Assembly (NCBI RefSeq): GCF_009660225.1
Contig: NZ_CP045920.1
Span: 1-64,000 of the forward strand
Reading direction: 5' to 3'
From: Pseudactinotalea sp. HY158
GTDB taxonomy: Bacteria > Actinomycetota > Actinomycetes > Actinomycetales > Beutenbergiaceae
DNA: 64,000 bases
Shown here: piece after piece, positions 1 to 64,000 of the stretch
Position numbering within the stretch: position 1 is the stretch's first letter
Layout: every line of letters begins with the position of its first letter
Position numbers and translations under genes: made by a program
The notes under the pieces: model-generated
Seen by the model: only the letters and a program-made list of their open reading frames with translations
Database searches by the model: none
Told to the model about the DNA's origin: nothing

Positions 1-28
1 TACATCGCGCCTCGGTCTCCGATGCACA

Positions 29-152
29 GGCTGTGGATAGACCGTACGATGGACACTTCGCCCACTCGGATCCCGACGCTCCCGCCGTCCGGACGGCCGC
101 GTGAAAACTACATCCGTGTCATACCCACAGCTGTGGATAAGGTTGTGGATCC
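29..152. promoter_or_regulatory. DnaA boxes upstream of dnaA
   Basis: Three DnaA-box-like nonamers lie before the dnaA start: TGTGGATAG at 32-40, TGTGGATAA (reverse complement of the consensus TTATCCACA) at 132-140 and TTGTGGATC at 143-151. They probably mediate autoregulation of dnaA or form the upstream part of the origin. The boxes at 132-151 would fall inside the coding region if dnaA began at GTG 101, which argues for the downstream TTG start. Confidence 0.7.
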
Positions 153-178
153 AGTCGTCGTACACCCAGGGAGGGCTC

Positions 179-1633
179 TTGTCCGAAGCGCCGTTGGACA
201 CCGAAGCCGTCGCCGTCGGGTGGAACCGTGCGGTCGAGATCCTCGCCAATCGCGGCGAACTCTCGGGAGCACAGATGGGTTTCGTGCGCCTGACGAAGCC
301 CCTGGGCGTCATCGACAACACGGTGCTCCTGGCCGTCGCGAGCGACTTCGCCAAGGATTTCATCGAGACCCGTGCGCGGGAATCGATCATCTCCGCCCTG
401 ACGACCTCCCTGTCCCGTCCGGTCCGTGTGGCCGTGACGGTCGATCCGAGCCTCGAGGACTCCCCCGCCGCACCGCCGGCGCCGCCGGTCCCCGCGAGCC
501 CCGTATTTCCGGAGCATCTCGCACCGGTCTCCGACGACGAACCGGACCGGTGGTCCACGTCGACCACGACCGGCCCGCGTGACGGCCTCGTGGATCCGAA
601 CGCCCGGCTCAACGTCAACTACACGTTCGACACGTTCGTCATCGGTTCCTCCAACAGGTTCGCGCACGCCGCGGCGACCGCCGTCGCCGAGGCGCCGGCA
701 CGGGCATACAACCCCCTGTTCATCTACGGTCAGTCGGGCCTGGGCAAGACCCATCTGCTCCATGCGATCGGCCACTACGCCCAGCACCTGTATCCGGGAG
801 TGCGGGTCCGGTACGTGAACTCGGAGGAGTTCACCAACGACTTCATCAACTCGATCCGGGACGACAAGGCCGAGGCGTTCCAGCGGCGCTACCGCGAGGT
901 CGACGTGCTCCTCGTGGACGACATCCAGTTCCTGCAGGGCAAGGAACAGACGATGGAGGAGTTCTTCCACACGTTCAACACCCTCCACAACGACGCGAAG
1001 CAGGTCGTCATCACCTCGGATCTGCCGCCGAAACGGCTCGCGGGCTTCGAGGACCGGATGCGATCGCGATTCGAGTGGGGCCTGCTGACCGATGTCCAGC
1101 CGCCCGACCTCGAGACCCGGATCGCCATCCTGCGCAAGAAGGCCAGTTCGGAGGAGTTCCAGGCCCCGAGCGACGTGCTCGAGTACATCGCCTCGAAGAT
1201 CTCGACGAACATCCGTGAGCTCGAGGGCGCCCTCATCCGGGTGACCGCCTTCGCCAACCTCAATCGTCAGGCGGTCGACACGTCTCTGGCCGAGCTCGTG
1301 CTCAAGGACCTCATCAGCGACGACGACACCCCCGAGATCACCCCGTCGGTGATCATGGCTCAGACCGCGGCCTACTTCTCCGTCTCGATCGAGGCGCTGT
1401 GCAGTGCCGACCGTTCCCGAGTCCTCGTCAACGCCCGCCAGATCGCCATGTACCTGTGCCGGGAACTGACTGAACTGTCGCTGCCGAAGATCGGTCAGGT
1501 CTTCGGCAACCGCGACCACACGACTGTGATGCACGCCTACCGCAAGATCACCCAGCTCATGGCGGAGCGACGAGCCACGTACAACCAGGTCACCGAGCTG
1601 ACCAACCGCATCAAGCAGCAGAACCGGGCCTGA
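179..1633 (+). CDS. dnaA: Chromosomal replication initiator protein DnaA
   Basis: AAA+ initiator that binds DnaA boxes, melts the origin and loads DnaB. From TTG 179 it is 484 aa, a usual size. Walker A GQSGLGKT is at about residues 184-191, Walker B LLVDDIQF at about 244-251, and the C-terminal DnaA signature NRDHTTVMH at about 444. A variable, proline-rich linker separates the N-terminal DnaB-interaction domain from the ATPase. TTG 179 is preferred because a strong AGGGAGG Shine-Dalgarno sits 4 nt upstream; the in-frame GTG at 101 would put DnaA boxes inside the gene. It is followed by oriC and dnaN, the normal bacterial origin arrangement. Confidence 0.97.
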
Positions 1634-1689
1634 TCGGGCTCGATGAGCGGACCGGGCCCGAGGAGCGGCACCAGGACGTCGCCGAGGGA

Positions 1690-1916
1690 ACGTCTGGCCC
1701 AGATCCCCGCCATACACAGCTGTGGACAACTCTGTGGACAACCGTGGAGGAAGCGTCCAGACCGGTGGATAACTCCCTGTGAATCCGTGGACAGAGAACC
1801 CCGCCGTTGAGATATCCACAGACCGCCTCGACTCACACACAGGCCGGTCCGTCGTCGATCCACACCCCGGTCCAACCTCTGACCTGCATGGACGCCGGTT
1901 ATCCACATGATCCACA
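1690..1916. other. oriC: oriC: DnaA-box cluster between dnaA and dnaN
   Basis: The 480-bp dnaA-dnaN gap has no gene and is crowded with DnaA-box-like 9-mers in both orientations: TGTGGACAA at 1721-1729 and 1733-1741, GGTGGATAA at 1764-1772, ATATCCACA at 1812-1820, a perfect TTATCCACA at 1899-1907 and TGATCCACA at 1908-1916. Relaxed boxes with GTGGACA are typical of actinobacterial origins. The region 1917-2113 carries the dnaN promoter and leader, with AGGAAGAAGGAG at 2091-2102. Confidence 0.9.
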
Positions 1917-2113
1917 CCCCCTATGACGATGACGAGACCTATGGGGCTCCCGAAGATGTGGACAGCCAACAATCACCATGCTGCGCCCGACTCCGACCCG
2001 CGGGACCGACCTCGCATGCACTCACCACGCTCCTCGACGCGACCGGTAGAGTTGGGCTGCTGGGAGATCCCAGGAATGCTCGACCCAGCCAGGAAGAAGG
2101 AGATTCCAGCACC

Positions 2114-3241
2114 GTGAAGTTTCGAGTTGAGCGAGACGTCCTCGCCGAAGCCGTGACGTGGACAGCTCGCACCTTGCCGGTGCGTCCACCCGTTCCCGTC
2201 CTGTCCGGAGTGCGAATCACAGCCGTCGCTGACGGCACCCTGACCCTGTCGACCTTCGACTACGACGTCTCGGCCCGGTCCCAGGTGGCCGCCGACGTGG
2301 AGGAGCCGGGAGAGGTCCTGGTCTCCGGACGGCTCCTGGCCGACATCTCCAGGGCCCTGCCGGCCCGCCCCATCGAGATGACCATCGAGGGCACCAAGGT
2401 CCAGGTCACGTGCGGATCCTCGCGCTTCACGCTCGCGACGATGCCGGTCGACGAGTATCCGACGCTCCCGGACATGCCGGCGCATGCCGGTTCGATCCCC
2501 GTCGACGCGTTCTCCCGCGCGGTCGCCCAGGTCTCGATCGCGGCGGGCAGGGACGAGACCCTTCCCCTGCTCACGGGCGTCAAGCTCGAGATCCGTGGTG
2601 ACAAGCTCACGTTCATGGCGACCGACCGCTACCGGCTCGCCCTGCGGGAGATCTCGTGGGCGCCGGTCAATCCGCAGATCGAGCGGGAGGCGCTCGTGCG
2701 GGCGCGGACCCTCACCGACGTCGCCAAGTCGCTCACCTCCGCCGGCAACGTGGAACTGTCCCTCTCCGAGGGGTCGGACATCATCGGGTTCGAGGCGGGC
2801 GGGCGCCACAGCACCTCGGTGCTCGTGGACGGCGACTACCCCCCGGTGCGCCGACTCTTCCCCGATCAGACCTCGATCCACACCGTGACGAACACGGCCG
2901 CGCTCATCGAGGCCGCCAAGCGCGTCGCCCTCGTGGCCGAACGCAACACTCCGATCCGGCTGACGTTCAGCGAGGGGCAGGTCGTGCTCGAAGCCGGTCA
3001 GGGAGACGACGCCCAGGCCTCCGAGGCGCTCGAGTCCACCCTCGTGGGCGAGGAGATCAGCACGGCCTTCAACCCGACGTACCTGCTCGAGGGCCTGGCC
3101 GCGCTGGGAACGGACTTCGTTCGGCTCTCGTTCACGCAGGCGTCCAAGCCCGTGGTCATGACCGGGCAGGACAGCCTCGACTCGGAGGATCACTTCGACG
3201 AGTTCCGCTACCTGCTCATGCCCATTCGCTTCGCGAGCTGA
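2114..3241 (+). CDS. dnaN: DNA polymerase III beta sliding clamp
   Basis: Ring-shaped dimeric clamp that tethers DNA polymerase III to the template. From GTG 2114 it is 375 aa, starting VKFRVERDVLAEAVTW and ending MPIRFAS; the C-terminal MPIRF-like tail is typical of actinobacterial DnaN. The reading frame is open upstream to 1907, but that segment is oriC sequence and lacks clamp homology. GTG 2114 has a purine-rich Shine-Dalgarno (AGGAAGAAGGAG) about 11 nt upstream. It lies between oriC and gnd. Confidence 0.97.
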   Translation: MKFRVERDVLAEAVTWTARTLPVRPPVPVLSGVRITAVADGTLTLSTFDYDVSARSQVAADVEEPGEVLVSGRLLADISRALPARPIEMTIEGTKVQVTCGSSRFTLATMPVDEYPTLPDMPAHAGSIPVDAFSRAVAQVSIAAGRDETLPLLTGVKLEIRGDKLTFMATDRYRLALREISWAPVNPQIEREALVRARTLTDVAKSLTSAGNVELSLSEGSDIIGFEAGGRHSTSVLVDGDYPPVRRLFPDQTSIHTVTNTAALIEAAKRVALVAERNTPIRLTFSEGQVVLEAGQGDDAQASEALESTLVGEEISTAFNPTYLLEGLAALGTDFVRLSFTQASKPVVMTGQDSLDSEDHFDEFRYLLMPIRFAS

Positions 3242-3306
3242 CGCCGGGCCCCGCGACCGCACCGGCCACGGAGCCGCCACCCCATCCCCGCTCTAGGAGG
3301 GCTCTC

Positions 3307-4200
3307 ATGCACATCGGACTCATCGGCCTCGGTCGAATGGGGGGCAACATGCGTGCCCGCCTCCGAGCCGCGGGAATCGAGGTGACCGGTTACGACCCCA
3401 ACCCCGAGGTCTCCGACGTCGCCGATCTGGACGCCCTGGTGGCCGCGCTGCCCTCGACGAAGATCGTGTGGGTCATGGTTCCGGCCGGCGAGGTGACCGA
3501 ATCGGTCATCACCGGCCTCGCCGGGCACCTGCGGGCCGGCGACCTCGTCATCGACGGCGGGAACACCCGGTATCACGACGATCTCCGACGCGCGAGGGAA
3601 CTCGGCGCGCGCGGAATCCGCTACGTCGACGCCGGCGTCTCGGGCGGCATCTGGGGCAAGGACGTCGGCTATGGGCTCATGGTCGGAGGCGAGGACGAGG
3701 CGATCACCGAGCTCATGCCCGTCTTCGACGCACTGCGCCCCGACGGGCCGCGCGAGGAGGGCTTCGTGCACGCCGGCCCGGTCGGCGCCGGGCACTACGC
3801 CAAGATGATCCACAACGGCGTCGAGTACGGCATCATGCAGGCCTACGCCGAGGGCTACGAGATCCTCGCCGCCCGCCCGGATCTCGTACCCGACGTGAGC
3901 AAGGTCTTCCAGGCGTGGCAGCGGGGAACGGTTGTGCGGTCGTGGCTGCTCGAGCTGCTCATCAAGGCGCTCAACTCCGATCCCCGCCTCCACGAGATCC
4001 AGGGTTATGTGGCCGACTCCGGGGAGGGGCGCTGGACCGTCAAGGAGGCCGTGGACCTCGCGGTTCCCGCGCCGGTCATCAGCGCCGCGCTCTTCGCGCG
4101 CTTCGACTCCCGACAGGAGGACTCCCCGGCGATGAAGGCGGTGGCGGCACTCCGCCAACAGTTCGGCGGCCATGCCGTGCGGGCGGCCGAGGAGCAGTGA
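3307..4200 (+). CDS. gnd: 6-phosphogluconate dehydrogenase, decarboxylating, short (YqeC/GndA-like) type
   Basis: Oxidatively decarboxylates 6-phosphogluconate to ribulose 5-phosphate in the pentose phosphate pathway. The 297-aa protein begins with the Rossmann motif GLIGLGRMGGNM. It has the substrate loop SGGIWGKDVGYGLMVGG around residues 114-130 and the catalytic KMIHNGVEYG around 160-169. At about 300 aa it belongs to the short form rather than the 470-aa classical enzyme. ATG 3307 has AGGAGGG 4 nt upstream. Its place between dnaN and recF is an actinobacterial hallmark. Confidence 0.93.
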   Translation: MHIGLIGLGRMGGNMRARLRAAGIEVTGYDPNPEVSDVADLDALVAALPSTKIVWVMVPAGEVTESVITGLAGHLRAGDLVIDGGNTRYHDDLRRARELGARGIRYVDAGVSGGIWGKDVGYGLMVGGEDEAITELMPVFDALRPDGPREEGFVHAGPVGAGHYAKMIHNGVEYGIMQAYAEGYEILAARPDLVPDVSKVFQAWQRGTVVRSWLLELLIKALNSDPRLHEIQGYVADSGEGRWTVKEAVDLAVPAPVISAALFARFDSRQEDSPAMKAVAALRQQFGGHAVRAAEEQ

Positions 4201-4232
4201 TCGTCCCCGGTCCGAGCGTGTCTGCGGTCTGA

Positions 4233-5460
4233 ATGTATGTCTCCGACCTCGCGCTGACCGACTTCCGCTCCTATCCGCACGTCGTGCTCGCGCTCGAGCC
4301 CGGGGTGACGGCGCTCGTGGGACCGAACGGGCAGGGGAAGACGAACCTCGTCGAGTCCCTCGGCTACCTCGCCACCTTCAGCTCCCACCGGGTGGCGGGC
4401 GATGCCGCCCTCGTGCGCGCGGGCACTCCGCGGGCGATCGTGCAGGCCAAGGTCGTGCGGGCGGGCCGGCCGACCACGCTCGAGGTCGAGATCGTCGCGG
4501 GTCGCGCGAATCGGGCCCGCCTCAACCGGGCACCCGTCACCCGCACCCGGGAGCTGCTCGGACATCTGCGGACGGTGCTCTTCGCACCCGAGGACCTCGC
4601 CCTCGTCAAGGGCGATCCGGACGGCCGGCGCCGCTTCGTCGACGAGCTGCTCGTGCTCCTGAGTCCGCGGTTCGCATCCGTGCGAACCGACTACGAACGC
4701 GTGATCAAGCAACGCAACGCCCTGCTCAAGTCGGCCGGCGCGGCGCGCCGGGGCGGCCGGGGCGCCGACCTGAGCACGCTCGACATCTGGGACGCCAAGG
4801 CGGCCGCCGCGGGGGCGGAGCTGCTCGCCGCGCGCGTGCGGCTGCTCGCGGAGCTGCGGCCCCACGTCGCGACCGCCTACGAACAGGTCTCCGGCGGTCA
4901 GGGGTCGGCCGAGCTTCGCTACCGCACGAGCCTCGAGGCCGATTCGCGCCGGCCGGTCGGCGGCAAAGTCGCCCGCCCGGTCGCCGGCCCGGTCGACGGC
5001 ACGGGCGGCTCTCGGGACGTCCTCGTCGCGACGGCCGAGGAGGCCGAGCTCGCAGACGCCGCCCTCGTCGAGGCCCGGCTGCTCGAGGCGATGGCGCGGC
5101 TGCGCGGCAAGGAGCTGGACCGGGGCGTCAGCCTCGTGGGCCCACACCGTGACGACCTCGACCTCGTCCTCGGCGGGCTGCCGGCCAAGGGGTACGCCAG
5201 TCACGGGGAGTCGTGGTCGTTCGCGCTGGCGCTGCGGCTCGCGTCGTATGAATTGCTTCGCCACGACGACTGGACCGAGGACGGCGAGCCCGTGCTCATC
5301 CTCGACGACGTGTTCGCGGAGCTCGACGCCCGCCGCCGGGCCCGGCTCGCGGAACTCGTGGCGTCGGCCCAGCAGGTGATCATCACGGCCGCCGTGGCCA
5401 CGGACGTTCCCGTGGAGTTGAGCGGCGGCCGCATCGACGTGATGGAATCGGTGGCCACGC

Positions 5461-5471
<11 letters not shown>
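4233..5471 (+). CDS. recF: DNA replication and repair protein RecF
   Basis: SMC-like ATPase that helps load RecA at gapped DNA and stalled forks. The 412-aa product has Walker [14 protein letters not shown] near residues 30-42, an ABC-type signature region late in the protein and Walker [12 protein letters not shown] near 353-363. It starts at ATG 4233, 32 nt after gnd, and overlaps the downstream DUF721 gene by 11 nt, so recF and dciA are probably translationally coupled. Confidence 0.96.
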
Positions 5472-8384
<2,913 letters not shown>

Positions 8385-8416
8385 CCCGCTGCTCGAACGA
8401 CGTAAGGATCTAATTC

Positions 8417-11005
8417 GTGAGCGACACCCCCACCTCGGTTCCTGAGTCCACCGGCCGGATCGAACAGGTCGACCTCCAGCTCGAGATGCAGCGGTCCTAT
8501 CTCGACTACGCCATGAGCGTCATCGTCGGGCGCGCACTTCCGGAGATCCGCGACGGTCTCAAGCCCGTGCACCGGCGCGTGCTCTATGCGATGTACGACG
8601 GCGGCTACCGCCCCGACTCCTCGTTCTCGAAGTGCTCGCGCGTCGTCGGCGACGTCATGGGGCAGTTCCACCCGCACGGCGACAGCGCGATCTACGACGC
8701 GCTCGTGCGGCTCGTGCAGCCGTGGTCGCTGCGCTACCCGCTCGTGGCCGGCCAGGGCAACTTCGGCTCCCCCGGCAACGACCCGGCGGCCGCGCCCCGG
8801 TACACCGAGTGCAAGATGGCCCCACTCGCGATGGAGATGCTGCGGGACATCGACAAGGACACGGTCGACTTCGGCGACAACTACGACGGCCGCACGCAGG
8901 AACCGCTCGTGCTGCCCAGCCGGTTCCCGAACCTGCTCGTCAACGGCTCGGCGGGCATCGCCGTCGGAATGGCCACGAACATCCCCCCGCACAACCTGCG
9001 GGAGGTGGCCGACGCGGTGCATTGGTTCCTCGATCACCCGGACGCCACCCCGGAGGAGCTCCTCGCGGCCTCGATGCAGCGCATCAAGGGGCCCGACTTC
9101 CCGACCGGCGCGCAGATCCTCGGGATCCGGGGGATCGAGGACGCGTATCGCACCGGCCGCGGGTCGGTCACGATGCGCGCGGTGGTCGAGGTGGAGGAGA
9201 TCCAGGGCCGGCAGTGCCTCGTGGTGACCGAGCTGCCCTATCAGGTCAATCCGGACAACCTCGCCGCCAAGATCGCCGAGCTCACCCGCGACGGCCGCCT
9301 GCAGGGCATCGCCGACATCCGCGACGAGACCTCGGGGCGCGCCGGCCAGCGCCTCGTCATCGTGCTCAAGCGCGACGCGATCGCCAAGGTCGTGCTCAAC
9401 AACCTCTACAAGCACACCCAGCTGCAGGACACCTTCGGCGCGAACATGCTCGCGCTCGTGGACGGCGTCCCCCGCACCCTCTCCCTCAACGCCTTCATCC
9501 GGCACTGGACCGATCACCAGGTCGAGGTCATCGTGCGCCGCACGCAGTGGCTGCTGCGCCGCGCCGAGGACCGCATCCACATCCTCCGCGGGCTCATCAA
9601 GGCCCTCGACGCCCTCGACGCGGTCATTGCGCTCATCCGGGCGTCGGCCACGGTCGACGCGGCCCGCACCGGCCTCATGGACCTCCTCGAGATCGACGAG
9701 ATCCAGGCCAACGCGATCCTCGAGATGCAGCTGCGCCGCCTCGCGGCGCTGGAGCGACAGAAGATCCTCAACGAGTTCGCCACCCTCGAGGCCGAGATCG
9801 CCGAATACCGGGAGATCCTCGCCTCCCCGGTGCGGCAGCGGGAGATCATCGCCACCGAGCTGACCGAGCTCGTCGACCGCTACGGCGACGAACGCCGCAC
9901 GACGATCCTGCCCTTCGACGGTGAGATGAGCATCGAGGACCTCATCCCCGAGGAGGACGTCGTGGTGACGATCACCCGCGGCGGCTACGCGAAGCGCACC
10001 CGCACCGACAACTACCGTGCCCAGCATCGCGGCGGCAAGGGCGTGCGGGGGGCCCAGCTGCGGGGCGACGACGTGGTGGATCAGTTCTTCACCACGACGA
10101 CGCATCACTGGCTGCTGTTCTTCACCAACCTCGGGCGCGTCTATCGGGCCAAGGGGTACGAGCTGCCCGAGGGCGGCCGGGACGCCAAGGGTCAGCACGT
10201 GGCGAACCTGCTCGCGTTCCAGCCGGACGAGACGATCGCCCAGGTGCTCGCCATCCGCGACTACACCCAGGCCGAGTACCTCGTGCTCGCCACCAAGTCC
10301 GGGCTTGTGAAGAAGACCCGCCTGAGCGAGTACGACTCCTCCCGCACCGGCGGGGTCATCGCGATCAACCTGCGCGAGCAGGCGGACGGCACGCCGGACG
10401 AGGTGGTCGCCGCCCGGCTGGTCGACAGCGACGACGATCTCCTGCTCGTCTCCCGCGGCGGTCAGTCCATCCGGTTCACCGCCACCGACGACGCGTTGCG
10501 GCCGATGGGCCGGGCCACGAGCGGGGTCACCGGAATGAAGTTCCGGGGTGAGGACTCCCTGCTCAACATGACCGTGGTCGAGCCGGGCGCCGACCTCTTC
10601 GTGGTGACCGAGGGCGGCTTCGCCAAGCGCACGCGCGTGGAGGAGTACCGGCTGCAGGGCCGCGGCGGACTGGGCATCAAGGTGGCCAACCTCGTCCAGG
10701 CTCGCGGTGATCTCGTCGGCGCCCTCATCACCCATTCCGACGACGAGGTGCTCGTGATCATGTCGAAGGGCAAGATCGTGCGCTCCGCCGTGAACGAGGT
10801 CTCCCTCACGGGTCGCAACACCCAGGGGGTCACCTTCGCCCGGCCGGACAAGGGCGACCGGATCATCGCCGTGGCCCGCAACGACGAATCGGTCGAGGAG
10901 GAGATCGACGAGGTCCCGCCGCAGGAGGATGACGATTCCCTGGTCGATGGCGTAGCGTCTGGCGAGGACCAGGCCGACGACGCGGCCGAGGAAGGTGACG
11001 AATGA
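8417..11005 (+). CDS. gyrA: DNA gyrase subunit A
   Basis: DNA-cleaving subunit of gyrase, 862 aa. The active-site tyrosine is in [10 protein letters not shown] near residue 128. The quinolone-determining segment reads [14 protein letters not shown] near 84-97, with Ser and Asp at the usual resistance positions, so it looks quinolone-sensitive. The C-terminal beta-pinwheel contains repeated blades and a GyrA-box-like segment ([10 protein letters not shown] near 535-544), followed by an acidic tail rich in Glu and Asp. It starts at GTG 8417, 32 nt after gyrB, and overlaps the next gene by 4 nt. Confidence 0.97.
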
Positions 11006-11706
11006 GCCAGAACCCCCAGCAGCCGCCGGTGACGCAACAGGCGCCGGCCGTGCCCCCGCAACGGACCTCGACGCGCACGAGCACGAGCGGCGAGCCCGCT
11101 CCCGCGGGGGTGAACGCAGACGCCCCGACGGCCGGCGTGCCCCGCACGTCCACGCCGCCGACCATCCGGCCCGCCGCCGGACCGGTGCCCCCGGCGGCGT
11201 CCCGAGCCGGCCAGACCTCGTTCGTCGAGCAGGGGCAACTGGGCCGGCCGGGGCAACGGAGCGGCGAGTTCCACTCCACCCGACCGGCTACGGCGCCCAC
11301 GCCCGCCCCCGCGGGGGGAGCTGCGTCGTCCTCGAGCGTTCCCGGGCCCAGGCGGGTGCGACTCACGCTCTCGCACATGGATCCGTGGTCCGTGATGAAG
11401 CTCGCGTTCCTGCTCTCGATCGCGATCGGGATCATGATCGTCGTGGCGGCGGCGCTCTCGTGGATGGTGCTCAACCAGATGGGCGTGTTCGCGAAGATCA
11501 ACAACCTCGTGATCAATGATCTGCAGGCGACCTCCTTCGGACCGATCCTGGAGTACATGGAGTTCTCGCGGGTGCTGTCGGTCGCGACCGTCATCGCGGT
11601 CATCGACATCGTGCTGTTCACGGCGCTGGCGACCCTGGGGGCGTTCATCTACAACTTCGTCGCGGCGATGGTGGGTGGCCTGCATCTCACTTTGACCGAT
11701 GACTAG
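11002..11706 (+). CDS. DUF3566 transmembrane protein encoded after gyrA
   Basis: Membrane protein of unknown function found next to gyrA in most actinobacteria. The 234-aa product has a proline/alanine/threonine-rich, probably disordered cytoplasmic half (about residues 1-120). The DUF3566 domain begins [20 protein letters not shown] and has two hydrophobic segments at about 132-155 and 195-225. It overlaps the gyrA stop by ATGA, so it is translationally coupled. A role linked to the cell envelope or division is inferred only from conservation and topology. Confidence 0.85.
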
Positions 11707-11714
11707 GATCTGAT

Positions 11715-11768
11715 TTGAGTATCCGGGCTCAGGCCTGCGATACTCTCTACCGGCCCCACGTGTGGGGC
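11715..11768 (+). promoter_or_regulatory. Putative promoter of tRNA-Ile
   Basis: TTGAGT at 11715-11720 and GATACT at 11739-11744 are separated by 18 nt and resemble a housekeeping promoter just before tRNA-Ile. A strong hairpin, GCCCCAC/GTGGGGC with a 2-nt loop, occupies 11753-11768, immediately before the mature tRNA, and could be a processing signal or a terminator for the DUF3566 gene. Confidence 0.5.
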
Positions 11769-11771
11769 GGC

Positions 11772-11845
11772 GGGCCTATAGCTCAGACGGTTAGAGCGCT
11801 TCCCTGATAAGGAAGAGGTCGCTGGTTCGAGTCCAGCTAGGCCCA
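11772..11845 (+). tRNA. tRNA-Ile (GAT)
   Basis: A 74-nt cloverleaf: acceptor stem GGGCCTA/TAGGCCC, D-arm starting GCTC, anticodon stem-loop TTCCCTGATAAGGAA with anticodon GAT, T-arm GCTGGTTCGAGTCCAGC and discriminator A. CCA is not fully encoded. It is followed closely by the DLW-39 gene and tRNA-Ala, as is usual in this order. Confidence 0.95.
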
Positions 11846-11871
11846 CTGGATCGCGATCGGGAGGTCGAGAC

Positions 11872-11988
11872 ATGAAGAAGCTGCTGTTCCTGGCGGCCGT
11901 CGTGGCCGGCGGTGTCTTCGTCTGGCGCAAGGTCCAGGAGGAGAAGGCCCAGCGCGAGCTGTGGACCGAGGTCTCCGACCCCGTCTGA
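11872..11988 (+). CDS. DLW-39 family small membrane protein
   Basis: A 38-aa single-span protein, MKKLLFLAAVVAGGVFVW then RKVQEEKAQRELWTEVSDPV. The hydrophobic helix is residues 4-18. The charged tail ends in ELW plus a short acidic segment, matching the DLW-39 family (named for about 39 residues and a DLW motif), with ELW here in place of DLW. It sits between tRNA-Ile and tRNA-Ala, its conserved location. A Shine-Dalgarno GGGAGG lies 8 nt before ATG. Function is unknown. Confidence 0.85.
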   Translation: MKKLLFLAAVVAGGVFVWRKVQEEKAQRELWTEVSDPV

Positions 11989-12052
11989 GGCACGCCCACA
12001 CCCGGGGCGCGGCCGTCGGCCGCCCGCCCCTCCCCGGTCCTGTGCGGATCGC

Positions 12053-12125
12053 GGGGCCATGGCGCAATTGGTAGCGCACCTGCTTTGCAAGCAGGGGGTT
12101 GCGGGTTCGAGTCCCGCTGGCTCCA
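12053..12125 (+). tRNA. tRNA-Ala (TGC)
   Basis: A 73-nt cloverleaf with acceptor GGGGCCA/TGGCTCC, anticodon loop CTTTGCAAG carrying TGC, T-arm GCGGGTTCGAGTCCCGC and discriminator A, followed by genomic CC. It marks the end of the conserved replication block; accessory DNA begins directly downstream. Confidence 0.95.
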
Positions 12126-12139
12126 CCCAGAGTGTCTTA

Positions 12140-12837
12140 CAGGACACGCGACATCGGAAGATGTGGAGTGTTCCCGTTTGGCTTCCTTGCCTCCGACTGC
12201 CTCGTGAACGATGGTCGCGAAGTGTCCCGCGAGGCGTGGGCGTAGCTGGTCCTCCTCGGTGATCTCCAGGCGCGTGTAGAACGCTTGGTTCGCCAGCCTC
12301 CTGCTCCCGTCATCGGAGTGCGCGTAGGCGCGGTGAGCGTCGGTGAGGAGCCGCAGGCTGTCGTGGAGGAACGCTCGACCGCCGACGTGTTGCTCGTCGT
12401 GCTCGCGCAGACGGAGCTCGATGTCGGCGAGCCCGGCGCGGATTCGGTCTTGGTACCGTTTGAGAGTCGGCAGGTCGATGGCGTCAGCGAAGTGTGCGGC
12501 GAGCGGCAGCATCCAGGCGCGCCCGGTTCGAGGTGAGGTCGGTGAACTCCTGATCGCGTCCCGCTCCGCGCGCGTCGAATGCGGCGTCGACCTCGACGGC
12601 GAGGTGTGCTGGTAGTCATGCTCGCTGATCGACGCGTAGGAGTCCGCGAGTAGGCGTTCTGTGACCTGGCCGGGCACCGCGCGGCGGGTGCAACTGGTCT
12701 TCTTTGCGGCCCTGCCCGAGCAGACGAAGTAGGCGTAGGTCGTGCCTCTCGGGTTGGTGGCGAAGTCGAGCAGCATCCGCGACCCGCAACCGCCGCAGTG
12801 CAGGAGTCCTTTGAGGTGGTGCGCGTGTTGGACGTGC
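12140..12837 (-). pseudogene. Serine recombinase, C-terminal relic (zinc-ribbon part)
   Basis: Reading the minus strand from about 12837 gives HHLKGLLHCGGCGSRMLL, the zinc beta-ribbon of large serine recombinases, then DFATNPRGTTYAYFVCSG and later ADAIDLPTLKRYQDRI and FYTRLEITEEDQLRPRL, typical of the C-terminal coiled-coil region. Around 12535-12610 the family-like sequence shifts frame (VDAAFDARGAGRDQEFTDLT reads in another frame), so there are compensating frameshifts. The catalytic N-terminal domain is absent: an IS5-type remnant abuts at 12841. This is probably a decayed integrase of the island. Confidence 0.8.
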
Positions 12838-13009
12838 CTAGGGCGTGTCTCCTAATCGTGTTGCCCAGGTGAGGGCGGCATGGAGAACGGCTCCGGCGCG
12901 GTAGGTGATGGCGAGCTTGTCGTAGCGGGATGCGATCTCGCGCCACTGCTTGAGCAGTGCGAACGATCGCTCGACGACATTGCGGTCCTTGTAGGCGGCT
13001 CGTCGCCTC
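12838..13009 (-). pseudogene. IS5-family transposase, C-terminal fragment
   Basis: The minus strand encodes AAYKDRNVVERSFALLKQW followed by REIASRYDKLAITYRAGAVLHAALTWATR, the C-terminus of IS5/IS427-type DDE transposases including the conserved ERxFxxLK motif. It ends GDTP then TAG at 12840-12838. The DNA end GGGCGTGTCTCCTAA at 12841-12855 looks like the element's terminal inverted repeat. Only about 55 codons remain, joined to a TetR fragment near 13010 and truncating the recombinase relic on the other side. Confidence 0.8.
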
Positions 13010-13105
13010 GAACCCCCGTTCCGTCAGCAACGGACACGTCGTCGCGACGAGCTTCTGCTTCGAGTCATACGCCGGCCGCCCCGGCCCACGCCGCATCTCC
13101 ACCAT
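13010..13105 (-). pseudogene. TetR-family regulator, N-terminal fragment
   Basis: From ATG 13105 on the minus strand: MVEMRRGPGRPAYDSKQKLV then ATTCPLLTERGFEATS, the start of a TetR-type helix-turn-helix domain. It breaks off where the IS5-type remnant begins, so only about 32 residues remain. Upstream, at 13153-13168, the inverted repeat CGTAC-N6-GTACG could be its former operator. Confidence 0.65.
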
Positions 13106-13215
13106 CGCACCCACTCCTTGCTTTGTGGCCAAACTAAGAAACCATCAATTTCGTACAGTCCAGTACGTACCTTGATCTGCAAGACGCGTGAGGTGTGATT
13201 GGCAGTTGCTACGGA

Positions 13216-13271
13216 GTCGACATGTCGACCCTGCGACATCGAGGCGGGGCTCACGGATAGAATCTGTGTCG
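13216..13271 (+). promoter_or_regulatory. hsdR promoter region with perfect 14-bp palindrome
   Basis: TAGAAT at 13258-13263 is a near-consensus -10 element. The hsdR GTG start at 13271 is where transcription would begin, implying a leaderless mRNA. The perfect palindrome GTCGACATGTCGAC (13216-13229) sits just upstream of the -35 position and could be an operator. Confidence 0.5.
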
Positions 13272-16066
13272 TGACCGAGAGCGATGATGGGCGCCTGGCG
13301 GCGGAGCAACGTGCGCGGGTGCTGATCGATCGCCAGCTGGTTGCGTCGGGGTGGGCGGTGCAGGACCGCAGCGCGCTCAACCTCTTCGTTCCGCAGCGGG
13401 GTGTCGCAGTCCGAGAGGTCATCATGAAGCCGGGCCATGGGCGCGTCGACTATCTGCTGTACGTCGACAAGGATGTCGTCGGTGTGATCGAAGCGAAGCC
13501 GATGGGTACGCCGCTGTCTGGTGTCGAGTGGCAGTCCGCGATGTACGCCACCGGGCTCCCTGAGTATGTGCGTCGCAAGACACTCAACCCAGAGGGACGC
13601 CTGCCCTTCGTCTTCGAGGCGTCGGGCGCCGAGACCCATTTCACGAATGGTTTCGACCCGGCACCACGCGCCCGCCGCATCTTCGCGTTTCCCAGGCCCG
13701 AGTCCCTCGCAGCGACCGTCCGCGCCGCAACGGAGCATCCCGGTCAGGCTCCGACCTGGCGGGGCAAGGTGCGCAGCTTGCCTGCCCTGGACCCCGTGCC
13801 GCTGCGCCGAGCGCAGGTCGATGCGATCAACGGCATTGAACGGAGCCTCGTCGAGCAGCGCTTCGGGCGTTCGCTGGTGCAGATGGCTACCGGCGCGGGC
13901 AAGACCTATACCGCCGTCACGGAGGCATATCGACTCCTCAAGTGGGGTGGTTTCAAGCGCATCCTTTTCCTCGTGGATCGAAACAACCTCGCGGATCAGA
14001 CGATGGGAGAGTTCCAGAACTACCGCACGCCCGACGACGGCCGCCGTTTCACCGAGCTGTACAACGTGACGAAGCTCGCCAGGGGTGGGATGCCGGATTC
14101 GACGAAGGTCGCGATCTCGACGATCCAGCGTGTGTTCAAAGCGATCAAGAACGAGGACGTGCCCGAAGGTGACGACCAGGGTCTCGACGAGTTTCGTCCC
14201 GACGAACCCGTGACGGTCGGCTACAACCCCGAAATTCCGCCGGAGACCTTCGACCTAGTCATCGTCGACGAGGCACACCGTTCGATCTACGGGGTCTGGC
14301 GCGGGGTGCTCGAATACTTCGACGCGCACATCGTCGGGCTCACGGCCACGCCGGGGAAGCAGACCTTCGGCTTCTTCCAGCAGAACCTGGTCTCGGAGTA
14401 CACCTATCCACAGTCGGTTGCCGACGGCGTGAACGTCGACTTCGACATCTTCCGTATCCGGACCGAGATCACCACGAACGGTTCCACGATCGAGGCCGGA
14501 ACCTACGTTCCGACGGTCGATCGCAGCACCCGGGAGCAGAAGCTGATCCGGCTCGACGCCGATCTCGACTACACACCCGGCCAACTGGACCGGGCGGTGA
14601 CGTCGAAGCACCAGATCCGACTCGTGCTGGAAATCTTCCGCGACCGGCTCTTCACCGAGATCTTCCCGGGACGCCACACCGTGCCGAAGACGCTGATCTT
14701 CGCCAAGGACGACAACCACGCCGAGGAGATTGTGCAGACCGTGCGGGAAGTGTTCGGGAAGGGAAACGACTTCGCTGCGAAGATCACCTACTCGGCGAAA
14801 GACCCGAAGGGTCGTCTGAAGGCTTTCCGCACCAGTCCCGCCATGCGCATCGCAGTGAGCGTCGACATGATCGCGACCGGCACCGACGTCAAGCCGCTGG
14901 AATGCGTCATGTTCATGCGCGACGTGCGCAGCGGTCAATACTACGAGCAGATGAAGGGCCGCGGTGCCCGAACCATCGCACCGGCCGACCTCAAGGCGGT
15001 GACCGACGACGCCGATGCGAAGACGCGATTCGTGATCGTGGATGCCATCGGCGTGACCGAACACGACTTCGTCGAACCGCCCCTCAACCGTGAAAAGTCG
15101 ATCAGTCTGAAGAAGTTGCTCGACAAAGCCGCGGCGCTCACTCTCACCGAAGACGAGGTCGCCACACTGGCCGGCCGACTGGCGGCTCTCGATCGACAGC
15201 TGACTCCCGCCGAGCGGAACGAACTCGACGAAGTTGCCGGACTGCATGATGCAGAAGCATCGATGCATGACATCGTGCGGGCACTCGTAGCTGCAGTCGA
15301 CCCCGAGACCCAGGCCGGCGCCATTGCCGCAGAAACCGATCGCGCTCCCGCCGACGTGGTGCAAGTCCTTCTCGACACGGCCGTCGAACCGCTGGCCGCC
15401 AACCCCGAACTGCGCACGAGGATCATCGAACTGCGCCACGCGAAGGATCAGATCATCGACGAGGTGAGCCGCGACGAGGTGCTCGAAGCGTACGGGGTCG
15501 TGGACCCCGACAAGGCGAAGCACACGATCAACTCGTGGCGGGAGTACCTCGCCGAGCACCGTAACGAGATCAGCGCAATCGAGCTCATGTTGGAGGCAAA
15601 GGGGCGAGGCATCCGCTTCGACCAGATCCAGGAACTCGCCGACAGGATCGCACGTCCTCCGTACAACTGGACCGTCGATGTCATCTGGAACTCCTACCTC
15701 TCCCTCGGAATCGAGTACCAAGGCCAGGCCGAGAACCGCAACCGGCACGCGGCAACCGACCTGATCTCCCTGCTGCGGCTCGAGGCTGGAGTGGACGAGG
15801 TACTCGTGCCGTACGCCGATCAAGTCGAGGATCGCTACGAGAACTGGCTCCTCCGCCAAGAGCAGGCAGGAGCCACGTTCACCGAGACTCAGCGGTGGTG
15901 GCTCGACCGGATGATGCGGATCATCGCGTCCTCCGCGGGCATCGACGCCGACGACCTCGACAACGCGCCCTTCAACGAGCGCGGCGGCGTCGACGGCGCC
16001 CTCCGTGACCTCGGCGACAACGCCGGCGACCTCATCGAAGAACTCAACCGGGAGCTCGCCGCGTGA
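13271..16066 (+). CDS. hsdR: Type I restriction enzyme, R (endonuclease/translocase) subunit
   Basis: Motor and nuclease subunit that translocates and cleaves DNA unmodified at the HsdS target. The 931-aa protein has an N-terminal PD-(D/E)xK nuclease with VDYLLYVDKDVVGVIEAKP (about residues 58-77), Walker A ATGAGKT (about 206-212), DEAH box VIVDEAH (about 330-336) and helicase motif ATGTDVKPLECVMFMR near 535-550, then a long C-terminal HsdM-interaction region. It resembles the EcoEI-type R subunit. GTG 13271 is chosen because it follows the -10 by 7 nt; the open frame upstream has no family similarity. It overlaps hsdS by 4 nt. Confidence 0.93.
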   Translation: MTESDDGRLAAEQRARVLIDRQLVASGWAVQDRSALNLFVPQRGVAVREVIMKPGHGRVDYLLYVDKDVVGVIEAKPMGTPLSGVEWQSAMYATGLPEYVRRKTLNPEGRLPFVFEASGAETHFTNGFDPAPRARRIFAFPRPESLAATVRAATEHPGQAPTWRGKVRSLPALDPVPLRRAQVDAINGIERSLVEQRFGRSLVQMATGAGKTYTAVTEAYRLLKWGGFKRILFLVDRNNLADQTMGEFQNYRTPDDGRRFTELYNVTKLARGGMPDSTKVAISTIQRVFKAIKNEDVPEGDDQGLDEFRPDEPVTVGYNPEIPPETFDLVIVDEAHRSIYGVWRGVLEYFDAHIVGLTATPGKQTFGFFQQNLVSEYTYPQSVADGVNVDFDIFRIRTEITTNGSTIEAGTYVPTVDRSTREQKLIRLDADLDYTPGQLDRAVTSKHQIRLVLEIFRDRLFTEIFPGRHTVPKTLIFAKDDNHAEEIVQTVREVFGKGNDFAAKITYSAKDPKGRLKAFRTSPAMRIAVSVDMIATGTDVKPLECVMFMRDVRSGQYYEQMKGRGARTIAPADLKAVTDDADAKTRFVIVDAIGVTEHDFVEPPLNREKSISLKKLLDKAAALTLTEDEVATLAGRLAALDRQLTPAERNELDEVAGLHDAEASMHDIVRALVAAVDPETQAGAIAAETDRAPADVVQVLLDTAVEPLAANPELRTRIIELRHAKDQIIDEVSRDEVLEAYGVVDPDKAKHTINSWREYLAEHRNEISAIELMLEAKGRGIRFDQIQELADRIARPPYNWTVDVIWNSYLSLGIEYQGQAENRNRHAATDLISLLRLEAGVDEVLVPYADQVEDRYENWLLRQEQAGATFTETQRWWLDRMMRIIASSAGIDADDLDNAPFNERGGVDGALRDLGDNAGDLIEELNRELAA

Positions 16067-17241
16067 GCGAGGTCAGTTGGACTCGCGAACGAATCGGTGC
16101 GGTCCTGAAGGTTCGGTATGGCAAGGCGTTACCAAAGGACCAGCGGGACGACTCTGCGCCATTCCCAGTCCTCGGTTCTGCGGGGCGGATGACAGGTACC
16201 GCAGAGCCGCTCGCGTTCGATCCCGTCGTCATTATTGGCCGAAAGGGCAACGTCGGGCAGGTTCAGCTTGAGACGGCGGGCTGCTGGCCGATCGATACCA
16301 CCTACTACGCCGCGATTCCAGAGCGCCTGGATGAGCGCTTCCTGACTTGGCAACTGCGCTCCCTACCACTCGGGAAGCTTGATAGCTCAACGGCGACCCC
16401 CAGTCTTCGCCGAGAGGACCTCGAAGCGCAGGAGATCCTTGTCCCGCCGCTCGAGGAGCAGCGCCGGATCGTCGCGATCCTCGAAGACCACCTCTCTCAC
16501 CTCGATGCGGCCGATTCACAACTTGATGCCGCGGCAATGAGAATATCGGCTCTCAGCGCCCATGTGCTTGCCCACGCGTTGGCAGATGCGACCTGCGATG
16601 AGGTCCCGTTGACAAGTCTGCTCGGCCGCGATCTCGCCAACGGGCGCTCGGTGAAGACTTGCGAAGGCGGATTTCCGGTCCTTCGGCTTTCGGCACTCAC
16701 CGACGGCATGGTCGATCTTCGAGAGCGCAAGCCGGGCGCGTGGACAGCGGACGAGGCGGAGCGATTCCTTGTACATCAAGGCGACTTTCTCATCTCGCGG
16801 GGAAACGGAAGTCTGCATCTGGTAGGTCGAGGCGGGCTCGTTGCGGAGGACCCCGATCCTGTCGCCTTCCCAGATACGTTGATACGAGCGCGCCCGCGTG
16901 CTGACCTAGTCGACGCAGGATTTCTCGCGCTCGTGTGGAACTCGACGAGCGTCCGTCGCCAGATCGAGCAAGTTGCCAGGACAACTGCCGGAATCTATAA
17001 GGTCAACCAGAGAGATCTGGGTCGCGTTGTCGTCCCGGTTCCGTCATTGCCGGATCAGCGCCGTATCCTCGCCGAGGTCGCAGCGGGACGCGAGGCTCTC
17101 GGACGGCTCACACAGGCTACGGGTGCTGCACGTGAACGCTCCGGTGCTCTCCGCCGCTCCCTCCTGGCAGCTGCCTTCTCGGGTCGCCTCACGGGATCCT
17201 CGTCGGACATGTCAGTGGTCGAGGGGAGGGTTGAGGCATGA
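16063..17241 (+). CDS. hsdS: Type I restriction enzyme, S (specificity) subunit
   Basis: Target-recognition subunit shared by the methylase and the nuclease complex. The 392-aa protein has two target-recognition domains separated by the conserved segment VPPLEEQRRIVAILEDHLSH (about residues 127-146). A second copy of that spacer, VPVPSLPDQRRILAEVAAGR (about 324-343), ends the second half, giving the usual two-fold pseudo-symmetry. It starts at GTG 16063 overlapping the hsdR stop, and its own stop overlaps the next ATG. Recognition sequence cannot be predicted from sequence alone. Confidence 0.92.
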   Translation: MSEVSWTRERIGAVLKVRYGKALPKDQRDDSAPFPVLGSAGRMTGTAEPLAFDPVVIIGRKGNVGQVQLETAGCWPIDTTYYAAIPERLDERFLTWQLRSLPLGKLDSSTATPSLRREDLEAQEILVPPLEEQRRIVAILEDHLSHLDAADSQLDAAAMRISALSAHVLAHALADATCDEVPLTSLLGRDLANGRSVKTCEGGFPVLRLSALTDGMVDLRERKPGAWTADEAERFLVHQGDFLISRGNGSLHLVGRGGLVAEDPDPVAFPDTLIRARPRADLVDAGFLALVWNSTSVRRQIEQVARTTAGIYKVNQRDLGRVVVPVPSLPDQRRILAEVAAGREALGRLTQATGAARERSGALRRSLLAAAFSGRLTGSSSDMSVVEGRVEA

Positions 17242-18140
17242 ACGGCAAGCAGGTCAAGCTCTTCCTCGTAGACGGCACTCGCGGTGGTTTGACGGCGGCG
17301 GAGATCACGAATTGGACGGGCAGCGTGCTCTCCGCGCGCCGTTCCGACCTCGCCGAGCTCCTGCGGCGTGAGGAGGCCGAGCGCACCGGCGCGTACCTGT
17401 TGCTCGGTGAGGACGAAGACGCGGTCGGTGATACACGCTGCTATGTCGGCGAGGCCGATGTCGTGGCGACGCGACTCCGCGCTCACGTCAAGGAGAAGTC
17501 GTTCTGGAACCAGGCGGTGCTCATCACCTCGAAGGACACGAACCTCACGAAATCGCACGTGCGCTACCTGGAGTCGCGATTGATCGAGCTCGCCCAGCAG
17601 GCCGGTCGCGTCACGCTGGAGAACGGTACGGCACCGCCGAGGCCCCGACTGCCCGAGGCCGACGTGTCTGACATGGAGTACTTCCTCGGTGAGCTGCAGA
17701 TCGTGCTTCCCGTGCTCGGGGTGAACGTCATCCGTGTGCGCCCCGCGATGTCGCAAGTTATCGCCTCGTCAACCTCAGAGTCACCGGTGTTCACGTTGAC
17801 GAACAAGCACAGGACCGTTGACGCCCGCGCTCAGCAGATCGACGGCGAGTTCATCATGCTCAGCGGGTCCGTCGTCGTCCCCACGTGGCACGGTGTGGGG
17901 CATGCTCGTAGTACCCAGAAGGCATACGCGAGCTACCGCGCCCAGCACGAGGGCTTGGTCGCCGATGGTTCCATCGTCGTTGAGGGGGGTGCTGCTCGCA
18001 CGATGCGCGACATCGTCTTCGGTTCACCCTCGACGGCGGGAGCGGTAGCGCTCGGCCGGTCGTGCAACGGGCGCGTCGAGTGGGCCAGTAGCGAGGGGTC
18101 GTTCGGTGCGTGGGAGAGCCGCGGGGTCGAGGATGATTGA
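17238..18140 (+). CDS. GIY-YIG nuclease-like protein with C-terminal DUF4357-type domain
   Basis: A 300-aa protein coupled to hsdS by a 4-nt overlap. The GIY-YIG-like core spans about residues 52-125: AYLLLGEDED then TRCYVGEADVVATRLRAH, FWNQAVLITSKDTNLTKSHV and the glutamate-bearing RYLESRLIELA. The second half (about 210-300) resembles the DUF4357 domain, with MLSGSVVVP, FGSPSTAGAVALGRSCNGRVEW and a final WESRG. Such proteins often accompany type I and other restriction systems. Whether it cleaves DNA, and whether it adds to restriction, is inferred from context only. Confidence 0.75.
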   Translation: MNGKQVKLFLVDGTRGGLTAAEITNWTGSVLSARRSDLAELLRREEAERTGAYLLLGEDEDAVGDTRCYVGEADVVATRLRAHVKEKSFWNQAVLITSKDTNLTKSHVRYLESRLIELAQQAGRVTLENGTAPPRPRLPEADVSDMEYFLGELQIVLPVLGVNVIRVRPAMSQVIASSTSESPVFTLTNKHRTVDARAQQIDGEFIMLSGSVVVPTWHGVGHARSTQKAYASYRAQHEGLVADGSIVVEGGAARTMRDIVFGSPSTAGAVALGRSCNGRVEWASSEGSFGAWESRGVEDD

Positions 18141-18239
18141 ACCTCGAGGCACTTGGTCAACGACCCGGGGCGGGGTTACACTCGGGTCAACAGTTCAGCC
18201 CGCCCAGTCTCCTGGTGTGGGCTGGATCTCTGTTCGGGG

Positions 18240-19214
18240 ATGGTTCGAGTGACGCGCCGTGTCAAGCCGTACGGCTCGCCCGATGAGCACCTTGCCAAGC
18301 TGGAGCAGCGCGGCATGACGCTCGAGCGTGAGTTCGCGGCGCAGTGGCTGGGGAGCGTCGGCTACTACCGGCTCAGCGGCTACTGGTATCCGTGCCGCGT
18401 CCTGAATGGAAGCCGACGCGGCGACTCCTTCGAGGCGGGCACGTCCTTTGCCGACGTGGTTGCCCTGTACGAGTTCGACCGGAAGCTCCGGACGCTCGTC
18501 CATGACGGCGTAGAGCGGGTCGAGGTGATGCTCCGCACGCGGCTCAACGAGTCCGTCGGTGCGTATGGTGCTTTGGCGTACCTCGACCGAGCGCACTTTC
18601 GCCCCACGTTCGATCACGCGGCATGGCTGGATACCGTGCAGAGGCGCGTCGCTCGTTCGCGCCGCCGCAACGATGCCGTGCGACATCATGATGAGCACTA
18701 CGGTGGGCGGTTACCGATCTGGGTACTTTCGGAGGTGCTCGACTTCGCGGACGTGTCCCGCCTCTATGAGGGGTTGCCCGCGAGAGTGCAATGGGAGATC
18801 GCGGAGCAATTCGGCGTGCAGATCGACCTTGGCGCGCTGAGCAAGAGTCAGGCCGACCGGGCCAAGAAGAACCATCCACTCGTGCGCTGGTTCGAGCAAC
18901 TGGCGATCGTGCGTAATACGAGTGCACATCATGCGCGGCTGTGGAACCGATCCTTCGCGCCGGCCAGCACCGCGGCACTGAGGACGGTTCCAGCCCTCGT
19001 CTCCCTCCCCGACGGGCAAAGCGAGCGGGTCTACGGTGCGCTGTGCGTCATGGGTCTCCTGCTCGAAGCCGCTTCGCCGGGTACTACGTGGCGCGCCAAG
19101 GTCCGGGAGCTTGTCGATACATCGTTCGCTCAACTCCATGGTCGTCACGTCGGAGAGATGGGCTTCCCCGAAGCATGGTGTGACGATCCGTTCTGGTCGA
19201 GGAGGCCGCAATGA
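18240..19214 (+). CDS. Abi_2 family (AbiD/AbiF-like) abortive infection protein
   Basis: A 324-aa member of the Abi_2 family, whose lactococcal members AbiD and AbiF abort phage infection. The N-terminal motif HLAKLEQRGM then AAQWLGSVGYYRLSGYWYP (about residues 16-45), FDRKLRTLVHDGVERVEVMLR (about 80-100) and the C-terminal RNTSAHHARLWNR (about 225-237, an R-N-xxxHxx motif) are all family hallmarks. ATG 18240 is preferred to upstream GTG 18153. A weak promoter (TTGGTC/TACACT near 18152-18182) may give separate expression. The stop overlaps hsdM by ATGA, so the gene is embedded in the restriction operon. Confidence 0.85.
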   Translation: MVRVTRRVKPYGSPDEHLAKLEQRGMTLEREFAAQWLGSVGYYRLSGYWYPCRVLNGSRRGDSFEAGTSFADVVALYEFDRKLRTLVHDGVERVEVMLRTRLNESVGAYGALAYLDRAHFRPTFDHAAWLDTVQRRVARSRRRNDAVRHHDEHYGGRLPIWVLSEVLDFADVSRLYEGLPARVQWEIAEQFGVQIDLGALSKSQADRAKKNHPLVRWFEQLAIVRNTSAHHARLWNRSFAPASTAALRTVPALVSLPDGQSERVYGALCVMGLLLEAASPGTTWRAKVRELVDTSFAQLHGRHVGEMGFPEAWCDDPFWSRRPQ

Positions 19215-20689
19215 CCGATTCCCGTCGTCTGGTCGATAAACTCGACTCGTTCCGGAACCTGCTACGTGACGACGGGGTGGGGGTGCTCGACTACATCGAG
19301 CAGCTCACCTACCTGCTGTTCCTCAAGATGGCGCACGAGCGTGCGACGAGGAAGCTCAAGCCGCAGCAGATCGTGCCGCACGAGTACTCGTGGCAGCGGC
19401 TTCTCGACGCGGAGGGGGTGGCGCTGGAGTTCGAGTACACGCGCATCCTGGTCGGCCTTGCTCAGCAGCCGGGAACTCTCGGAGTCATCTTCCGCAAGGC
19501 CCAGAACCGCATCCAAGACCCGGCGAAACTCAAGCGCCTCATCGTTGACCTGATCGATAAGGAGCAGTGGTCCGCCTCCGGAACCGATCTCAAGGGTGAC
19601 GCCTATGAGCAGCTTCTCGCAAAGGGTGCCTCTGACAAGGGCTCGGGGGCCGGCCAGTACTTCACCCCTCGCGATCTGATCCAGGCAATCGTCGACGTCA
19701 TCCAGCCGTCGGCCGACGACTCGGTGATCGACCCCGCGTGCGGCACCGGCGGCTTCCTCCTCGTCGCCCATGACTATGCATCGAGCCACGCCGAGCGGCT
19801 GACGCCGATCCAACGTGATCGCCTGCGCGACGACTTCGCTCACGGCACAGAACTCGTGGACGGTACTGCACGGCTCGCCGCGATGAATCTCCTACTTCAC
19901 GGCATCGGTACGCCCGACGGAGACTCACTGATCGACGTGCGCGATGCGCTCATCGCCGACCCTGGCAACCGCTACAGCGTGGTGCTCTCCAATCCACCCT
20001 TCGGGCGGAAGTCGTCGATGACGATGGTCGGTGCCGATGGACGCGAGTCCAAGGAAGACACCGAGATCGAACGGGCTGATTTCGTCACCACCACCTCGAA
20101 TAAGCAACTCAACTTCCTGCAGCACATCATGACGATCCTCGACATCAACGGGCGCGCCGCCGTCGTGCTCCCCGACAACGTGCTGTTCGAAGGTGGGTCA
20201 GGTGAAGTGCTGCGACGCAAGCTCCTCAATGACTTCGACCTGCATACCATCCTCCGTCTCCCGACCGGCGTCTTCTATGCCCAAGGTGTCAAGGCGAATG
20301 TGCTGTTCTTCGACAAGAGGCCCGCGAGTGAGACTCCCTGGACTCGGAAGCTCTGGGTGTACGATCTGCGCACGAACCAGCACTTCACTCTCAAGCAGAA
20401 CCCGCTGCGCAGAGCCCATCTGAACGAGTTCGTCGAGTCGTACCTGGCAGGCTCATCACGCGACGCGCGCCTGGAATCAGAATGCTGGAAGTCGTTCGAG
20501 TACGGCGAATTGATCGCCCGCGACAAGGTCAACCTCGACATCACCTGGCTGCGCGATGACTCCCCCGACGATCTTGACTCGCTGCCTGCCCCCGACGTCA
20601 TCGCCCGCGAAATCGTCGAAGACCTTACTGCTGCCCTCGCTGAGTTCGAAGCGGTTGCCGCGGCCTTGGAATCTTCTTCCGCAGATTAG
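19211..20689 (+). CDS. hsdM: Type I restriction enzyme, M (adenine methyltransferase) subunit
   Basis: N6-adenine methylase subunit that protects the host and forms the core of the restriction complex. The 492-aa protein has the HsdM N-terminal helical domain (about residues 5-130), the AdoMet motif I DPACGTGGF (about 174-182) and the catalytic motif IV NPPF (about 261-264). It is coupled to the abi gene by a 4-nt overlap and lies last in the operon, after R and S; M-S-R or R-M-S orders are more common. Confidence 0.94.
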   Translation: MTDSRRLVDKLDSFRNLLRDDGVGVLDYIEQLTYLLFLKMAHERATRKLKPQQIVPHEYSWQRLLDAEGVALEFEYTRILVGLAQQPGTLGVIFRKAQNRIQDPAKLKRLIVDLIDKEQWSASGTDLKGDAYEQLLAKGASDKGSGAGQYFTPRDLIQAIVDVIQPSADDSVIDPACGTGGFLLVAHDYASSHAERLTPIQRDRLRDDFAHGTELVDGTARLAAMNLLLHGIGTPDGDSLIDVRDALIADPGNRYSVVLSNPPFGRKSSMTMVGADGRESKEDTEIERADFVTTTSNKQLNFLQHIMTILDINGRAAVVLPDNVLFEGGSGEVLRRKLLNDFDLHTILRLPTGVFYAQGVKANVLFFDKRPASETPWTRKLWVYDLRTNQHFTLKQNPLRRAHLNEFVESYLAGSSRDARLESECWKSFEYGELIARDKVNLDITWLRDDSPDDLDSLPAPDVIAREIVEDLTAALAEFEAVAAALESSSAD

Positions 20690-20764
20690 GCCAGGAGGGC
20701 TGGATCGAGTCGCCCAACGAAGGGAAACGGCGATGGTGGCGGATTACCGCTTCCACCCCGCCGC

Positions 20765-21217
20765 CTATTGAGAGTTCAGGAAATCTCGCCTGAACGCGTT
20801 GATGAAGTACCCGTATTCGTCGAAATCGAGTGCCAGCGGTCTCATGAGATTGAACAATTCAGCCCCGGTTCCCTGGAGCCGCAGCTGCGACGGATTGATG
20901 TCGGCAACTCCAAGTATGTAGCTCGCTCCAGAGTCCGCCACCAGATCGAGTCTTACCAGTTGATAGAGCTCGAAAAGAACGCCGACCTGGAGCGGTTCAA
21001 GAGCTTCCCCGCCTCGGAAGTCTCTTGCTCTCACCATGTTTGATAGCTCACCACTGCCGATGATGAAGATGCCAGTGAGCTGTCTGTAGGTCAGCGACTC
21101 CATGAGCGACAAGATGTAGTTGGCGTGTCCAGAGTCAAGATCATTCCGGAACACCACGTTGGTGTAGAAGTTCGCGAGAAGCGCTACCTTGCGCTCTTCA
21201 AAAGCCTTCCGCGCGGC
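20765..21217 (-). pseudogene. Unknown protein, C-terminal half (gene split by ISL3-type element)
   Basis: The last 150 codons of a minus-strand gene, beginning AARKAFEERKVALLANFYTN and ending FRRDFLNSQ. It is exactly in frame with the N-terminal half at 24290-24664: deleting 21218-24289 joins EGAFL to AARKAFEERK and leaves a 275-aa protein. The half is soluble and alpha-helical by appearance, with HANYILSLMESLTYRQLTGIF in the middle. I do not recognise the family. The apparent upstream extension of this frame lies inside the IS and is not part of the gene. Confidence 0.75.
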
Positions 21218-21225
21218 GAGAAAGG
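21218..21225. repeat. 8-bp target-site duplication, left copy (GAGAAAGG)
   Basis: GAGAAAGG abuts the left end GGCTCTTCACAG of the ISL3-type element and recurs at 24290-24297 next to the right end. An 8-bp duplication is the ISL3-family size. Confidence 0.9.
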
Positions 21226-21335
21226 GGCTCTTCACAGTTGAGGGTGTAGAGGTCGTGGGCGCGTCGCTCGTCGGATAGGGGTCGAGGTCCTCCGATGATG
21301 GGGGTTCTGACACTGCCCACCGGGAAGACCTCGAC

Positions 21336-22554
21336 GTGCCTGACGCTACCTTCACTCGCCCTGACTTGACCACATTCGCTCGGCTGGATGGCCTCGGCCT
21401 GGAGGTCCTCGGCCAGCGGCTGGACCCTGGCCGGGCGGTGCTCGCCTGCCGGGTCGCGACCCCTGATGACTGGTGCCGGCGGTGCGGCTGCGAGGGATCG
21501 GCTCGTGACACTGTGGTGCGGCGCCTGGCGCACGTGCCGCTGGGCTGGCGCCCGACCACACTGGAGATCAGGGTGCGCCGGTACCGGTGCAGCGGGTGTG
21601 GTCATGTCTGGCGTCAGGACACCAGCGCCGCGGCCGAACCGCGCGGGCGGCTCTCCCGCGGCGCGCTGCGGTGGGCTCTGGAGGCGATCGTGTGTCAGCA
21701 CCTGACCGTGGCCCGCGTCGCCGAGGGCCTGGCCGTCTCGTGGAACACCGCCAACGACGCGATCCTGGCCGAAGGGCGGCGCGTCCTGATCAGTGACCCG
21801 CACCGGTTCGACGGGGTCCGGGTCCTCGGGGTCGACGAACACGTATGGCGCCACACCCGCCGCGGAGACAAGTACGTGACCGTGATCATCGACCTGACGC
21901 CCATACGCGAGGGCACCGGGCCCGCCCGCCTGCTGGACATGGTCGAGGGACGCTCCAAGGCGGCGTTCAAGCAGTGGCTCGCCGATCGTCCCGAGTCCTG
22001 GCGGGCAGGCCTGGAGGTGGTGGCTATGGACGGCTTTACCGGCTTCAAGACGGCCACCGCCGAGGAGGTACCCGGCGCGGTAGCCGTCATGGATCCGTTC
22101 CACGTCGTCCGTCTAGCCGGTGACGCCCTCGATGAGGCCCGTCGCCGGGTACAGCAGGACACCTGTGGGCACCGTGGCCGCACCGGCGACCCGCTCTATG
22201 GCGCCCGCCGCACCCTGCACACCGGCGCCGACCTGCTCACCCAGAAGCAGACCCGCCGCATCGAGGCCCTCTTCGCCGACGAGGCTCACATCGAGGTCGA
22301 GGCGACCTGGGGCGTCTACCAGCGCATGGTCGCCGCCTACCGCGACCCCGACAGGACACGAGGGCGGCAGATGATGTCCGGCCTGATCGACTCCCTGGCC
22401 CACGGCGTTCCCGCCGCCCTGAGCGAACTACGCAGACTCGGCCGCACCCTGACACGCCGCGCCGGCGACGTCCTGGCCTACTTCGACCGGCCCGGCACTT
22501 CCAACGGCCCCACTGAGGCGATCAACGGCCGGCTCGAACACCTCCGCGGCTCAG
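21336..22554 (+). pseudogene. ISL3-family transposase, 5' part, disrupted by nested IS
   Basis: From GTG 21336 the product has an N-terminal zinc finger (WCRRCGCEG ... YRCSGCGHVW), a helix-turn-helix, and the DDE core VLGVDEHVWRH and VVAMDGFTGFK through TSNGPTEAINGRLEHLRGSA. At 22554 the frame enters the IS1380-type element. Its missing tail, LGFRNLTNYVARSLLEAGGF and then RPQLHPGL with TGA, is found in frame at 24195-24283. The transposase is therefore inactive now but would be intact after loss of the inner element. Confidence 0.92.
22550..22554. repeat. 5-bp target-site duplication of inner IS (CTCAG), left copy
   Basis: CTCAG precedes the left end CCTGGATCCACCG of the IS1380-type element; the second copy is at 24190-24194, after the right end CGGTGGATCCAGG. 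Confidence 0.85.
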
Positions 22555-24189
22555 CCTGGATCCACCGTCCGGGTCGTCGTGATGGTGTGAGGTCCGGGTT
22601 ATGGCGGGTCGGGTCGTGTGGGCATGGCGGGGCTGCCGGTCTGCCCGGCTTTTCCACTTGTGTTCCGGTCGTGCCCGTGGGGGCTGGTGGTCAGGTCGCC
22701 GGGGCTGGGGGTGGCCCGCAGGCCGCGACATAGAGCGCTTCCCAGGGGTCTTGGTGGGCCCAGTTCCGGGGTAGGTGCATGGTCAGCCGTCGTGCCGAGC
22801 GGGCGAGCCGGGCGGGGATGCGGATGAGGTGGTCTCGGATGGTCGCGGTGGTGGCCCGGGCGTGGAAGAGGGAGGCCAGGGCCCCGGCGGCGCGGGTGAG
22901 GTTGAACGCGATCGCGGCCAGAACGAGCCAGGCCGCGTTCGCGGTGAACTTGCCCGAGGGTGCGTGGGCCAGGGCCGAGGCGCGTAGATCGGCGTGGACG
23001 CCCTCGATGATGGCGTGGGCGCGGTGGGCCTTCTCGGCCTCGAGCATGCTCAGGGGCGAGTCGGTGAAGACGGCGTGGTACCGGTAGGTGGCGAATAGTT
23101 CGTCCTGACCGGCCCTGGTGGCTGCGGGGTTGAGGCGTTTGACGCGGCGCACGATCAGCCGTGCCGTGATGTGCTCGGCCTTGGGACGGGAGGTGAACGC
23201 GGTGAAGGGGAGCTCGGCGACCTGGGCATCGGAGATCAGGCGGGCCTCGTCTTCGTCCCAGATCGCGTTCGGGTACCGGATCGGGGTCCAGGCTTGCTCG
23301 TCGATGCTGGTGATGGCGGCGGTGATGGCCGGGTTCATCCGCGCGGTCAACGAGAAGTGGGCACCGGCCCGGCCCGCCGCGGCGGCCACCTCACGGCTGT
23401 AGTAGGCCGAATCGGCGCGCAGGATCACCACCCCGCCGGCGCCGGCCGTCCGGGCGGTGGCGAGGGCGTCGGCGACGAACTTGCCCGCCCCGCGCGCACT
23501 GTTGGCCGGGCCCCGGCGTAGCCGCGTGCCGACGATCAGCGGCGCGGCCACCGGGGTGGAGATGGTCGCGATCAGCGCGTTGAGGCCCTTGACCTTGTTG
23601 TAGCCGTACCCGGCGCCCTGCTTGGCGTACCCGTAGGTCTCCTTGATCGTGTCGTCGATATCGACGTAGGCGATCTGACCGGCACCGGCCAGCACCGGGG
23701 CCTGCCCGGCCAGGCGGGTCAGGAAGCGGGAGGCGATCGCGTCGAGCTGGCGGACATGCCCGAAGGTGAACGCGCGTAGGAACGTGCCCAGCGTCGAGGG
23801 CGCACGCGCATCCTGGAACAGTTTGCCCATCCCGCCGTGGCGCAACAGGTCCATGTCATCGATGGAGTCGGCCCCGGCGGTCATGCCCGCGACCAGCGCC
23901 AACACCTTCGCCCCTGGGTTCGCGCTGCCCGTACCCGACAGACTCAGATGCTCACCGACCAGCGCCGACAGCCCGGCACGCTCGGCCAGCGCCATCACCG
24001 GGATAAGACCCGCCACGCCGACCAGATTCGGATCGTCGAACCGTACCGAGGAGACATGAGATAGTTGCATCTACGAGATGCCCTTCTTTTTTGGGACTGC
24101 GTGCGTTGACAACACGCATTATCCCAGGTCAGGAGGGCATTCTCATGCGCCCACGCCACCCAGACTCAAACCAGCACGGTGGATCCAGG
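22555..24189 (-). mobile_element. IS1380-family insertion sequence, intact
   Basis: A 1635-bp element bounded by 13-bp perfect inverted repeats, CCTGGATCCACCG (22555-22567) and CGGTGGATCCAGG (24177-24189), and by 5-bp CTCAG duplications. It carries one full transposase gene on the minus strand. Ends beginning CCTGG and a 4-5 bp duplication fit IS1380. Confidence 0.92.
22691..24070 (-). CDS. IS1380-family transposase
   Basis: A 459-aa DDE (DDE_Tnp_1 type) transposase starting MQLSHVSSVRFDDPNLVGVA. Conserved pieces include the first catalytic aspartate in YVDIDDTIKETYGYAKQGA (about residues 135-153), GYNKVKGLNALIATIS, the second aspartate in VVILRADSAYYSREV and, near the C-terminus, the EGVHADLRASALAHAPSGKF region with FNLTRAAGAL. 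No frameshift is seen and both element ends are intact, so it may be active. It runs opposite to the ISL3 transposase it disrupts. Confidence 0.92.
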   Translation of the reverse strand: MQLSHVSSVRFDDPNLVGVAGLIPVMALAERAGLSALVGEHLSLSGTGSANPGAKVLALVAGMTAGADSIDDMDLLRHGGMGKLFQDARAPSTLGTFLRAFTFGHVRQLDAIASRFLTRLAGQAPVLAGAGQIAYVDIDDTIKETYGYAKQGAGYGYNKVKGLNALIATISTPVAAPLIVGTRLRRGPANSARGAGKFVADALATARTAGAGGVVILRADSAYYSREVAAAAGRAGAHFSLTARMNPAITAAITSIDEQAWTPIRYPNAIWDEDEARLISDAQVAELPFTAFTSRPKAEHITARLIVRRVKRLNPAATRAGQDELFATYRYHAVFTDSPLSMLEAEKAHRAHAIIEGVHADLRASALAHAPSGKFTANAAWLVLAAIAFNLTRAAGALASLFHARATTATIRDHLIRIPARLARSARRLTMHLPRNWAHQDPWEALYVAACGPPPAPAT

Positions 24190-24194
24190 CTCAG

Positions 24195-24283
24195 CCCTCG
24201 GCTTCCGAAACCTGACCAACTATGTAGCCAGATCGTTGCTCGAGGCCGGCGGATTCAGACCCCAACTACACCCTGGATTGTGA
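24195..24283 (+). pseudogene. ISL3-family transposase, 3' tail (displaced by inner IS)
   Basis: Encodes LGFRNLTNYVARSLLEAGGF then RPQLHPGL and TGA, the conserved C-terminus of ISL3 transposases. It continues exactly in frame from the HLRGSA end at 22554 when the IS1380-type element and one CTCAG copy are removed. Confidence 0.9.
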
Positions 24284-24289
24284 AGAGCC

Positions 24290-24664
24290 GAGAAAGGCTC
24301 CTTCGAGTAGCTCATCTGCCTCGGAGCGAAGCTTCTTTGCATTCTTTCGCTCGCGCGGCCTGAAGAACGACTCTGACCGCGGTTGCTCGCCTCCGTTCAG
24401 TCGTTGCACAATCTGGTTCTGAGCAAGCACGTACAAAGAGCCCATACGATCCTGCTCGGTCTGTGCCGTAAACCGCGCCGCGACATCGCCTGCGACGGCC
24501 TTCATGCCGTCCTGAAGAAGCGCACCGGCCGCAGCTCCAGCAACTGCTCCGGGAGGGCCAGCCACCGCCGTGCCGAGCACCGCTCCCGCAGCTATGCCGA
24601 GTGCACCAGCACCCGAAGTGATCATTCTCGTCAGAGCGTCGTCTATGTTTCCGTTCTCGTGCAT
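24290..24664 (-). pseudogene. Unknown protein, N-terminal half (gene split by ISL3-type element)
   Basis: The first 125 codons from ATG 24664, MHENGNIDDALTRMITSGAG onward. Residues about 19-50 form a glycine/alanine-rich, probably membrane-inserting helical hairpin (GIAAGAVLGTAVAGPPGAVA ...). A charged segment and an ERKNAKKLRSEADELLEG helix follow. The 3' half is at 20765-21217. The second ISL3-type element sits 8 nt before the start codon, cutting the gene from its promoter as well. Its place after hsdM hints at an accessory defence role, but that is inference. Confidence 0.7.
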
Positions 24665-24672
24665 CCCTGTCC

Positions 24673-24680
24673 TCGTTGTG
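24673..24680. repeat. 8-bp target-site duplication (TCGTTGTG), left copy
   Basis: TCGTTGTG precedes the left end GGCTCTTCGTGG of the second ISL3-type element; the matching copy is at 26124-26131. Confidence 0.9.
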
Positions 24681-26123
24681 GGCTCTTCGTGGTTCGTGGT
24701 GAAAGTGGCCCGCGCGTCGTAGGCGTGTGAGGGCTCGTGGTCCTGCTGTGATGGGTGTTGCGAGACATCCACAAGAGCAGAGGACCACGAGCTATGGACG
24801 AGTTTACTGGCTCGCAGCGTGATGCTGCGAGCACGATCTTCAATCTGTCTGACTACCGTGTCATCGACGCGATCGATCTTCCCGGCGGAGGCCGTCGGGT
24901 CGTGATCGAGTCACTCGCCCCGCCTGGCTGCCCGGCGTGTGGTGTGATCGCGGTGAAGATCCATTCCCGGCGCCGGCAGCGTCTGCGTGATCTGCCGATC
25001 GCGGGTGCGGTCGAGGTGTGGTGGGCCAAGCGGCGCTGGTTCTGCCGGGAAGAGCTGTGCGGGCGTGGCACGTTCGCCGAGTCCACCATCCAGGTCCCCA
25101 GGTTCGCCCGGTCCACTACGCGGCTGAAGAATCAGGTCGTGGCCGCGGTGGTCGACTCCGGTCGAGCCGCCAGCGAGGTTGCCCGCGCTCACGGGGTCTC
25201 ATGGTGGCTGGTCCAATCGGCGCTGGCTGCCGCGGCGCTCGTCCTACCCGCCGCCGACGACTGGGTCGTGACGCGCTTGGGCATCGATGAGCACCGGTAC
25301 CGGTCCGTGCGGTTCTTCCGTGATGAGCACGGGGCCTGGCGCCGGTTCGAGCCGTGGATGACGACCCTGGTCGACCTGGCCACAGGACAGGTCCTGGGCA
25401 TCGTCGATGGCCGCGACAGCACGGGCGTGGGCGCGTGGCTCAGCGCCCGCCCACAGTCATGGCGGGACCGTATCGAGGTCGTCGCGATCGACCCCTCGGC
25501 CGCGTTCCGTAAGGCCCTGCGCGAGCACCTGCCCCACGCCGCGGTCTCGGTCGACAAGTTCCACCTCGTCAAACTCGCAGGCGACATGCTCACCAAGGTC
25601 CGCCAGCGCCTCGCCCGAGACCAGCACGGCCGCCGCGGGCGCAAGAGCGACGCGTCCTGGGCACACCGGATGCTGCTGCTGCGGGGCGCCGATACGCTGT
25701 CCCCGCGTGGCTGGGCCAGGCTGGAGAAGGTCTTCACCGACGATGACCCCACGGATGAGCTCTCCGCCGCGTGGGGCGTCAAGGAGCAGCTCCGCCGCCT
25801 CCTCGGCGCTGATACCCTCGCCCAGGCGTGGCAAGAGCGGATGAGACTGGGTCACTACGTCCAGACCGCGAACATGGCCGAGACCGACCGCCTCTACGAG
25901 ACCATCGTGACCTGGTGGGAGGCCATCGAAGTCCTCATCGTCACCGGCGCCACGACCGCGAAGGTCGAAGCCGCGAACACCACGATCAAGAACATCAAAC
26001 GCACCGGCCGCGGATTCAGGAACTCCGCCAACTACAAGGCCCGTATACTCCTGGCCAGCGCCGCTCGAGCAGCAGCGCGAACACCAATCACAGCAGGCCT
26101 TTCACCACGAACCGCGTAGAGCC
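24681..26123 (+). mobile_element. ISL3-family insertion sequence, second and distinct copy, intact
   Basis: A 1443-bp element with imperfect inverted repeats, GGCTCTTCGTGGTTCGTGG at the left and a right end finishing CCACGAACCGCGTAGAGCC at 26123, flanked by TCGTTGTG duplications. It shares the GGCTCTTC terminus with the first ISL3 element but its transposase differs clearly, so the two are different members of the family. Confidence 0.93.
24794..26119 (+). CDS. ISL3-family transposase
   Basis: A 441-aa transposase from ATG 24794. The N-terminal zinc finger CPACGVIAVKIHSRR ... WFCREELC lies at about residues 45-100, the helix-turn-helix region VVDSGRAASEVARAHGVSWW at about 120-139, and the DDE core LGIDEHRYR, VVAIDPSAAFRKAL and VEAANTTIKNIKRTGRGFRN. 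ISL3 elements use this architecture. The frame is intact, with TAG inside the right inverted repeat, so the element is probably functional. Confidence 0.93.
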   Translation: MDEFTGSQRDAASTIFNLSDYRVIDAIDLPGGGRRVVIESLAPPGCPACGVIAVKIHSRRRQRLRDLPIAGAVEVWWAKRRWFCREELCGRGTFAESTIQVPRFARSTTRLKNQVVAAVVDSGRAASEVARAHGVSWWLVQSALAAAALVLPAADDWVVTRLGIDEHRYRSVRFFRDEHGAWRRFEPWMTTLVDLATGQVLGIVDGRDSTGVGAWLSARPQSWRDRIEVVAIDPSAAFRKALREHLPHAAVSVDKFHLVKLAGDMLTKVRQRLARDQHGRRGRKSDASWAHRMLLLRGADTLSPRGWARLEKVFTDDDPTDELSAAWGVKEQLRRLLGADTLAQAWQERMRLGHYVQTANMAETDRLYETIVTWWEAIEVLIVTGATTAKVEAANTTIKNIKRTGRGFRNSANYKARILLASAARAAARTPITAGLSPRTA

Positions 26124-26131
26124 TCGTTGTG
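26124..26131. repeat. 8-bp target-site duplication (TCGTTGTG), right copy
   Basis: Matches 24673-24680 and abuts the right end of the second ISL3-type element. Sequence from here to about 26306 resumes the pre-insertion DNA upstream of the split unknown gene and contains no gene I can support. Confidence 0.85.
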
Positions 26132-26306
26132 CCGTCGTCGCGCTGGCCTGCGTCGACTTTGGGGAGGTTTCCGCATCGGGCGATTCAACATTCCAACCGC
26201 GGCGAGGTGATAGCCGACCCACCCGGGCTGCGGCCACGCGTGTCGAGCATACAGGTGAAGACCGTTCAAAGCTTGGTGACGCCCCGACTGCGCACTCTTT
26301 GGAGCA

Positions 26307-26576
26307 TTACCCGCGCGTCTTCGCCCACACCGTGCCCCGGTGAACCCCGAAGTGATGCGCCAGCATGTTCACACCCACCCCTTGCGCACGGGCTTTTCGT
26401 ATAGCGTCCACTTCCTGGTCCGTGAGCCGTGTTCGAGGTCGTTGCTTTGGTTCCGCTGACGCGCCGATCAGAGGGTCATCGACCTCGCCGTCAGACTCGG
26501 CATCGGCGCGGATCTCTTGATTCCACACGGAAACAAGCCTCTCAACCCGCTGTCGCGTGTTCCCGCAGCGCTCCAT
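26307..26576 (-). CDS. Small helix-turn-helix protein, resolvase-tail-like; probable fragment
   Basis: From ATG 26576, 89 aa starting MERCGNTRQRVERLVSVWNQ. The last 42 residues, RPRTRLTDQEVDAIRKARAQ then GVGVNMLAHHFGVHRGTVW, form a helix-turn-helix of the kind ending Hin/resolvase-type recombinases. No catalytic domain precedes it and there is no clear Shine-Dalgarno, so it may be a recombinase remnant rather than a real gene. An ISL3-like terminus lies about 60 bp upstream. Confidence 0.4.
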   Translation of the reverse strand: MERCGNTRQRVERLVSVWNQEIRADAESDGEVDDPLIGASAEPKQRPRTRLTDQEVDAIRKARAQGVGVNMLAHHFGVHRGTVWAKTRG

Positions 26577-26616
26577 TGCGCCCACGATGGGCGAATCGCG
26601 CCCGCGCGCGGCGCAA

Positions 26617-26637
26617 TCCTGGACTGTGAAGAGCCCG
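26617..26637. repeat. ISL3-type terminal repeat scar
   Basis: CCTGGACTGTGAAGAGCC, ending at 26637, matches the right end of the first ISL3 element (CCTGGATTGTGAAGAGCC, ending 24289) at all but one position. No transposase adjoins it. It seems to be the leftover end of another ISL3 copy at the border of the accessory island. Confidence 0.6.
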
Positions 26638-26649
26638 CAATCCGGCGGC

Positions 26650-27609
26650 TCAGCCGTGGATCGCGCCGACCGGCTCCCGCTCGGCGATGTGTGCGGTCTC
26701 GATCTGGATGGTCGAGTGTTCGACGGCGACCGCGAAGTGCTCGGCGACGCATCCCTTGATGGCGCGGAGCAGCTCGGCGGCATGACCGTCCCCGAAGCAG
26801 CCGTCCTCGACGACGACGTGGGCGGTGAGGGTCGGCAGGCCGGTCGCGACGGTCGTCGCGTGCAGATCGTGGACGTCCGTGACGTGATCGAGCGCCAGGA
26901 TGTGGTCGCGCACGGCGTCGAGGTCGAGCCCGGCGGGGGTGAACTCCATGACCACGCGGATCGTCTCCCGAAGCAGGGTCAGCGCGCGCGGCACGATCAA
27001 TGCCACGATGAGCAGACTCGCCAGGGCATCCGCCTGCTCGTACCCGGTCGTCGCGATGACGACGGCGGCGACGATCACCCCGAGTGAACCGAGGGCGTCG
27101 TTGAGGACCTCCAGGAATGCCGCCCTCATGTTGAAGTTCGCGGCGCGGCCGGAGGAGAGCACGACCATCGCGACGATGTTGGCCAGCAGGCCGATGACGC
27201 CGAACAGCAGCAGCTCCCCGCCCTGGACCGCCGGTGGATCGACGAGCCGCCGGATGCCCTCGATCGCCGCGTACGCACCCACGGCGAGGAGCAGGGCGGC
27301 CTGACCGAGCGCGGCGATCACCTCGACGCGGCGGAACCCCCACGTTCGCCCCGAGGTGGCGGGCCGATGCATCAACGTCGCGGCGACGAGGGCGATGAGC
27401 AGCCCGGAGGCGTCGACCGCGGCGTGCACCGTGTCGGTGAACAGCGCCAGGCTCCCGGTGAGCACGGAGCCGACGGCCTGAGCCACGACGACCAGGGTCG
27501 TGATCACGAACGCGATCCACAGCCTCGTGCGGAAGTCCCCGACCCCGTTCGCGGAGGACCCGCTCGCCGTGGCAGCGGGCGCGTGCGAGTGTCCGGCGCC
27601 CACGGTCAC
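26650..27609 (-). CDS. Cation diffusion facilitator (CDF) family metal exporter
   Basis: Proton-driven efflux of Zn2+, Co2+ or Cd2+ across the cytoplasmic membrane. The 319-aa protein starts at GTG 27609 with a His-containing N-terminus (GAGHSHAP). Six membrane helices are evident, with the metal-binding motif in LFTDTVHAAVDASG (HxxxD type) near residues 55-70. A C-terminal cytoplasmic ferredoxin-like domain follows (VTDVHDLHATTVATGLPTLT ... HSTIQIE). It overlaps the upstream arsR-type gene by 4 nt, giving a metal-responsive two-gene operon. Confidence 0.9.
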   Translation of the reverse strand: MTVGAGHSHAPAATASGSSANGVGDFRTRLWIAFVITTLVVVAQAVGSVLTGSLALFTDTVHAAVDASGLLIALVAATLMHRPATSGRTWGFRRVEVIAALGQAALLLAVGAYAAIEGIRRLVDPPAVQGGELLLFGVIGLLANIVAMVVLSSGRAANFNMRAAFLEVLNDALGSLGVIVAAVVIATTGYEQADALASLLIVALIVPRALTLLRETIRVVMEFTPAGLDLDAVRDHILALDHVTDVHDLHATTVATGLPTLTAHVVVEDGCFGDGHAAELLRAIKGCVAEHFAVAVEHSTIQIETAHIAEREPVGAIHG

Positions 27610-27992
27610 GCCCCCTCGGCCGCGGCCGGCGTGGCGTCGTCGTGGCGCAGGTGGACGCACAGGGTCGCGGGATTGCCGGTGGCGTCGAGCATCCGCTCGG
27701 CCGCCGCGACGAGGATGCGCAGGAGCGCCGGTTCCGCGAGGGCGTACCAGCTCGACCGTCCCTCGGGGCGGGCCGTGACGATCCCGCATTCCAGCAGGAA
27801 GCCCACGTGCTTGCTCACCGTCGACTGCGCCAGGCCCAGGTGCTCGACCAGGTCGCGTACCCGGTGCTCCCCCGAGGCCAGGTGCTGCACGATCTCCAGG
27901 CGCGCCGGCTCGGCGAGTGCCTGGAAGAGGTGCGCGTAGGCCACCGTGGCCGCCTCGTCGACGGCGGACGCCGTTCCTCGATTCATCGTCAT
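27606..27992 (-). CDS. ArsR/SmtB family metal-responsive repressor
   Basis: A 128-aa winged-helix repressor. LFQALAEPARLEIVQHLAS is the first helix pair and HLGLAQSTVSKHVGFLLECG the recognition helix; Cys occurs at CGIVTARPEGRSSWY and in TLCVHLRHDD, arranged like CmtR/CadC-type metal sensors. Start ATG 27992 is preferred to the 29-residue extension. It is coupled to the CDF exporter and presumably represses it. A TATCGATA palindrome at 28003-28010 upstream is a possible operator core. Confidence 0.88.
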   Translation of the reverse strand: MTMNRGTASAVDEAATVAYAHLFQALAEPARLEIVQHLASGEHRVRDLVEHLGLAQSTVSKHVGFLLECGIVTARPEGRSSWYALAEPALLRILVAAAERMLDATGNPATLCVHLRHDDATPAAAEGA

Positions 27993-28121
27993 AACACGAT
28001 GGTATCGATATGGGGCGATGTTGTCGAGGGTGGGTGCGAGGGAGGCGGGACGTCCGCGGCGACCCGGGCCATTCGGCACGACCCGTCGGCGGGTGAGGAC
28101 CGAGTAGCCCGGGTGCGGCGG

Positions 28122-29297
28122 CTACGGAAGCCGGGCGGCGCCGTCCGTGCGCTCGTACTGGCGGGCGCGGCCACGCACGCCGGAGAAGCGGAACGGTGCC
28201 CGGGTCACGTGCGAGGTCTCGAGGTCGTTCACGCTCGAGTGCTCGAGCGCGTGGAGAGACCGGTAGGAGGGGACGTCGAGCGGCACCCGGGTGTCGAGGG
28301 CGGCCCGCACCCGCGCCGATCGGTCGGCGTCGGCGTAGCCGGGCCGGACGATCCCGGTGATCAGCTCGCTCACGCAGCCGGACCCGTAGCTGAACAGGCC
28401 GAGGCGCTTGCCGGTGAGGTCCTCCTCCTCGTGGTCGAGGAGGGAGGCGAGTGAGGAGTAGAGCGAGGCCGTGTAGGTGTTGCCGAGCCGGCGGTTGTAC
28501 ACCGACCCGGAATCGAGGCCGAGCGTTCCGAGTGACCCGCCGGCGTGACGATCGAGGCGCTGCTGCGCCTTGCGGGCCATCTTCGTGAACGGCTGGTGGT
28601 AGACGACCCGGTCGATGTCCCCGATCGCGGGTCCGCCGCGGCCGGCGAGATCGTCCCAGGAGCCGGTCATCGCGTCGAGGTAGGCCCGCACCGAGAGGGC
28701 GCCGTCGACCACGGCGGTCGAGGAGTCGTTCGGGCGCCAGAAGTCGTCGACGTCGGCGGTGTGGATCCCCGAGGGCGGCTCGATCTCGAGGATGGCGGGA
28801 TCGGCGCCGATGAGCATCGCGACCGCGCCCGCCCCCTGTGTCGGCTCCCCGGGGGAGTCGAGCTCGTAGCGGGCCACGTCGCTCGCGATGATGAGCACGC
28901 GCTCCTCGGGGAATCGCGACACGATCCCCATCGCCGCCTGGATCGCCGCGGTCGCCGAATAGCACGCCTGCTTGACCTCGACCACGCGCACCTGGGAGGG
29001 CAGCCCGAGCAGCTCGTGCACCCACACCCCCGCCGCCTTCGACTGGTCCAGCCCTGATTCGGTCGCGAACAGCAGGGTGCGGATCCCGTCCGTCCCGTGC
29101 CGGCGCAGGATCTCCCAGGCGGCCGAGGCCCCCATCGTGACGATGTCCTCGTCCGGTGCGGGCATGCTCATCTCGTCCTGGCCGAGCCCGACCCGGTACT
29201 TCGCGGGATCGATGCCCTTGGACTCGGCGAGCAGACCGAGATCCAGCACGTGGTGGGCGGTCGCGACCTCCAGGTCGTGGATGCCGATGCTCGTCAT
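28122..29297 (-). CDS. mvaS: Hydroxymethylglutaryl-CoA synthase
   Basis: Condenses acetyl-CoA with acetoacetyl-CoA to HMG-CoA, the first committed mevalonate step. The 391-aa protein has the thiolase-like fold, with the catalytic cysteine in VEVKQACYSATAA (Cys112), the early Glu region VTMGASAAWEIL, and the histidine-bearing VVYHQPFTKMARK near residues 222-234. It is the last gene of the operon and overlaps mvaA by 4 nt. Confidence 0.94.
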   Translation of the reverse strand: MTSIGIHDLEVATAHHVLDLGLLAESKGIDPAKYRVGLGQDEMSMPAPDEDIVTMGASAAWEILRRHGTDGIRTLLFATESGLDQSKAAGVWVHELLGLPSQVRVVEVKQACYSATAAIQAAMGIVSRFPEERVLIIASDVARYELDSPGEPTQGAGAVAMLIGADPAILEIEPPSGIHTADVDDFWRPNDSSTAVVDGALSVRAYLDAMTGSWDDLAGRGGPAIGDIDRVVYHQPFTKMARKAQQRLDRHAGGSLGTLGLDSGSVYNRRLGNTYTASLYSSLASLLDHEEEDLTGKRLGLFSYGSGCVSELITGIVRPGYADADRSARVRAALDTRVPLDVPSYRSLHALEHSSVNDLETSHVTRAPFRFSGVRGRARQYERTDGAARLP

Positions 29298-30349
29298 GCT
29301 CGAGGTCCGTTCCGTCGTTCGTATCGCACGTGCGCCGCCATGAGTTCGCCCGGGTTCGTCTGAGCCGCGAGCAGCGACAGCTCCCCGCAGAGCACAGTGG
29401 CGGCGATGAGCGCCGCGAGCCGGCGGGCATTCGCGCCGCCGGCACGCTCCTCCCGGCAGCCGAGTCGCTCCAGGGCGTACTCCACGTGCGGCAGATGCTT
29501 GCCGTTACCCACCGTACCCACGATCAGATGCGGCAGGGTGCAGGCGAAGTAGAGCCCGTCGGCGCGGTTCTCCGCCGAGGTGATCCCCTGGGAGCCCTCG
29601 ACGATGTTGGCCGCATCCTGCCCGGTGGCGAGGTAGAACGCGAGCAGCATGTTCGCGTAGTGGGCGTTCGCCGAGCGCAGGGCTCCGGCGATCGTGCTGC
29701 CGATGAGGTTCTTTCGGAGCACGAGATCGCAGACCTTGGCCGCGTCGGTGCGCAGCCGGGTGCGCACGATCTCGTGCGGGATGAGGATCTCGGCCACGAC
29801 GCTGCGGCCCCGGCCGAGGATGCCGTTGACGGCCGTGGCCTTCTTGTCGGAGCAGTAGTTGCCCGAGATCGACCCGTACTCCAGGCCGAGCTGCCACGAG
29901 AGGATCCGCTCCATCAGCGCATCGGCGGCGTTCGTGACCATGTTGTGGCCCGAGGCGTCCCCCGTCGTGAGCGCGAACCGCACGAACAGCAGGTTGCCCA
30001 CGACCTCGGGATGGATCTCCTCGAGGCGCGCGAACCGGCTACCCGCGGTCACGACCTCGGCCAGTTCCCCGAACCGGTCCTCGATCTGCCGGGCGGCCGC
30101 GTGGGCGATGGCGGCGCTGTCGGCCACGAACAGGGTCGAGCGGCTCATCCGCTCCCCGATCGAGACGGTGCGGATGCCGCCGTCGATCAGCCGGGAGATC
30201 CGCGCGCCCCGACCGACCGAGGGCCACAGCGGCGTCTCGTAGGTCGCCAGCGGCACCTCGATCTCCCCCTCGACGGCGTCGCCGCTCACCCGGAGCGGGC
30301 CGACCCAGCGGGTGGGGATCGTGGTGGTGGGAGGCTCCTCACCGGTCAT
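29294..30349 (-). CDS. mvaA: Hydroxymethylglutaryl-CoA reductase
   Basis: Reduces HMG-CoA to mevalonate. The 351-aa catalytic-domain protein has no membrane anchor. Catalytic and cofactor motifs include SRSTLFVADSAA, TTGDASGHNMVTNAAD (nucleotide/HMG binding), the lysine in YCSDKKATAVNG and LIVGTVGNGKHLPHVE. This resembles the HMG-CoA reductases of streptomycete mevalonate clusters. It follows fni after 42 nt, the only clear gap in the operon. Confidence 0.93.
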   Translation of the reverse strand: MTGEEPPTTTIPTRWVGPLRVSGDAVEGEIEVPLATYETPLWPSVGRGARISRLIDGGIRTVSIGERMSRSTLFVADSAAIAHAAARQIEDRFGELAEVVTAGSRFARLEEIHPEVVGNLLFVRFALTTGDASGHNMVTNAADALMERILSWQLGLEYGSISGNYCSDKKATAVNGILGRGRSVVAEILIPHEIVRTRLRTDAAKVCDLVLRKNLIGSTIAGALRSANAHYANMLLAFYLATGQDAANIVEGSQGITSAENRADGLYFACTLPHLIVGTVGNGKHLPHVEYALERLGCREERAGGANARRLAALIAATVLCGELSLLAAQTNPGELMAAHVRYERRNGPRA

Positions 30350-30391
30350 GGTCGTCCTTCGTGTCGGGGTGGCGGGCCGCGCGGGTCGCCG

Positions 30392-31477
30392 TCACGGCCG
30401 GCGCTCCGTGGAACGCCGGGCGAGTGCGCCGGTGTCGACCCCGCGCAGCTCGAGGAATTCGCGCAGGCGCCCGCGCACGAGCAGATCCGTCGCGCCGAGG
30501 TCCGCGACCCGGCCGGCGCCGAGGAGGGCGATGAGCCCGCGGGTCTGGTCGAGCCAGCCGGTCACGAGCTCCTCGAACGCCTCGGGCCCGCCGTCGAGCA
30601 CGGTCTTGAGGAACACTCCCGCCACCCCGACCGCGTGTGCGCCTGCGGCGAGCGCCTTGACGACGTCGTAGGGGTTGCGTACGCCGCCCGAGGCGAGCAG
30701 GGCGGGGCCAGCCGCGGGGGCGTCGAGCAGGCAGGCGAGCGCGGACTGACCGAAGCCCGTGAGGAAGGAGTAGTCGGGGCCGGTGCGGCGCGCGTTCTCG
30801 ATCGCCAGGAAGTCCGTGCCGCCCCGGCCGCTCACGTCCGCGAACTGCACGCCCAGGTCGGTCAGCTCGGTCAGGGTGGACCGGCTCAGGCCGAAGCCGA
30901 CCTCCTTGACGATGACCGGGACGGGGGAGGCGGCCACGATCTCGGAGACCGAGCGACGCCAGGTCGAGAAGTCGCACGATCCCTCGGGCATCGCGGTCTC
31001 CTGCACCGCGTTCAGGTGGAGCTGGAGCGCGTCGGCCTCGAGCAGGTCGACGGCGCGGCGGGCGTCGTCGCCGCTGCGGCCGACCCCGAGGTTCGCCATG
31101 ACGAACCCGCGCGGGTTCTCCTGCCGGATCACGGTGAAGCCGGCGGCGGCCTCGGGCTCGTCGAGGGCCACGGAGACCGAGCCGCAGGCCATCGGCATCC
31201 CGGTGCGCGCGGCCACGATCGCCAGATCCCGGTTGATCCGGGTGGTCGTCTCGGTGCCGCCGGTCATGCCGTTGACGTAGAACGGCGTGGGCCAGCGCCA
31301 GTCGCCGACCGTGACGCTCAGGTCGACCCGGTCGGGGTCGGTGGTCGGCAGCGCGCCGTGGACGAAGTCGAGGTCGTCGTACTCGTTGCCCCGCACCGCG
31401 CCCTCCTGCTGCGCGGCGGCGAGGCGCACGTGATCGTCCTTGCGCTGGGCCCGGGTGGGGGCGGATTCGTCCGTCAT
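30392..31477 (-). CDS. fni: Isopentenyl-diphosphate delta-isomerase, type 2 (FMN-dependent)
   Basis: Interconverts IPP and DMAPP using reduced FMN. From ATG 31477 the 361-aa TIM-barrel protein shows RAQRKDDHVRLA (substrate-binding RKDDH), FYVNGMTGGTE, the LQLHLNAVQE region, PVIVKEVGFGLS, and the phosphate-binding ADVSGRGGTDF and LASGGVRNPYD. The ATG overlaps the mvaK2 stop by 4 nt. Longer upstream frames are not supported. Confidence 0.94.
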   Translation of the reverse strand: MTDESAPTRAQRKDDHVRLAAAQQEGAVRGNEYDDLDFVHGALPTTDPDRVDLSVTVGDWRWPTPFYVNGMTGGTETTTRINRDLAIVAARTGMPMACGSVSVALDEPEAAAGFTVIRQENPRGFVMANLGVGRSGDDARRAVDLLEADALQLHLNAVQETAMPEGSCDFSTWRRSVSEIVAASPVPVIVKEVGFGLSRSTLTELTDLGVQFADVSGRGGTDFLAIENARRTGPDYSFLTGFGQSALACLLDAPAAGPALLASGGVRNPYDVVKALAAGAHAVGVAGVFLKTVLDGGPEAFEELVTGWLDQTRGLIALLGAGRVADLGATDLLVRGRLREFLELRGVDTGALARRSTERRP

Positions 31478-32556
31478 CGTCGCGCTCCTTCTCCTCGGTG
31501 GACCGACAGTGCGAGCGGGCGGACGTCGCATGAGTCCCACTCCCGCAGGATACCGGCCGGGTCGACATGCGCCGGCGCCAGCGCGATCCCGCAGTCGCCG
31601 CCGCCGGCGCCCGAGGACTTGGCCGCCGCGCCGTGGCTCTCGGCGATCTCGCACAGCAGCCGCAGCTGCTCGGTCTCGATGGCGATCCCCGCCTCCGAAC
31701 CGAGGCCGACCAGCAGCCGGCGCGCGCGGCGGATCACGTCCGGGACGCCGCGCCCGCCCGCACCGAGCGCGGACACGAGGTCGTCGACGCACGCGCGGGA
31801 CTGCGCCACGAAGAGCCGATACCCGGGCGCGTGCCGCGGACGAGGCGAGCGGACGCCGTCCACAAGCGTGTCGGTGGCGGCGGGCGAACCGGTCCAGCCC
31901 ACGAGCAGCGACAGCCCGGCGGGCGGGGGCAGCGGGGTGATCGAGCAGCCGGCCCACGGCGCATCCGCGAGCGTGGCGGTCAGGCCGTGCTCGGCGCGAT
32001 GGCGGGCGAGGGCGTCCCGGTCGGGCGAGGTGTAGCGGATCCAGCCGCCGAACGTGCTCGCGGCCACGTCGCCGCCCGAGGCGCGCGGGGAGACCGTGAT
32101 CGTGGCCAGCAGCGCGAGGCGGAACCGCTCGAGCGGGGTGAGGCCGAGTCCGTAGAACTCGTCGAGTGCGGCGACGACGGCGACGGTCACCGCCGCGGAG
32201 GAACCGAGCCCGTACTTGCGTCCGCGCGGGTCGTCGAGGTCGCTCGCGATCTCAAGGTCGACATAGCGGGGAGCCCGTCCCCGGTCGTGGCGCAGCTCCT
32301 CGATCGCGGAGATGGCGGCGAGGACGTGGTCGCCGGGGGGGCCGGTGGCGAGGATGCGCGGGCCGTCGTCGCTGCGGACCCACCGCAACGGTTCCGGGCC
32401 GTACTCGCCCGAGTGCACCCGGCCGGCGCCGGTCGCCTCCGTCAGGCGCACGGTGAGATAGCGGTCGACCGCGATGAGCACGGCGGGCTCGCCGGGGTCG
32501 ACCACGGCGTACTCGCCGGCGACGAACAGCTTTCCGGGGGCCCGGGTCTCGATCAT
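31474..32556 (-). CDS. mvaK2: Phosphomevalonate kinase
   Basis: Phosphorylates 5-phosphomevalonate to 5-diphosphomevalonate. The 360-aa GHMP kinase begins MIETRAPGKLFVAGEYAVVD (substrate-binding motif 1), has the GHMP phosphate loop KYGLGSSAAVTVA near residues 113-125 and the C-terminal motif AAAKSSGAGGGDCGIAL near 315-331. Stop and start overlap those of fni and mvaD by 4 nt, indicating tight translational coupling. Confidence 0.93.
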   Translation of the reverse strand: MIETRAPGKLFVAGEYAVVDPGEPAVLIAVDRYLTVRLTEATGAGRVHSGEYGPEPLRWVRSDDGPRILATGPPGDHVLAAISAIEELRHDRGRAPRYVDLEIASDLDDPRGRKYGLGSSAAVTVAVVAALDEFYGLGLTPLERFRLALLATITVSPRASGGDVAASTFGGWIRYTSPDRDALARHRAEHGLTATLADAPWAGCSITPLPPPAGLSLLVGWTGSPAATDTLVDGVRSPRPRHAPGYRLFVAQSRACVDDLVSALGAGGRGVPDVIRRARRLLVGLGSEAGIAIETEQLRLLCEIAESHGAAAKSSGAGGGDCGIALAPAHVDPAGILREWDSCDVRPLALSVHRGEGARR

Positions 32557-33530
32557 CGGGGTGCCCCGGGCGGCTCCCCGGTGTCGACGAGCTCGGCGCC
32601 GGGGCCGGGGCCCACGTCGTGCACGCGGCCGAAGACCGACAGCCGGGTGGCGACGGTGGCGGAATCCTCCGGCCGGGTGAGCACCGCGATATTCGGCCCG
32701 GCGTCGGCGGTCGCGTAGGCCTCGATACCCTCCGAGCGCAGGGCCCCGACGGCGTCGAAGACGGCGACGCTCGCGGGTGAGAGGTAGCGGATCGGCGGAT
32801 CCGTCGAGGCGATCACCGCGTGCATGCGCAGCGCGTGGGACTCGGTGATCCGCCCGATGCGGGTGAAGTCCCCGGCGCGGCAGGCCGAGACCATCGACTC
32901 CAGGCTCGCCTCGGTGGCCCGGATCCAGCCGTCGTAGAACGGGGAGGTGAGCGCGGTCAGGCGCATCGCGTCCCGGCTCGAGACGGCCTTCTTGGTGCCG
33001 TCGAGGATGACGATGACCATGCGCATCTCGGGGGCGGCGATCGGCTCGGCGAAGGAGGTCTCGTCGCCGTCGCCGGCGTGCCAGATCGCCACGCCCGGGA
33101 TGATCGAGCGGGCGGCCGAGCCGGATCCCCGGCGGGCGAGGCGGCTGCGGGCGGCCGCATCCGAGGGCAGCCCGTACGCGGCGGCGGCGGCCGTGGCCAG
33201 GGCCGCGAAGCCCGACGCCGAGGACGCGAGCCCGGCGCCCGTGGGGGCCTCGTTCGTCGACGTCACGTGGGCGTGGGAGGCGTTGCCGCTGCGCTCGCGC
33301 ACGAGGTCGAGGAAGGCGCGCACGCGGTCGCGGGCGTCGCCGGTGTTCTCGGCGCCGTCGAGCTCGAACGCGTCCTGCCGAAGCGAGGGGTCGAGGGTGA
33401 CGGTGGTGCGGGTCTCGAAGGTGTCGAGGGTGAGCGAGAGGCTGCCGGCGGCGGGCAGCATGAGGACCTCGTCCCGCTTGCCCCAGTACTTCACGAGGGC
33501 GAGATTGGGGAAGGCGCGCGCGGTGCTCAT
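32553..33530 (-). CDS. mvaD: Diphosphomevalonate decarboxylase
   Basis: ATP-dependent decarboxylation of diphosphomevalonate to IPP. From ATG 33530 it is 325 aa, starting MSTARAFPNLALVKYWGKRD, the MVD substrate motif. The GHMP loop PTGAGLASSASGFAA lies near residues 89-103, and the catalytic aspartate is probably in ATADAGPNIAVL. ATG 33530 makes a 4-nt overlap with mvaK1, matching the other joints, so it is preferred to the GTG/ATG 24 nt earlier. Confidence 0.94.
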   Translation of the reverse strand: MSTARAFPNLALVKYWGKRDEVLMLPAAGSLSLTLDTFETRTTVTLDPSLRQDAFELDGAENTGDARDRVRAFLDLVRERSGNASHAHVTSTNEAPTGAGLASSASGFAALATAAAAAYGLPSDAAARSRLARRGSGSAARSIIPGVAIWHAGDGDETSFAEPIAAPEMRMVIVILDGTKKAVSSRDAMRLTALTSPFYDGWIRATEASLESMVSACRAGDFTRIGRITESHALRMHAVIASTDPPIRYLSPASVAVFDAVGALRSEGIEAYATADAGPNIAVLTRPEDSATVATRLSVFGRVHDVGPGPGAELVDTGEPPGAPR

Positions 33531-34543
33531 GCCGCCGGGACCGTGGTCGTCCACGTGCGCGGGGCGCCCGCGGCCCGCAGCGCGGCGGCGATCCGATCCG
33601 CCTGCGCGGGCGAGTCGGCGAGGGCGAGCACGCAGCCGCCGATGCCGCCGCCGGTCAGCTTGGCGCCGAGGGCGCCGGCCGCCGCGGCGTCCTCGACGAA
33701 CCGATCGAGGACGGTGCTGCTCACCCCGAGCTCGCCCAGGGCCCCGTGGCCGTCGGTCATGCGCCGGCCCAGCCGGTGCAGGTCCCCGGTGGCCAGGTCG
33801 TCGACGGCGCCGAGGGTCGCCTCCGTGAGACGGCGGATCAGGCTCTCGACGGCGGCCGGGTCCTCGCCGAAGCGCGCGCGCACGGAGCGCACGGCGTCCA
33901 TGGTCGATCCGTGGACGCCGGAATCCGCGATGACGAACGTGAGCGACTCGGCGATCGGCAGGGTGGTGGCATGGCCGCGCTCGAACCGGATGGCGTGGCC
34001 GGCGACGACGGCGCGGGCATCGAGACCGCTGGGGTTCGCGTGGGCGACCCGTTCGGCGACCTGCACGATGTCGTAACAGGTGTCGGGGCTCAGGTCGTGA
34101 CCCGTGAGGTCCGCGACCGCCCGCGTCACGGCCGCCGCGACGGCGGCGCTCGAGCCGAGGCCGCGCCCGTACGGGATGGCGCTGCTCACGTGCACCTCGA
34201 TCCCGGGGGTTCCCGCGAGCATCTCGGCGAGGGCGGCATGCAGGGCGGTGACAACGGGCTGGATCGCGGCCGGGGCATCGGAGGTCACGCCGCTGTACAG
34301 GTCGGTGAGGATGTGGATCCCGGGCACCGCGCTCGATCGGACGGTCACCTCGGCCCGCAGGTCGGGCAGCGGCAGGGCGATCGCGGGCGCGCCGTAGACC
34401 ACGGCGTGCTCGCCGAGGAGGATGGCCTTGGCATGGGCCGCGCCCGTGGCGACGGGCCGTGCCGCCGGTGCCGTCGCTCGAGGCTTCGCTGCCGGGGACG
34501 GCAGCGCGGAGAGCATCGAATTCATGGAGATCCGTTCGGTCAT
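33527..34543 (-). CDS. mvaK1: Mevalonate kinase
   Basis: Phosphorylates mevalonate to 5-phosphomevalonate; first gene of the operon. The 338-aa GHMP kinase has an extended, low-complexity N-terminus before HAKAILLGEHAVVYGAPAIA (about residues 37-56), the ATP loop PYGRGLGSSAAVAAA (about 124-138), catalytic aspartate in HANPSGLDARAV and C-terminal GAKLTGGGIGGCVLAL. The leader is long; a start at one of the internal Met codons is possible. Confidence 0.92.
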   Translation of the reverse strand: MTERISMNSMLSALPSPAAKPRATAPAARPVATGAAHAKAILLGEHAVVYGAPAIALPLPDLRAEVTVRSSAVPGIHILTDLYSGVTSDAPAAIQPVVTALHAALAEMLAGTPGIEVHVSSAIPYGRGLGSSAAVAAAVTRAVADLTGHDLSPDTCYDIVQVAERVAHANPSGLDARAVVAGHAIRFERGHATTLPIAESLTFVIADSGVHGSTMDAVRSVRARFGEDPAAVESLIRRLTEATLGAVDDLATGDLHRLGRRMTDGHGALGELGVSSTVLDRFVEDAAAAGALGAKLTGGGIGGCVLALADSPAQADRIAAALRAAGAPRTWTTTVPAA

Positions 34544-34665
34544 CGATGGCTCAGCATACGCGGATCCTTGCGGGAATATGACATCCCGACAGGACCCGCG
34601 TCAGACCTTCACACGCTGATCGGATGTCGGGTGTGGCGCTTCACGGGCACGGGTACTAGCAGGTC

Positions 34666-34694
34666 TTGACAGCCCCAGCCTTCGAGGATACGGT
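34666..34694 (+). promoter_or_regulatory. Sigma-70-type promoter of the secreted-protein cassette
   Basis: TTGACA at 34666-34671 and TACGGT at 34689-34694, separated by 17 nt, make a near-consensus promoter. It predicts a leader of about 95 nt before the TTG at 34798. Confidence 0.7.
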
Positions 34695-34701
34695 CTCGGT
34701 T

Positions 34702-34778
34702 GTGCCCCAGGGGAGTGTGGGGCACGTGTTTCGATCCAAGTTGATTTTTCTGATCATCGGTGGCCAACGTCGGCCACC
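34702..34778 (+). promoter_or_regulatory. Leader with two hairpins before the I36-like gene
   Basis: Two perfect 7-bp stems lie in the predicted 5' UTR: GTGCCCC (34702-34708) with GGGGCAC (34719-34725), and GGTGGCC (34759-34765) with GGCCACC (34772-34778). The second ends just before the AAGGAG ribosome site (34786-34791). A translation or attenuation control is possible; no known riboswitch class is recognised. Confidence 0.45.
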
Positions 34779-34797
34779 GTAGTCGAAGGAGACTGAA

Positions 34798-35265
34798 TTG
34801 GCTACGATGACTCTCAGGAAGAGAATTCTCTCGCTTTTAGCCGTAGTGGCTGTGGCGGTAACGGGGACATTTGCTCTCGCCGCGCCAGCACATGCTGGAA
34901 CAGGGTGCGCCGGGGGGTGGGTATGCCTGTTCAACAAGCCAGGAAACACCAACGGTTATGAGCGTGGGTACCAGTTCAGTGTTGCTAATCTGAATACTCA
35001 CCAGTGGGGTATCTACAACAACGGCGGATACATCACTCAGCCCGGTACCAGCGTGGGTAATAGTAAAACGGGCGCGATCAATAATCAATTCCGCATCGAC
35101 ACACTCAGGCTGTATTCAGAAACGAACTATCGAGGGGATTACAGGACCTTTTACCCCCGCAGCGGCTACTGGAAGGCGCCCGCCTATACATCGAATATCG
35201 GTAATGGTGGATATTCCGGTAATTGGGTCGATTACGGCTTCGTTAAGTCGCTAAGGGCGTACTGA
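34798..35265 (+). CDS. Secreted peptidase-inhibitor I36 / crystallin-fold protein
   Basis: A 155-aa exported protein: positively charged MTLRKR, a hydrophobic core (about residues 10-30) and a signal-peptidase site at AHA-GTGC (about 33). The mature part, with WVCLFNKPGNTNGYERGYQF and LRLYSETNYRGDYRTFYP, shows the two-Greek-key aromatic pattern of streptomycete metalloproteinase inhibitors (I36) and microbial beta/gamma-crystallins. TTG 34798 is preferred because AAGGAG is 6 nt upstream; ATG 34807 is the alternative. It leads a cassette with a lipoprotein and a MacB-type exporter. Activity, inhibitory or antimicrobial, is unproven. Confidence 0.7.
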   Translation: MATMTLRKRILSLLAVVAVAVTGTFALAAPAHAGTGCAGGWVCLFNKPGNTNGYERGYQFSVANLNTHQWGIYNNGGYITQPGTSVGNSKTGAINNQFRIDTLRLYSETNYRGDYRTFYPRSGYWKAPAYTSNIGNGGYSGNWVDYGFVKSLRAY

Positions 35266-35267
35266 CG

Positions 35268-36272
35268 ATGCGCGTGGGCAGGCGGTGGCAGTCTGGCCGG
35301 CTATTGCCTGGCACCGTCGCCCTCACTCTCGCGGTCCTCAGCGGGTGCTCTGGCGCGTCATCATTGCAGCCGTCCCCGCCAACGCTGTCACAAGCAGATG
35401 GTCCTAGCAATCCTTCAGCCGGGGAGGGGTCGCCGGGTGGGGGGCCTGGTGACGAACCGGGACTGCTGGAGTCGGCCTTGTTTCCTGGGGCATTTGCGAC
35501 GCCGTTGGACTCGGTCATCAACCCCGACCCACTTCAGTTCAGCGCAATCGAAGAGGCACAAGCGCGCGCGATCAACGAGTGCATGGCAGAGAAGGGCTTT
35601 CCGGCCTTCCGTTGGGAGGTGGATGAGCCGTTCGTGAACGAATGGTACGGCGTTACCGATCCAGAAGTAGCAGCGGTGTGGGGCTACCGGAACTCTGGCG
35701 CTCCCGAGTCTTTTGAGGGCCTTCCCGACGATGGACCTCAGGTCATGCAACCAGAGCCGATGACTGATGAGCTTGAGGCGCTGGTGGGTGCGGACGAGGA
35801 TTTGACCGCGGAAGTTCTCAATTCAGAGGGCATCATCGTCTATCGTTACGCACCCGATGCCTGTATGAACATCGGCATGCTCTCAGTGCGGCCGAACTAT
35901 TTCGAAGGTATCGAACTCGAGGAGCAGTTGGTTTCTCTAGCCGGGGAGGCGAGCCGGCAAGCACAGGACACCGAAGAGTTTGAGTCTGCGTTCACCCACT
36001 GGAACGACTGTGTGGAATCTAAGGGCGGGATCAGAACCAACAATTATAGAGAGCTAGTCGGAGGGCGCGAAGGCTTCCTGATGGAAGGGCCGCCTGGCGC
36101 AGCTGAGATAGCCGCCGCTACTATCGACGCTGAATGCAAGCGAGACACTGGACTCCTGAGAACATGGTCACAATTGCGGGCAGAAGCCGAAGCGGGGCTT
36201 CTTGCCCAGCATCCCGGCCTCCTTACCACCTATCTTGAGTACATGCAACCGAAGGTGACAAAGTCTGGCTAA
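35268..36272 (+). CDS. Lipoprotein of unknown function
   Basis: A 334-aa predicted lipoprotein: LTLAVLSGCSGAS contains the lipobox LSGC with Cys at about residue 27. A Ser/Pro/Gly linker (about 30-65) leads to an acidic globular part with ARAINECMAEKGFPAF, DACMNIGML, HWNDCVESKGG and DAECKRDTGL, suggesting paired cysteines. This C-x-x-x-G spacing resembles actinobacterial surface proteins of no known function. It begins 2 nt after the secreted-protein stop, so the two are co-transcribed. An immunity or receptor role is only a guess. Confidence 0.65.
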   Translation: MRVGRRWQSGRLLPGTVALTLAVLSGCSGASSLQPSPPTLSQADGPSNPSAGEGSPGGGPGDEPGLLESALFPGAFATPLDSVINPDPLQFSAIEEAQARAINECMAEKGFPAFRWEVDEPFVNEWYGVTDPEVAAVWGYRNSGAPESFEGLPDDGPQVMQPEPMTDELEALVGADEDLTAEVLNSEGIIVYRYAPDACMNIGMLSVRPNYFEGIELEEQLVSLAGEASRQAQDTEEFESAFTHWNDCVESKGGIRTNNYRELVGGREGFLMEGPPGAAEIAAATIDAECKRDTGLLRTWSQLRAEAEAGLLAQHPGLLTTYLEYMQPKVTKSG

Positions 36273-36324
36273 GGAAGCCGGTAGAAGGGCTGGGACAGGT
36301 GCGTGGAGGAGATGGGAGTCGACA

Positions 36325-37503
36325 GTGGCAGGCTCAAGTGGTGAACAGTCAGGATGGAGGTTTCGTGTGCCTGTCATTACTGCACTCGCTCTCGCCTTGG
36401 CCAGCGGATTTGGGTTAAGTCGTCTCACTGTTACACCGGAGAATGCCATTGTACCGGAATCGATTCCAGAGCCTGTATGGGCTGAAGTGACGAATGGCAC
36501 CTTGTCTGGGAGCCACACCGGGACTGGCACGGTAGTCGCGCCTGAGCAGGTCCCTATCAATATTCGCGCGGGTGAGAGAACACCAGTTGTCACTTCTCAA
36601 GCTTTGGCTCCGGGGGAGCAGGTTCGGGCGTGCGGGATCCTCGTCGAAATTTCGGACCGTCCACTGTTCGCACTCCCAGGCGAGATCCCTGCATACCGGG
36701 ATCTGGTGCAGGGCGACGGAGGTGAAGACGTAGCTCGCCTCCAAAGCGCGCTGCGTGAATGCGGATATCAGATCGCTGCAGACGGTGTGTTCGGTCCCGA
36801 AACCGCCGCCACGGTACGTTTGTGGTATCGGGATAACGGGTACCGCGTGGTGGAGCGCGAGGAGATGATCGAGTTATCCGAACCGGCTATGGATGGCGTG
36901 GCAATCGAAACAGACGATGCTCCGGCCAGCCGAGCATCCGCGGCGCGAAAACTCGTCGTCGTCCCAGCGAACGAAATCGAATACATCCGCGAAGGAGCGG
37001 TCGTTACTGAGGTCGTCCCGGTTGGGACTGTCGTGGATGATCCAGTCCTTCACGTATCTGACGGTTCATACCTCTTTGAAGTCGAGCTGAAACCAGCTGT
37101 TCGTTTTGACCTCCAAGAGGGTCAAGAGACGGTGCTCGATCTTGGCGGCACCTCGATCACGGTTCCACTTCCCACGCTGCCCTCAGAGCCAACCACGGGT
37201 AGCGCCGGCGAGCCTGTCTTCGTACTACGTTTGCAACTACCGCAAGAGCTTGATCCAGGCTCGGTAGGTTCGACTGGGACCTACACGGTAGCCACCGGTA
37301 CAGATGAAGTCTTCGATCGGATCGTTCCGGTGACCGCTGTCCGAACCGATCCTTCTGGGCGAACCTATGTTGTCAAGGCAGTGGCAGGATCCGATCCTGT
37401 CGCAGTGGAGGTGACCGGCGTTGCGGCTGAAGGCGGGTACGTGGCAGTCGACGGCGACTTGCAGTACGGTGACCGGCTCTGGCTTACTAACGAGATTCAT
37501 TAG
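36325..37503 (+). CDS. Peptidoglycan-binding periplasmic adaptor (HlyD/MacA-like)
   Basis: A 392-aa membrane-anchored adaptor. One N-terminal helix (about residues 14-33) is followed by a beta-rich barrel or lipoyl-like part. The PG_binding_1 domain is at about 128-170 (GDGGEDVARLQSALRECGYQ then DGVFGPETAATVRLWY), and a C-terminal adaptor-like beta region ends in GDRLWLTNE. Such adaptors precede MacB-type ABC exporters in actinobacteria. It starts at GTG 36325 with a GGAG about 8 nt upstream and is adjacent to the ABC genes. Confidence 0.75.
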   Translation: MAGSSGEQSGWRFRVPVITALALALASGFGLSRLTVTPENAIVPESIPEPVWAEVTNGTLSGSHTGTGTVVAPEQVPINIRAGERTPVVTSQALAPGEQVRACGILVEISDRPLFALPGEIPAYRDLVQGDGGEDVARLQSALRECGYQIAADGVFGPETAATVRLWYRDNGYRVVEREEMIELSEPAMDGVAIETDDAPASRASAARKLVVVPANEIEYIREGAVVTEVVPVGTVVDDPVLHVSDGSYLFEVELKPAVRFDLQEGQETVLDLGGTSITVPLPTLPSEPTTGSAGEPVFVLRLQLPQELDPGSVGSTGTYTVATGTDEVFDRIVPVTAVRTDPSGRTYVVKAVAGSDPVAVEVTGVAAEGGYVAVDGDLQYGDRLWLTNEIH

Positions 37504-37505
37504 CA

Positions 37506-38243
37506 GTGGGGCCGATCCGAGCGGGCTTGTTTGCCAGGCAGGGAGTGCCTGAAGGGGTGATGATACAAGCGCCTGAGCTTATGCTGAGGGGGGTTGGTCG
37601 AAGCTATTGGCAAGGTGATACGCAGGTCAAGGCCCTCGAGAGTGTCGACCTTCGGATTGAACCGGCCGATTACGTAGCAGTGACTGGTCGTTCCGGTTCT
37701 GGAAAGTCGACACTTCTTAACCTGATCGGCCTTCTGGACCAGCCGACTGCGGGAAGATACTCGGTAGCGGACCGTGAGACGACTACGATGAGCGTACAGG
37801 CTACTGATGTGCTTCGCAGTCGGGTTTTTGGCCTGGTGTTCCAGTCCTTTCATCTGGTGGACTATCTGACCGTTTCTGAGAATGTGGAAGCCGGTCTCAC
37901 GTACACCGGCTGGTCGAGATCGACGTGCCAAACGCAGATTTCCGAATCGATCATCAATGTAGGACTGCAACACCGAAGTTCAGCGAGAGCGAGCACCCTT
38001 TCCGGTGGCGAGCGTCAGCGTGTTGCCATCGCCAGGACCCTCGCCCGGTGCCCAAGCGTCCTTCTAGCTGACGAACCAACAGGCAACCTCGACCAGGCGA
38101 ACGCTGACATAGTGCTTGACCTGTTCGAGATGATTCGGGCGAGTGGCGTGACAGTGCTCATGGTGACGCACGATGAAGAGACGGCGGCACGGGCGGATAG
38201 ACGCCTGCGGATGCGCGACGGGCGAATCGACAATGACGCATGA
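37506..38243 (+). CDS. MacB/LolD-type ABC exporter, ATP-binding subunit
   Basis: A 245-aa ATPase with Walker A GRSGSGKST (about residues 62-70), Q-loop FQSFHLVDY, signature LSGGERQRVAIARTLA, Walker B LLADEPTGNL and H-loop VTHDEET. The first 17 residues from GTG 37506 are unlike the family, so GTG 37557 or ATG 37560, preceded by GAAGGGG, may be the true start. The stop overlaps the permease ATG by 4 nt. Confidence 0.88.
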   Translation: MGPIRAGLFARQGVPEGVMIQAPELMLRGVGRSYWQGDTQVKALESVDLRIEPADYVAVTGRSGSGKSTLLNLIGLLDQPTAGRYSVADRETTTMSVQATDVLRSRVFGLVFQSFHLVDYLTVSENVEAGLTYTGWSRSTCQTQISESIINVGLQHRSSARASTLSGGERQRVAIARTLARCPSVLLADEPTGNLDQANADIVLDLFEMIRASGVTVLMVTHDEETAARADRRLRMRDGRIDNDA

Positions 38244-39454
38244 GGCAAGGAGGTAATACTAGGAGACCGCGACGGATCTACTCGGCGATATCACGCCTGA
38301 GCCTGCGAACGGTCACCAGGAACCCCCTGCGGACGCTCCTTGCGACACTCGGGGTTGCCCTTGGGGTTGCCGTGTTGGTGGCATCTGTCGGGATGGCAGC
38401 GACTCTCAACGCACAGGTGAACGCCACCTTCGACAGCCTGCGTGCAACACGGATCGTGGTCCAGGACAACCGCGTGATCGTCAGTGACCCGCTCTTCGAT
38501 CTTCACGGTGTTGACGATCAGCTCGCCGGGGTGCCAGGAGTTATTGCGGGCGGGTATCTGAGCACCGATCAGCAATCTGCATCAGTGCCGGTGAGCTCAA
38601 GCCTGTTTGGGCCACGGGAACAGTTCACCATCGTCTTTGCCACACCGGGGGCGTTACCAGCGTCCTTGGCAACCTTGAACGCTGGAATCTTCTACGACGC
38701 GACCTCCGCAGCTCTTAGCCAGCCGATCGTTGTGCTGGGCCCTGTGGTAGCTGAACGGCTCGGCATTACCGAAGTGACCGCAGACTCAGGTCTCATCGTT
38801 GCGGGACAACCTGTTGCGGTGGGAGGGATTCTTGCCAGTACCGGCTCTGAGCCTCAGCTGTCCGAGGCAATTATCGTGGATCCGCGTGTGGCTGCCGAAC
38901 TTGGACTCCGGGTTCCGGAGGAGTATACCGCTTTGGTGCGCACCGAAGTTGGGTCAGTACGGGCTGTTGCACTTTCGCTGCCACTCACGTTGCGACCGTT
39001 TGACCCTGTGAGCGTCGGGATCTCCTACCCGCCCGAGCCCCGCGATTTGAGAGGGGGTATTCAAGAGTCACTCAACACCCTGGCGCTCGTCGCCGCAGGG
39101 TTGGCGATCTTCATCGGCGGTGTTGGCATCATGAGTGTGATGGTATCGGCTGTTGCACAGCGCACCGGTGAGATTGGTCTACAGCGCTCCATCGGCGCTC
39201 GCCCGCGTCACATCGCGGTGCAGATTCTTCTCGAAGGAAGCCTTATTGGTCTGCTCGGTGCCGTGACTGGAGCAATCTTGGGTGTCGCGGTACTTATCTG
39301 TATCTGCTTGATCAACGGGTGGCAGGCTGTTGTGCCCACCTGGGCGTGGTGGGCACCCACGTGCGGGGGCTTCCTGACTGGAGCTTTGGCCGGTCTCTAC
39401 CCGGCATCCCGTGCCGTGAGGCTTAGCCCGGCGGAAGCACTTCGTACGAACTAG
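38240..39454 (+). CDS. MacB-type ABC exporter, permease subunit
   Basis: A 404-aa FtsX-like permease. The first membrane helix (about residues 30-53, LLATLGVALGVAVLVASVGM) is followed by a large extracytoplasmic MacB_PCD domain (about 55-280) and three C-terminal helices. GEIGLQRSIGARPRHIAVQ between them is the typical FtsX coupling segment, and the protein ends PASRAVRLSPAEALR. With the ATPase and PG-binding adaptor it makes a complete mechanotransmission exporter in a monoderm cell. The likely cargo or signal is the lipoprotein or secreted protein upstream. Confidence 0.87.
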   Translation: MRQGGNTRRPRRIYSAISRLSLRTVTRNPLRTLLATLGVALGVAVLVASVGMAATLNAQVNATFDSLRATRIVVQDNRVIVSDPLFDLHGVDDQLAGVPGVIAGGYLSTDQQSASVPVSSSLFGPREQFTIVFATPGALPASLATLNAGIFYDATSAALSQPIVVLGPVVAERLGITEVTADSGLIVAGQPVAVGGILASTGSEPQLSEAIIVDPRVAAELGLRVPEEYTALVRTEVGSVRAVALSLPLTLRPFDPVSVGISYPPEPRDLRGGIQESLNTLALVAAGLAIFIGGVGIMSVMVSAVAQRTGEIGLQRSIGARPRHIAVQILLEGSLIGLLGAVTGAILGVAVLICICLINGWQAVVPTWAWWAPTCGGFLTGALAGLYPASRAVRLSPAEALRTN

Positions 39455-39587
39455 CGTGCGTCGCGATCGAAACACGGGGGCGCTGGTAGTACCGGGGCAA
39501 GGGAGCGGGTGCCTAACACATTCGGTGGGGTTCTCGTGCAAGGCTGTGTCGCCCAACTTGATCACAATTGGTCTTGCCCCGGCGTGC

Positions 39588-40190
39588 TCAGCGCTCCGGC
39601 AGGATGATGAGGGCGAGATAGTCGGCGAGGCAGCCGGCCATGTCGATCGCGGGGTCGAGGAGCCACTGATCCTGGAGGCCGTCCCACATCGCGATGATCG
39701 TCGCGGCGGCGCGCTCGGGGTCGGTGCCGGAGCGCAGCCGGCCCTGGTCGCGGAGCTCGCGCAGTTGGTCGGCGTAGGCGGTGCGCAGCCCGGCGAAGCG
39801 GGCCGTGAAGTAGTCCCGGGCCGGGTGCCCCTCGGTCATGGCCTCCCCGCACAGCACCGAGTAGAGCTCGATGAGCGAGGGGGTCGCCTCGTTGATGCGG
39901 GCCCGTCGCACGAGCGCCGAAGGGAAGTCGTGTGCCTCCTCCTCGGGCAGGCGCTCGCCGTCGATCTCATCGCGCCGGTCGAGCACCGCGACGAGTAGAT
40001 GGCGCTTCGTGGGGAAGTGGTGGAGCAGGCTCGTCTGGCTCATCCCGACCCGGTCGGCCACCTCCTGCAGGGATCCGCCGTGGTAGCCGCGGGCCGCGAA
40101 CACGTCGAAGGCGGCGTCCACGATGCTGCGTCGGCGCTCGGCCGACTTCGCGTACGGTCCACGCCTGCGCCCCGTCACCCGAGTCTCCAT
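39588..40190 (-). CDS. TetR family transcriptional regulator
   Basis: A 200-aa repressor from ATG 40190. The helix-turn-helix is RRRSIVDAAFDVFAARGYHG then SLQEVADRVGMSQTSLLHHF (about residues 17-57); the rest is a helical ligand-binding domain. It diverges from the sugar ABC transporter/beta-galactosidase operon and probably controls it. An upstream extension to 40274 overlaps the operator region and is rejected. Confidence 0.88.
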   Translation of the reverse strand: METRVTGRRRGPYAKSAERRRSIVDAAFDVFAARGYHGGSLQEVADRVGMSQTSLLHHFPTKRHLLVAVLDRRDEIDGERLPEEEAHDFPSALVRRARINEATPSLIELYSVLCGEAMTEGHPARDYFTARFAGLRTAYADQLRELRDQGRLRSGTDPERAAATIIAMWDGLQDQWLLDPAIDMAGCLADYLALIILPER

Positions 40191-40221
40191 GGCGACCACG
40201 CTACCCGGGACATGTGATCCA

Positions 40222-40246
40222 TTCGAATCTTGAGTACTCACTCGAA
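40222..40246. promoter_or_regulatory. Putative TetR operator between divergent genes
   Basis: A dyad with outer arms TTCGA (40222-40226) and TCGAA (40242-40246) encloses the perfect palindrome TGAGTACTCA (40231-40240). It lies between the tetR start (40190) and the transporter start (40367), a fitting place for autoregulation and control of the operon. Confidence 0.55.
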
Positions 40247-40366
40247 ATTGACGTAGGGTGGGTGCACGGGCCACCGCAGGGGGTCCGAAACCGAACGGGC
40301 TCCGGGATCACGCACCTGGCCGATGGGCAGCACCGATTCCTCCGCCCCACAACGAAGTGGCCTCAC

Positions 40367-41707
40367 ATGACATCACTGACACGAAGGCAGTTGTTGACCT
40401 TCGGCCTCGGTGCGACCGCAGCCGGCGCGCTCGCCGCCTGCGCGACCCCCGGGACGACCTCGGTCAACGCCGCACCCACGATCCCGCCGGAGCCCTCCGG
40501 CCATCCCGTCCGGCTCACGTACTGGGCCTGGCTCAAGGACCTGCAGAAGGTCGCCGACATCTGGAACGCCCAGAATCCGCACATCCAGGTCGAGACCGTC
40601 TGGATCCCGGGCGGCAACGAGGGCGGATATCAGAAGCTGTACTCCGCGCTCGCCGCCGGCGGCGGCCCGGACCTCGCCCAGGTCGAGCTGCGCGCCGTGC
40701 CCGAGTTCATGCTCGTGAACGGGCTCGTGGACCTCTCCCGCTACGGTGCCGACGCCGCCGCGCCGACCTTCGATCCCACGCTGTGGAATCAGGTGTCGTT
40801 CACCGGCGGGGTCTACGGGATCCCGCAGGACTCGGGCCCGATGGCGACGTTCTACCAGACCGAGCTGTTCGAGAAGATCGGCGCGAGGCCGCCCGACACC
40901 TGGTCGCAGTGGGCGGAGGTCGCCGCCGAGTTCCGCACGGCGGGCGCCTATATCGACGTCTTCCCGATCGCCGATCCGAGCTCATTCGTGGCGTATGCCA
41001 CCCAGGCCGGCGCGACCTGGCTCACCCCGACCGACGACGGCTGGGTCATCGACATGACCGGGGAGGCCACGCTCACCGTGGCCCGCTTCTTCGACCACGC
41101 GATCGACTCCGACCTCGTGACCACGGACTACGGCCTCTACTCCCCGCCCTGGTTCGCGGCCGCCGCAGCCGGCGGGCTCGCCTCGCTCACGGACGCGAGC
41201 TGGGCCGACGCCCTCCTCGAGGGCGTCTCCGGCGCCGAGGGGAAATGGCGGGTCGCGCCCATGCCCCGGTGGGAGCACGGCGGCTTCGGCTCGAGCTTCC
41301 GCGGGGGATCCACGACCACCGTGCTCGCCCACAGCGCCCACCCGGCCGAGGCCCTCGAGTTCGCCACCTGGCTCAACGGATCGCGCGCGGGCATCGACGG
41401 GCTGATCGAGCACTGCGGCATCGGCTGGTCGGCGAATCCCGACTACATCGGCGCCTCCCGCATGCAGCCCTCGCCGTTCTTCGGCGGGCAGGACTACAAC
41501 ACCGACGTGTTCCTCCCGGCGTCCACGGAGCAGAACCCCGACTGGTCCTGGTGGCCGATCACCCAGCAGTCCCTCAACATCCTCGCCGACGAGTTCCGGC
41601 GCAAGCCCTCCGGGCAGAGCCTCGTCGACGCCGTCGCGAACGCCGAGCGGCAGATCATCAGCGCCTTCGAGAACAAGGGCCTGAGCATCCGGAAGGAGAC
41701 GGCATGA
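40367..41707 (+). CDS. Sugar ABC transporter, extracellular solute-binding lipoprotein
   Basis: A 446-aa CUT1-type binding protein. The N-terminus RRQLLTFGLGATAAGALAAC carries a twin-arginine-like start and a lipobox ending at Cys about residue 23. The mature part (PVRLTYWAWLKDLQKVADIW, YGIPQDSGPMATFYQ, FRGGSTTTVLAHSAH) is typical of family 1 sugar-binding proteins. First gene of an operon with two permeases and beta-galactosidase, so the ligand is probably a beta-galactoside or oligosaccharide. No ATPase gene is present; a shared MsiK-type ATPase would be expected. Confidence 0.9.
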   Translation: MTSLTRRQLLTFGLGATAAGALAACATPGTTSVNAAPTIPPEPSGHPVRLTYWAWLKDLQKVADIWNAQNPHIQVETVWIPGGNEGGYQKLYSALAAGGGPDLAQVELRAVPEFMLVNGLVDLSRYGADAAAPTFDPTLWNQVSFTGGVYGIPQDSGPMATFYQTELFEKIGARPPDTWSQWAEVAAEFRTAGAYIDVFPIADPSSFVAYATQAGATWLTPTDDGWVIDMTGEATLTVARFFDHAIDSDLVTTDYGLYSPPWFAAAAAGGLASLTDASWADALLEGVSGAEGKWRVAPMPRWEHGGFGSSFRGGSTTTVLAHSAHPAEALEFATWLNGSRAGIDGLIEHCGIGWSANPDYIGASRMQPSPFFGGQDYNTDVFLPASTEQNPDWSWWPITQQSLNILADEFRRKPSGQSLVDAVANAERQIISAFENKGLSIRKETA

Positions 41708-42639
41708 GCACCTCGACCACCACCCGTACCCCGCGAACGCGCACCGGCGCCGCCACGACCTCCGGCGGCCGCAAGCGCGCCCCGTGGCTGCTGCTCGCCC
41801 CGTTCCTGGCCGTCTTCGTGTTCACGTTCGTGCTGCCCATCGCGGCCGCGGTCGGCTCGAGCTTCGTCAAGGTCACCCGTTCGGGACTCTTCGGCGAGGC
41901 GGGGGTCACGAGCGAGTTCGCCTGGCTCCACAACTACGCCCAAGCCCTCTCCGACGGCAGCTTCCTCGCCTCGATCGGGCGGATGTTCCTCTTCGGCATC
42001 GTGCAGGTGCCCGTGATGATCGTGGCGGCAACGGTGCTGGCGTTCCTGCTCGAGTCCGCCTCGGCCCGCTGGCCGAGCGCGTTCCGGGCCGCCTTCTTCC
42101 TGCCCTACGGCGTGCCGGGCGTCATCGCCACGATCCTGTGGACGTTCCTGTACGTGCCGGGCCTGAGCCCGATCGTCGACGTCGCCTCCTGGATGGGCGT
42201 CGACATCGACTTCCTCGGCGGCGGCACGGTGCTGTGGTCGATCGCGAACATCGTCACCTGGTCCTACACCGGCTACAACATGCTCATCATCATCGCCCAG
42301 CTCAAGTCGATCCCGGTCGAGCTGTACGAGGCGGCGCGGGTCGACGGCGCCTCCCCGCTGCGGATCGCCCGGAGTATCCAGCTTCCGCTCATCGCGCCGG
42401 CGCTCATGCTCACGACCATCTTCTCGATCATCGGCACCCTGCAGCTCTTCGCCGAACCGCAGGTGCTCCAGGCGGTCTCCCCGGCGATCGACAGCCAGTA
42501 CACGCCGAACCTGAGCGCGTACACCACCGCCTTCGCCTACAACGACTACAACGTCGCCGCGGCGCAGGCGGTCCTCATCGCGCTCGCCGCGTTCCTCCTC
42601 TCCTTCGCATTCCTGCGCCTGACGAACCGGAAGGGCTGA
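41704..42639 (+). CDS. Sugar ABC transporter permease (MalF-like)
   Basis: A 311-aa permease with six predicted membrane helices and the cytoplasmic EAA loop EAARVDGASPLRIARSIQLP near residues 212-231, which docks the ATPase. It starts at ATG 41704, overlapping the binding-protein stop. The low-complexity Thr/Arg N-terminus (about residues 1-25) precedes the first helix WLLLAPFLAVFVFTFVLP. Confidence 0.92.
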   Translation: MSTSTTTRTPRTRTGAATTSGGRKRAPWLLLAPFLAVFVFTFVLPIAAAVGSSFVKVTRSGLFGEAGVTSEFAWLHNYAQALSDGSFLASIGRMFLFGIVQVPVMIVAATVLAFLLESASARWPSAFRAAFFLPYGVPGVIATILWTFLYVPGLSPIVDVASWMGVDIDFLGGGTVLWSIANIVTWSYTGYNMLIIIAQLKSIPVELYEAARVDGASPLRIARSIQLPLIAPALMLTTIFSIIGTLQLFAEPQVLQAVSPAIDSQYTPNLSAYTTAFAYNDYNVAAAQAVLIALAAFLLSFAFLRLTNRKG

Positions 42640-42642
42640 CCC

Positions 42643-43575
42643 ATGAGCACCCTCGAGACCGGCACGAACATGAGCACGACCGCCAGTCCCATCACGCCAC
42701 GCCCGCGGCCGGGGAAGGTCCGGCGGATGGCGGGCACGAAGGCCTCGACCACGATCATCGTCACCGCGATCCTGGTCCTCGTCGCGCTGTACTTCCTCAT
42801 CCCCGTCTACTGGGTCATCGTCGCCGCCACGAAGACGACCGGTGACCTGTTCTCCACGAACGGCCTCTGGTTCGGCAGCGAGTTCTCGCTGTGGGCCAAC
42901 CTGCGGGAGGTGCTCACCTACGACGGCAGCATCTACATCCGCTGGTTCGCCAATTCGATCCTCTACGCGGGCGTCGGCGCCGTGTTGGCGACGTACTTCG
43001 CCGCGGCCGGCGGCTACGCGCTGGCGAAGTACAGATTCCGCGGGAACACGCTCATCTTCGGCACGATCCTCGGCGGGGTGCTCGTGCCCGCCACGGCCAC
43101 GGCCCTGCCGTTGTTCCTGCTGTTCAGCCAGCTCGGCATGGCGAACACCTACTGGAGCGTGCTCATCCCCTCGCTCGTCTCCCCGTTCGGGCTGTTCCTG
43201 TGCCGGATCTACGCGGATGCGACCGTGAGCGACTCGCTGCTGGAGGCGGCCCGCCTCGACGGCGCCGGGGAGATCCGGATCTTCCACGTGGTCGGTCTGC
43301 GGATCCTCACCCCCGCGCTCGTGACCGTGTTCCTCTTCCAGCTCGTGGGCATCTGGAACAATTACTTCCTGCCCCTGGTCATGCTCTCCGACACGACGCT
43401 GTACCCGATCACACTCGGCCTGAACACGTGGCTGAGCCAGGTGAACAGGCTGCCGGAGTTCTACCAACTCACCACCGGCGGCGTGCTGCTGTCGGTCATC
43501 CCGCTCGGCATCGCCATGATCGTGCTGCAGCGCTTCTGGCGCGGCGGCCTCACCGAAGGAGCAGTCAAGGAATGA
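42643..43575 (+). CDS. Sugar ABC transporter permease (MalG-like)
   Basis: A 310-aa permease with six helices and the EAA loop EAARLDGAGEIRIFHVVGLR near residues 201-220. It pairs with the preceding permease. The first 10 codons contain a second possible start at ATG 42670. The stop overlaps the beta-galactosidase ATG by 4 nt. Confidence 0.92.
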   Translation: MSTLETGTNMSTTASPITPRPRPGKVRRMAGTKASTTIIVTAILVLVALYFLIPVYWVIVAATKTTGDLFSTNGLWFGSEFSLWANLREVLTYDGSIYIRWFANSILYAGVGAVLATYFAAAGGYALAKYRFRGNTLIFGTILGGVLVPATATALPLFLLFSQLGMANTYWSVLIPSLVSPFGLFLCRIYADATVSDSLLEAARLDGAGEIRIFHVVGLRILTPALVTVFLFQLVGIWNNYFLPLVMLSDTTLYPITLGLNTWLSQVNRLPEFYQLTTGGVLLSVIPLGIAMIVLQRFWRGGLTEGAVKE

Positions 43576-46500
43576 CGTATGTGACCGCGATCGGCCCCGG
43601 CTCGGGTCCCCGCCGCCCGGCCCGCTCGTGGCTGCACACCGACGCGCCCTCGCTCAGCCTCAACGGCAGCTGGCGCTTCCGGCTTCTGGACGGCGCCCCC
43701 GGCTCGCCCGGGGCGGGCGGCGTGCTGCCCGAGGGGGAGGAGCCGGAGGCGATGGCGCGCGAGTCCTACGACGACGGCACCGCCAACGGCTGGGGAGAGC
43801 TCACCGTGCCCTCGCACTGGGTGCTCGACCCCCGCCACGGCGCCCCCGCCTACACGAACGTGCAGTACCCGTTCCCGCTCGACGTGCCGCACGTGCCCGA
43901 CGAGAACCCGACCGGGGACTACCGGCGCACGTTCGAGGTGCCCGAGGCCTGGAGGGATGCGCAGGGGGTCGAGGCGATCGTGCTCCGCTTCGACGGGGTG
44001 GAGTCCCGCTACAAGGTGTGGATCAACGGCACCAAGATCGGGGTCGGCACCGGCAGCCGGCTCGCCACCGAGTTCGACGTGACCGCCCACGTGCGGGCGG
44101 GCCGCAACACGATCGCGGTGCGGGTGCACCAGTGGTCGGCCGACTCCTACGTGGAGGATCAGGACCAGTGGTGGCTCCCGGGGATCTTCCGCGACGTCAC
44201 CCTGCTCGCCCGCCCGGCCGGCGGGATCGAGGACGTGTGGATCCGCGCCGACTACGATACGCGGGACGATGGCGCCGGCACGATCACCCCGGAGGTCACG
44301 GCCGGCGCGGGCGCCTGGCCGCTCACCCTGAGCGTGCCGGAACTCGGGATCTCCCACCGCTGGGAGGGTCCCGGCGACGTGGCCCCGCTCGCGGTCGGCC
44401 CGGTCGAGCCCTGGTCGGCCGAGTCGCCCCGCCTCTACGAGGCGAGCATCGCGAGCACCGGCGAGGAGGTCTCGCTGCGGCTCGGATTCCGCACCGTCTC
44501 GATCGACGGCGGCCGCCTCCTGGTGAACGGGCGCCGGGTCGTCTTCCACGGCGTCAACCGGCACGAGACCCATCCGGACCGCGGGCGGGTCTTCGACGAG
44601 GACTTCTCCCGCGCCGACCTGGCGATGATGAAGCGGCACAACATCAACGCGATCCGCACGTCCCACTACCCGCCCCACCCGCGGCTGCTCGACCTCGCCG
44701 ACGAGCTCGGCCTCTGGGTCGTACTCGAATGCGACCTCGAGACCCACGGGTTCGAACGCGAGGGGTGGATCGGGAACCCGAGCGACGATCCCGCCTGGGC
44801 CGAGGTCTACCTCGACCGGATGGCCCGCACCCTCGAGCGCGACAAGAACCACCCGAGCATCCTGCTGTGGTCGCTCGGGAACGAGTCCGGCACGGGGGCG
44901 AACCTGGCCGCCATGGCCGCCTGGGTCCGCGCCCGCGACCCGCAGCGTCCCGTGCACTACGAGGGCGACCATGCCGGCGCCTACACGGACGTGTACTCGC
45001 GCATGTACGCCACGGTCCCCGAGGTGGCGGCCATCGGTAGTGACGACAATCGCTCCCTCGTGCTCGGGGCCACGGCCGCGGAGTCGGCGCGCCAGCGCAC
45101 GAAGCCGTTCCTGCTGTGCGAGTACGCCCACGCCATGGGCAACGGGCCCGGCGGGCTCGACCAGTACGAGGAGCTCACGCGCGCGCACGAGCGCGTGCAC
45201 GGCGGATTCGTGTGGGAATGGCGCGACCACGGGCTGCGCACCCGCACCGCCGACGGCACCGAGTTCCTCGGCTACGGCGGCGACTTCGGCGAGGTCGTCC
45301 ACGACGGCAACTTCGTCATGGACGGGCTCGTGCTCTCCGATTCCACCCCGACCCCGGGGCTGGCGGAGTTCAAGCAGGTCTCCTCCCCGGTGCGGCTGGC
45401 GATCGAGGAGTCCGGCGGCCTGCGGGTGCGGGTGACGAACCGCCGCCACAGCACGGACACGAGCGACCTCGAGCTGCGCTGGTCCCTCGAGCGGGACGGG
45501 GAGCCGGTCACCGGCGGAACCGTGCACGCCGGCCCGGTTCCCGCCGGCGGCGAGGGCGTGTTCCCGCTTCCCGCCATGCGTATGGACGGCGCCCGGTCCG
45601 GTGAGTTGTGGCTCACCGTCGAGGCCGTGCTCGCCCGGGCGAGTTCGTGGGCACCGGCGGGCCATCCGCTCGTGTTTACCCAGCACGAGCTCGCCGCCGA
45701 CTCCGGCGCCGAGGGCTCGCCCACCGGTCCCCCGGCGGCGGGTGCGCCGGCGGCCGCGACCCGGGCGGGCGCCGTCCATACGCCCGCACCGGAGCTGCTC
45801 GAGCTCGGACCGGCCACGTTCCGTCACGGGCGACTCGTCGAGCTCGCCGGCCGGCCCGTGCGCGGGCCGCGGCTGGAGCTGTGGCGGGCGCCGACCGACA
45901 ACGACCGGCTCACGGGGCTCGGATCGTACGAGCACGTCGATCCGTGGACGAGCCCGCCCGATGCGGACGCCCCGGCCCACGCCGACCGGTGGCGGGCGGC
46001 GGGCCTGGACCGGATGACCGCCCGGCTGATCGACGTGCGCGCCGGCCGCGACGCACTGGTGGTCCGGCGCCGCTGGGCCGCGGCGAACGAGCGGGCGAGC
46101 GTCGAGACGCAGGAGCACTGGCGGCTCGCGGACGGCGAGCTGTGGCTGCGGGCCGAGATCGTGCCGAGCACCGGCTGGGACATGCTCTGGCCGCGAATCG
46201 GCCTGCGATTCGACCTGCCGCGCGCGATCGACGCCGCGAGCTGGTTCGGCACCGGGCCGCTCGAGTCCTATCCGGACAGCCGCCGCGCCGCCCGGGTGGG
46301 CCGGTTCAGCGCCGACCTGGCGGGCCTCGCGCCGGCGTACGCCCGCCCGCAGGAGTCCGGCCACCGCAGCGACCTGCGCTCGCTCACCCTCCGGGCGGGG
46401 GACGTGGACTGGCTGCGGATCGACGCCGCCGCCGACGCGCGCGGGCGTCGCCCCGGCTTCACGCTCACGCCGCACACCGCCCAGGAGCTCGACCGGGCCC

Positions 46501-46658
46501 GGCACCCGCACGAGCTGCCCGCGCCGGGAGCGACGTACCTGTACCTGGACGCCGCCCAGAACGGGCTCGGCTCCCGCTCGTGCGGCCCGGACGTGTGGCC
46601 CGACCACCAGCTGCGGCCGGAGGCGCGCACGCTCACGCTGCGCTTCCGGCCCGCGTGA
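43572..46658 (+). CDS. lacZ: Beta-galactosidase, glycoside hydrolase family 2 (LacZ type)
   Basis: Hydrolyses terminal beta-galactosides such as lactose in the cytoplasm. The 1028-aa protein has the size and five-domain order of E. coli LacZ: the jelly-roll sugar-binding domain (WRFRLLDG ... GVESRYKVWINGTKIG), the GH2 TIM barrel (GVNRHETHPDRGR, TSHYPPHP) and the C-terminal beta-gal small chain (FGTGPLESYPDSRRAARVGRF). The acid/base is Glu438 in LGNESG and the nucleophile Glu517 in CEYAHAMGN. It is translationally coupled to the transporter genes, so uptake and hydrolysis are co-expressed. Confidence 0.95.
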   Translation: MTYVTAIGPGSGPRRPARSWLHTDAPSLSLNGSWRFRLLDGAPGSPGAGGVLPEGEEPEAMARESYDDGTANGWGELTVPSHWVLDPRHGAPAYTNVQYPFPLDVPHVPDENPTGDYRRTFEVPEAWRDAQGVEAIVLRFDGVESRYKVWINGTKIGVGTGSRLATEFDVTAHVRAGRNTIAVRVHQWSADSYVEDQDQWWLPGIFRDVTLLARPAGGIEDVWIRADYDTRDDGAGTITPEVTAGAGAWPLTLSVPELGISHRWEGPGDVAPLAVGPVEPWSAESPRLYEASIASTGEEVSLRLGFRTVSIDGGRLLVNGRRVVFHGVNRHETHPDRGRVFDEDFSRADLAMMKRHNINAIRTSHYPPHPRLLDLADELGLWVVLECDLETHGFEREGWIGNPSDDPAWAEVYLDRMARTLERDKNHPSILLWSLGNESGTGANLAAMAAWVRARDPQRPVHYEGDHAGAYTDVYSRMYATVPEVAAIGSDDNRSLVLGATAAESARQRTKPFLLCEYAHAMGNGPGGLDQYEELTRAHERVHGGFVWEWRDHGLRTRTADGTEFLGYGGDFGEVVHDGNFVMDGLVLSDSTPTPGLAEFKQVSSPVRLAIEESGGLRVRVTNRRHSTDTSDLELRWSLERDGEPVTGGTVHAGPVPAGGEGVFPLPAMRMDGARSGELWLTVEAVLARASSWAPAGHPLVFTQHELAADSGAEGSPTGPPAAGAPAAATRAGAVHTPAPELLELGPATFRHGRLVELAGRPVRGPRLELWRAPTDNDRLTGLGSYEHVDPWTSPPDADAPAHADRWRAAGLDRMTARLIDVRAGRDALVVRRRWAAANERASVETQEHWRLADGELWLRAEIVPSTGWDMLWPRIGLRFDLPRAIDAASWFGTGPLESYPDSRRAARVGRFSADLAGLAPAYARPQESGHRSDLRSLTLRAGDVDWLRIDAAADARGRRPGFTLTPHTAQELDRARHPHELPAPGATYLYLDAAQNGLGSRSCGPDVWPDHQLRPEARTLTLRFRPA

Positions 46659-46715
46659 GCGGAGCGGCGGCTATCGTCGGAGCGAGGAGCCGATGAGTCG
46701 ACGAAGGGCCATGCC

Positions 46716-47120
46716 ATGCCGGGATTCCAGGGAACCTCCCACCTCGACCTGACCGTGTCGGACGTCGAGGCGAGTGCCGACTGGTACGCGCGCGTGCTCG
46801 GCCTGAGGCGGCTCAAGCGGGCCGAGTGCGCCGACCGGATCATGATCGTGCTTCGCCACGAGGCCACCGGCCTGATCATCGGCCTCAACCAGCATGCCGA
46901 CTCCCACGCCGGCGCCTTCGACGAGCGCCGGCCCGGGCTCGACCACGTGGGCCTCACCGTGGCGGACCGGGCCGAGCTCGACTCGTGGGAACGGCACCTG
47001 ACCGAGCACGGCGTCGACCACTCGCCCGTGACCGATGCCGCCTCCGGGGCGGGCACGGCGCTCGTGTTCCGCGATCCCGACAACATCCAGCTCGAGTTCT
47101 GGTGGAGCCGGCCCGCCTGA
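46716..47120 (+). CDS. VOC superfamily (glyoxalase/dioxygenase-fold) protein
   Basis: A 134-aa single-domain protein with the paired beta-alpha-beta-beta-beta pattern: HLDLTVSDVEASADWYARVLG at the start, LDHVGLTVADRAELDSW in the middle and VFRDPDNIQLEFWW at the end. Metal-ligand candidates are His9, His77 and Glu127. The substrate cannot be inferred. It is separate from the lacZ operon (57 nt) and is followed by a strong terminator. Confidence 0.85.
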   Translation: MPGFQGTSHLDLTVSDVEASADWYARVLGLRRLKRAECADRIMIVLRHEATGLIIGLNQHADSHAGAFDERRPGLDHVGLTVADRAELDSWERHLTEHGVDHSPVTDAASGAGTALVFRDPDNIQLEFWWSRPA

Positions 47121-47142
47121 CCCGCGTCCGGGGGGACGCGGG
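47121..47142 (+). terminator. Terminator after VOC gene
   Basis: A perfect 9-bp stem, CCCGCGTCC/GGACGCGGG with a 4-nt loop, begins one base after the VOC stop. It probably also served the convergent trpB before the insert arrived. Confidence 0.7.
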
Positions 47143-47147
47143 CCGGG

Positions 47148-47164
47148 CGGCTCAGTCCATCCCG
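47148..47164. repeat. 17-bp direct repeat of the trpB 3' end, outer copy (att-like)
   Basis: CGGCTCAGTCCATCCCG is identical to 47715-47731, which holds the trpB stop codon and last codons. The two copies enclose 550 bp with the NYN fragment. Confidence 0.8.
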
Positions 47165-47200
47165 GCCTGCATTCGCCGCATCGGGCGGGACAAAGAAAAG

Positions 47201-47223
47201 ACCCGGCCCACGAGGGGCCGGGT
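47201..47223. terminator. Terminator hairpin inside the trpB-end insert
   Basis: A perfect stem ACCCGGCCC/GGGCCGGGT with a 5-nt loop lies 12 bp past the NYN fragment stop. It would terminate minus-strand transcription from trpB and the NYN fragment. Confidence 0.65.
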
Positions 47224-47235
47224 GAGTAAGTACTA

Positions 47236-47715
47236 CTACGTTAGCGCATGAACAGTCCGGACGCCGTTGAGTCTCCACCACCAGTGATCGCCGACCCCAT
47301 CGGACTTGTGGCCGGCGAGGTCTCCGGCCGTCCTACCGCCCCGCGGATTGATGAGTCCGACCGGGACTCGCTGACGGGCTGCCCTGATAGGAAATGCCAG
47401 GTCGCTGTCATTCGACACCACGACGGCGCCATCGATGCTGCCGGAGAGTACGTCGAGTAGCAGGTGTGCTGCGACGTTCACATCGCTGCCCTTCTCCTCG
47501 ATGTGCAGGTATTGGACCATGAAGCGTGCGTCGTGAACGGACTTCCCGGATGAGTCGCGCACCATCACGGGCCACGCCGATTGCGTCACGACCGGTCGGC
47601 GGCTGACAGGGTCATTCGTGGCAAGCAGACCCATCTTGGTGCGAACGACGTAGTTCCCATACTCGATGTGGTCGACGGATCCGCTCGAGACCAAGGCCTT
47701 GACCCCGATCCGCAC
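47236..47715 (-). pseudogene. NYN-domain (PIN-like RNase) protein, N-terminally truncated
   Basis: The minus-strand frame, open from just after the trpB stop, encodes the C-terminal part of a NYN nuclease: VEYGN-like [12 protein letters not shown], then [20 protein letters not shown] with the catalytic-type Asp, [20 protein letters not shown] and [10 protein letters not shown]. The N-terminal strand with the first Asp (usually YVDGFNLY) is missing because the sequence begins at the 17-bp repeat. Probably inactive on its own. Its frame follows trpB's TGA directly, so any translation would need re-initiation at GTG 47715. Confidence 0.75.
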
Positions 47716-47718
47716 GGC

Positions 47719-48918
<1,200 letters not shown>

Positions 48919-48978
48919 GGCGGAAGCGTAGCGCCCGGGCGAGCGTCGTCCAGCGGTGGATGCGAATCGGGGATAGCG

Positions 48979-49674
48979 GTGCCGGGGACCGTGTGCGAAG
49001 ATTTGCGCGTGGCCACGAGTGCCGCACGTGACCGGTCCGACGGGCCGGGGCGCACGCGCATAATCTCCTTGACGGACGCGATCGTCGCGATTGCGATGAC
49101 GCTGCTCGTGCTTCCGGTCGTCGACGTGGCGGACCAGTGGGATGTCGCGCATCCGGGACGATGGTTCGCCATCCACGGGGATCTGATGCTCTCGTTCGTC
49201 CTCAGCTTTCTCGTGATCTACGTCTTCTGGGCCGCTCACGCGGCCGCATTGCGCGCTGCCGGAGACCGCTCCACGATGGGGGCCGTGCGCGTGCTCACGA
49301 TGCTGTGGCTCCTCCTCATTGCGTTCCTGCCGTTCCCGACGGCGGTCGTGGGACATGAGCTCGACACGACCTCGGCCCCCTTCTATATCGGCACCATGTT
49401 TGTGCTCTCCGTGCTCACATCGACCATCGTGACCATCGCCGGTCATCACCGGAACGAGGACGACAACGTCGGGTCGGATCATCGACTCGGCTGGGCATGG
49501 GTCACCACGGCCGTCTTCGGGGCGTGTGCCCTGATCAGCGCCGTGCACGCGGAGCGTGGGCTGTTCGCCCTGCTCATTCTCCTGCTCCTGCGCATCATCG
49601 AGGTCGTCGGCAGGTACCGATCGACCGCTATCCGGTTGGCGGAGACCGGACCCCGTGAGGAGGATCCATCATGA
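48979..49674 (+). CDS. TMEM175-like (DUF1211) membrane protein
   Basis: A 231-aa protein with five or six predicted helices. The first helix region [20 protein letters not shown] near residues 26-45 matches the TMEM175 family signature (F/L-S-D-A-V-x-A-I-A-x-T-L-L), whose bacterial members are potassium-permeable channels. [17 protein letters not shown] forms another helix. GTG 49009 is an alternative start. It overlaps the next gene by 4 nt and diverges from trpB. Confidence 0.8.
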
Positions 49675-50462
49675 GCGTTCAACAACCGGGCTTCATCCGG
49701 GAGTCGACTCTCCAGCCACGGCCGGGAACGACGCCCTGGTGGGTGGGGAGAAGACATCCGGTGCGGCTGGCTGTCGGTCTTGCGGCGGTGACGATGCTCC
49801 TGACGGCGGCGATCGGAATCGGCGGACAGGTCTTTGCTCCGACCGCAGATCCGATATCGGTCCGGCTCGCCGCCGTGCTGTTCCTGGCCGTCGGTGCGTG
49901 CGTCGTAGTCGGCGGGGCCGGCGCCTGGGGACGGGTCGGTGCGGGAGGCCCCGCCGGGTGGCGGCAGCCTGGCCTGCTCATCGTGCCCGGGATCATCGCC
50001 CTGGCCCCCATCGTGACCGGAATCGAGCTACCGGGCGGGAGCCTGCTGATTGTGCTTGTGGTCGGCTACGTGGCGACGGGCGTCTTCGAGGAGCTCTGGC
50101 ATCGCGGCCTGATCCTGGATGTGCTCCGTGGGCTCGGAGTGCGCCGATCGGCCATTCTCGGTGGCGCCCTGTTCGCGGGCACCCACCTGGCGAACGTCGT
50201 GTTCGGGCAACCGATCGCCGTCACGTTGGCCCAGGCTGTCGGTGCGTTCTGCTTCGGCGTGGGATTCTCGCTCATGCGGTGGCGCACCAACGCCATCTGG
50301 CTGTTGATCGCGATCCATGCCACGGGTGACCTGCTCCTCCACATCACCGGGCTGCACGGCGGACTGCTGTGGATCTTCCTCGTGGGCCATGACATCGCCA
50401 TGGGCCTGTGGGGCCTGTGGTGCCTGCGTGGGCTCAGGGATGAGGCGAGGGTTCTCGCCTGA
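49671..50462 (+). CDS. CPBP family intramembrane metalloprotease
   Basis: A 263-aa membrane protein with about seven helices and the CPBP (Abi, CAAX-protease-like) motifs: EELWHRGLI near residues 138-146 (EExxxR), FAGTHLAN near 164-171 and IHATGDLLLH near 206-215. Members act as CAAX-type proteases or as self-immunity proteins for bacteriocins. Coupled to the TMEM175-like gene by ATGA overlap. Confidence 0.87.
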   Translation: MSVQQPGFIRESTLQPRPGTTPWWVGRRHPVRLAVGLAAVTMLLTAAIGIGGQVFAPTADPISVRLAAVLFLAVGACVVVGGAGAWGRVGAGGPAGWRQPGLLIVPGIIALAPIVTGIELPGGSLLIVLVVGYVATGVFEELWHRGLILDVLRGLGVRRSAILGGALFAGTHLANVVFGQPIAVTLAQAVGAFCFGVGFSLMRWRTNAIWLLIAIHATGDLLLHITGLHGGLLWIFLVGHDIAMGLWGLWCLRGLRDEARVLA

Positions 50463-50469
50463 TCACGGC

Positions 50470-51390
50470 TCAGCAGCCGGGCTCGACCTCATGGGCGGCA
50501 TGGCCCACGGGTTCGAGCTGGAGGGTCGTGTGGCCGAGGTCGAAATGCTGCTCGAGGCAGGCGGTCACCCGATCGAGCACGGGCCCGCACTCGGCCAGGT
50601 ACTCCGGTTCGACCACGACGTGCGCCGTGAGCGCGGGCATCCCGGAGGTGATGGTCCACGCGTGCAGGTCGTGCACGTCGATCACGCCCTCGACCGATCG
50701 GATGTGCTCGCGCACGCGGGCCAGGTCGAGGCCCTTGGGGGTCGCCTCGAGGAGGATGTGGGTGACCTCGCGCAGCAGCGACCACGCCCGCGGCAGGATG
50801 AACAGCCCGATCCCGAGCGAGGCGAAGATGTCCGCCCGCTGATAGCCGGTCGTGGCGATGACGATCCCGGCCACGATCACGGCCACGGAGCCCACGAGAT
50901 CCCCGAGCACCTCGAGGTAGGCCCCGCGCATGTTGACCGATTCGCGGTGGGAGCCGTGCAGGAACGTCAGCGAGATCGCGTTGGCGACCAGGCCCGCCCC
51001 GGCCGCGATGAGCATCGGGGTGGTGGCGACCTCCGGCGGCGAATCCCAGCGCGCCAGGGCCGTGACGATCACGTACACGCCCATGCCGCCGAGGATGACC
51101 GCGTTGACCAGCGCCGCGAGGATCTCCGCGCGCATGAGCCCCCATGTGCGCGAATCGGTGGCGGGCCGGCTCGCGAGCGTGATCGCCACGAGCGCGATGA
51201 GCACCCCGGTGGCATCGGTGAGCATGTGCCCGGCGTCCGCGAGCAGCGCGAGCGAGGAGGAGACGATCGCCCCGACGAGCTGGAACACCACCACCACGCC
51301 GGTGATGACCAGCACGACGATCAGCCGGGACCGGTGCTGCCCGGCGGCGGTCCCGGCTGTGGGAGTGCCGTGCGAATGGGCCATCGACAT
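50470..51390 (-). CDS. Cation diffusion facilitator (CDF) family metal exporter, second copy
   Basis: A 306-aa CDF transporter. A His-containing N-terminus (MAHSHGT) precedes six helices with the metal-site motif LLADAGHMLTDATG (HxxxD). The C-terminal domain includes VIDVHDLHAWTITSGMPALT and ends with a His/Glu/Cys tail HAAHEVEPGC. It differs clearly from the exporter at 26650-27609 and has no ArsR partner. Start may be ATG 51390 or 51384. It lies 4 nt after argS on the same strand. Confidence 0.9.
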   Translation of the reverse strand: MSMAHSHGTPTAGTAAGQHRSRLIVVLVITGVVVVFQLVGAIVSSSLALLADAGHMLTDATGVLIALVAITLASRPATDSRTWGLMRAEILAALVNAVILGGMGVYVIVTALARWDSPPEVATTPMLIAAGAGLVANAISLTFLHGSHRESVNMRGAYLEVLGDLVGSVAVIVAGIVIATTGYQRADIFASLGIGLFILPRAWSLLREVTHILLEATPKGLDLARVREHIRSVEGVIDVHDLHAWTITSGMPALTAHVVVEPEYLAECGPVLDRVTACLEQHFDLGHTTLQLEPVGHAAHEVEPGC

Positions 51391-51394
51391 CCGC

Positions 51395-53182
51395 CTACAT
51401 TCGCTCGGGGGCGGCGATGCCGAGCAGGTCGAGCGCGCGCGCCAGGGTCCGGCGGGTCAGGTCCACGAGCAGCAGCCGCCGCTCCCGCACCGCCCCGGAG
51501 GAGGCGAGCACCGGGCACTGGTCGTAGAACTCGGTGAACGTGCGTGCCAACTCGTAGGCGTAGGTGCACAGCGTGTGTGGTTCGAGCGTGCCGGCCACGG
51601 TCTCGACCGCGGCCCCGAACTGGTCCAGCTGGAGCGCGAGGGCCCGCTCGGCGCTCTCGAGCGGTTCGCTCAGCGCATGGACGGCGGCGCTCGCCTCGAC
51701 CTCGAGGCCTCGCTCGGCCGCCTTCCGCAGGATCGATGCGAGCCGGGTGTGCGCGTACTGCAGATACACGCCGGTGTTGCCGTGGAAGGAGACCATCCGC
51801 TCGGGGTCGAACGTGTAGTCCTTGATCCGGTTGGAGGAGAGGTCGGCGTACTTGATCGCCGCGATCCCGGCCTGCTCGGCGATGAGGTCGAGGGCGGGGT
51901 CGTCGGGGTCGGCGCCCTTCTCCTCGGCGGCCTCGCGCACGACCGCGCGGGCGGCGTCGACGGCCGCCGAGAGCAGGTCCATGAGCTTGGCCGAGACCCC
52001 CGCGCGGGTCTTGAAGGGCTTGCCGTCGGCGCCGAGCACGGATCCGAAGGGGACGTGGGCCGCGCCGACGCCGTCGTGCAGCCAGCCGGCCTTCGTGGCG
52101 GCCTCGAAGACGAGCCGGAAGTGGAGCGCCTGCGGCGCGCCCACCACGTAGAGGATGCGGTCGGCCCCGAGGTCGCGCACGCGGTAGCGCAGGGTCGCCA
52201 GGTCGGTCGTGTCGTAGCCGTAGCCGCCGTCGGACTTGCGCACCATGAGGGCGGCGGGCTTGTCGTCCGGACCCGTGACCTCCTCGGAGAGGAATACGAG
52301 CGCGCCGTCGGATTCCACCGCCACGCCCGCGTCGGCGAGTTCGGCGGCCACGACGGGCAGCATCGGGTTGTAGAACGACTCCCCGGCGGCGTCGGCGGGC
52401 GTGAGCTGGAGCCCGAGCCGGCCGTACACCTCGGAGAAGAAGCGCTGCGACTGGTCCACGATCTCGCGCCAGGTGGCCAGGGTGGCCGGGTCGCCGGCCT
52501 GCAGGGCCACGACGCGGGCCCGGGCGCGGTCGGCGAAGTCCTCGTCGGCGTCGAAGCGGGCGCGGGCCCGCTTGTAGAGGCCGTCGAGCGCCGAGACCGG
52601 GGAGGTGTCGCTCAGCTCCTCGGCGCGCCAGGCGACGTCGGGGTTCTCGTCGATGAACTGGATGAGCATCCCGAACTGGGTGCCCCAGTCCCCCAGGTGG
52701 TTCTGCCGCACGACGTCGGAGCCGAGGAAGCCGAGGATGCGGGCGATGGAGTCGCCGATGATCGAGGAGCGCAGGTGCCCGACGTGCATCTCCTTGGCGA
52801 TGTTCGGCCCCGAGTAGTCGACGACCGTGCGGGTCCCCGCCCGGCTCGCCGGCACGCCGAGGCGGTCGTCGTCCAGCCGTTCGCGCACCTGGTCCCACAG
52901 GGCGGCGTCGGAGAGGGTGAGGTTGAGGAATCCGGGTCCGGAGATCTCGACCGATCCGATGAGGCCGGCCCGGCCGAGCTCCTCGACGATCCGGGTGGCG
53001 ACCTGCCGCGGGTTCGCCCCGACCTTCTTCGCCAGCGCCAGGGCCGCGTTGGCCTGGAGGTCGGCGTGATCCGAGGGTCGCACGAGCGGATCGGCACCGG
53101 CCTGCTCGGGGTAGGCCGCGGCGATGGCGCGGGCGAGGGTGTCATCGAGGCGCTGGGCGAGGGAGGGCACGGAGGAGGTCAC
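51395..53182 (-). CDS. argS: Arginyl-tRNA synthetase
   Basis: Class I synthetase that charges tRNA-Arg. The 595-aa protein has the N-terminal Add-1 domain (about residues 10-100), the HIGH-type motif in GPNIAKEMHVGHLRSSIIG, the segment GDWGTQFGMLI typical of ArgS, and the C-terminal DALR anticodon-binding domain (YAYELARTFTEFYDQCPVL ... LLLVDLTRRTLARALDLLGI). Expected length. ATG 53182 follows a strong terminator. Confidence 0.96.
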   Translation of the reverse strand: MTSSVPSLAQRLDDTLARAIAAAYPEQAGADPLVRPSDHADLQANAALALAKKVGANPRQVATRIVEELGRAGLIGSVEISGPGFLNLTLSDAALWDQVRERLDDDRLGVPASRAGTRTVVDYSGPNIAKEMHVGHLRSSIIGDSIARILGFLGSDVVRQNHLGDWGTQFGMLIQFIDENPDVAWRAEELSDTSPVSALDGLYKRARARFDADEDFADRARARVVALQAGDPATLATWREIVDQSQRFFSEVYGRLGLQLTPADAAGESFYNPMLPVVAAELADAGVAVESDGALVFLSEEVTGPDDKPAALMVRKSDGGYGYDTTDLATLRYRVRDLGADRILYVVGAPQALHFRLVFEAATKAGWLHDGVGAAHVPFGSVLGADGKPFKTRAGVSAKLMDLLSAAVDAARAVVREAAEEKGADPDDPALDLIAEQAGIAAIKYADLSSNRIKDYTFDPERMVSFHGNTGVYLQYAHTRLASILRKAAERGLEVEASAAVHALSEPLESAERALALQLDQFGAAVETVAGTLEPHTLCTYAYELARTFTEFYDQCPVLASSGAVRERRLLLVDLTRRTLARALDLLGIAAPERM

Positions 53183-53254
53183 GCGACCATTCTTCCATCG
53201 CCCGGCGACCTCGCGCGCTGGGCCGACCTGCCCGTCGACCTGCCGGCCGGCACG

Positions 53255-53290
53255 CCGGAGGCGGCGGCCCCGGGGGACCGCCGCCTCCGG
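53255..53290. terminator. Strong GC-rich terminator
   Basis: CCGGAGGCGGCGG (53255-53267) and CCGCCGCCTCCGG (53278-53290) form a perfect 13-bp stem with a 10-nt loop, between the end of the frameshifted envelope-protein gene and argS. Confidence 0.75.
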
Positions 53291-53314
53291 GGCCGGGCCG
53301 CGACCTGCCCGGGG

Positions 53315-54180
53315 TCAGGCCTTCTTGTCTCGGCGGGTGGCCCCGGTCGCCTTGTCGGCGGCGTCCTTGGCCTTGTCCTTCGCCTCGGTCGCGGCCTTCT
53401 CGGCCGCCTTGCCCGCGTCCTTGGCCTTGTCCGCGGCGGCGTCCTTCACATTCCCGGCCTTCTCCGCGGCGGCGTCCTTCACGTCCGCGGCGGCCGCCTT
53501 CGCGTCGCCGGCGACCTCGGCGGCCTTGCCCGCGGCGTCGCCGGTCTTCTCCGCCACGGCCCCGGCCGCCTTGTCGGCGGCGTCCTTGGCCTCGACCGCG
53601 GGGCGGGGGGGGGGGGCTCCGCGGCCGGGTCGGCCGGGGCGGCCGGGGCGGCCGGGACGTCGTCCCAGTACTCCTCCGCCCACGGGTCGTCGACCGGCTG
53701 GGTGCGGCGCCAGATGAGCACGCCGGCCCCGGCGACGGCCGCGCCGACGGCGGTCCAGCCGAGCACCTTGCCCACGCTGCTCTTCTTCTTGGTCTGCTCG
53801 TTCGCGGCCTTCTCCACGATGCTCAGCGCGGACGCCGCCTTGTCGGCCGCCTTGTCGGCGGCGGCGTCGGCCCCGGCCTTGGCCGCGTTCGCGGCGTCCT
53901 CCATCGCGGTGACCACGCGCGGAAGCACGGAGTCGACGAGCTTGTCATGGGCGATGTCGACCGCGCCCCTGCTCTTCTCGGCCAGCTCGGCGACCTTCGG
54001 GGCGGTCACCTCGACGCCGCTGCGCCACGCCTTGTCGACCCGCGGCCCGGCCCACTCGATCGCGGCCTCCACCTTGGGGCCCGCCCACTCCTTCGCGTCG
54101 TCGGCGAACTGCCGAGCAGCCTTGCCGGCCTCGTTCGCACCATCGCGGACCTGATCGGTGGAGAGCTTCTTCTGCGACAT
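53315..54180 (-). pseudogene. Ala/Lys-rich membrane-anchored protein, frameshifted at a 12-G run
   Basis: The gene starts at ATG 54180: MSQKKLSTDQVRDGANEAGK, then amphipathic Ala/Lys/Asp-rich helices, one membrane segment (VLGWTAVGAAVAGAGVLIWR, about residues 128-147) and an acidic, Pro-rich stretch. At the run of 12 G (53605-53616 on the plus strand) the frame is lost. The matching tail (VEAKDAADKAAGAVAEKTGD ... RRDKKA, LEA-like or apolipophorin-like repeats) continues in another frame to 53315. Thirteen or ten G would give one protein of about 288 aa. Either an assembly error or a phase-variable switch. Confidence 0.7.
53605..53616. repeat. Homopolymer run of 12 G (slippage site)
   Basis: Twelve consecutive G on the plus strand, i.e. 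a poly-C proline tract in the gene. It is the exact point where the two halves of the gene change frame. Confidence 0.9.
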
Positions 54181-54408
54181 ATCTGCCCCTTGCGTTGTCC
54201 GCCGCGTGGTCGCGGGGAGCGGTCGATTCTGTGGAACTCTCCCTATCGTGCCATCTGGAGTGTTCTTTCGCATACGGCTATCGGCGGATGCCCGCGCAGC
54301 GGACACGCGGACCCGAGCGCATCGCGGTGCCGATCGGCGGGGCCGGCGGTGTGTCGCCCGTGTGCCGCTGGTGTGCCGTCCGCGGTGGTGGATGCGAGAA
54401 TAGGCGGC

Positions 54409-54930
54409 ATGGACGCTATCTTTCACACTTCCGAAGGCGACATCGTCGTCGAGCTGCTGCCCAACCACGCCCCCAAGACGGTGCAGAACTTCGTCGAGCT
54501 GGCGCGCGGTGACCGCAGCTGGACCCACCCCGGAACCGGTGTGGAGAGCACCGAGCCGCTCTACGACGGCACGATCTTCCATCGCATCATCCCGAACTTC
54601 ATGATCCAGGGCGGCGACCCGCTCGGCTCCGGCACCGGCGGCCCCGGCTACACCTTCGACGACGAGATCCACCCCGAGCTCGACTTCACCCAGCCGTACA
54701 TCCTCGCCATGGCGAATGCCGGCAAGCGGATGGGCAAGGGCACGAACGGCTCCCAGTTCTTCATCACCACCGCACCGACCACGTGGCTGCAGGGCAAGCA
54801 CACCATCTTCGGCAAGGTGAAGGACCAGGCCTCGACGGCCGTCGTCGACACGATCGGCAACGCCGCCACGGGACGCAACGACCGCCCCGTGCAGGACATC
54901 GTCATCAACTCGATCGAGATCGTCGACTGA
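54409..54930 (+). CDS. ppiA: Peptidyl-prolyl cis-trans isomerase, cyclophilin type
   Basis: Cytoplasmic protein-folding isomerase, 173 aa, without a signal peptide. Cyclophilin motifs are FHRIIPNFMIQGGDP (catalytic Arg), AMANAGKRMGKGTNGSQFFI and the Trp-containing WLQGKHTIFGKV. It lies in the conserved ppiA-rhomboid-crgA order of actinobacteria. ATG 54409 is chosen from the motif-start distance; the open frame upstream is antisense to the frameshifted gene. Confidence 0.94.
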   Translation: MDAIFHTSEGDIVVELLPNHAPKTVQNFVELARGDRSWTHPGTGVESTEPLYDGTIFHRIIPNFMIQGGDPLGSGTGGPGYTFDDEIHPELDFTQPYILAMANAGKRMGKGTNGSQFFITTAPTTWLQGKHTIFGKVKDQASTAVVDTIGNAATGRNDRPVQDIVINSIEIVD

Positions 54931-54943
54931 TTCGGCCGATCAG

Positions 54944-55885
54944 GTGACCGACTACCCCTCCGCCCCCAATCCCGGGTGGCGCCCCGAGCAGCCGGGCCAG
55001 GTTCCGCCGCCGTCGGCGGGATGGTCCGGCGGCCCGGGCGGCGGCACTCCGGGGTCCCCGGGGCAGGGGCAGCCGGTCTGCCCGCGTCACCCCGACCGGG
55101 TCAGCTTCGTGCGCTGCCAGCGCTGCGGCCGGCCGGTCTGCCCGGAGTGCCAGCGGCAGGCGCCGGTCGGCGTGCACTGTATCGACTGCGTGCGCGCCGC
55201 CCAGAAGCAGGTGCCGGCCCAGCGCACGGTGCTCGGCGGCCGGATCACGCCGAGCCGTCACCCCGTGGTCACCCAGGTGATCATCGGGATCAACGTGGCC
55301 CTGTTCCTGCTCGGCTACGTCGTTCCCGGCCTCACATGGAACCTGATGTTCGCGCCCGTGGTCGGCGAGACCGAGCCCTGGCGGATCGTCACGAGCGGGT
55401 TCCTGCACGCGGGCATCTTCCACATCGCGTTCAACATGTACGCGCTGTGGATCGTGGGCCCGTTCCTGGAGAAGATGCTCGGGCGCTGGCGGTTCATCGC
55501 CCTGTACCTCCTCAGCCTCATCGGCGGCAGCCTCGCGGTCGTGGTCTTCTCGGCGGGCCCCTCGGCAGACAGCTGGTATCAGGGCGTCGTCGGCGCCTCC
55601 GGGGCCGTGTTCGGGCTGTTCGGGGCGATCGCGCTCGTGCTGCGCAAGACCGGGCGCAATGCCCAACAGATCCTCGTGGTCATCGGGATCAACGTGGTGA
55701 TCTCCTTCGTGATCGCGGGGATCTCCTGGCAGGCGCACGTCGGTGGCCTCATCACCGGTGGCGTGCTCGGGCTCCTGTTCACCAAGCTGCCGCGCGAGCG
55801 TCAGCACGTCGGCGGCGTCATCGGTGTCGTCGCCGTCGCGGCCGCCCTCGTCGCGGGCTTCGTCGCGATGTACGCCGTGAAGTAG
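54944..55885 (+). CDS. Rhomboid family intramembrane serine protease
   Basis: A 313-aa protein. An N-terminal Pro/Gly-rich region is followed by a small zinc-binding B-box-like motif CPRHPDRVSFVRCQRCGRPVC and CPECQRQAPVGVHCIDC (about residues 46-83), then six or seven helices. The catalytic serine is in GVVGASGAVFGLFG (GxSG) and the histidine in SWQAHVGGLITG; HIAFNMYALWIVG carries the family's HxxxN. Starts at GTG 54944, 13 nt after ppiA. Confidence 0.93.
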   Translation: MTDYPSAPNPGWRPEQPGQVPPPSAGWSGGPGGGTPGSPGQGQPVCPRHPDRVSFVRCQRCGRPVCPECQRQAPVGVHCIDCVRAAQKQVPAQRTVLGGRITPSRHPVVTQVIIGINVALFLLGYVVPGLTWNLMFAPVVGETEPWRIVTSGFLHAGIFHIAFNMYALWIVGPFLEKMLGRWRFIALYLLSLIGGSLAVVVFSAGPSADSWYQGVVGASGAVFGLFGAIALVLRKTGRNAQQILVVIGINVVISFVIAGISWQAHVGGLITGGVLGLLFTKLPRERQHVGGVIGVVAVAAALVAGFVAMYAVK

Positions 55886-55898
55886 CACCCGCTCCTCG

Positions 55899-55934
55899 AC
55901 GGCCGGCCTCCGCATCCGTGCGGGGGTCGGCCGT
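55899..55934 (+). terminator. Terminator-like hairpin after rhomboid gene
   Basis: Outer arms ACGGCCG/CGGCCGT with a further inner pairing CGCA/TGCG form a long GC-rich hairpin 14 nt past the stop. Confidence 0.6.
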
Positions 55935-55971
55935 TCGTCGTGCGCGAGGACGGCGACCGGTCGCCGCGACG

Positions 55972-56161
55972 CCGTCCACAGGGTTGTCCACAGCTGTCCA
56001 CAGAGCCCCATGCTTATCCACAGGTTGCGGCGTCATCCTCAGGTTCATCCACGGCGACGTGGCGGATATCCACCGGTGGGGCCGCCCTTATCCCCAGTTA
56101 TCCACAGCTGTGTCCACACCTGGGGATAGTCACACGGCTGTAATTCCACAGCTGTGGGTAA
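55972..56161. other. Second dense DnaA-box cluster, non-coding
   Basis: This gene-free 190-bp stretch has two perfect TTATCCACA boxes (56014-56022 and 56098-56106) and several near matches: CCGTCCACA 55972-55980, TTGTCCACA 55984-55992, CTGTCCACA 55994-56002, TTATCCCCA 56088-56096 and TGTGGGTAA 56153-56161. Most share one orientation. The density equals or exceeds that of oriC at 1690-1916. It could be a second part of the origin, a DnaA titration site or a leftover origin. Confidence 0.75.
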
Positions 56162-56567
56162 CGCTGTGTACAGATGTACGAAGAACCTGCGGGTGACAGC
56201 GGTCGGCGCCGAGCCCGGGCGGGCGCCCGCGGAGATCGCACCCCGCATCCTCACGTGTCTTCCGCGCTGCGGATCGACGCCATGAGAGTGCGCCCGGGTG
56301 GGGACCCGTCCGGCGGGCGGGCCGGCCGGGCGCCATGGGCACTGTGGGCACTGTGGGCACTGCGGGCGCTGTGGATGCGGCGTCGGTGCCCTCGATGCGG
56401 GTGAGCGCCGTCGGGGCCGTCAGTATCGTGAGGGCCGCCAGTATCGTCAGGATCGTGAGGGCCGCGTGGTCCGGGGAGCGTCGTCGTCGACGGGACCGCT
56501 GCGGGAGGGAGCCGTCCGGGCCGGGACCGTCATGGTCCCGACTCGGACAGGGGCGAGGGGTGGGCGC
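56162..56567. repeat. Gene-free region with short tandem and direct repeats
   Basis: No supported gene. It contains four near-perfect tandem copies of GGGCACTGT at 56337-56372. A second direct repeat, CAGTATCGT and GATCGTGAGGGCCG units, spans about 56420-56465. There is no spacer regularity, so it is not CRISPR. The region separates the DnaA-box cluster from crgA. Confidence 0.6.
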
Positions 56568-56813
56568 TCAGCGCCAGCGCATGGTCATGATGAACCCGGC
56601 GAACACGAGGGCGAAGCCGATGCCCAGGTTCCAGTTGCCGATGCCGGGGACGGGGTATTGACCGTTGAACACGTAGGTCGCGACGATCCAGGCCAGGCCG
56701 ACGAGGCCGAGCGTGACCATGACCGGAACCCACCAGACCGGATTCGGTACGGCCTCGGTCGATGCCGGTGGCGGCGTGTAGGTCGACTTCTTGCGGGGCT
56801 TCGATTTGGGCAT
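56568..56813 (-). CDS. crgA: Cell division protein CrgA
   Basis: An 81-aa actinobacterial divisome membrane protein that interacts with FtsZ and penicillin-binding proteins. A basic N-terminus MPKSKPRKKSTYTPPPAS precedes two helices, VWWVPVMVTLGLVGLAWIV and NLGIGFALVFAGFIMTMRW, joined by the loop NGQYPVPGIGNW. AGGAG lies 7 nt before ATG 56813. Its position near the origin, beside DUF881 and sortase genes, is conserved. Confidence 0.94.
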   Translation of the reverse strand: MPKSKPRKKSTYTPPPASTEAVPNPVWWVPVMVTLGLVGLAWIVATYVFNGQYPVPGIGNWNLGIGFALVFAGFIMTMRWR

Positions 56814-56894
56814 GCCACTACTCCTCAGTGATGCAGACTGCCCCGATTCTAGGGGAGAATGCGTTCCCCCTCGGCCACTGTCGGGATCGGCACC

Positions 56895-56907
56895 TACACT
56901 GGCGCCA
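56895..56907 (+). promoter_or_regulatory. Leaderless promoter of DUF881 gene
   Basis: TACACT at 56895-56900 ends 6 nt before the ATG at 56907. No Shine-Dalgarno is present, suggesting transcription starts at or next to the start codon. Confidence 0.5.
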
Positions 56908-57698
56908 TGTCGGGAACAGTGCCGCCGCCGCGCCGGGGCCGCGCGCGCCGCACCGGGCACTGGAGTCTGGCCGTCGTGGGCGTGCTCGCGGGCATCCTGT
57001 TCGCGACCAACGCGCGACTCTTCGCGGAGGCCGACACCCGCCGCCCGGAGAACCTCGTCGACCTCGTGCGGGTCGAACGGGACCGGCTCGAACAGACCAA
57101 CGCCGACGTGATCGAGCTTCGAGCGGAGGTGGCCGATCTCGTGGCCTCGGCCGACGAGTTCAGTCAGGCCGGCCCCGATCCCGAGGTGGAGTACGCGGCG
57201 GGACGATCCGCGGTCACGGGACCGGGCGTCGTCGTCAAGCTGTGGGACGCGCCCCGGCGCGACACCCTGCCCCCGGGCGTTCAGCCGGACGATCTCGTGG
57301 TGCACCAGCAGGACCTCGAGGGCGTGATGAACGGGCTGTGGGCGGGCGGCGCCGAGGCCATGACGGTGCAGGGGCACCGCGTCACGGCCACCTCCTCGAT
57401 CCGCTGCGTGGGCAACGTGCTGCTCATCGACGGGTCGGTCTACTCCCCGCCGTACGCGATCGCGGCGATCGGGGATCCGGCCCAGCTGCGGCGCGTGCTC
57501 GTGAGCAGCGCACCGGTGGCCCTCTACCTCGACTACGTCGAGGCGCTCCAGCTGGGCTGGTCGCTCGACGAGGAGTCGGAGCTGGAGTTCCCGGCGGCCG
57601 AGGGGTCGATCGCGATGGCCTATGCGCACAAGCCCGGGCAGGAACCCATTACCCTGCCTACAACAGAACCCTCACCTGCGAACGGGTCCACTCCATGA
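56907..57698 (+). CDS. DUF881 family protein
   Basis: A 263-aa protein with one N-terminal helix (SLAVVGVLAGILFATNARLF, about residues 20-39), a coiled-coil (LVRVERDRLEQTNADVIELR, about 51-70) and the DUF881 core: TGPGVVVKLWDAP, LVVHQQDLEGVMNGLWAGGA then EAMTVQGHRVTATSSIRCVG. The family is common in actinobacterial division and sortase loci and has no proven activity. It overlaps the sortase gene by 4 nt. Confidence 0.88.
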   Translation: MSGTVPPPRRGRARRTGHWSLAVVGVLAGILFATNARLFAEADTRRPENLVDLVRVERDRLEQTNADVIELRAEVADLVASADEFSQAGPDPEVEYAAGRSAVTGPGVVVKLWDAPRRDTLPPGVQPDDLVVHQQDLEGVMNGLWAGGAEAMTVQGHRVTATSSIRCVGNVLLIDGSVYSPPYAIAAIGDPAQLRRVLVSSAPVALYLDYVEALQLGWSLDEESELEFPAAEGSIAMAYAHKPGQEPITLPTTEPSPANGSTP

Positions 57699-58480
57699 CA
57701 GATGTGTACGACGTCTTCGAGCTCAACACCGAGCCGGAGCCGCTTCCCTCGCGCAAGTCCCGGCGTGCGCACCACGGTCGTCGGCGCGCCTCGGTCGGTT
57801 CGATCATCGTCGGCGTGTTCGGGGAGCTGCTCATCACCGCCGGCCTCATCATCGGCCTGTTCGTGGTGTGGCAGGTGTACTGGACCGACGTCATCGGCGC
57901 GCGGGAGGCCGCCGGGCACATCGAGGTGTTCGAGCAGTCGCTGCCGCCCGTGCCCGACACCGTCGCGCCCGAGCAGACCGGCGACGCGCCCGTGGCGAGC
58001 GTCAAGGAGGGGTCGATCGGGGTGCTGTACGTGCCCCGGTGGGGCGAGGACTACCGGATGCCCATCACCGACGGCGTCGGCCTCGACGTGCTCAACGACG
58101 GATACGTCGGCCACTACCCGGAGACCCAGGTGCCCGGGGAACTGGGCAACTTCGCGCTCGCCGGCCACCGGCAGACCCACGGCAAGCCGTTCCGGTACGT
58201 CGAGGAGCTCAAGGAGGGCGATCCGCTCATCGTGCAGACCAAGGACGCCTTCTACGTCTACCGCGTGAGCAGCCACGAGATCGTCAAACCCACCGACACC
58301 CGCGTGATCGCGGCGAACCCGTTCGATCCCGGGGCCGCGCCCGAGCAGCAGCTGCTCACCCTGACCACGTGCCACCCGCTCTGGTCGATCAAGGAACGTT
58401 GGATCGTGCACGCCGAGCTCGACTATTGGACGGACCTGTCCGATGGCCGACCCGCCGACCTGCCGGAAGGAAGTCTGTAG
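57695..58480 (+). CDS. Class E sortase
   Basis: Membrane transpeptidase that attaches surface proteins to the cell wall. The 261-aa protein has a basic N-terminus, one helix (IIVGVFGELLITAGLIIGLF, about residues 37-56) and a sortase beta-barrel with the catalytic triad His158 (LAGHRQTHG), Cys226 (LTTCHP) and Arg235 (KERW). TLTTCHP followed closely by Arg is the class E pattern, which prefers LAxTG-type signals in high-GC actinobacteria. No sorting-signal protein is seen in this window. Confidence 0.9.
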   Translation: MTDVYDVFELNTEPEPLPSRKSRRAHHGRRRASVGSIIVGVFGELLITAGLIIGLFVVWQVYWTDVIGAREAAGHIEVFEQSLPPVPDTVAPEQTGDAPVASVKEGSIGVLYVPRWGEDYRMPITDGVGLDVLNDGYVGHYPETQVPGELGNFALAGHRQTHGKPFRYVEELKEGDPLIVQTKDAFYVYRVSSHEIVKPTDTRVIAANPFDPGAAPEQQLLTLTTCHPLWSIKERWIVHAELDYWTDLSDGRPADLPEGSL

Positions 58481-58642
58481 ATGTATGGAGCACTGTGGCG
58501 CGGCCTGCCCGGGCCGGCCTGGTTCAAGGCGATCTTCCTCCTGCTCGTGGTGGCGGCGATCGTGTACGTGCTGTTCGAGTACGTGTTCCCGTGGGCCTAC
58601 CCGCTCCTTCCCCTCGGTGAGAACACGATCGACGGCGCATGA
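58481..58642 (+). CDS. Small membrane protein between sortase and trpG
   Basis: A 53-aa single-pass protein, MYGALWRGLPGPAWFKAIFL followed by LLVVAAIVYVLFEYVFPWAY and PLLPLGENTIDGA. The helix covers about residues 15-36. It begins at the base after the sortase stop, and its stop overlaps the trpG ATG by 4 nt, so it is expressed with both. Similar small ORFs occur here in related actinobacteria. Function unknown. Confidence 0.8.
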   Translation: MYGALWRGLPGPAWFKAIFLLLVVAAIVYVLFEYVFPWAYPLLPLGENTIDGA

Positions 58643-59268
58643 GGCGCGTTCTCGTCGTCGACAACTACGACAGCTTCGTCTTCACGATCGTCGGCTACCT
58701 CGAGCAGCTGGGGGCCGTCACGCAGGTTCTGCGTTGTGACGACGCAGCCCTCACCGGCGCCTACGAGCTCGCCGATGCGGTGCTCGTCTCGCCCGGACCG
58801 GGCACGCCCGCGCAGGCCGGGCGCAGCGAGGAGCTCATCGCCGCGTGCGCTCGGGACGTGAAGCCCCTCCTCGGGGTCTGCCTCGGGCACCAGGCGCTCG
58901 CGGAGGTGTTCGGGGCCGAGGTGGGTCACGCGCCGCAGCTCATGCACGGGCGCACCTCGCGGATCCAGCACGACGGCACCGGGGTGTTCGCGGGGCTGCC
59001 GGCCGAGATGGTCGCGACCCGCTACCACTCCCTCGCCGTGCGCACCGGCACGGTGCCCGGGGAGCTGCGGGTCACCGCGACCACCCCCGACGGGGTGATC
59101 ATGGGCCTCGCGCACCGCCAGCTGCCCCTGCACGGCGTGCAGTTCCACCCCGAGTCGGTGCTCACCACCGGCGGGCACCGGCTGCTGGCGAACTGGCTCG
59201 AACTCGCGGGGGTCGCCGGGGCGGTCGAGACGGCCGAGGGCTTGAGTCCGGGGCTCGCGGCGGGCTGA
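58639..59268 (+). CDS. trpG: Anthranilate/aminodeoxychorismate synthase glutamine amidotransferase subunit
   Basis: Class I glutamine amidotransferase that supplies ammonia to a TrpE or PabB partner. The 209-aa protein has VDNYDSFVFTIVGYLEQLGA at its start, the oxyanion segment SPGPGTP, nucleophile Cys81 in GVCLGHQAL and the His/Glu pair in GVQFHPESVLT. Found in the conserved crgA-sortase-trpG order, in which pknB and pbpA usually follow; here a defence island follows instead. Confidence 0.92.
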   Translation: MRRVLVVDNYDSFVFTIVGYLEQLGAVTQVLRCDDAALTGAYELADAVLVSPGPGTPAQAGRSEELIAACARDVKPLLGVCLGHQALAEVFGAEVGHAPQLMHGRTSRIQHDGTGVFAGLPAEMVATRYHSLAVRTGTVPGELRVTATTPDGVIMGLAHRQLPLHGVQFHPESVLTTGGHRLLANWLELAGVAGAVETAEGLSPGLAAG

Positions 59269-59299
59269 GCACCTGCGGGGGCGCGTCACCGTGTCGCTT

Positions 59300-59361
59300 T
59301 GTCTCTTATTAAGTGACACGCATCGTAGTCCAGGACCAGACTTGTCCTTTAATACGAGACA
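59300..59361. promoter_or_regulatory. Paired palindromic operators before the fic relic
   Basis: Two 19-nt imperfect palindromes, TGTCTCTTATTAAGTGACA (59300-59318) and TGTCCTTTAATACGAGACA (59343-59361), share the layout TGTC-N11-GACA and an AT-rich centre. Their centres are 43 bp apart, about four helical turns. The second ends 11 nt before ATG 59373. Confidence 0.6.
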
Positions 59362-59372
59362 TAAGGACGCCG

Positions 59373-60030
59373 ATGAGGCTCTATCGGACACCCGACCCGG
59401 ATCTTGAAGGTCAGCACGTCATCACCGAGACCCGTGCCCTTCGCGCCTCGTTGGCGGACGTTCTTCGCGCACCCAAGCGTTGGAACGGCCTACTCCGCCG
59501 CACCTCAGCAGCGAAGGCCATCCCGGGGTCGAACACCATCGAGGGATACCTCGTGAGCGACGGGGACGCGGTCACGGCCGTCGACGATGGACCGCCGTTG
59601 ACGGCAGACGAGGCGACCTGGGCCGAAATCGTCGGATACCGTCGCGTGCTCACGTATGCTCAATGTGGCGACCGAGCCGGGATTCGTGATGGACGAGGCG
59701 GAGACCATCTGGCGCCATCTCGATAAGCTGCTGACCGGTCACCGGCTCGATGGCAGGCTGGGAAGCGCGCTCTTCGATGCGCTGCTGGGATTGCGCGTGA
59801 CCCGGCCGTCGTACGTGAAGCTCACCGGGCTCGACGACCGCACGGCAACGCGGGACCTGGTGGGCGCTGCAGCGCTCGGACTGCTCGATGCCATCGGTGA
59901 ACGGCGGGGCCGATATTACATCGCCGGCGAGCCCTTGAAGCAGATCTGGGGCGTGCTCCGGGCATCCCGCCGGTCAATGGCCGACCCCTGCCCGACTCTC
60001 ATGGGCGAGATCAGGCGGCACCTGAGCTGA
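59373..60030 (+). pseudogene. Fic family protein with catalytic core deleted
   Basis: From ATG 59373 the N-terminal Fic region is clear: LRRTSAAKAIPGSNTIEGYL and ADEATWAEIVGYRRVLTYAQ. At about 59660 the frame changes and what follows (VMDEAETIWRHLDKLLTGHR ... LTGLDDRTATRDLVGAAALG, LLDAIGERRGRYYIAGEPL) is the C-terminal winged-helix part. The central Fic motif HPFxxGNGR and about 150 residues are missing, so AMPylation activity is lost. An internal in-frame ATG at 59656 could still give the 124-aa winged-helix piece, perhaps as a DNA-binding remnant. Confidence 0.8.
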
Positions 60031-60050
60031 CCGCGCATCACGTGGTCGCC

Positions 60051-60380
60051 TCACCGTTTCGGCCGGGTTGAGTCGTCCACTGCAGTATGCGCCTCGATGA
60101 CCGCCGGCTGCGCGAGTCCGCTGATCAGATCGACGACCGTGCAGTCGAGCGCATGTGCCAGGTCGAACAGCGTGGAGAGCCGCGGATTGGCCGGAGTTCC
60201 CTTCGCCCGGTCGGAGTAGCCGGACTCGAGTAGTTGGTAGTGGTTTCGACTGATTCGTGCCCGCTCTGCGGCCGTCTCTTGGGTGAGCCCGACGGCCTCG
60301 CGCTGATGGCGAAGTCGGAGTGCGAGCATCAGCGCGAGCTGAGCTTCGACGGGGGACTCGCTGGGCACGCGTCCAACCAT
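60051..60380 (-). CDS. XRE family transcriptional regulator
   Basis: A 109-aa HTH protein from ATG 60380. The Cro/C1-type fold is LRHQREAVGLTQETAAERAR then ISRNHYQLLESG, with LFDLAHALDCTVVDLI completing it. It diverges from the restriction gene, as controller proteins often do. The longer in-frame N-terminus crosses the operator and promoter region and is rejected. Confidence 0.87.
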   Translation of the reverse strand: MVGRVPSESPVEAQLALMLALRLRHQREAVGLTQETAAERARISRNHYQLLESGYSDRAKGTPANPRLSTLFDLAHALDCTVVDLISGLAQPAVIEAHTAVDDSTRPKR

Positions 60381-60403
60381 GTTGCCCTCGTGCGCTAATG
60401 TCT

Positions 60404-60433
60404 GCCATGTAAACAATGCCTTGTGAACATGGC
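60404..60433. promoter_or_regulatory. 30-bp dyad operator between XRE and restriction genes
   Basis: Outer arms GCCATGT (60404-60410) and ACATGGC (60427-60433) and inner arms ACAA (60413-60416) and TTGT (60421-60424) form a nested, perfectly paired dyad around TGCC. It lies 24 bp before the XRE start and 144 bp before the restriction gene: a strong candidate XRE-binding site. Confidence 0.65.
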
Positions 60434-60576
60434 GTGCTCGAGGACGATCGCGTCCGTACCCGACGGATGCGCCGGTCCACTGAGGGACGCCGAGGAGGGT
60501 TCGCGAAGACCGATGCCGATCGATTCCTACGCACCGTCGCCACGGAGGCCCGGCGAGATCCTCGGTTGGTCCGGCC

Positions 60577-63500
60577 ATGAGTGAGGGCAGCGGGGCCTCG
60601 CTCTCCAATCCCATCCTCAACGGCCCCTACGACCCTCCGGCCCATCACTTCGAGTTCGGGGCGAACGGACCGACGGGGAGGATCGAGCCGGGGCGCCGAG
60701 CGAGTATGAGCTTCATCCCGATCGCGAGGGAGAGGAAGAGGGGTGCGTCCGGCGCGGGCACCGGCACCGGCCTGCAGCGCGAACTGGACCTGTCTCTCAC
60801 CGGTGAGCGGGCGGATCGCAATGAACTCATCAACGACCTGCGGCGCGAGGTCGAACTCTGGCGTTCACGCGGCTACGCTCACGTCACCCCAGTCACCCGC
60901 ACCCTGCTCGAGCACTGGGCGGATCCGCACCGAGAGAACCGGGTGCTCTTCGGCCAACGCGAGGCGGTCGAGACCGCGATCTACCTCGCCGAGTCGGCCG
61001 GCCGGGAAGGGAATCCGGACTGGCGTGGGCCGTTGAGGGAACGGAACGACGAGCACAACGCGGGCCTGCCGCGGCTTGCGCTCAAGATGGCGACCGGCTC
61101 CGGCAAGACCGTCGTCATGGCCATGCTCGTCACATGGCAGGCCATCAACAAGGTGATGAACCCGCGTGATGCGCGGTTCGCCAAGCGCTTCCTCGTTGTG
61201 ACGCCCGGCATTACGATCCGTGATCGGCTACGCGTGCTCCAGCCCGGTGAACCCGGCAACTACTACGACCTGCGTGAACTCGTACCGGCGCAGTATCAGA
61301 AGGCGTTGCGCGAGGCGCAGGTGGTTGTCACGAACTATCACGCGTTTCAGCCGCGGGACGCGAAGGAGATCCGGGGGGTCCATCGGACGACTCGGCAGAT
61401 CCTCCTCGGTGACGCAGCGGGTACGACCGATGATCCATTTCGGGAGTCGCCCGATGCCGTCATCTCGCGCGTGCTGCGCGGCTTCACCCTGCCGGGCGGG
61501 GGCCGACGGAAGACAGCGGGAAGCGAGATCATCGTGTTCAACGACGAGGCGCACCACTGCTATCGCTACAACCCGGAAGGGTCGGCGAAACTCACCAAGG
61601 ATCAGAAGGAGGCGAACAAGGAGGCGGGCACGTGGTTCACCGGCCTTCAGTGGGCCATGGACCGCGTAGGGCTCAAGACCGTCTACGACCTCTCGGCTAC
61701 CCCCTTCTATATCGCTGGTTCCGGGTACCGGGAGGGGCTCATCTTCCCCTGGACGGTCTGCGACTACTCCCTCATGGACGCGATCGAGGCCGGCATCGTC
61801 AAGGTGCCGCGAACTCCGGTCGACGACGACGCTGAGGACGACCGCGTGACCTACCTTCGTCTCTGGGACCACCTGGGTAGGCCGGGTGTTCTCCCCAAGC
61901 GGAGGACGGCGACAACGCTTCCCGGAACGTGGCAGATTCCGGCGGAGCTCCAGGGGGCGCTCGAGAGCCTGTATCGCTCGTACGAGAAGTCGTATGCGCG
62001 GTGGGAGGAACTGCTCAAGCCGTTGGGTGAGCCGCCACCGGTCTTCATCGTCGTGGCGAACAACACCGTGGTGTCCAAGCTGATCTACGACTGGATCGCC
62101 GGCGGACCCTCCCACGACGGCGAGGGAAACCCGGTCCTTACGTCGGACGGCACTCCCGTGGTCAAAGCCGGGCGCCTTCCGCTGTTCACCAACATCGACT
62201 CCGGTCGCGCCGTGGCGCGCCCGCCGACGATCCTCATCGACTCGGTTCAGCTCGAGTCCGGCGAGGCTCTGACGAAGGAGTTCCTGGCCGATGCGGCCGA
62301 GGAGATCGAGGCGTTCAAGCAGGAGTATCGCCGCCGGTACCCGGGTGCGGATGTCGATGCCATCGGTGAGGGGGACCTCCTGCGGGAAGTGATGAACACC
62401 GTGGGCAAGAAGGGCAGTCTCGGTGAACACGTCCGATGCGTCGTCTCGGTCTCGATGCTCACCGAGGGATGGGACGCCAACACCGTCAGTCACATCCTCG
62501 GTGTACGCGCGTTCGGTTCGCAGCTCCTGTGCGAGCAGGTCGTGGGCCGAGGCCTGCGCCGTCGGTCCTACGCGTTGAACGAGGAGGGCCGCTTCGAACC
62601 CGAATACGCGAACGTCTACGGCATCCCCTTCGCGTTCATCCCCTCGGACAAGAACCCTCCGCCGGTCGATCCACCGAAGCCGGCGACCGAGGTGTACAGC
62701 GTGCCGGGCCGTGAGCACCTGCGTATCCGGTTCCCACGCCTCGTCGGTTACCGACTTGAAGTGCCGGACGAGGTTCCCTGGATCGACGACGACGAGGATG
62801 TCAACCGGTTCTACGTTGGGAAGGAAACGGTACCGACCTGGACCAGATCCGGGGGTGTCGCAGGTGACGAAGAGTACGACTCTCTGTCCGCATCCGAAAA
62901 GGTGCGTCATCAGACGGTCGCCTACAACGTGGCGAAAAAGTTGATAAAGCAGCATCTGCGATCGGGTGCAGGTGATGTGAGACTGTGGCTCTTCCCACGC
63001 CTGGTTCGAATCACGCGAGACTTCATCGAGCGATTCGTGGACGTCGCGCCCGATTACCACAATGCCCTCCGATGGGCGGAGGTCCAGGCGAAGCTCGCGG
63101 ACGCGGTCTACGAGGCGATCACCTGGCAGAACGCGAATCGCCTTCCGAAGATCCGCGCAGTGCTCGATCCGTTCGACCCGGAGGGGGACACGGGTGAGGT
63201 CGAGTTTCAAACGCGCAAGTCGACCATCGTGACCGAGAAGTCCGAGATCTCGCACGTGGTGCTCGACGGTATCGACGGCAACACCTGGGAGGCCGAGATG
63301 GCGGCCGTCTGCGAGTCGATCGCCGACGTCGAGGCGTATGTGAAGAACGAACGCCTCGGCTTCACGATCCCGTACGTGCATAAAGGACGCTCACATCAGT
63401 ACGTACCGGACTTCCTGCTCAAGATCCGGCCACGCGAGGGGGACGTGGACCGGTACCTCATCGTGGAGATCTCGGGCGGCCAGAAGAGTCCAGGACCTAC

Positions 63501-63720
63501 GCACACGAAGGCCGATACCGCCCGCGACTCCTGGTGCGCTGCGGTGAACAACCACGGTGGCTTCGGCCGATGGGGCTATATCGAGTTCACGGCGATCGGC
63601 GACCTGATGGGCCAGGTGAAGGACGCCATCGCGGCCCTCTACGACGATGAACCGATCATTGGCGACCACGACCTCCTCGACTACGCCCGTGCCGACCGAC
63701 CAGGGAGAGGGGCGGCCTGA
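60577..63720 (+). CDS. BPTD_3080-like restriction endonuclease (type III Res-like SF2 helicase)
   Basis: A 1047-aa SF2 helicase-nuclease. Walker A ATGSGKT is at about residues 172-178, the DEAH box NDEAHHC at about 322-328, the SAT-like motif DLSATPFY, and motif VI region LGVRAFGSQLLCEQVVGRGLRRR. The C-terminus (VPDFLLKIRP ... RYLIVEISGGQK) resembles the type III Res nuclease, but reads E-I-S instead of the usual E-x-K. That layout matches the BPTD_3080 group paired with a site-specific methyltransferase, the gene starting 2 nt downstream. Restriction activity is inferred. Confidence 0.85.
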   Translation: MSEGSGASLSNPILNGPYDPPAHHFEFGANGPTGRIEPGRRASMSFIPIARERKRGASGAGTGTGLQRELDLSLTGERADRNELINDLRREVELWRSRGYAHVTPVTRTLLEHWADPHRENRVLFGQREAVETAIYLAESAGREGNPDWRGPLRERNDEHNAGLPRLALKMATGSGKTVVMAMLVTWQAINKVMNPRDARFAKRFLVVTPGITIRDRLRVLQPGEPGNYYDLRELVPAQYQKALREAQVVVTNYHAFQPRDAKEIRGVHRTTRQILLGDAAGTTDDPFRESPDAVISRVLRGFTLPGGGRRKTAGSEIIVFNDEAHHCYRYNPEGSAKLTKDQKEANKEAGTWFTGLQWAMDRVGLKTVYDLSATPFYIAGSGYREGLIFPWTVCDYSLMDAIEAGIVKVPRTPVDDDAEDDRVTYLRLWDHLGRPGVLPKRRTATTLPGTWQIPAELQGALESLYRSYEKSYARWEELLKPLGEPPPVFIVVANNTVVSKLIYDWIAGGPSHDGEGNPVLTSDGTPVVKAGRLPLFTNIDSGRAVARPPTILIDSVQLESGEALTKEFLADAAEEIEAFKQEYRRRYPGADVDAIGEGDLLREVMNTVGKKGSLGEHVRCVVSVSMLTEGWDANTVSHILGVRAFGSQLLCEQVVGRGLRRRSYALNEEGRFEPEYANVYGIPFAFIPSDKNPPPVDPPKPATEVYSVPGREHLRIRFPRLVGYRLEVPDEVPWIDDDEDVNRFYVGKETVPTWTRSGGVAGDEEYDSLSASEKVRHQTVAYNVAKKLIKQHLRSGAGDVRLWLFPRLVRITRDFIERFVDVAPDYHNALRWAEVQAKLADAVYEAITWQNANRLPKIRAVLDPFDPEGDTGEVEFQTRKSTIVTEKSEISHVVLDGIDGNTWEAEMAAVCESIADVEAYVKNERLGFTIPYVHKGRSHQYVPDFLLKIRPREGDVDRYLIVEISGGQKSPGPTHTKADTARDSWCAAVNNHGGFGRWGYIEFTAIGDLMGQVKDAIAALYDDEPIIGDHDLLDYARADRPGRGAA

Positions 63721-63721
63721 C

Positions 63722-64000
63722 GTGCCACCACGCAAGAAGACGCCGTCGGGTCCGATCCCGATCGACGTCATTCAGCACCCGGACAAGCGCCTCAACATCC
63801 CGACGGCGGACGCCCAGGAGTGGGTGCCGGACGAACATCGCCAGGTGCCGACGGTCGTGTACGAACGAGATCCGTCGCTCGACCCGCAGCTCGTGTGGCG
63901 CGGAAAGTACGACCGCGACGTAACCGAGTTGGTCGCGGACGCGCCGCCGATCTATATCCAGGAGAAGATCGACGCCCGTGTGCTCGTGGAGAACCTTCGC
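63722..64000 (+). CDS. Probable site-specific DNA methyltransferase, N-terminal part (runs off window)
   Basis: Open from GTG 63722 to the window end with no stop, 93 codons: MPPRKKTPSGPIPIDVIQHP, DKRLNIPTADAQEWVPDEHR and later PQLVWRGKYDRDV and PPIYIQEKIDARVLVENL. Type III-like Mod proteins paired with BPTD_3080-type nucleases begin this way, with the catalytic (D/N)PPY motif further on, outside the window. The 1-nt spacing indicates one operon with the nuclease. Confidence 0.7.
   Translation, partial: MPPRKKTPSGPIPIDVIQHPDKRLNIPTADAQEWVPDEHRQVPTVVYERDPSLDPQLVWRGKYDRDVTELVADAPPIYIQEKIDARVLVENLR

What the first reader, a model, noticed from the sequence alone, without database searches (positions are those of the whole stretch)
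55972..56161. Second DnaA-box cluster about 54 kb from oriC
Two perfect TTATCCACA boxes and at least five near matches fall within 190 bp of non-coding DNA between the rhomboid gene and crgA. This is as dense as oriC itself. Candidate roles are a bipartite origin, a datA/DARS-like DnaA titration or reactivation locus, or a leftover origin separated by inserted DNA; all are inference.
Basis: partly seen in the sequence, partly recalled or inferred. Interest (0 to 1): 0.7.

Follow-up and report, generated by a model that had tools for sequence, protein, structure and literature searches.

The report
Conserved DnaA control site near oriC
A small patch of non-coding DNA beside the cell-division gene crgA carries a fixed pattern of likely docking sites for the replication initiator DnaA plus a palindrome, and the same pattern turns up about once per genome in about half of the actinobacterial genomes searched, which makes it a strong candidate for an overlooked switch that controls when these bacteria copy their chromosome.

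Summary
The convergent rhomboid/crgA intergenic region has 7 DnaA boxes at 8/9 or better (3 exact TTRTCCACA) in 190 bp; the genome has 20 exact copies in 3.65 Mb. It is not a local oddity: 79 of 96 loci of the class have at least 2 boxes within 300 bp 3' of crgA, against 1 of 612 and 3 of 276 control windows. The conserved part is a composite: facing boxes 23-24 bp apart, a middle box, and an abutting palindrome P, about TnACACnnGTGTnA. A strict pattern for it hits 100 of 196 class genomes, 97 of them once, with none in the reversed-pattern control; the window's genome has one hit, at 56101-56141. In mycobacteria the Rv0010c-Rv0011c region (Rv0011c is crgA, recalled) is one of five DnaA-bound sites, which its authors could not match to other species (PMC7738170). 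My reading: an origin-proximal DnaA-control element of the datA/DARS/DnaA-box-cluster kind, with its own architecture and an unknown P-binding partner. Whether it lowers or raises active DnaA is open. A second or leftover origin finds no support, but the tests for it were weak. No binding was tested in this species.

The parts
54944..55885 (+). rhomboid-family membrane protease gene, left neighbour (convergent)
   Evidence: frame; Pfam PF01694 E 4.5e-31
55972..56074 (+). head-to-tail box array: 55972 (7/9), 55984 (9/9), 55994 (8/9), 56014 (9/9), 56033, 56045, 56066 (7/9); start-to-start steps 10-12 or 19-21 bp
   Evidence: conservation of this left array in close relatives was not separately tested
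56088..56096 (+). DnaA box TTATCCCCA (8/9)
56098..56129 (.). three-box core: C 56098-56106 + (TTATCCACA), B 56110-56118 + (GTGTCCACA), A 56121-56129 - (CTATCCCCA, 7/9); steps 12 and 11, outer facing boxes 23 bp apart
   Evidence: 91 of 98 class loci have a core of score 21/27 or more in 600 bp 3' of crgA, against 4 hits in 454,383 background bases
56130..56143 (.). palindrome P, TCACACGGCTGTAA, one mismatch to TnACACnnGTGTnA, abutting box A
   Evidence: the strict composite 56101-56141 is the only match in the genome
56142..56173 (.). weaker mirror-image core: 56142 + (AATTCCACA), 56153 - (TTACCCACA), 56165 - (CTGTACACA); roughly dyad-symmetric with the first core around P
   Evidence: N 11,12, score 21; symmetry read from the sequence
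56568..56813 (-). crgA, cell division protein, right neighbour (convergent)
   Evidence: Pfam PF06781 E 1.2e-28
108..152 (.). related composite at the 5' end of dnaA: P-like CTACATCCGTGTCA (108-121, two mismatches), then boxes 121 +, 132 -, 144 -
   Evidence: the dnaA frame is 101-1633 from its first possible start, so the composite is upstream of dnaA only if a later start is used
1710..1741 (.). three-box core of the same spacing in the dnaA-dnaN (oriC) region; no P match within two mismatches beside it

Best explanation
The patch is a conserved, origin-proximal DnaA-binding control element. DnaA loads on the two facing boxes, the middle box and the extra tandem boxes; a partner protein, not identified, binds palindrome P next to them; together they form a fixed nucleoprotein complex outside oriC. 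Because the site lies close to oriC it is duplicated soon after initiation, so it can act as a sink or inactivator that lowers free, active DnaA and damps re-initiation, as the DnaA-box clusters of S. coelicolor and B. subtilis and datA of E. coli are reported to do. Shown here: the boxes, their spacing, the palindrome, their conservation, near single copy of the strict pattern where it is present, and nearness of crgA to rpmH-dnaA. Shown by others in mycobacteria: DnaA binding in the region beside crgA, and a cell-length change when it is mutated. Inferred: that DnaA binds in this species, that P has a protein partner, and the negative sign of the effect.
For: Box statistics. Class-wide conservation with controls; outside the class 27 of 40 loci have at least one box and 15 of 40 at least two in 300 bp 3' of crgA, with none in 600 bp on the other side in all 40, and 22 of 40 have P at 8/10 or better against 3 of 159 control windows. 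The 10/13 core in 79 of 79 measurable Mycobacteriaceae loci. Strict composite in 100 of 196 class genomes, once in 97, reversed control 0 of 196; 77 of the 84 of these genomes that have a listed crgA place carry it within 1 kb of crgA. P halves show little sign of covariation. In G064, where crgA lies elsewhere, the composite sits at the 3' end of a rhomboid gene. PMC7738170: oriC, Rv0010c-Rv0011c, dnaB-upstream, Rv3843c-RVnc0040 and rpmH-dnaA are bound by DnaA in vitro, and homologous regions in M. smegmatis in vivo. PMC4585315 and PMC5742627 cite DnaA-box clusters near oriC of S. coelicolor and B. subtilis as repressing untimely initiation.
Against: PMC7738170 reports that site mutants resemble dnaA variants whose length phenotype it likens to hypomorphic dnaA alleles, and that dnaA mutants did not differ in initiation rate; this fits a positive element better than a sink. 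A pure sink would need boxes, not a fixed geometry plus a palindrome. No DnaA binding data exist for this species. 96 of 196 class genomes lack the strict composite, including all sampled genomes of families f27 and f28, although 6 of 6 f28 loci keep 4-5 boxes. In Mycobacteriaceae 41 of 79 loci have only one box at 8/9 or better in 300 bp; the other two core boxes are weaker.
Confidence: 0.5

Rival explanations
1. DARS-like positive element: ADP-DnaA assembles on the three-box core, with help from the P-bound protein, and leaves as nucleotide-free DnaA that reloads ATP, so the site promotes initiation.
For: Topology of one box facing two is shared with the DARS1 and DARS2 cores; a P-bound helper would parallel IHF and Fis at DARS2 (PMC4245941, passages). 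Site mutants in M. tuberculosis behave like dnaA variants likened to hypomorphs.
Against: Spacing differs: 14 and 12 in both E. coli cores, while the commonest here are 10/13, 11/12 and 12/12, and 14/12 is not among the 79 cores of score 23 or more. The core also occurs in the dnaA-dnaN region and at dnaA, so it is not specific to a reactivating site. No nucleotide-exchange data.
Confidence: 0.25
2. Local role: the patch controls transcription or its end between the convergent rhomboid and crgA genes, with DnaA as a roadblock or the dyad as a hairpin.
For: It lies between gene ends. The window's + strand 56088-56176 folds better than shuffles (z -3.1; minus strand -1.95; left array +0.52). As RNA the element has median z -1.32 and -1.41 on the two strands in 85 loci, with z below -2 in 24 and 29, against -0.33 and 5 of 82 for control stretches. 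P positions 3 and 12 reach the shuffle maximum of pairing (74 of 82, mean 72.2).
Against: No terminator-like or promoter-like consensus site; no Rfam match at gathering score; apart from positions 3/12 the P halves pair no more than shuffles allow, and facing boxes fold by themselves; the middle box occurs in either orientation; the distance of P from the crgA stop varies from 1 to 424 bp; in G064 the element is at rhomboid without crgA. PMC7738170 states that Rv0010c and Rv0011c expression is not altered in dnaA mutants.
Confidence: 0.12
3. Chromosome-organisation or segregation site: P recruits an unknown oriC-region organiser and DnaA is an accessory.
For: P is much commoner here than in controls; crgA lies near rpmH-dnaA; by eye several family members carry more than one P-box unit.
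Against: No known partner; 18 of 98 loci lack P at 8/10 within 400 bp, the window among them because its P lies just farther out. HigA2 is reported to bind the Rv0010c site at 8 uM (PMC11205783), but whether it has counterparts across the class was not tested.
Confidence: 0.08
4. Second, bipartite or leftover replication origin.
For: Box density equals that of the dnaA-dnaN region; a 46% GC 50-mer at 56139 is among the most AT-rich 0.5% of the window and more AT-rich than any in the dnaA-dnaN region.
Against: No clear skew turn in a noisy profile; an ordinary box cluster between dnaA and dnaN; place conserved beside crgA across the class. The AT-rich stretch overlaps boxes and P.
Confidence: 0.05

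Closest known systems
Rv0010c-Rv0011c DnaA interaction site of M. tuberculosis and its M. smegmatis homologue (PMC7738170)
   Same: Region beside crgA (Rv0011c is CrgA, recalled), cluster of box-like sequences with a palindrome, DnaA-bound in vitro and, in M. smegmatis, in vivo. All 79 measurable Mycobacteriaceae loci here carry the 10/13 core.
   Different: The paper saw no obvious counterpart in other species and describes the palindrome as two box-like sequences. Here the left neighbour is a convergent rhomboid gene and the array is longer. No record titled M. tuberculosis or M. smegmatis was among the 80 loci, so the published sites themselves were not compared.
S. coelicolor and B. subtilis DnaA-box clusters (Smulczyk-Krawczyszyn 2006; Okumura 2012; cited in PMC4585315 and PMC5742627)
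   Same: Clusters of DnaA boxes near oriC outside the origin, reported to repress untimely initiation.
   Different: The S. coelicolor paper is not held and the B. subtilis paper was not looked up, so I could not check whether the S. coelicolor cluster called H69 (recalled) is the crgA locus; from memory the cosmid of that name carries crgA. No P is mentioned in the passages I read.
E. coli datA
   Same: Box cluster outside oriC; the dosage idea is the same.
   Different: datA needs IHF (PMC5742627, passages). The E. coli stretch I took for datA (place recalled) showed no core of score 21 or more.
E. coli DARS1 and DARS2
   Same: One box faces two boxes of the opposite orientation (PMC5742627); flanking partner-protein sites matter at DARS2.
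   Different: Spacing 14/12 in both E. coli cores against 10/13, 11/12 or 12/12 here. The E. coli places were found from memory and by their boxes.

Membership tests
Mycobacterial DnaA site beside crgA | Location in the intergenic region next to crgA | tested here: met
Mycobacterial DnaA site beside crgA | Cluster of DnaA boxes with a small palindrome | tested here: met
   10/13 core in 79 of 79 measurable Mycobacteriaceae loci
Mycobacterial DnaA site beside crgA | DnaA binds it | not testable with these tools
   published for mycobacteria only
DARS (E. coli) | Three-box core, one box opposite to two | tested here: met
DARS (E. coli) | Fixed spacing shared by DARS1 and DARS2 (14/12) | tested here: not met
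   window 11/12; 0 of the 79 cores of score 23 or more are 14/12
DARS (E. coli) | Promotes ADP release from DnaA | not testable with these tools
   needs biochemistry
datA (E. coli) | DnaA boxes plus IHF site, stimulates DnaA-ATP hydrolysis | not tested
   no IHF-type site model was run; hydrolysis needs biochemistry
DnaA-box clusters that repress initiation (S. coelicolor, B. subtilis) | Several good DnaA boxes in a short non-coding stretch outside oriC and near it | tested here: met
   54 kb from the dnaA-dnaN region
DnaA-box clusters that repress initiation (S. coelicolor, B. subtilis) | Deletion raises initiation | not testable with these tools
   needs a mutant
Replication origin | AT-rich unwinding element | tested here: inconclusive
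   46% GC 50-mer at 56139, more AT-rich than in the dnaA-dnaN region, but overlapping boxes and P
Replication origin | GC-skew turn | tested here: inconclusive
   noisy profile, no clear turn at 56 kb; only this window was profiled

The most novel reading that the evidence does not exclude
The Actinomycetota carry a dedicated, about once-per-genome DnaA switch kept beside crgA/rhomboid: a fixed three-box DnaA core joined to a palindrome read by a conserved, still unknown partner protein. It would be the phylum's own answer to datA/DARS, and the DnaA site that M. tuberculosis clinical strains mutate would be one instance of it.
Probability: 0.5. Interest if true: 0.88.

Novelty: new variant of a known kind. 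Interest (0 to 1): 0.74.

Why it matters
How actinobacteria keep replication to once per cycle is, to my knowledge, poorly understood, and the mycobacterial DnaA site beside crgA has been left as a case without parallel (PMC7738170). Evidence that it belongs to a deeply conserved composite element gives a defined core, a defined palindrome and many harmless species in which to test it, and points to an unknown DnaA partner that could be fished out with the palindrome.

Tried and rejected
Terminator, promoter or RNA element: not supported, although the dyad folds as RNA. Membership in DARS: spacing fails. I first read the N and R core types as inversions relative to crgA; aligning on P showed that the outer facing boxes mostly keep their place and the middle box turns, so that reading was dropped. 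The polarity is not absolute: of 57 loci with the strict composite in 600 bp 3' of crgA, 44 have it in one orientation, 9 in the other and 4 in both. The dyad symmetry around P is clear in the window but not general: mirror boxes at the expected offsets occur in at most 14 of 80 loci. P alone is not informative genome-wide: in the own genome P-like matches are about as many as reversed controls (32 against 28 strand hits), and the exact 16-mer occurs in 7 of 60 genomes, three of them away from crgA and rhomboid as far as I could see. At rpmH-dnaA I looked for core plus P in 30 loci: most have a 12/12 core, and P beside it at 7/10 or better was evident in one, L305.

Rows dropped or missed: the window (L009), L022 (by mistake) and L142-L144 (second copies of G023, G022, G019) were left out; from then on L142-L144 were left out, which also removes G023, whose other locus L030 has no crgA hit. 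Six loci without a crgA hit (L014, L015, L016, L019, L021, L030) were not counted. No core of score 21 or more in L017, L025, L035, L119, L128, L132, L133; wider fetches found a core with P 9/10 behind rhomboid in G016 and one with P 7/10 about 1.6 kb from crgA in G067, and none of the three geometries at score 22 or more in G025. One mycobacterial locus (L236) was too short. The crgA list was capped, so 16 of the 100 composite-bearing genomes have no listed crgA place. I fetched 80 loci of the class set and 40 from outside the class, not all genomes that had crgA. Outside the class the strict pattern hit 17 of 136 genomes, 10 of them beside crgA by my comparison. Thresholds for box, core and P were chosen after seeing some loci; P positions look sharper than they are because sites were chosen by match; and the strict pattern was drawn from loci that overlap the 196 genomes searched. 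Its near single copy and empty reversed control do not depend on that.

Full report
What is there. Between the convergent rhomboid and crgA genes lies an intergenic region of about 685 bp. Sites matching TTRTCCACA at 8/9 or better start at 55984, 55994, 56014, 56088, 56098, 56110 and 56153; three are exact. The genome, one contig of 3,652,490 bases, has 20 exact TTRTCCACA: three here, three in the dnaA-dnaN region, one at the 5' end of dnaA, the rest scattered (genes). With one mismatch allowed there are 396, against 326 for the reversed pattern. Head-to-tail TCCACA pairs number 45 in the genome and 9 in the reversed control; five are here. Boxes of 7/9 or better start at steps of 10-12 or 19-22 bp, on the + strand from 55972 to 56118, and then follow on the minus strand.

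Conservation. I fetched crgA or rhomboid loci from relatives. In 96 loci, the window not among them, 90 have at least one and 79 at least two boxes within 300 bp 3' of crgA. Controls with at least two boxes: 1 of 612 windows farther downstream, 3 of 276 on the other side of crgA, 2 of 1920 dinucleotide shuffles. Boxes per locus are 1.41, 0.83 and 0.39 in the first three 100-bp bins and 0.04 or less in every later bin. The window's own array lies about 400-600 bp from the crgA stop. In 40 loci from outside the class, 27 have at least one box and 15 at least two, with none in 600 bp on the other side in all 40.

Geometry. A box facing two boxes of the opposite strand was sought with steps of 8-16 and 10-15 bp. 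It scores 23 of 27 or more in 79 of 98 loci (window included), and 68 of these 79 have steps 10/13, 11/12 or 12/12; 0 of 980 base shuffles reach 23. At 21 or more it is in 91 of 98 loci, against 4 hits in 454,383 background bases. All 79 measurable Mycobacteriaceae loci have the 10/13 form, although 41 of them have only one box at 8/9 or better. In the window the core is 56098-56129 (11/12). The same spacing occurs in the dnaA-dnaN region at 1710 and at the 5' end of dnaA at 121, so the core by itself is a general DnaA module. E. coli DARS1 and DARS2 have the same topology with 14/12.

The palindrome. Next to the core lies P, about TnACACnnGTGTnA. Within 400 bp 3' of crgA 80 of 98 loci match at least 8 of 10 fixed positions, against 24 of 445 control windows and 82 of 980 shuffles; at 9 or more, 57 against 1 and 3. 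Outside the class 22 of 40 loci reach 8, against 3 of 159 control windows. In the window P is at 56130-56143, one mismatch, 424 bp from the crgA stop, so it falls outside the 400-bp count. Pairing between its halves is about what shuffled halves give, for example 27 of 82 against a mean of 29.2 at positions 2/13 and 41 against 43.8 at 6/9; positions 3/12 are an exception (74, mean 72.2, the shuffle maximum, due to one site), and 7/8 are slightly high (42, mean 35.3). I read this as favouring a protein site over a hairpin. In 51 of 82 loci with P in 600 bp the outer facing boxes lie on the side away from crgA, with the middle box on + in 30 and on - in 21; in the other 31 this arrangement was not found around the P chosen.

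Near single copy. The strict composite TCCMCAN{13,16}TGKGGAN{4,8}ACANNNNTGT occurs in 100 of 196 class genomes, 103 places, 97 genomes having exactly one; the reversed pattern occurs in none of 196. In the loci it is in 57 of 98 within 600 bp 3' of crgA, with 2 matches in 463,956 background bases. Of the 84 composite-bearing genomes with a listed crgA place, 77 have it within 1 kb of crgA; the exceptions are G173, G128, G064, G144, G179, G067 and G100; 16 have no listed place. In G064 it lies at the 3' end of a rhomboid gene (PF01694) although crgA is elsewhere. All sampled f27 and f28 genomes lack the strict form, and of f26 only G100 has a match, away from its crgA. The f28 genomes look like Streptomyces by size (inference) and 6 of 6 f28 loci have 4-5 boxes. 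Across the phylum 23 of 149 genomes match, reversed control 0; 17 of these are outside the class, of 136 such genomes. crgA lies 13.8-57.9 kb from rpmH in 29 of 30 genomes with both on one contig.

Experiments by others. PMC7738170 (abstract, passages, sections 7 and 9) mapped DnaA binding in M. [quoted passage not shown] smegmatis. [quoted passage not shown] Rv0011c is CrgA (recalled). The window's genome has a second box cluster upstream of dnaB and a composite at the 5' end of dnaA, so by sequence four of the five mycobacterial sites have likely counterparts here. PMC11205783 (passages) reports that HigA2, which recognises ATCAC-N-GTGAT palindromes, binds the Rv0010c site at 8 uM and that this site coincides with the DnaA interaction site; I take that palindrome to be the mycobacterial form of P, from the consensus (inference). 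PMC4585315 and PMC5742627 (passages) cite DnaA-box clusters of S. coelicolor and B. subtilis that repress untimely initiation; the S. coelicolor paper is not held. In the listings of the ten paper searches I saw no title or abstract start that describes this element across actinobacteria; I opened only eight of the listed papers, most of them as passages, and the library lacks most subscription journals.

Mechanism. The evidence supports a DnaA-control element with a fixed complex and probably a partner at P. The sign is open: the reports on Streptomyces and B. subtilis clusters point to repression, the mycobacterial mutant phenotype leans the other way. I commit to an origin-proximal sink or inactivator at 0.5 and keep a DARS-like element at 0.25. 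Against a second origin there is only weak evidence plus conserved place and an ordinary dnaA-dnaN cluster. Against a terminator or RNA; the folding signal can come from facing boxes alone.

Limits. The pattern was learned from loci that overlap the genomes later searched. Nothing here shows binding or function in this species.

Noticed in passing
G000:C1:3605346-3605577 (L146): Second box cluster about 47 kb on the other side of oriC, just upstream of a dnaB frame; likely counterpart of the mycobacterial DnaA site upstream of dnaB.
   Followed up: partly
G000:C1:118594-118695 (L149): Four one-mismatch DnaA boxes upstream of a glutaredoxin-type (NrdH-like) frame, nrdI and the large ribonucleotide reductase subunit, hinting at DnaA control of ribonucleotide reductase.
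   Followed up: partly
G000:C1:3344029-3344116 (L148): Exact TTATCCACA and TTGTCCACA 12 bp apart with a 12/12 core of score 25; three flanking frames had no Pfam match, so the context is unresolved.
   Followed up: no
G000:C1:3502825-3503128 (L147): Loose group of boxes next to a NUDIX-domain frame.
   Followed up: no
window 108-152; L352: Composite of a P-like palindrome and the three-box core at the 5' end of dnaA; a similar stretch sits about 20 kb from crgA in G128, gene context not checked.
   Followed up: partly
L011, L012, L013, L355: Some relatives appear, partly by eye, to carry two or more P-box units in tandem beside crgA.
   Followed up: no
L280 (G064): Composite at the 3' end of a rhomboid gene in a 1.4-Mb genome where crgA lies elsewhere.
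   Followed up: partly
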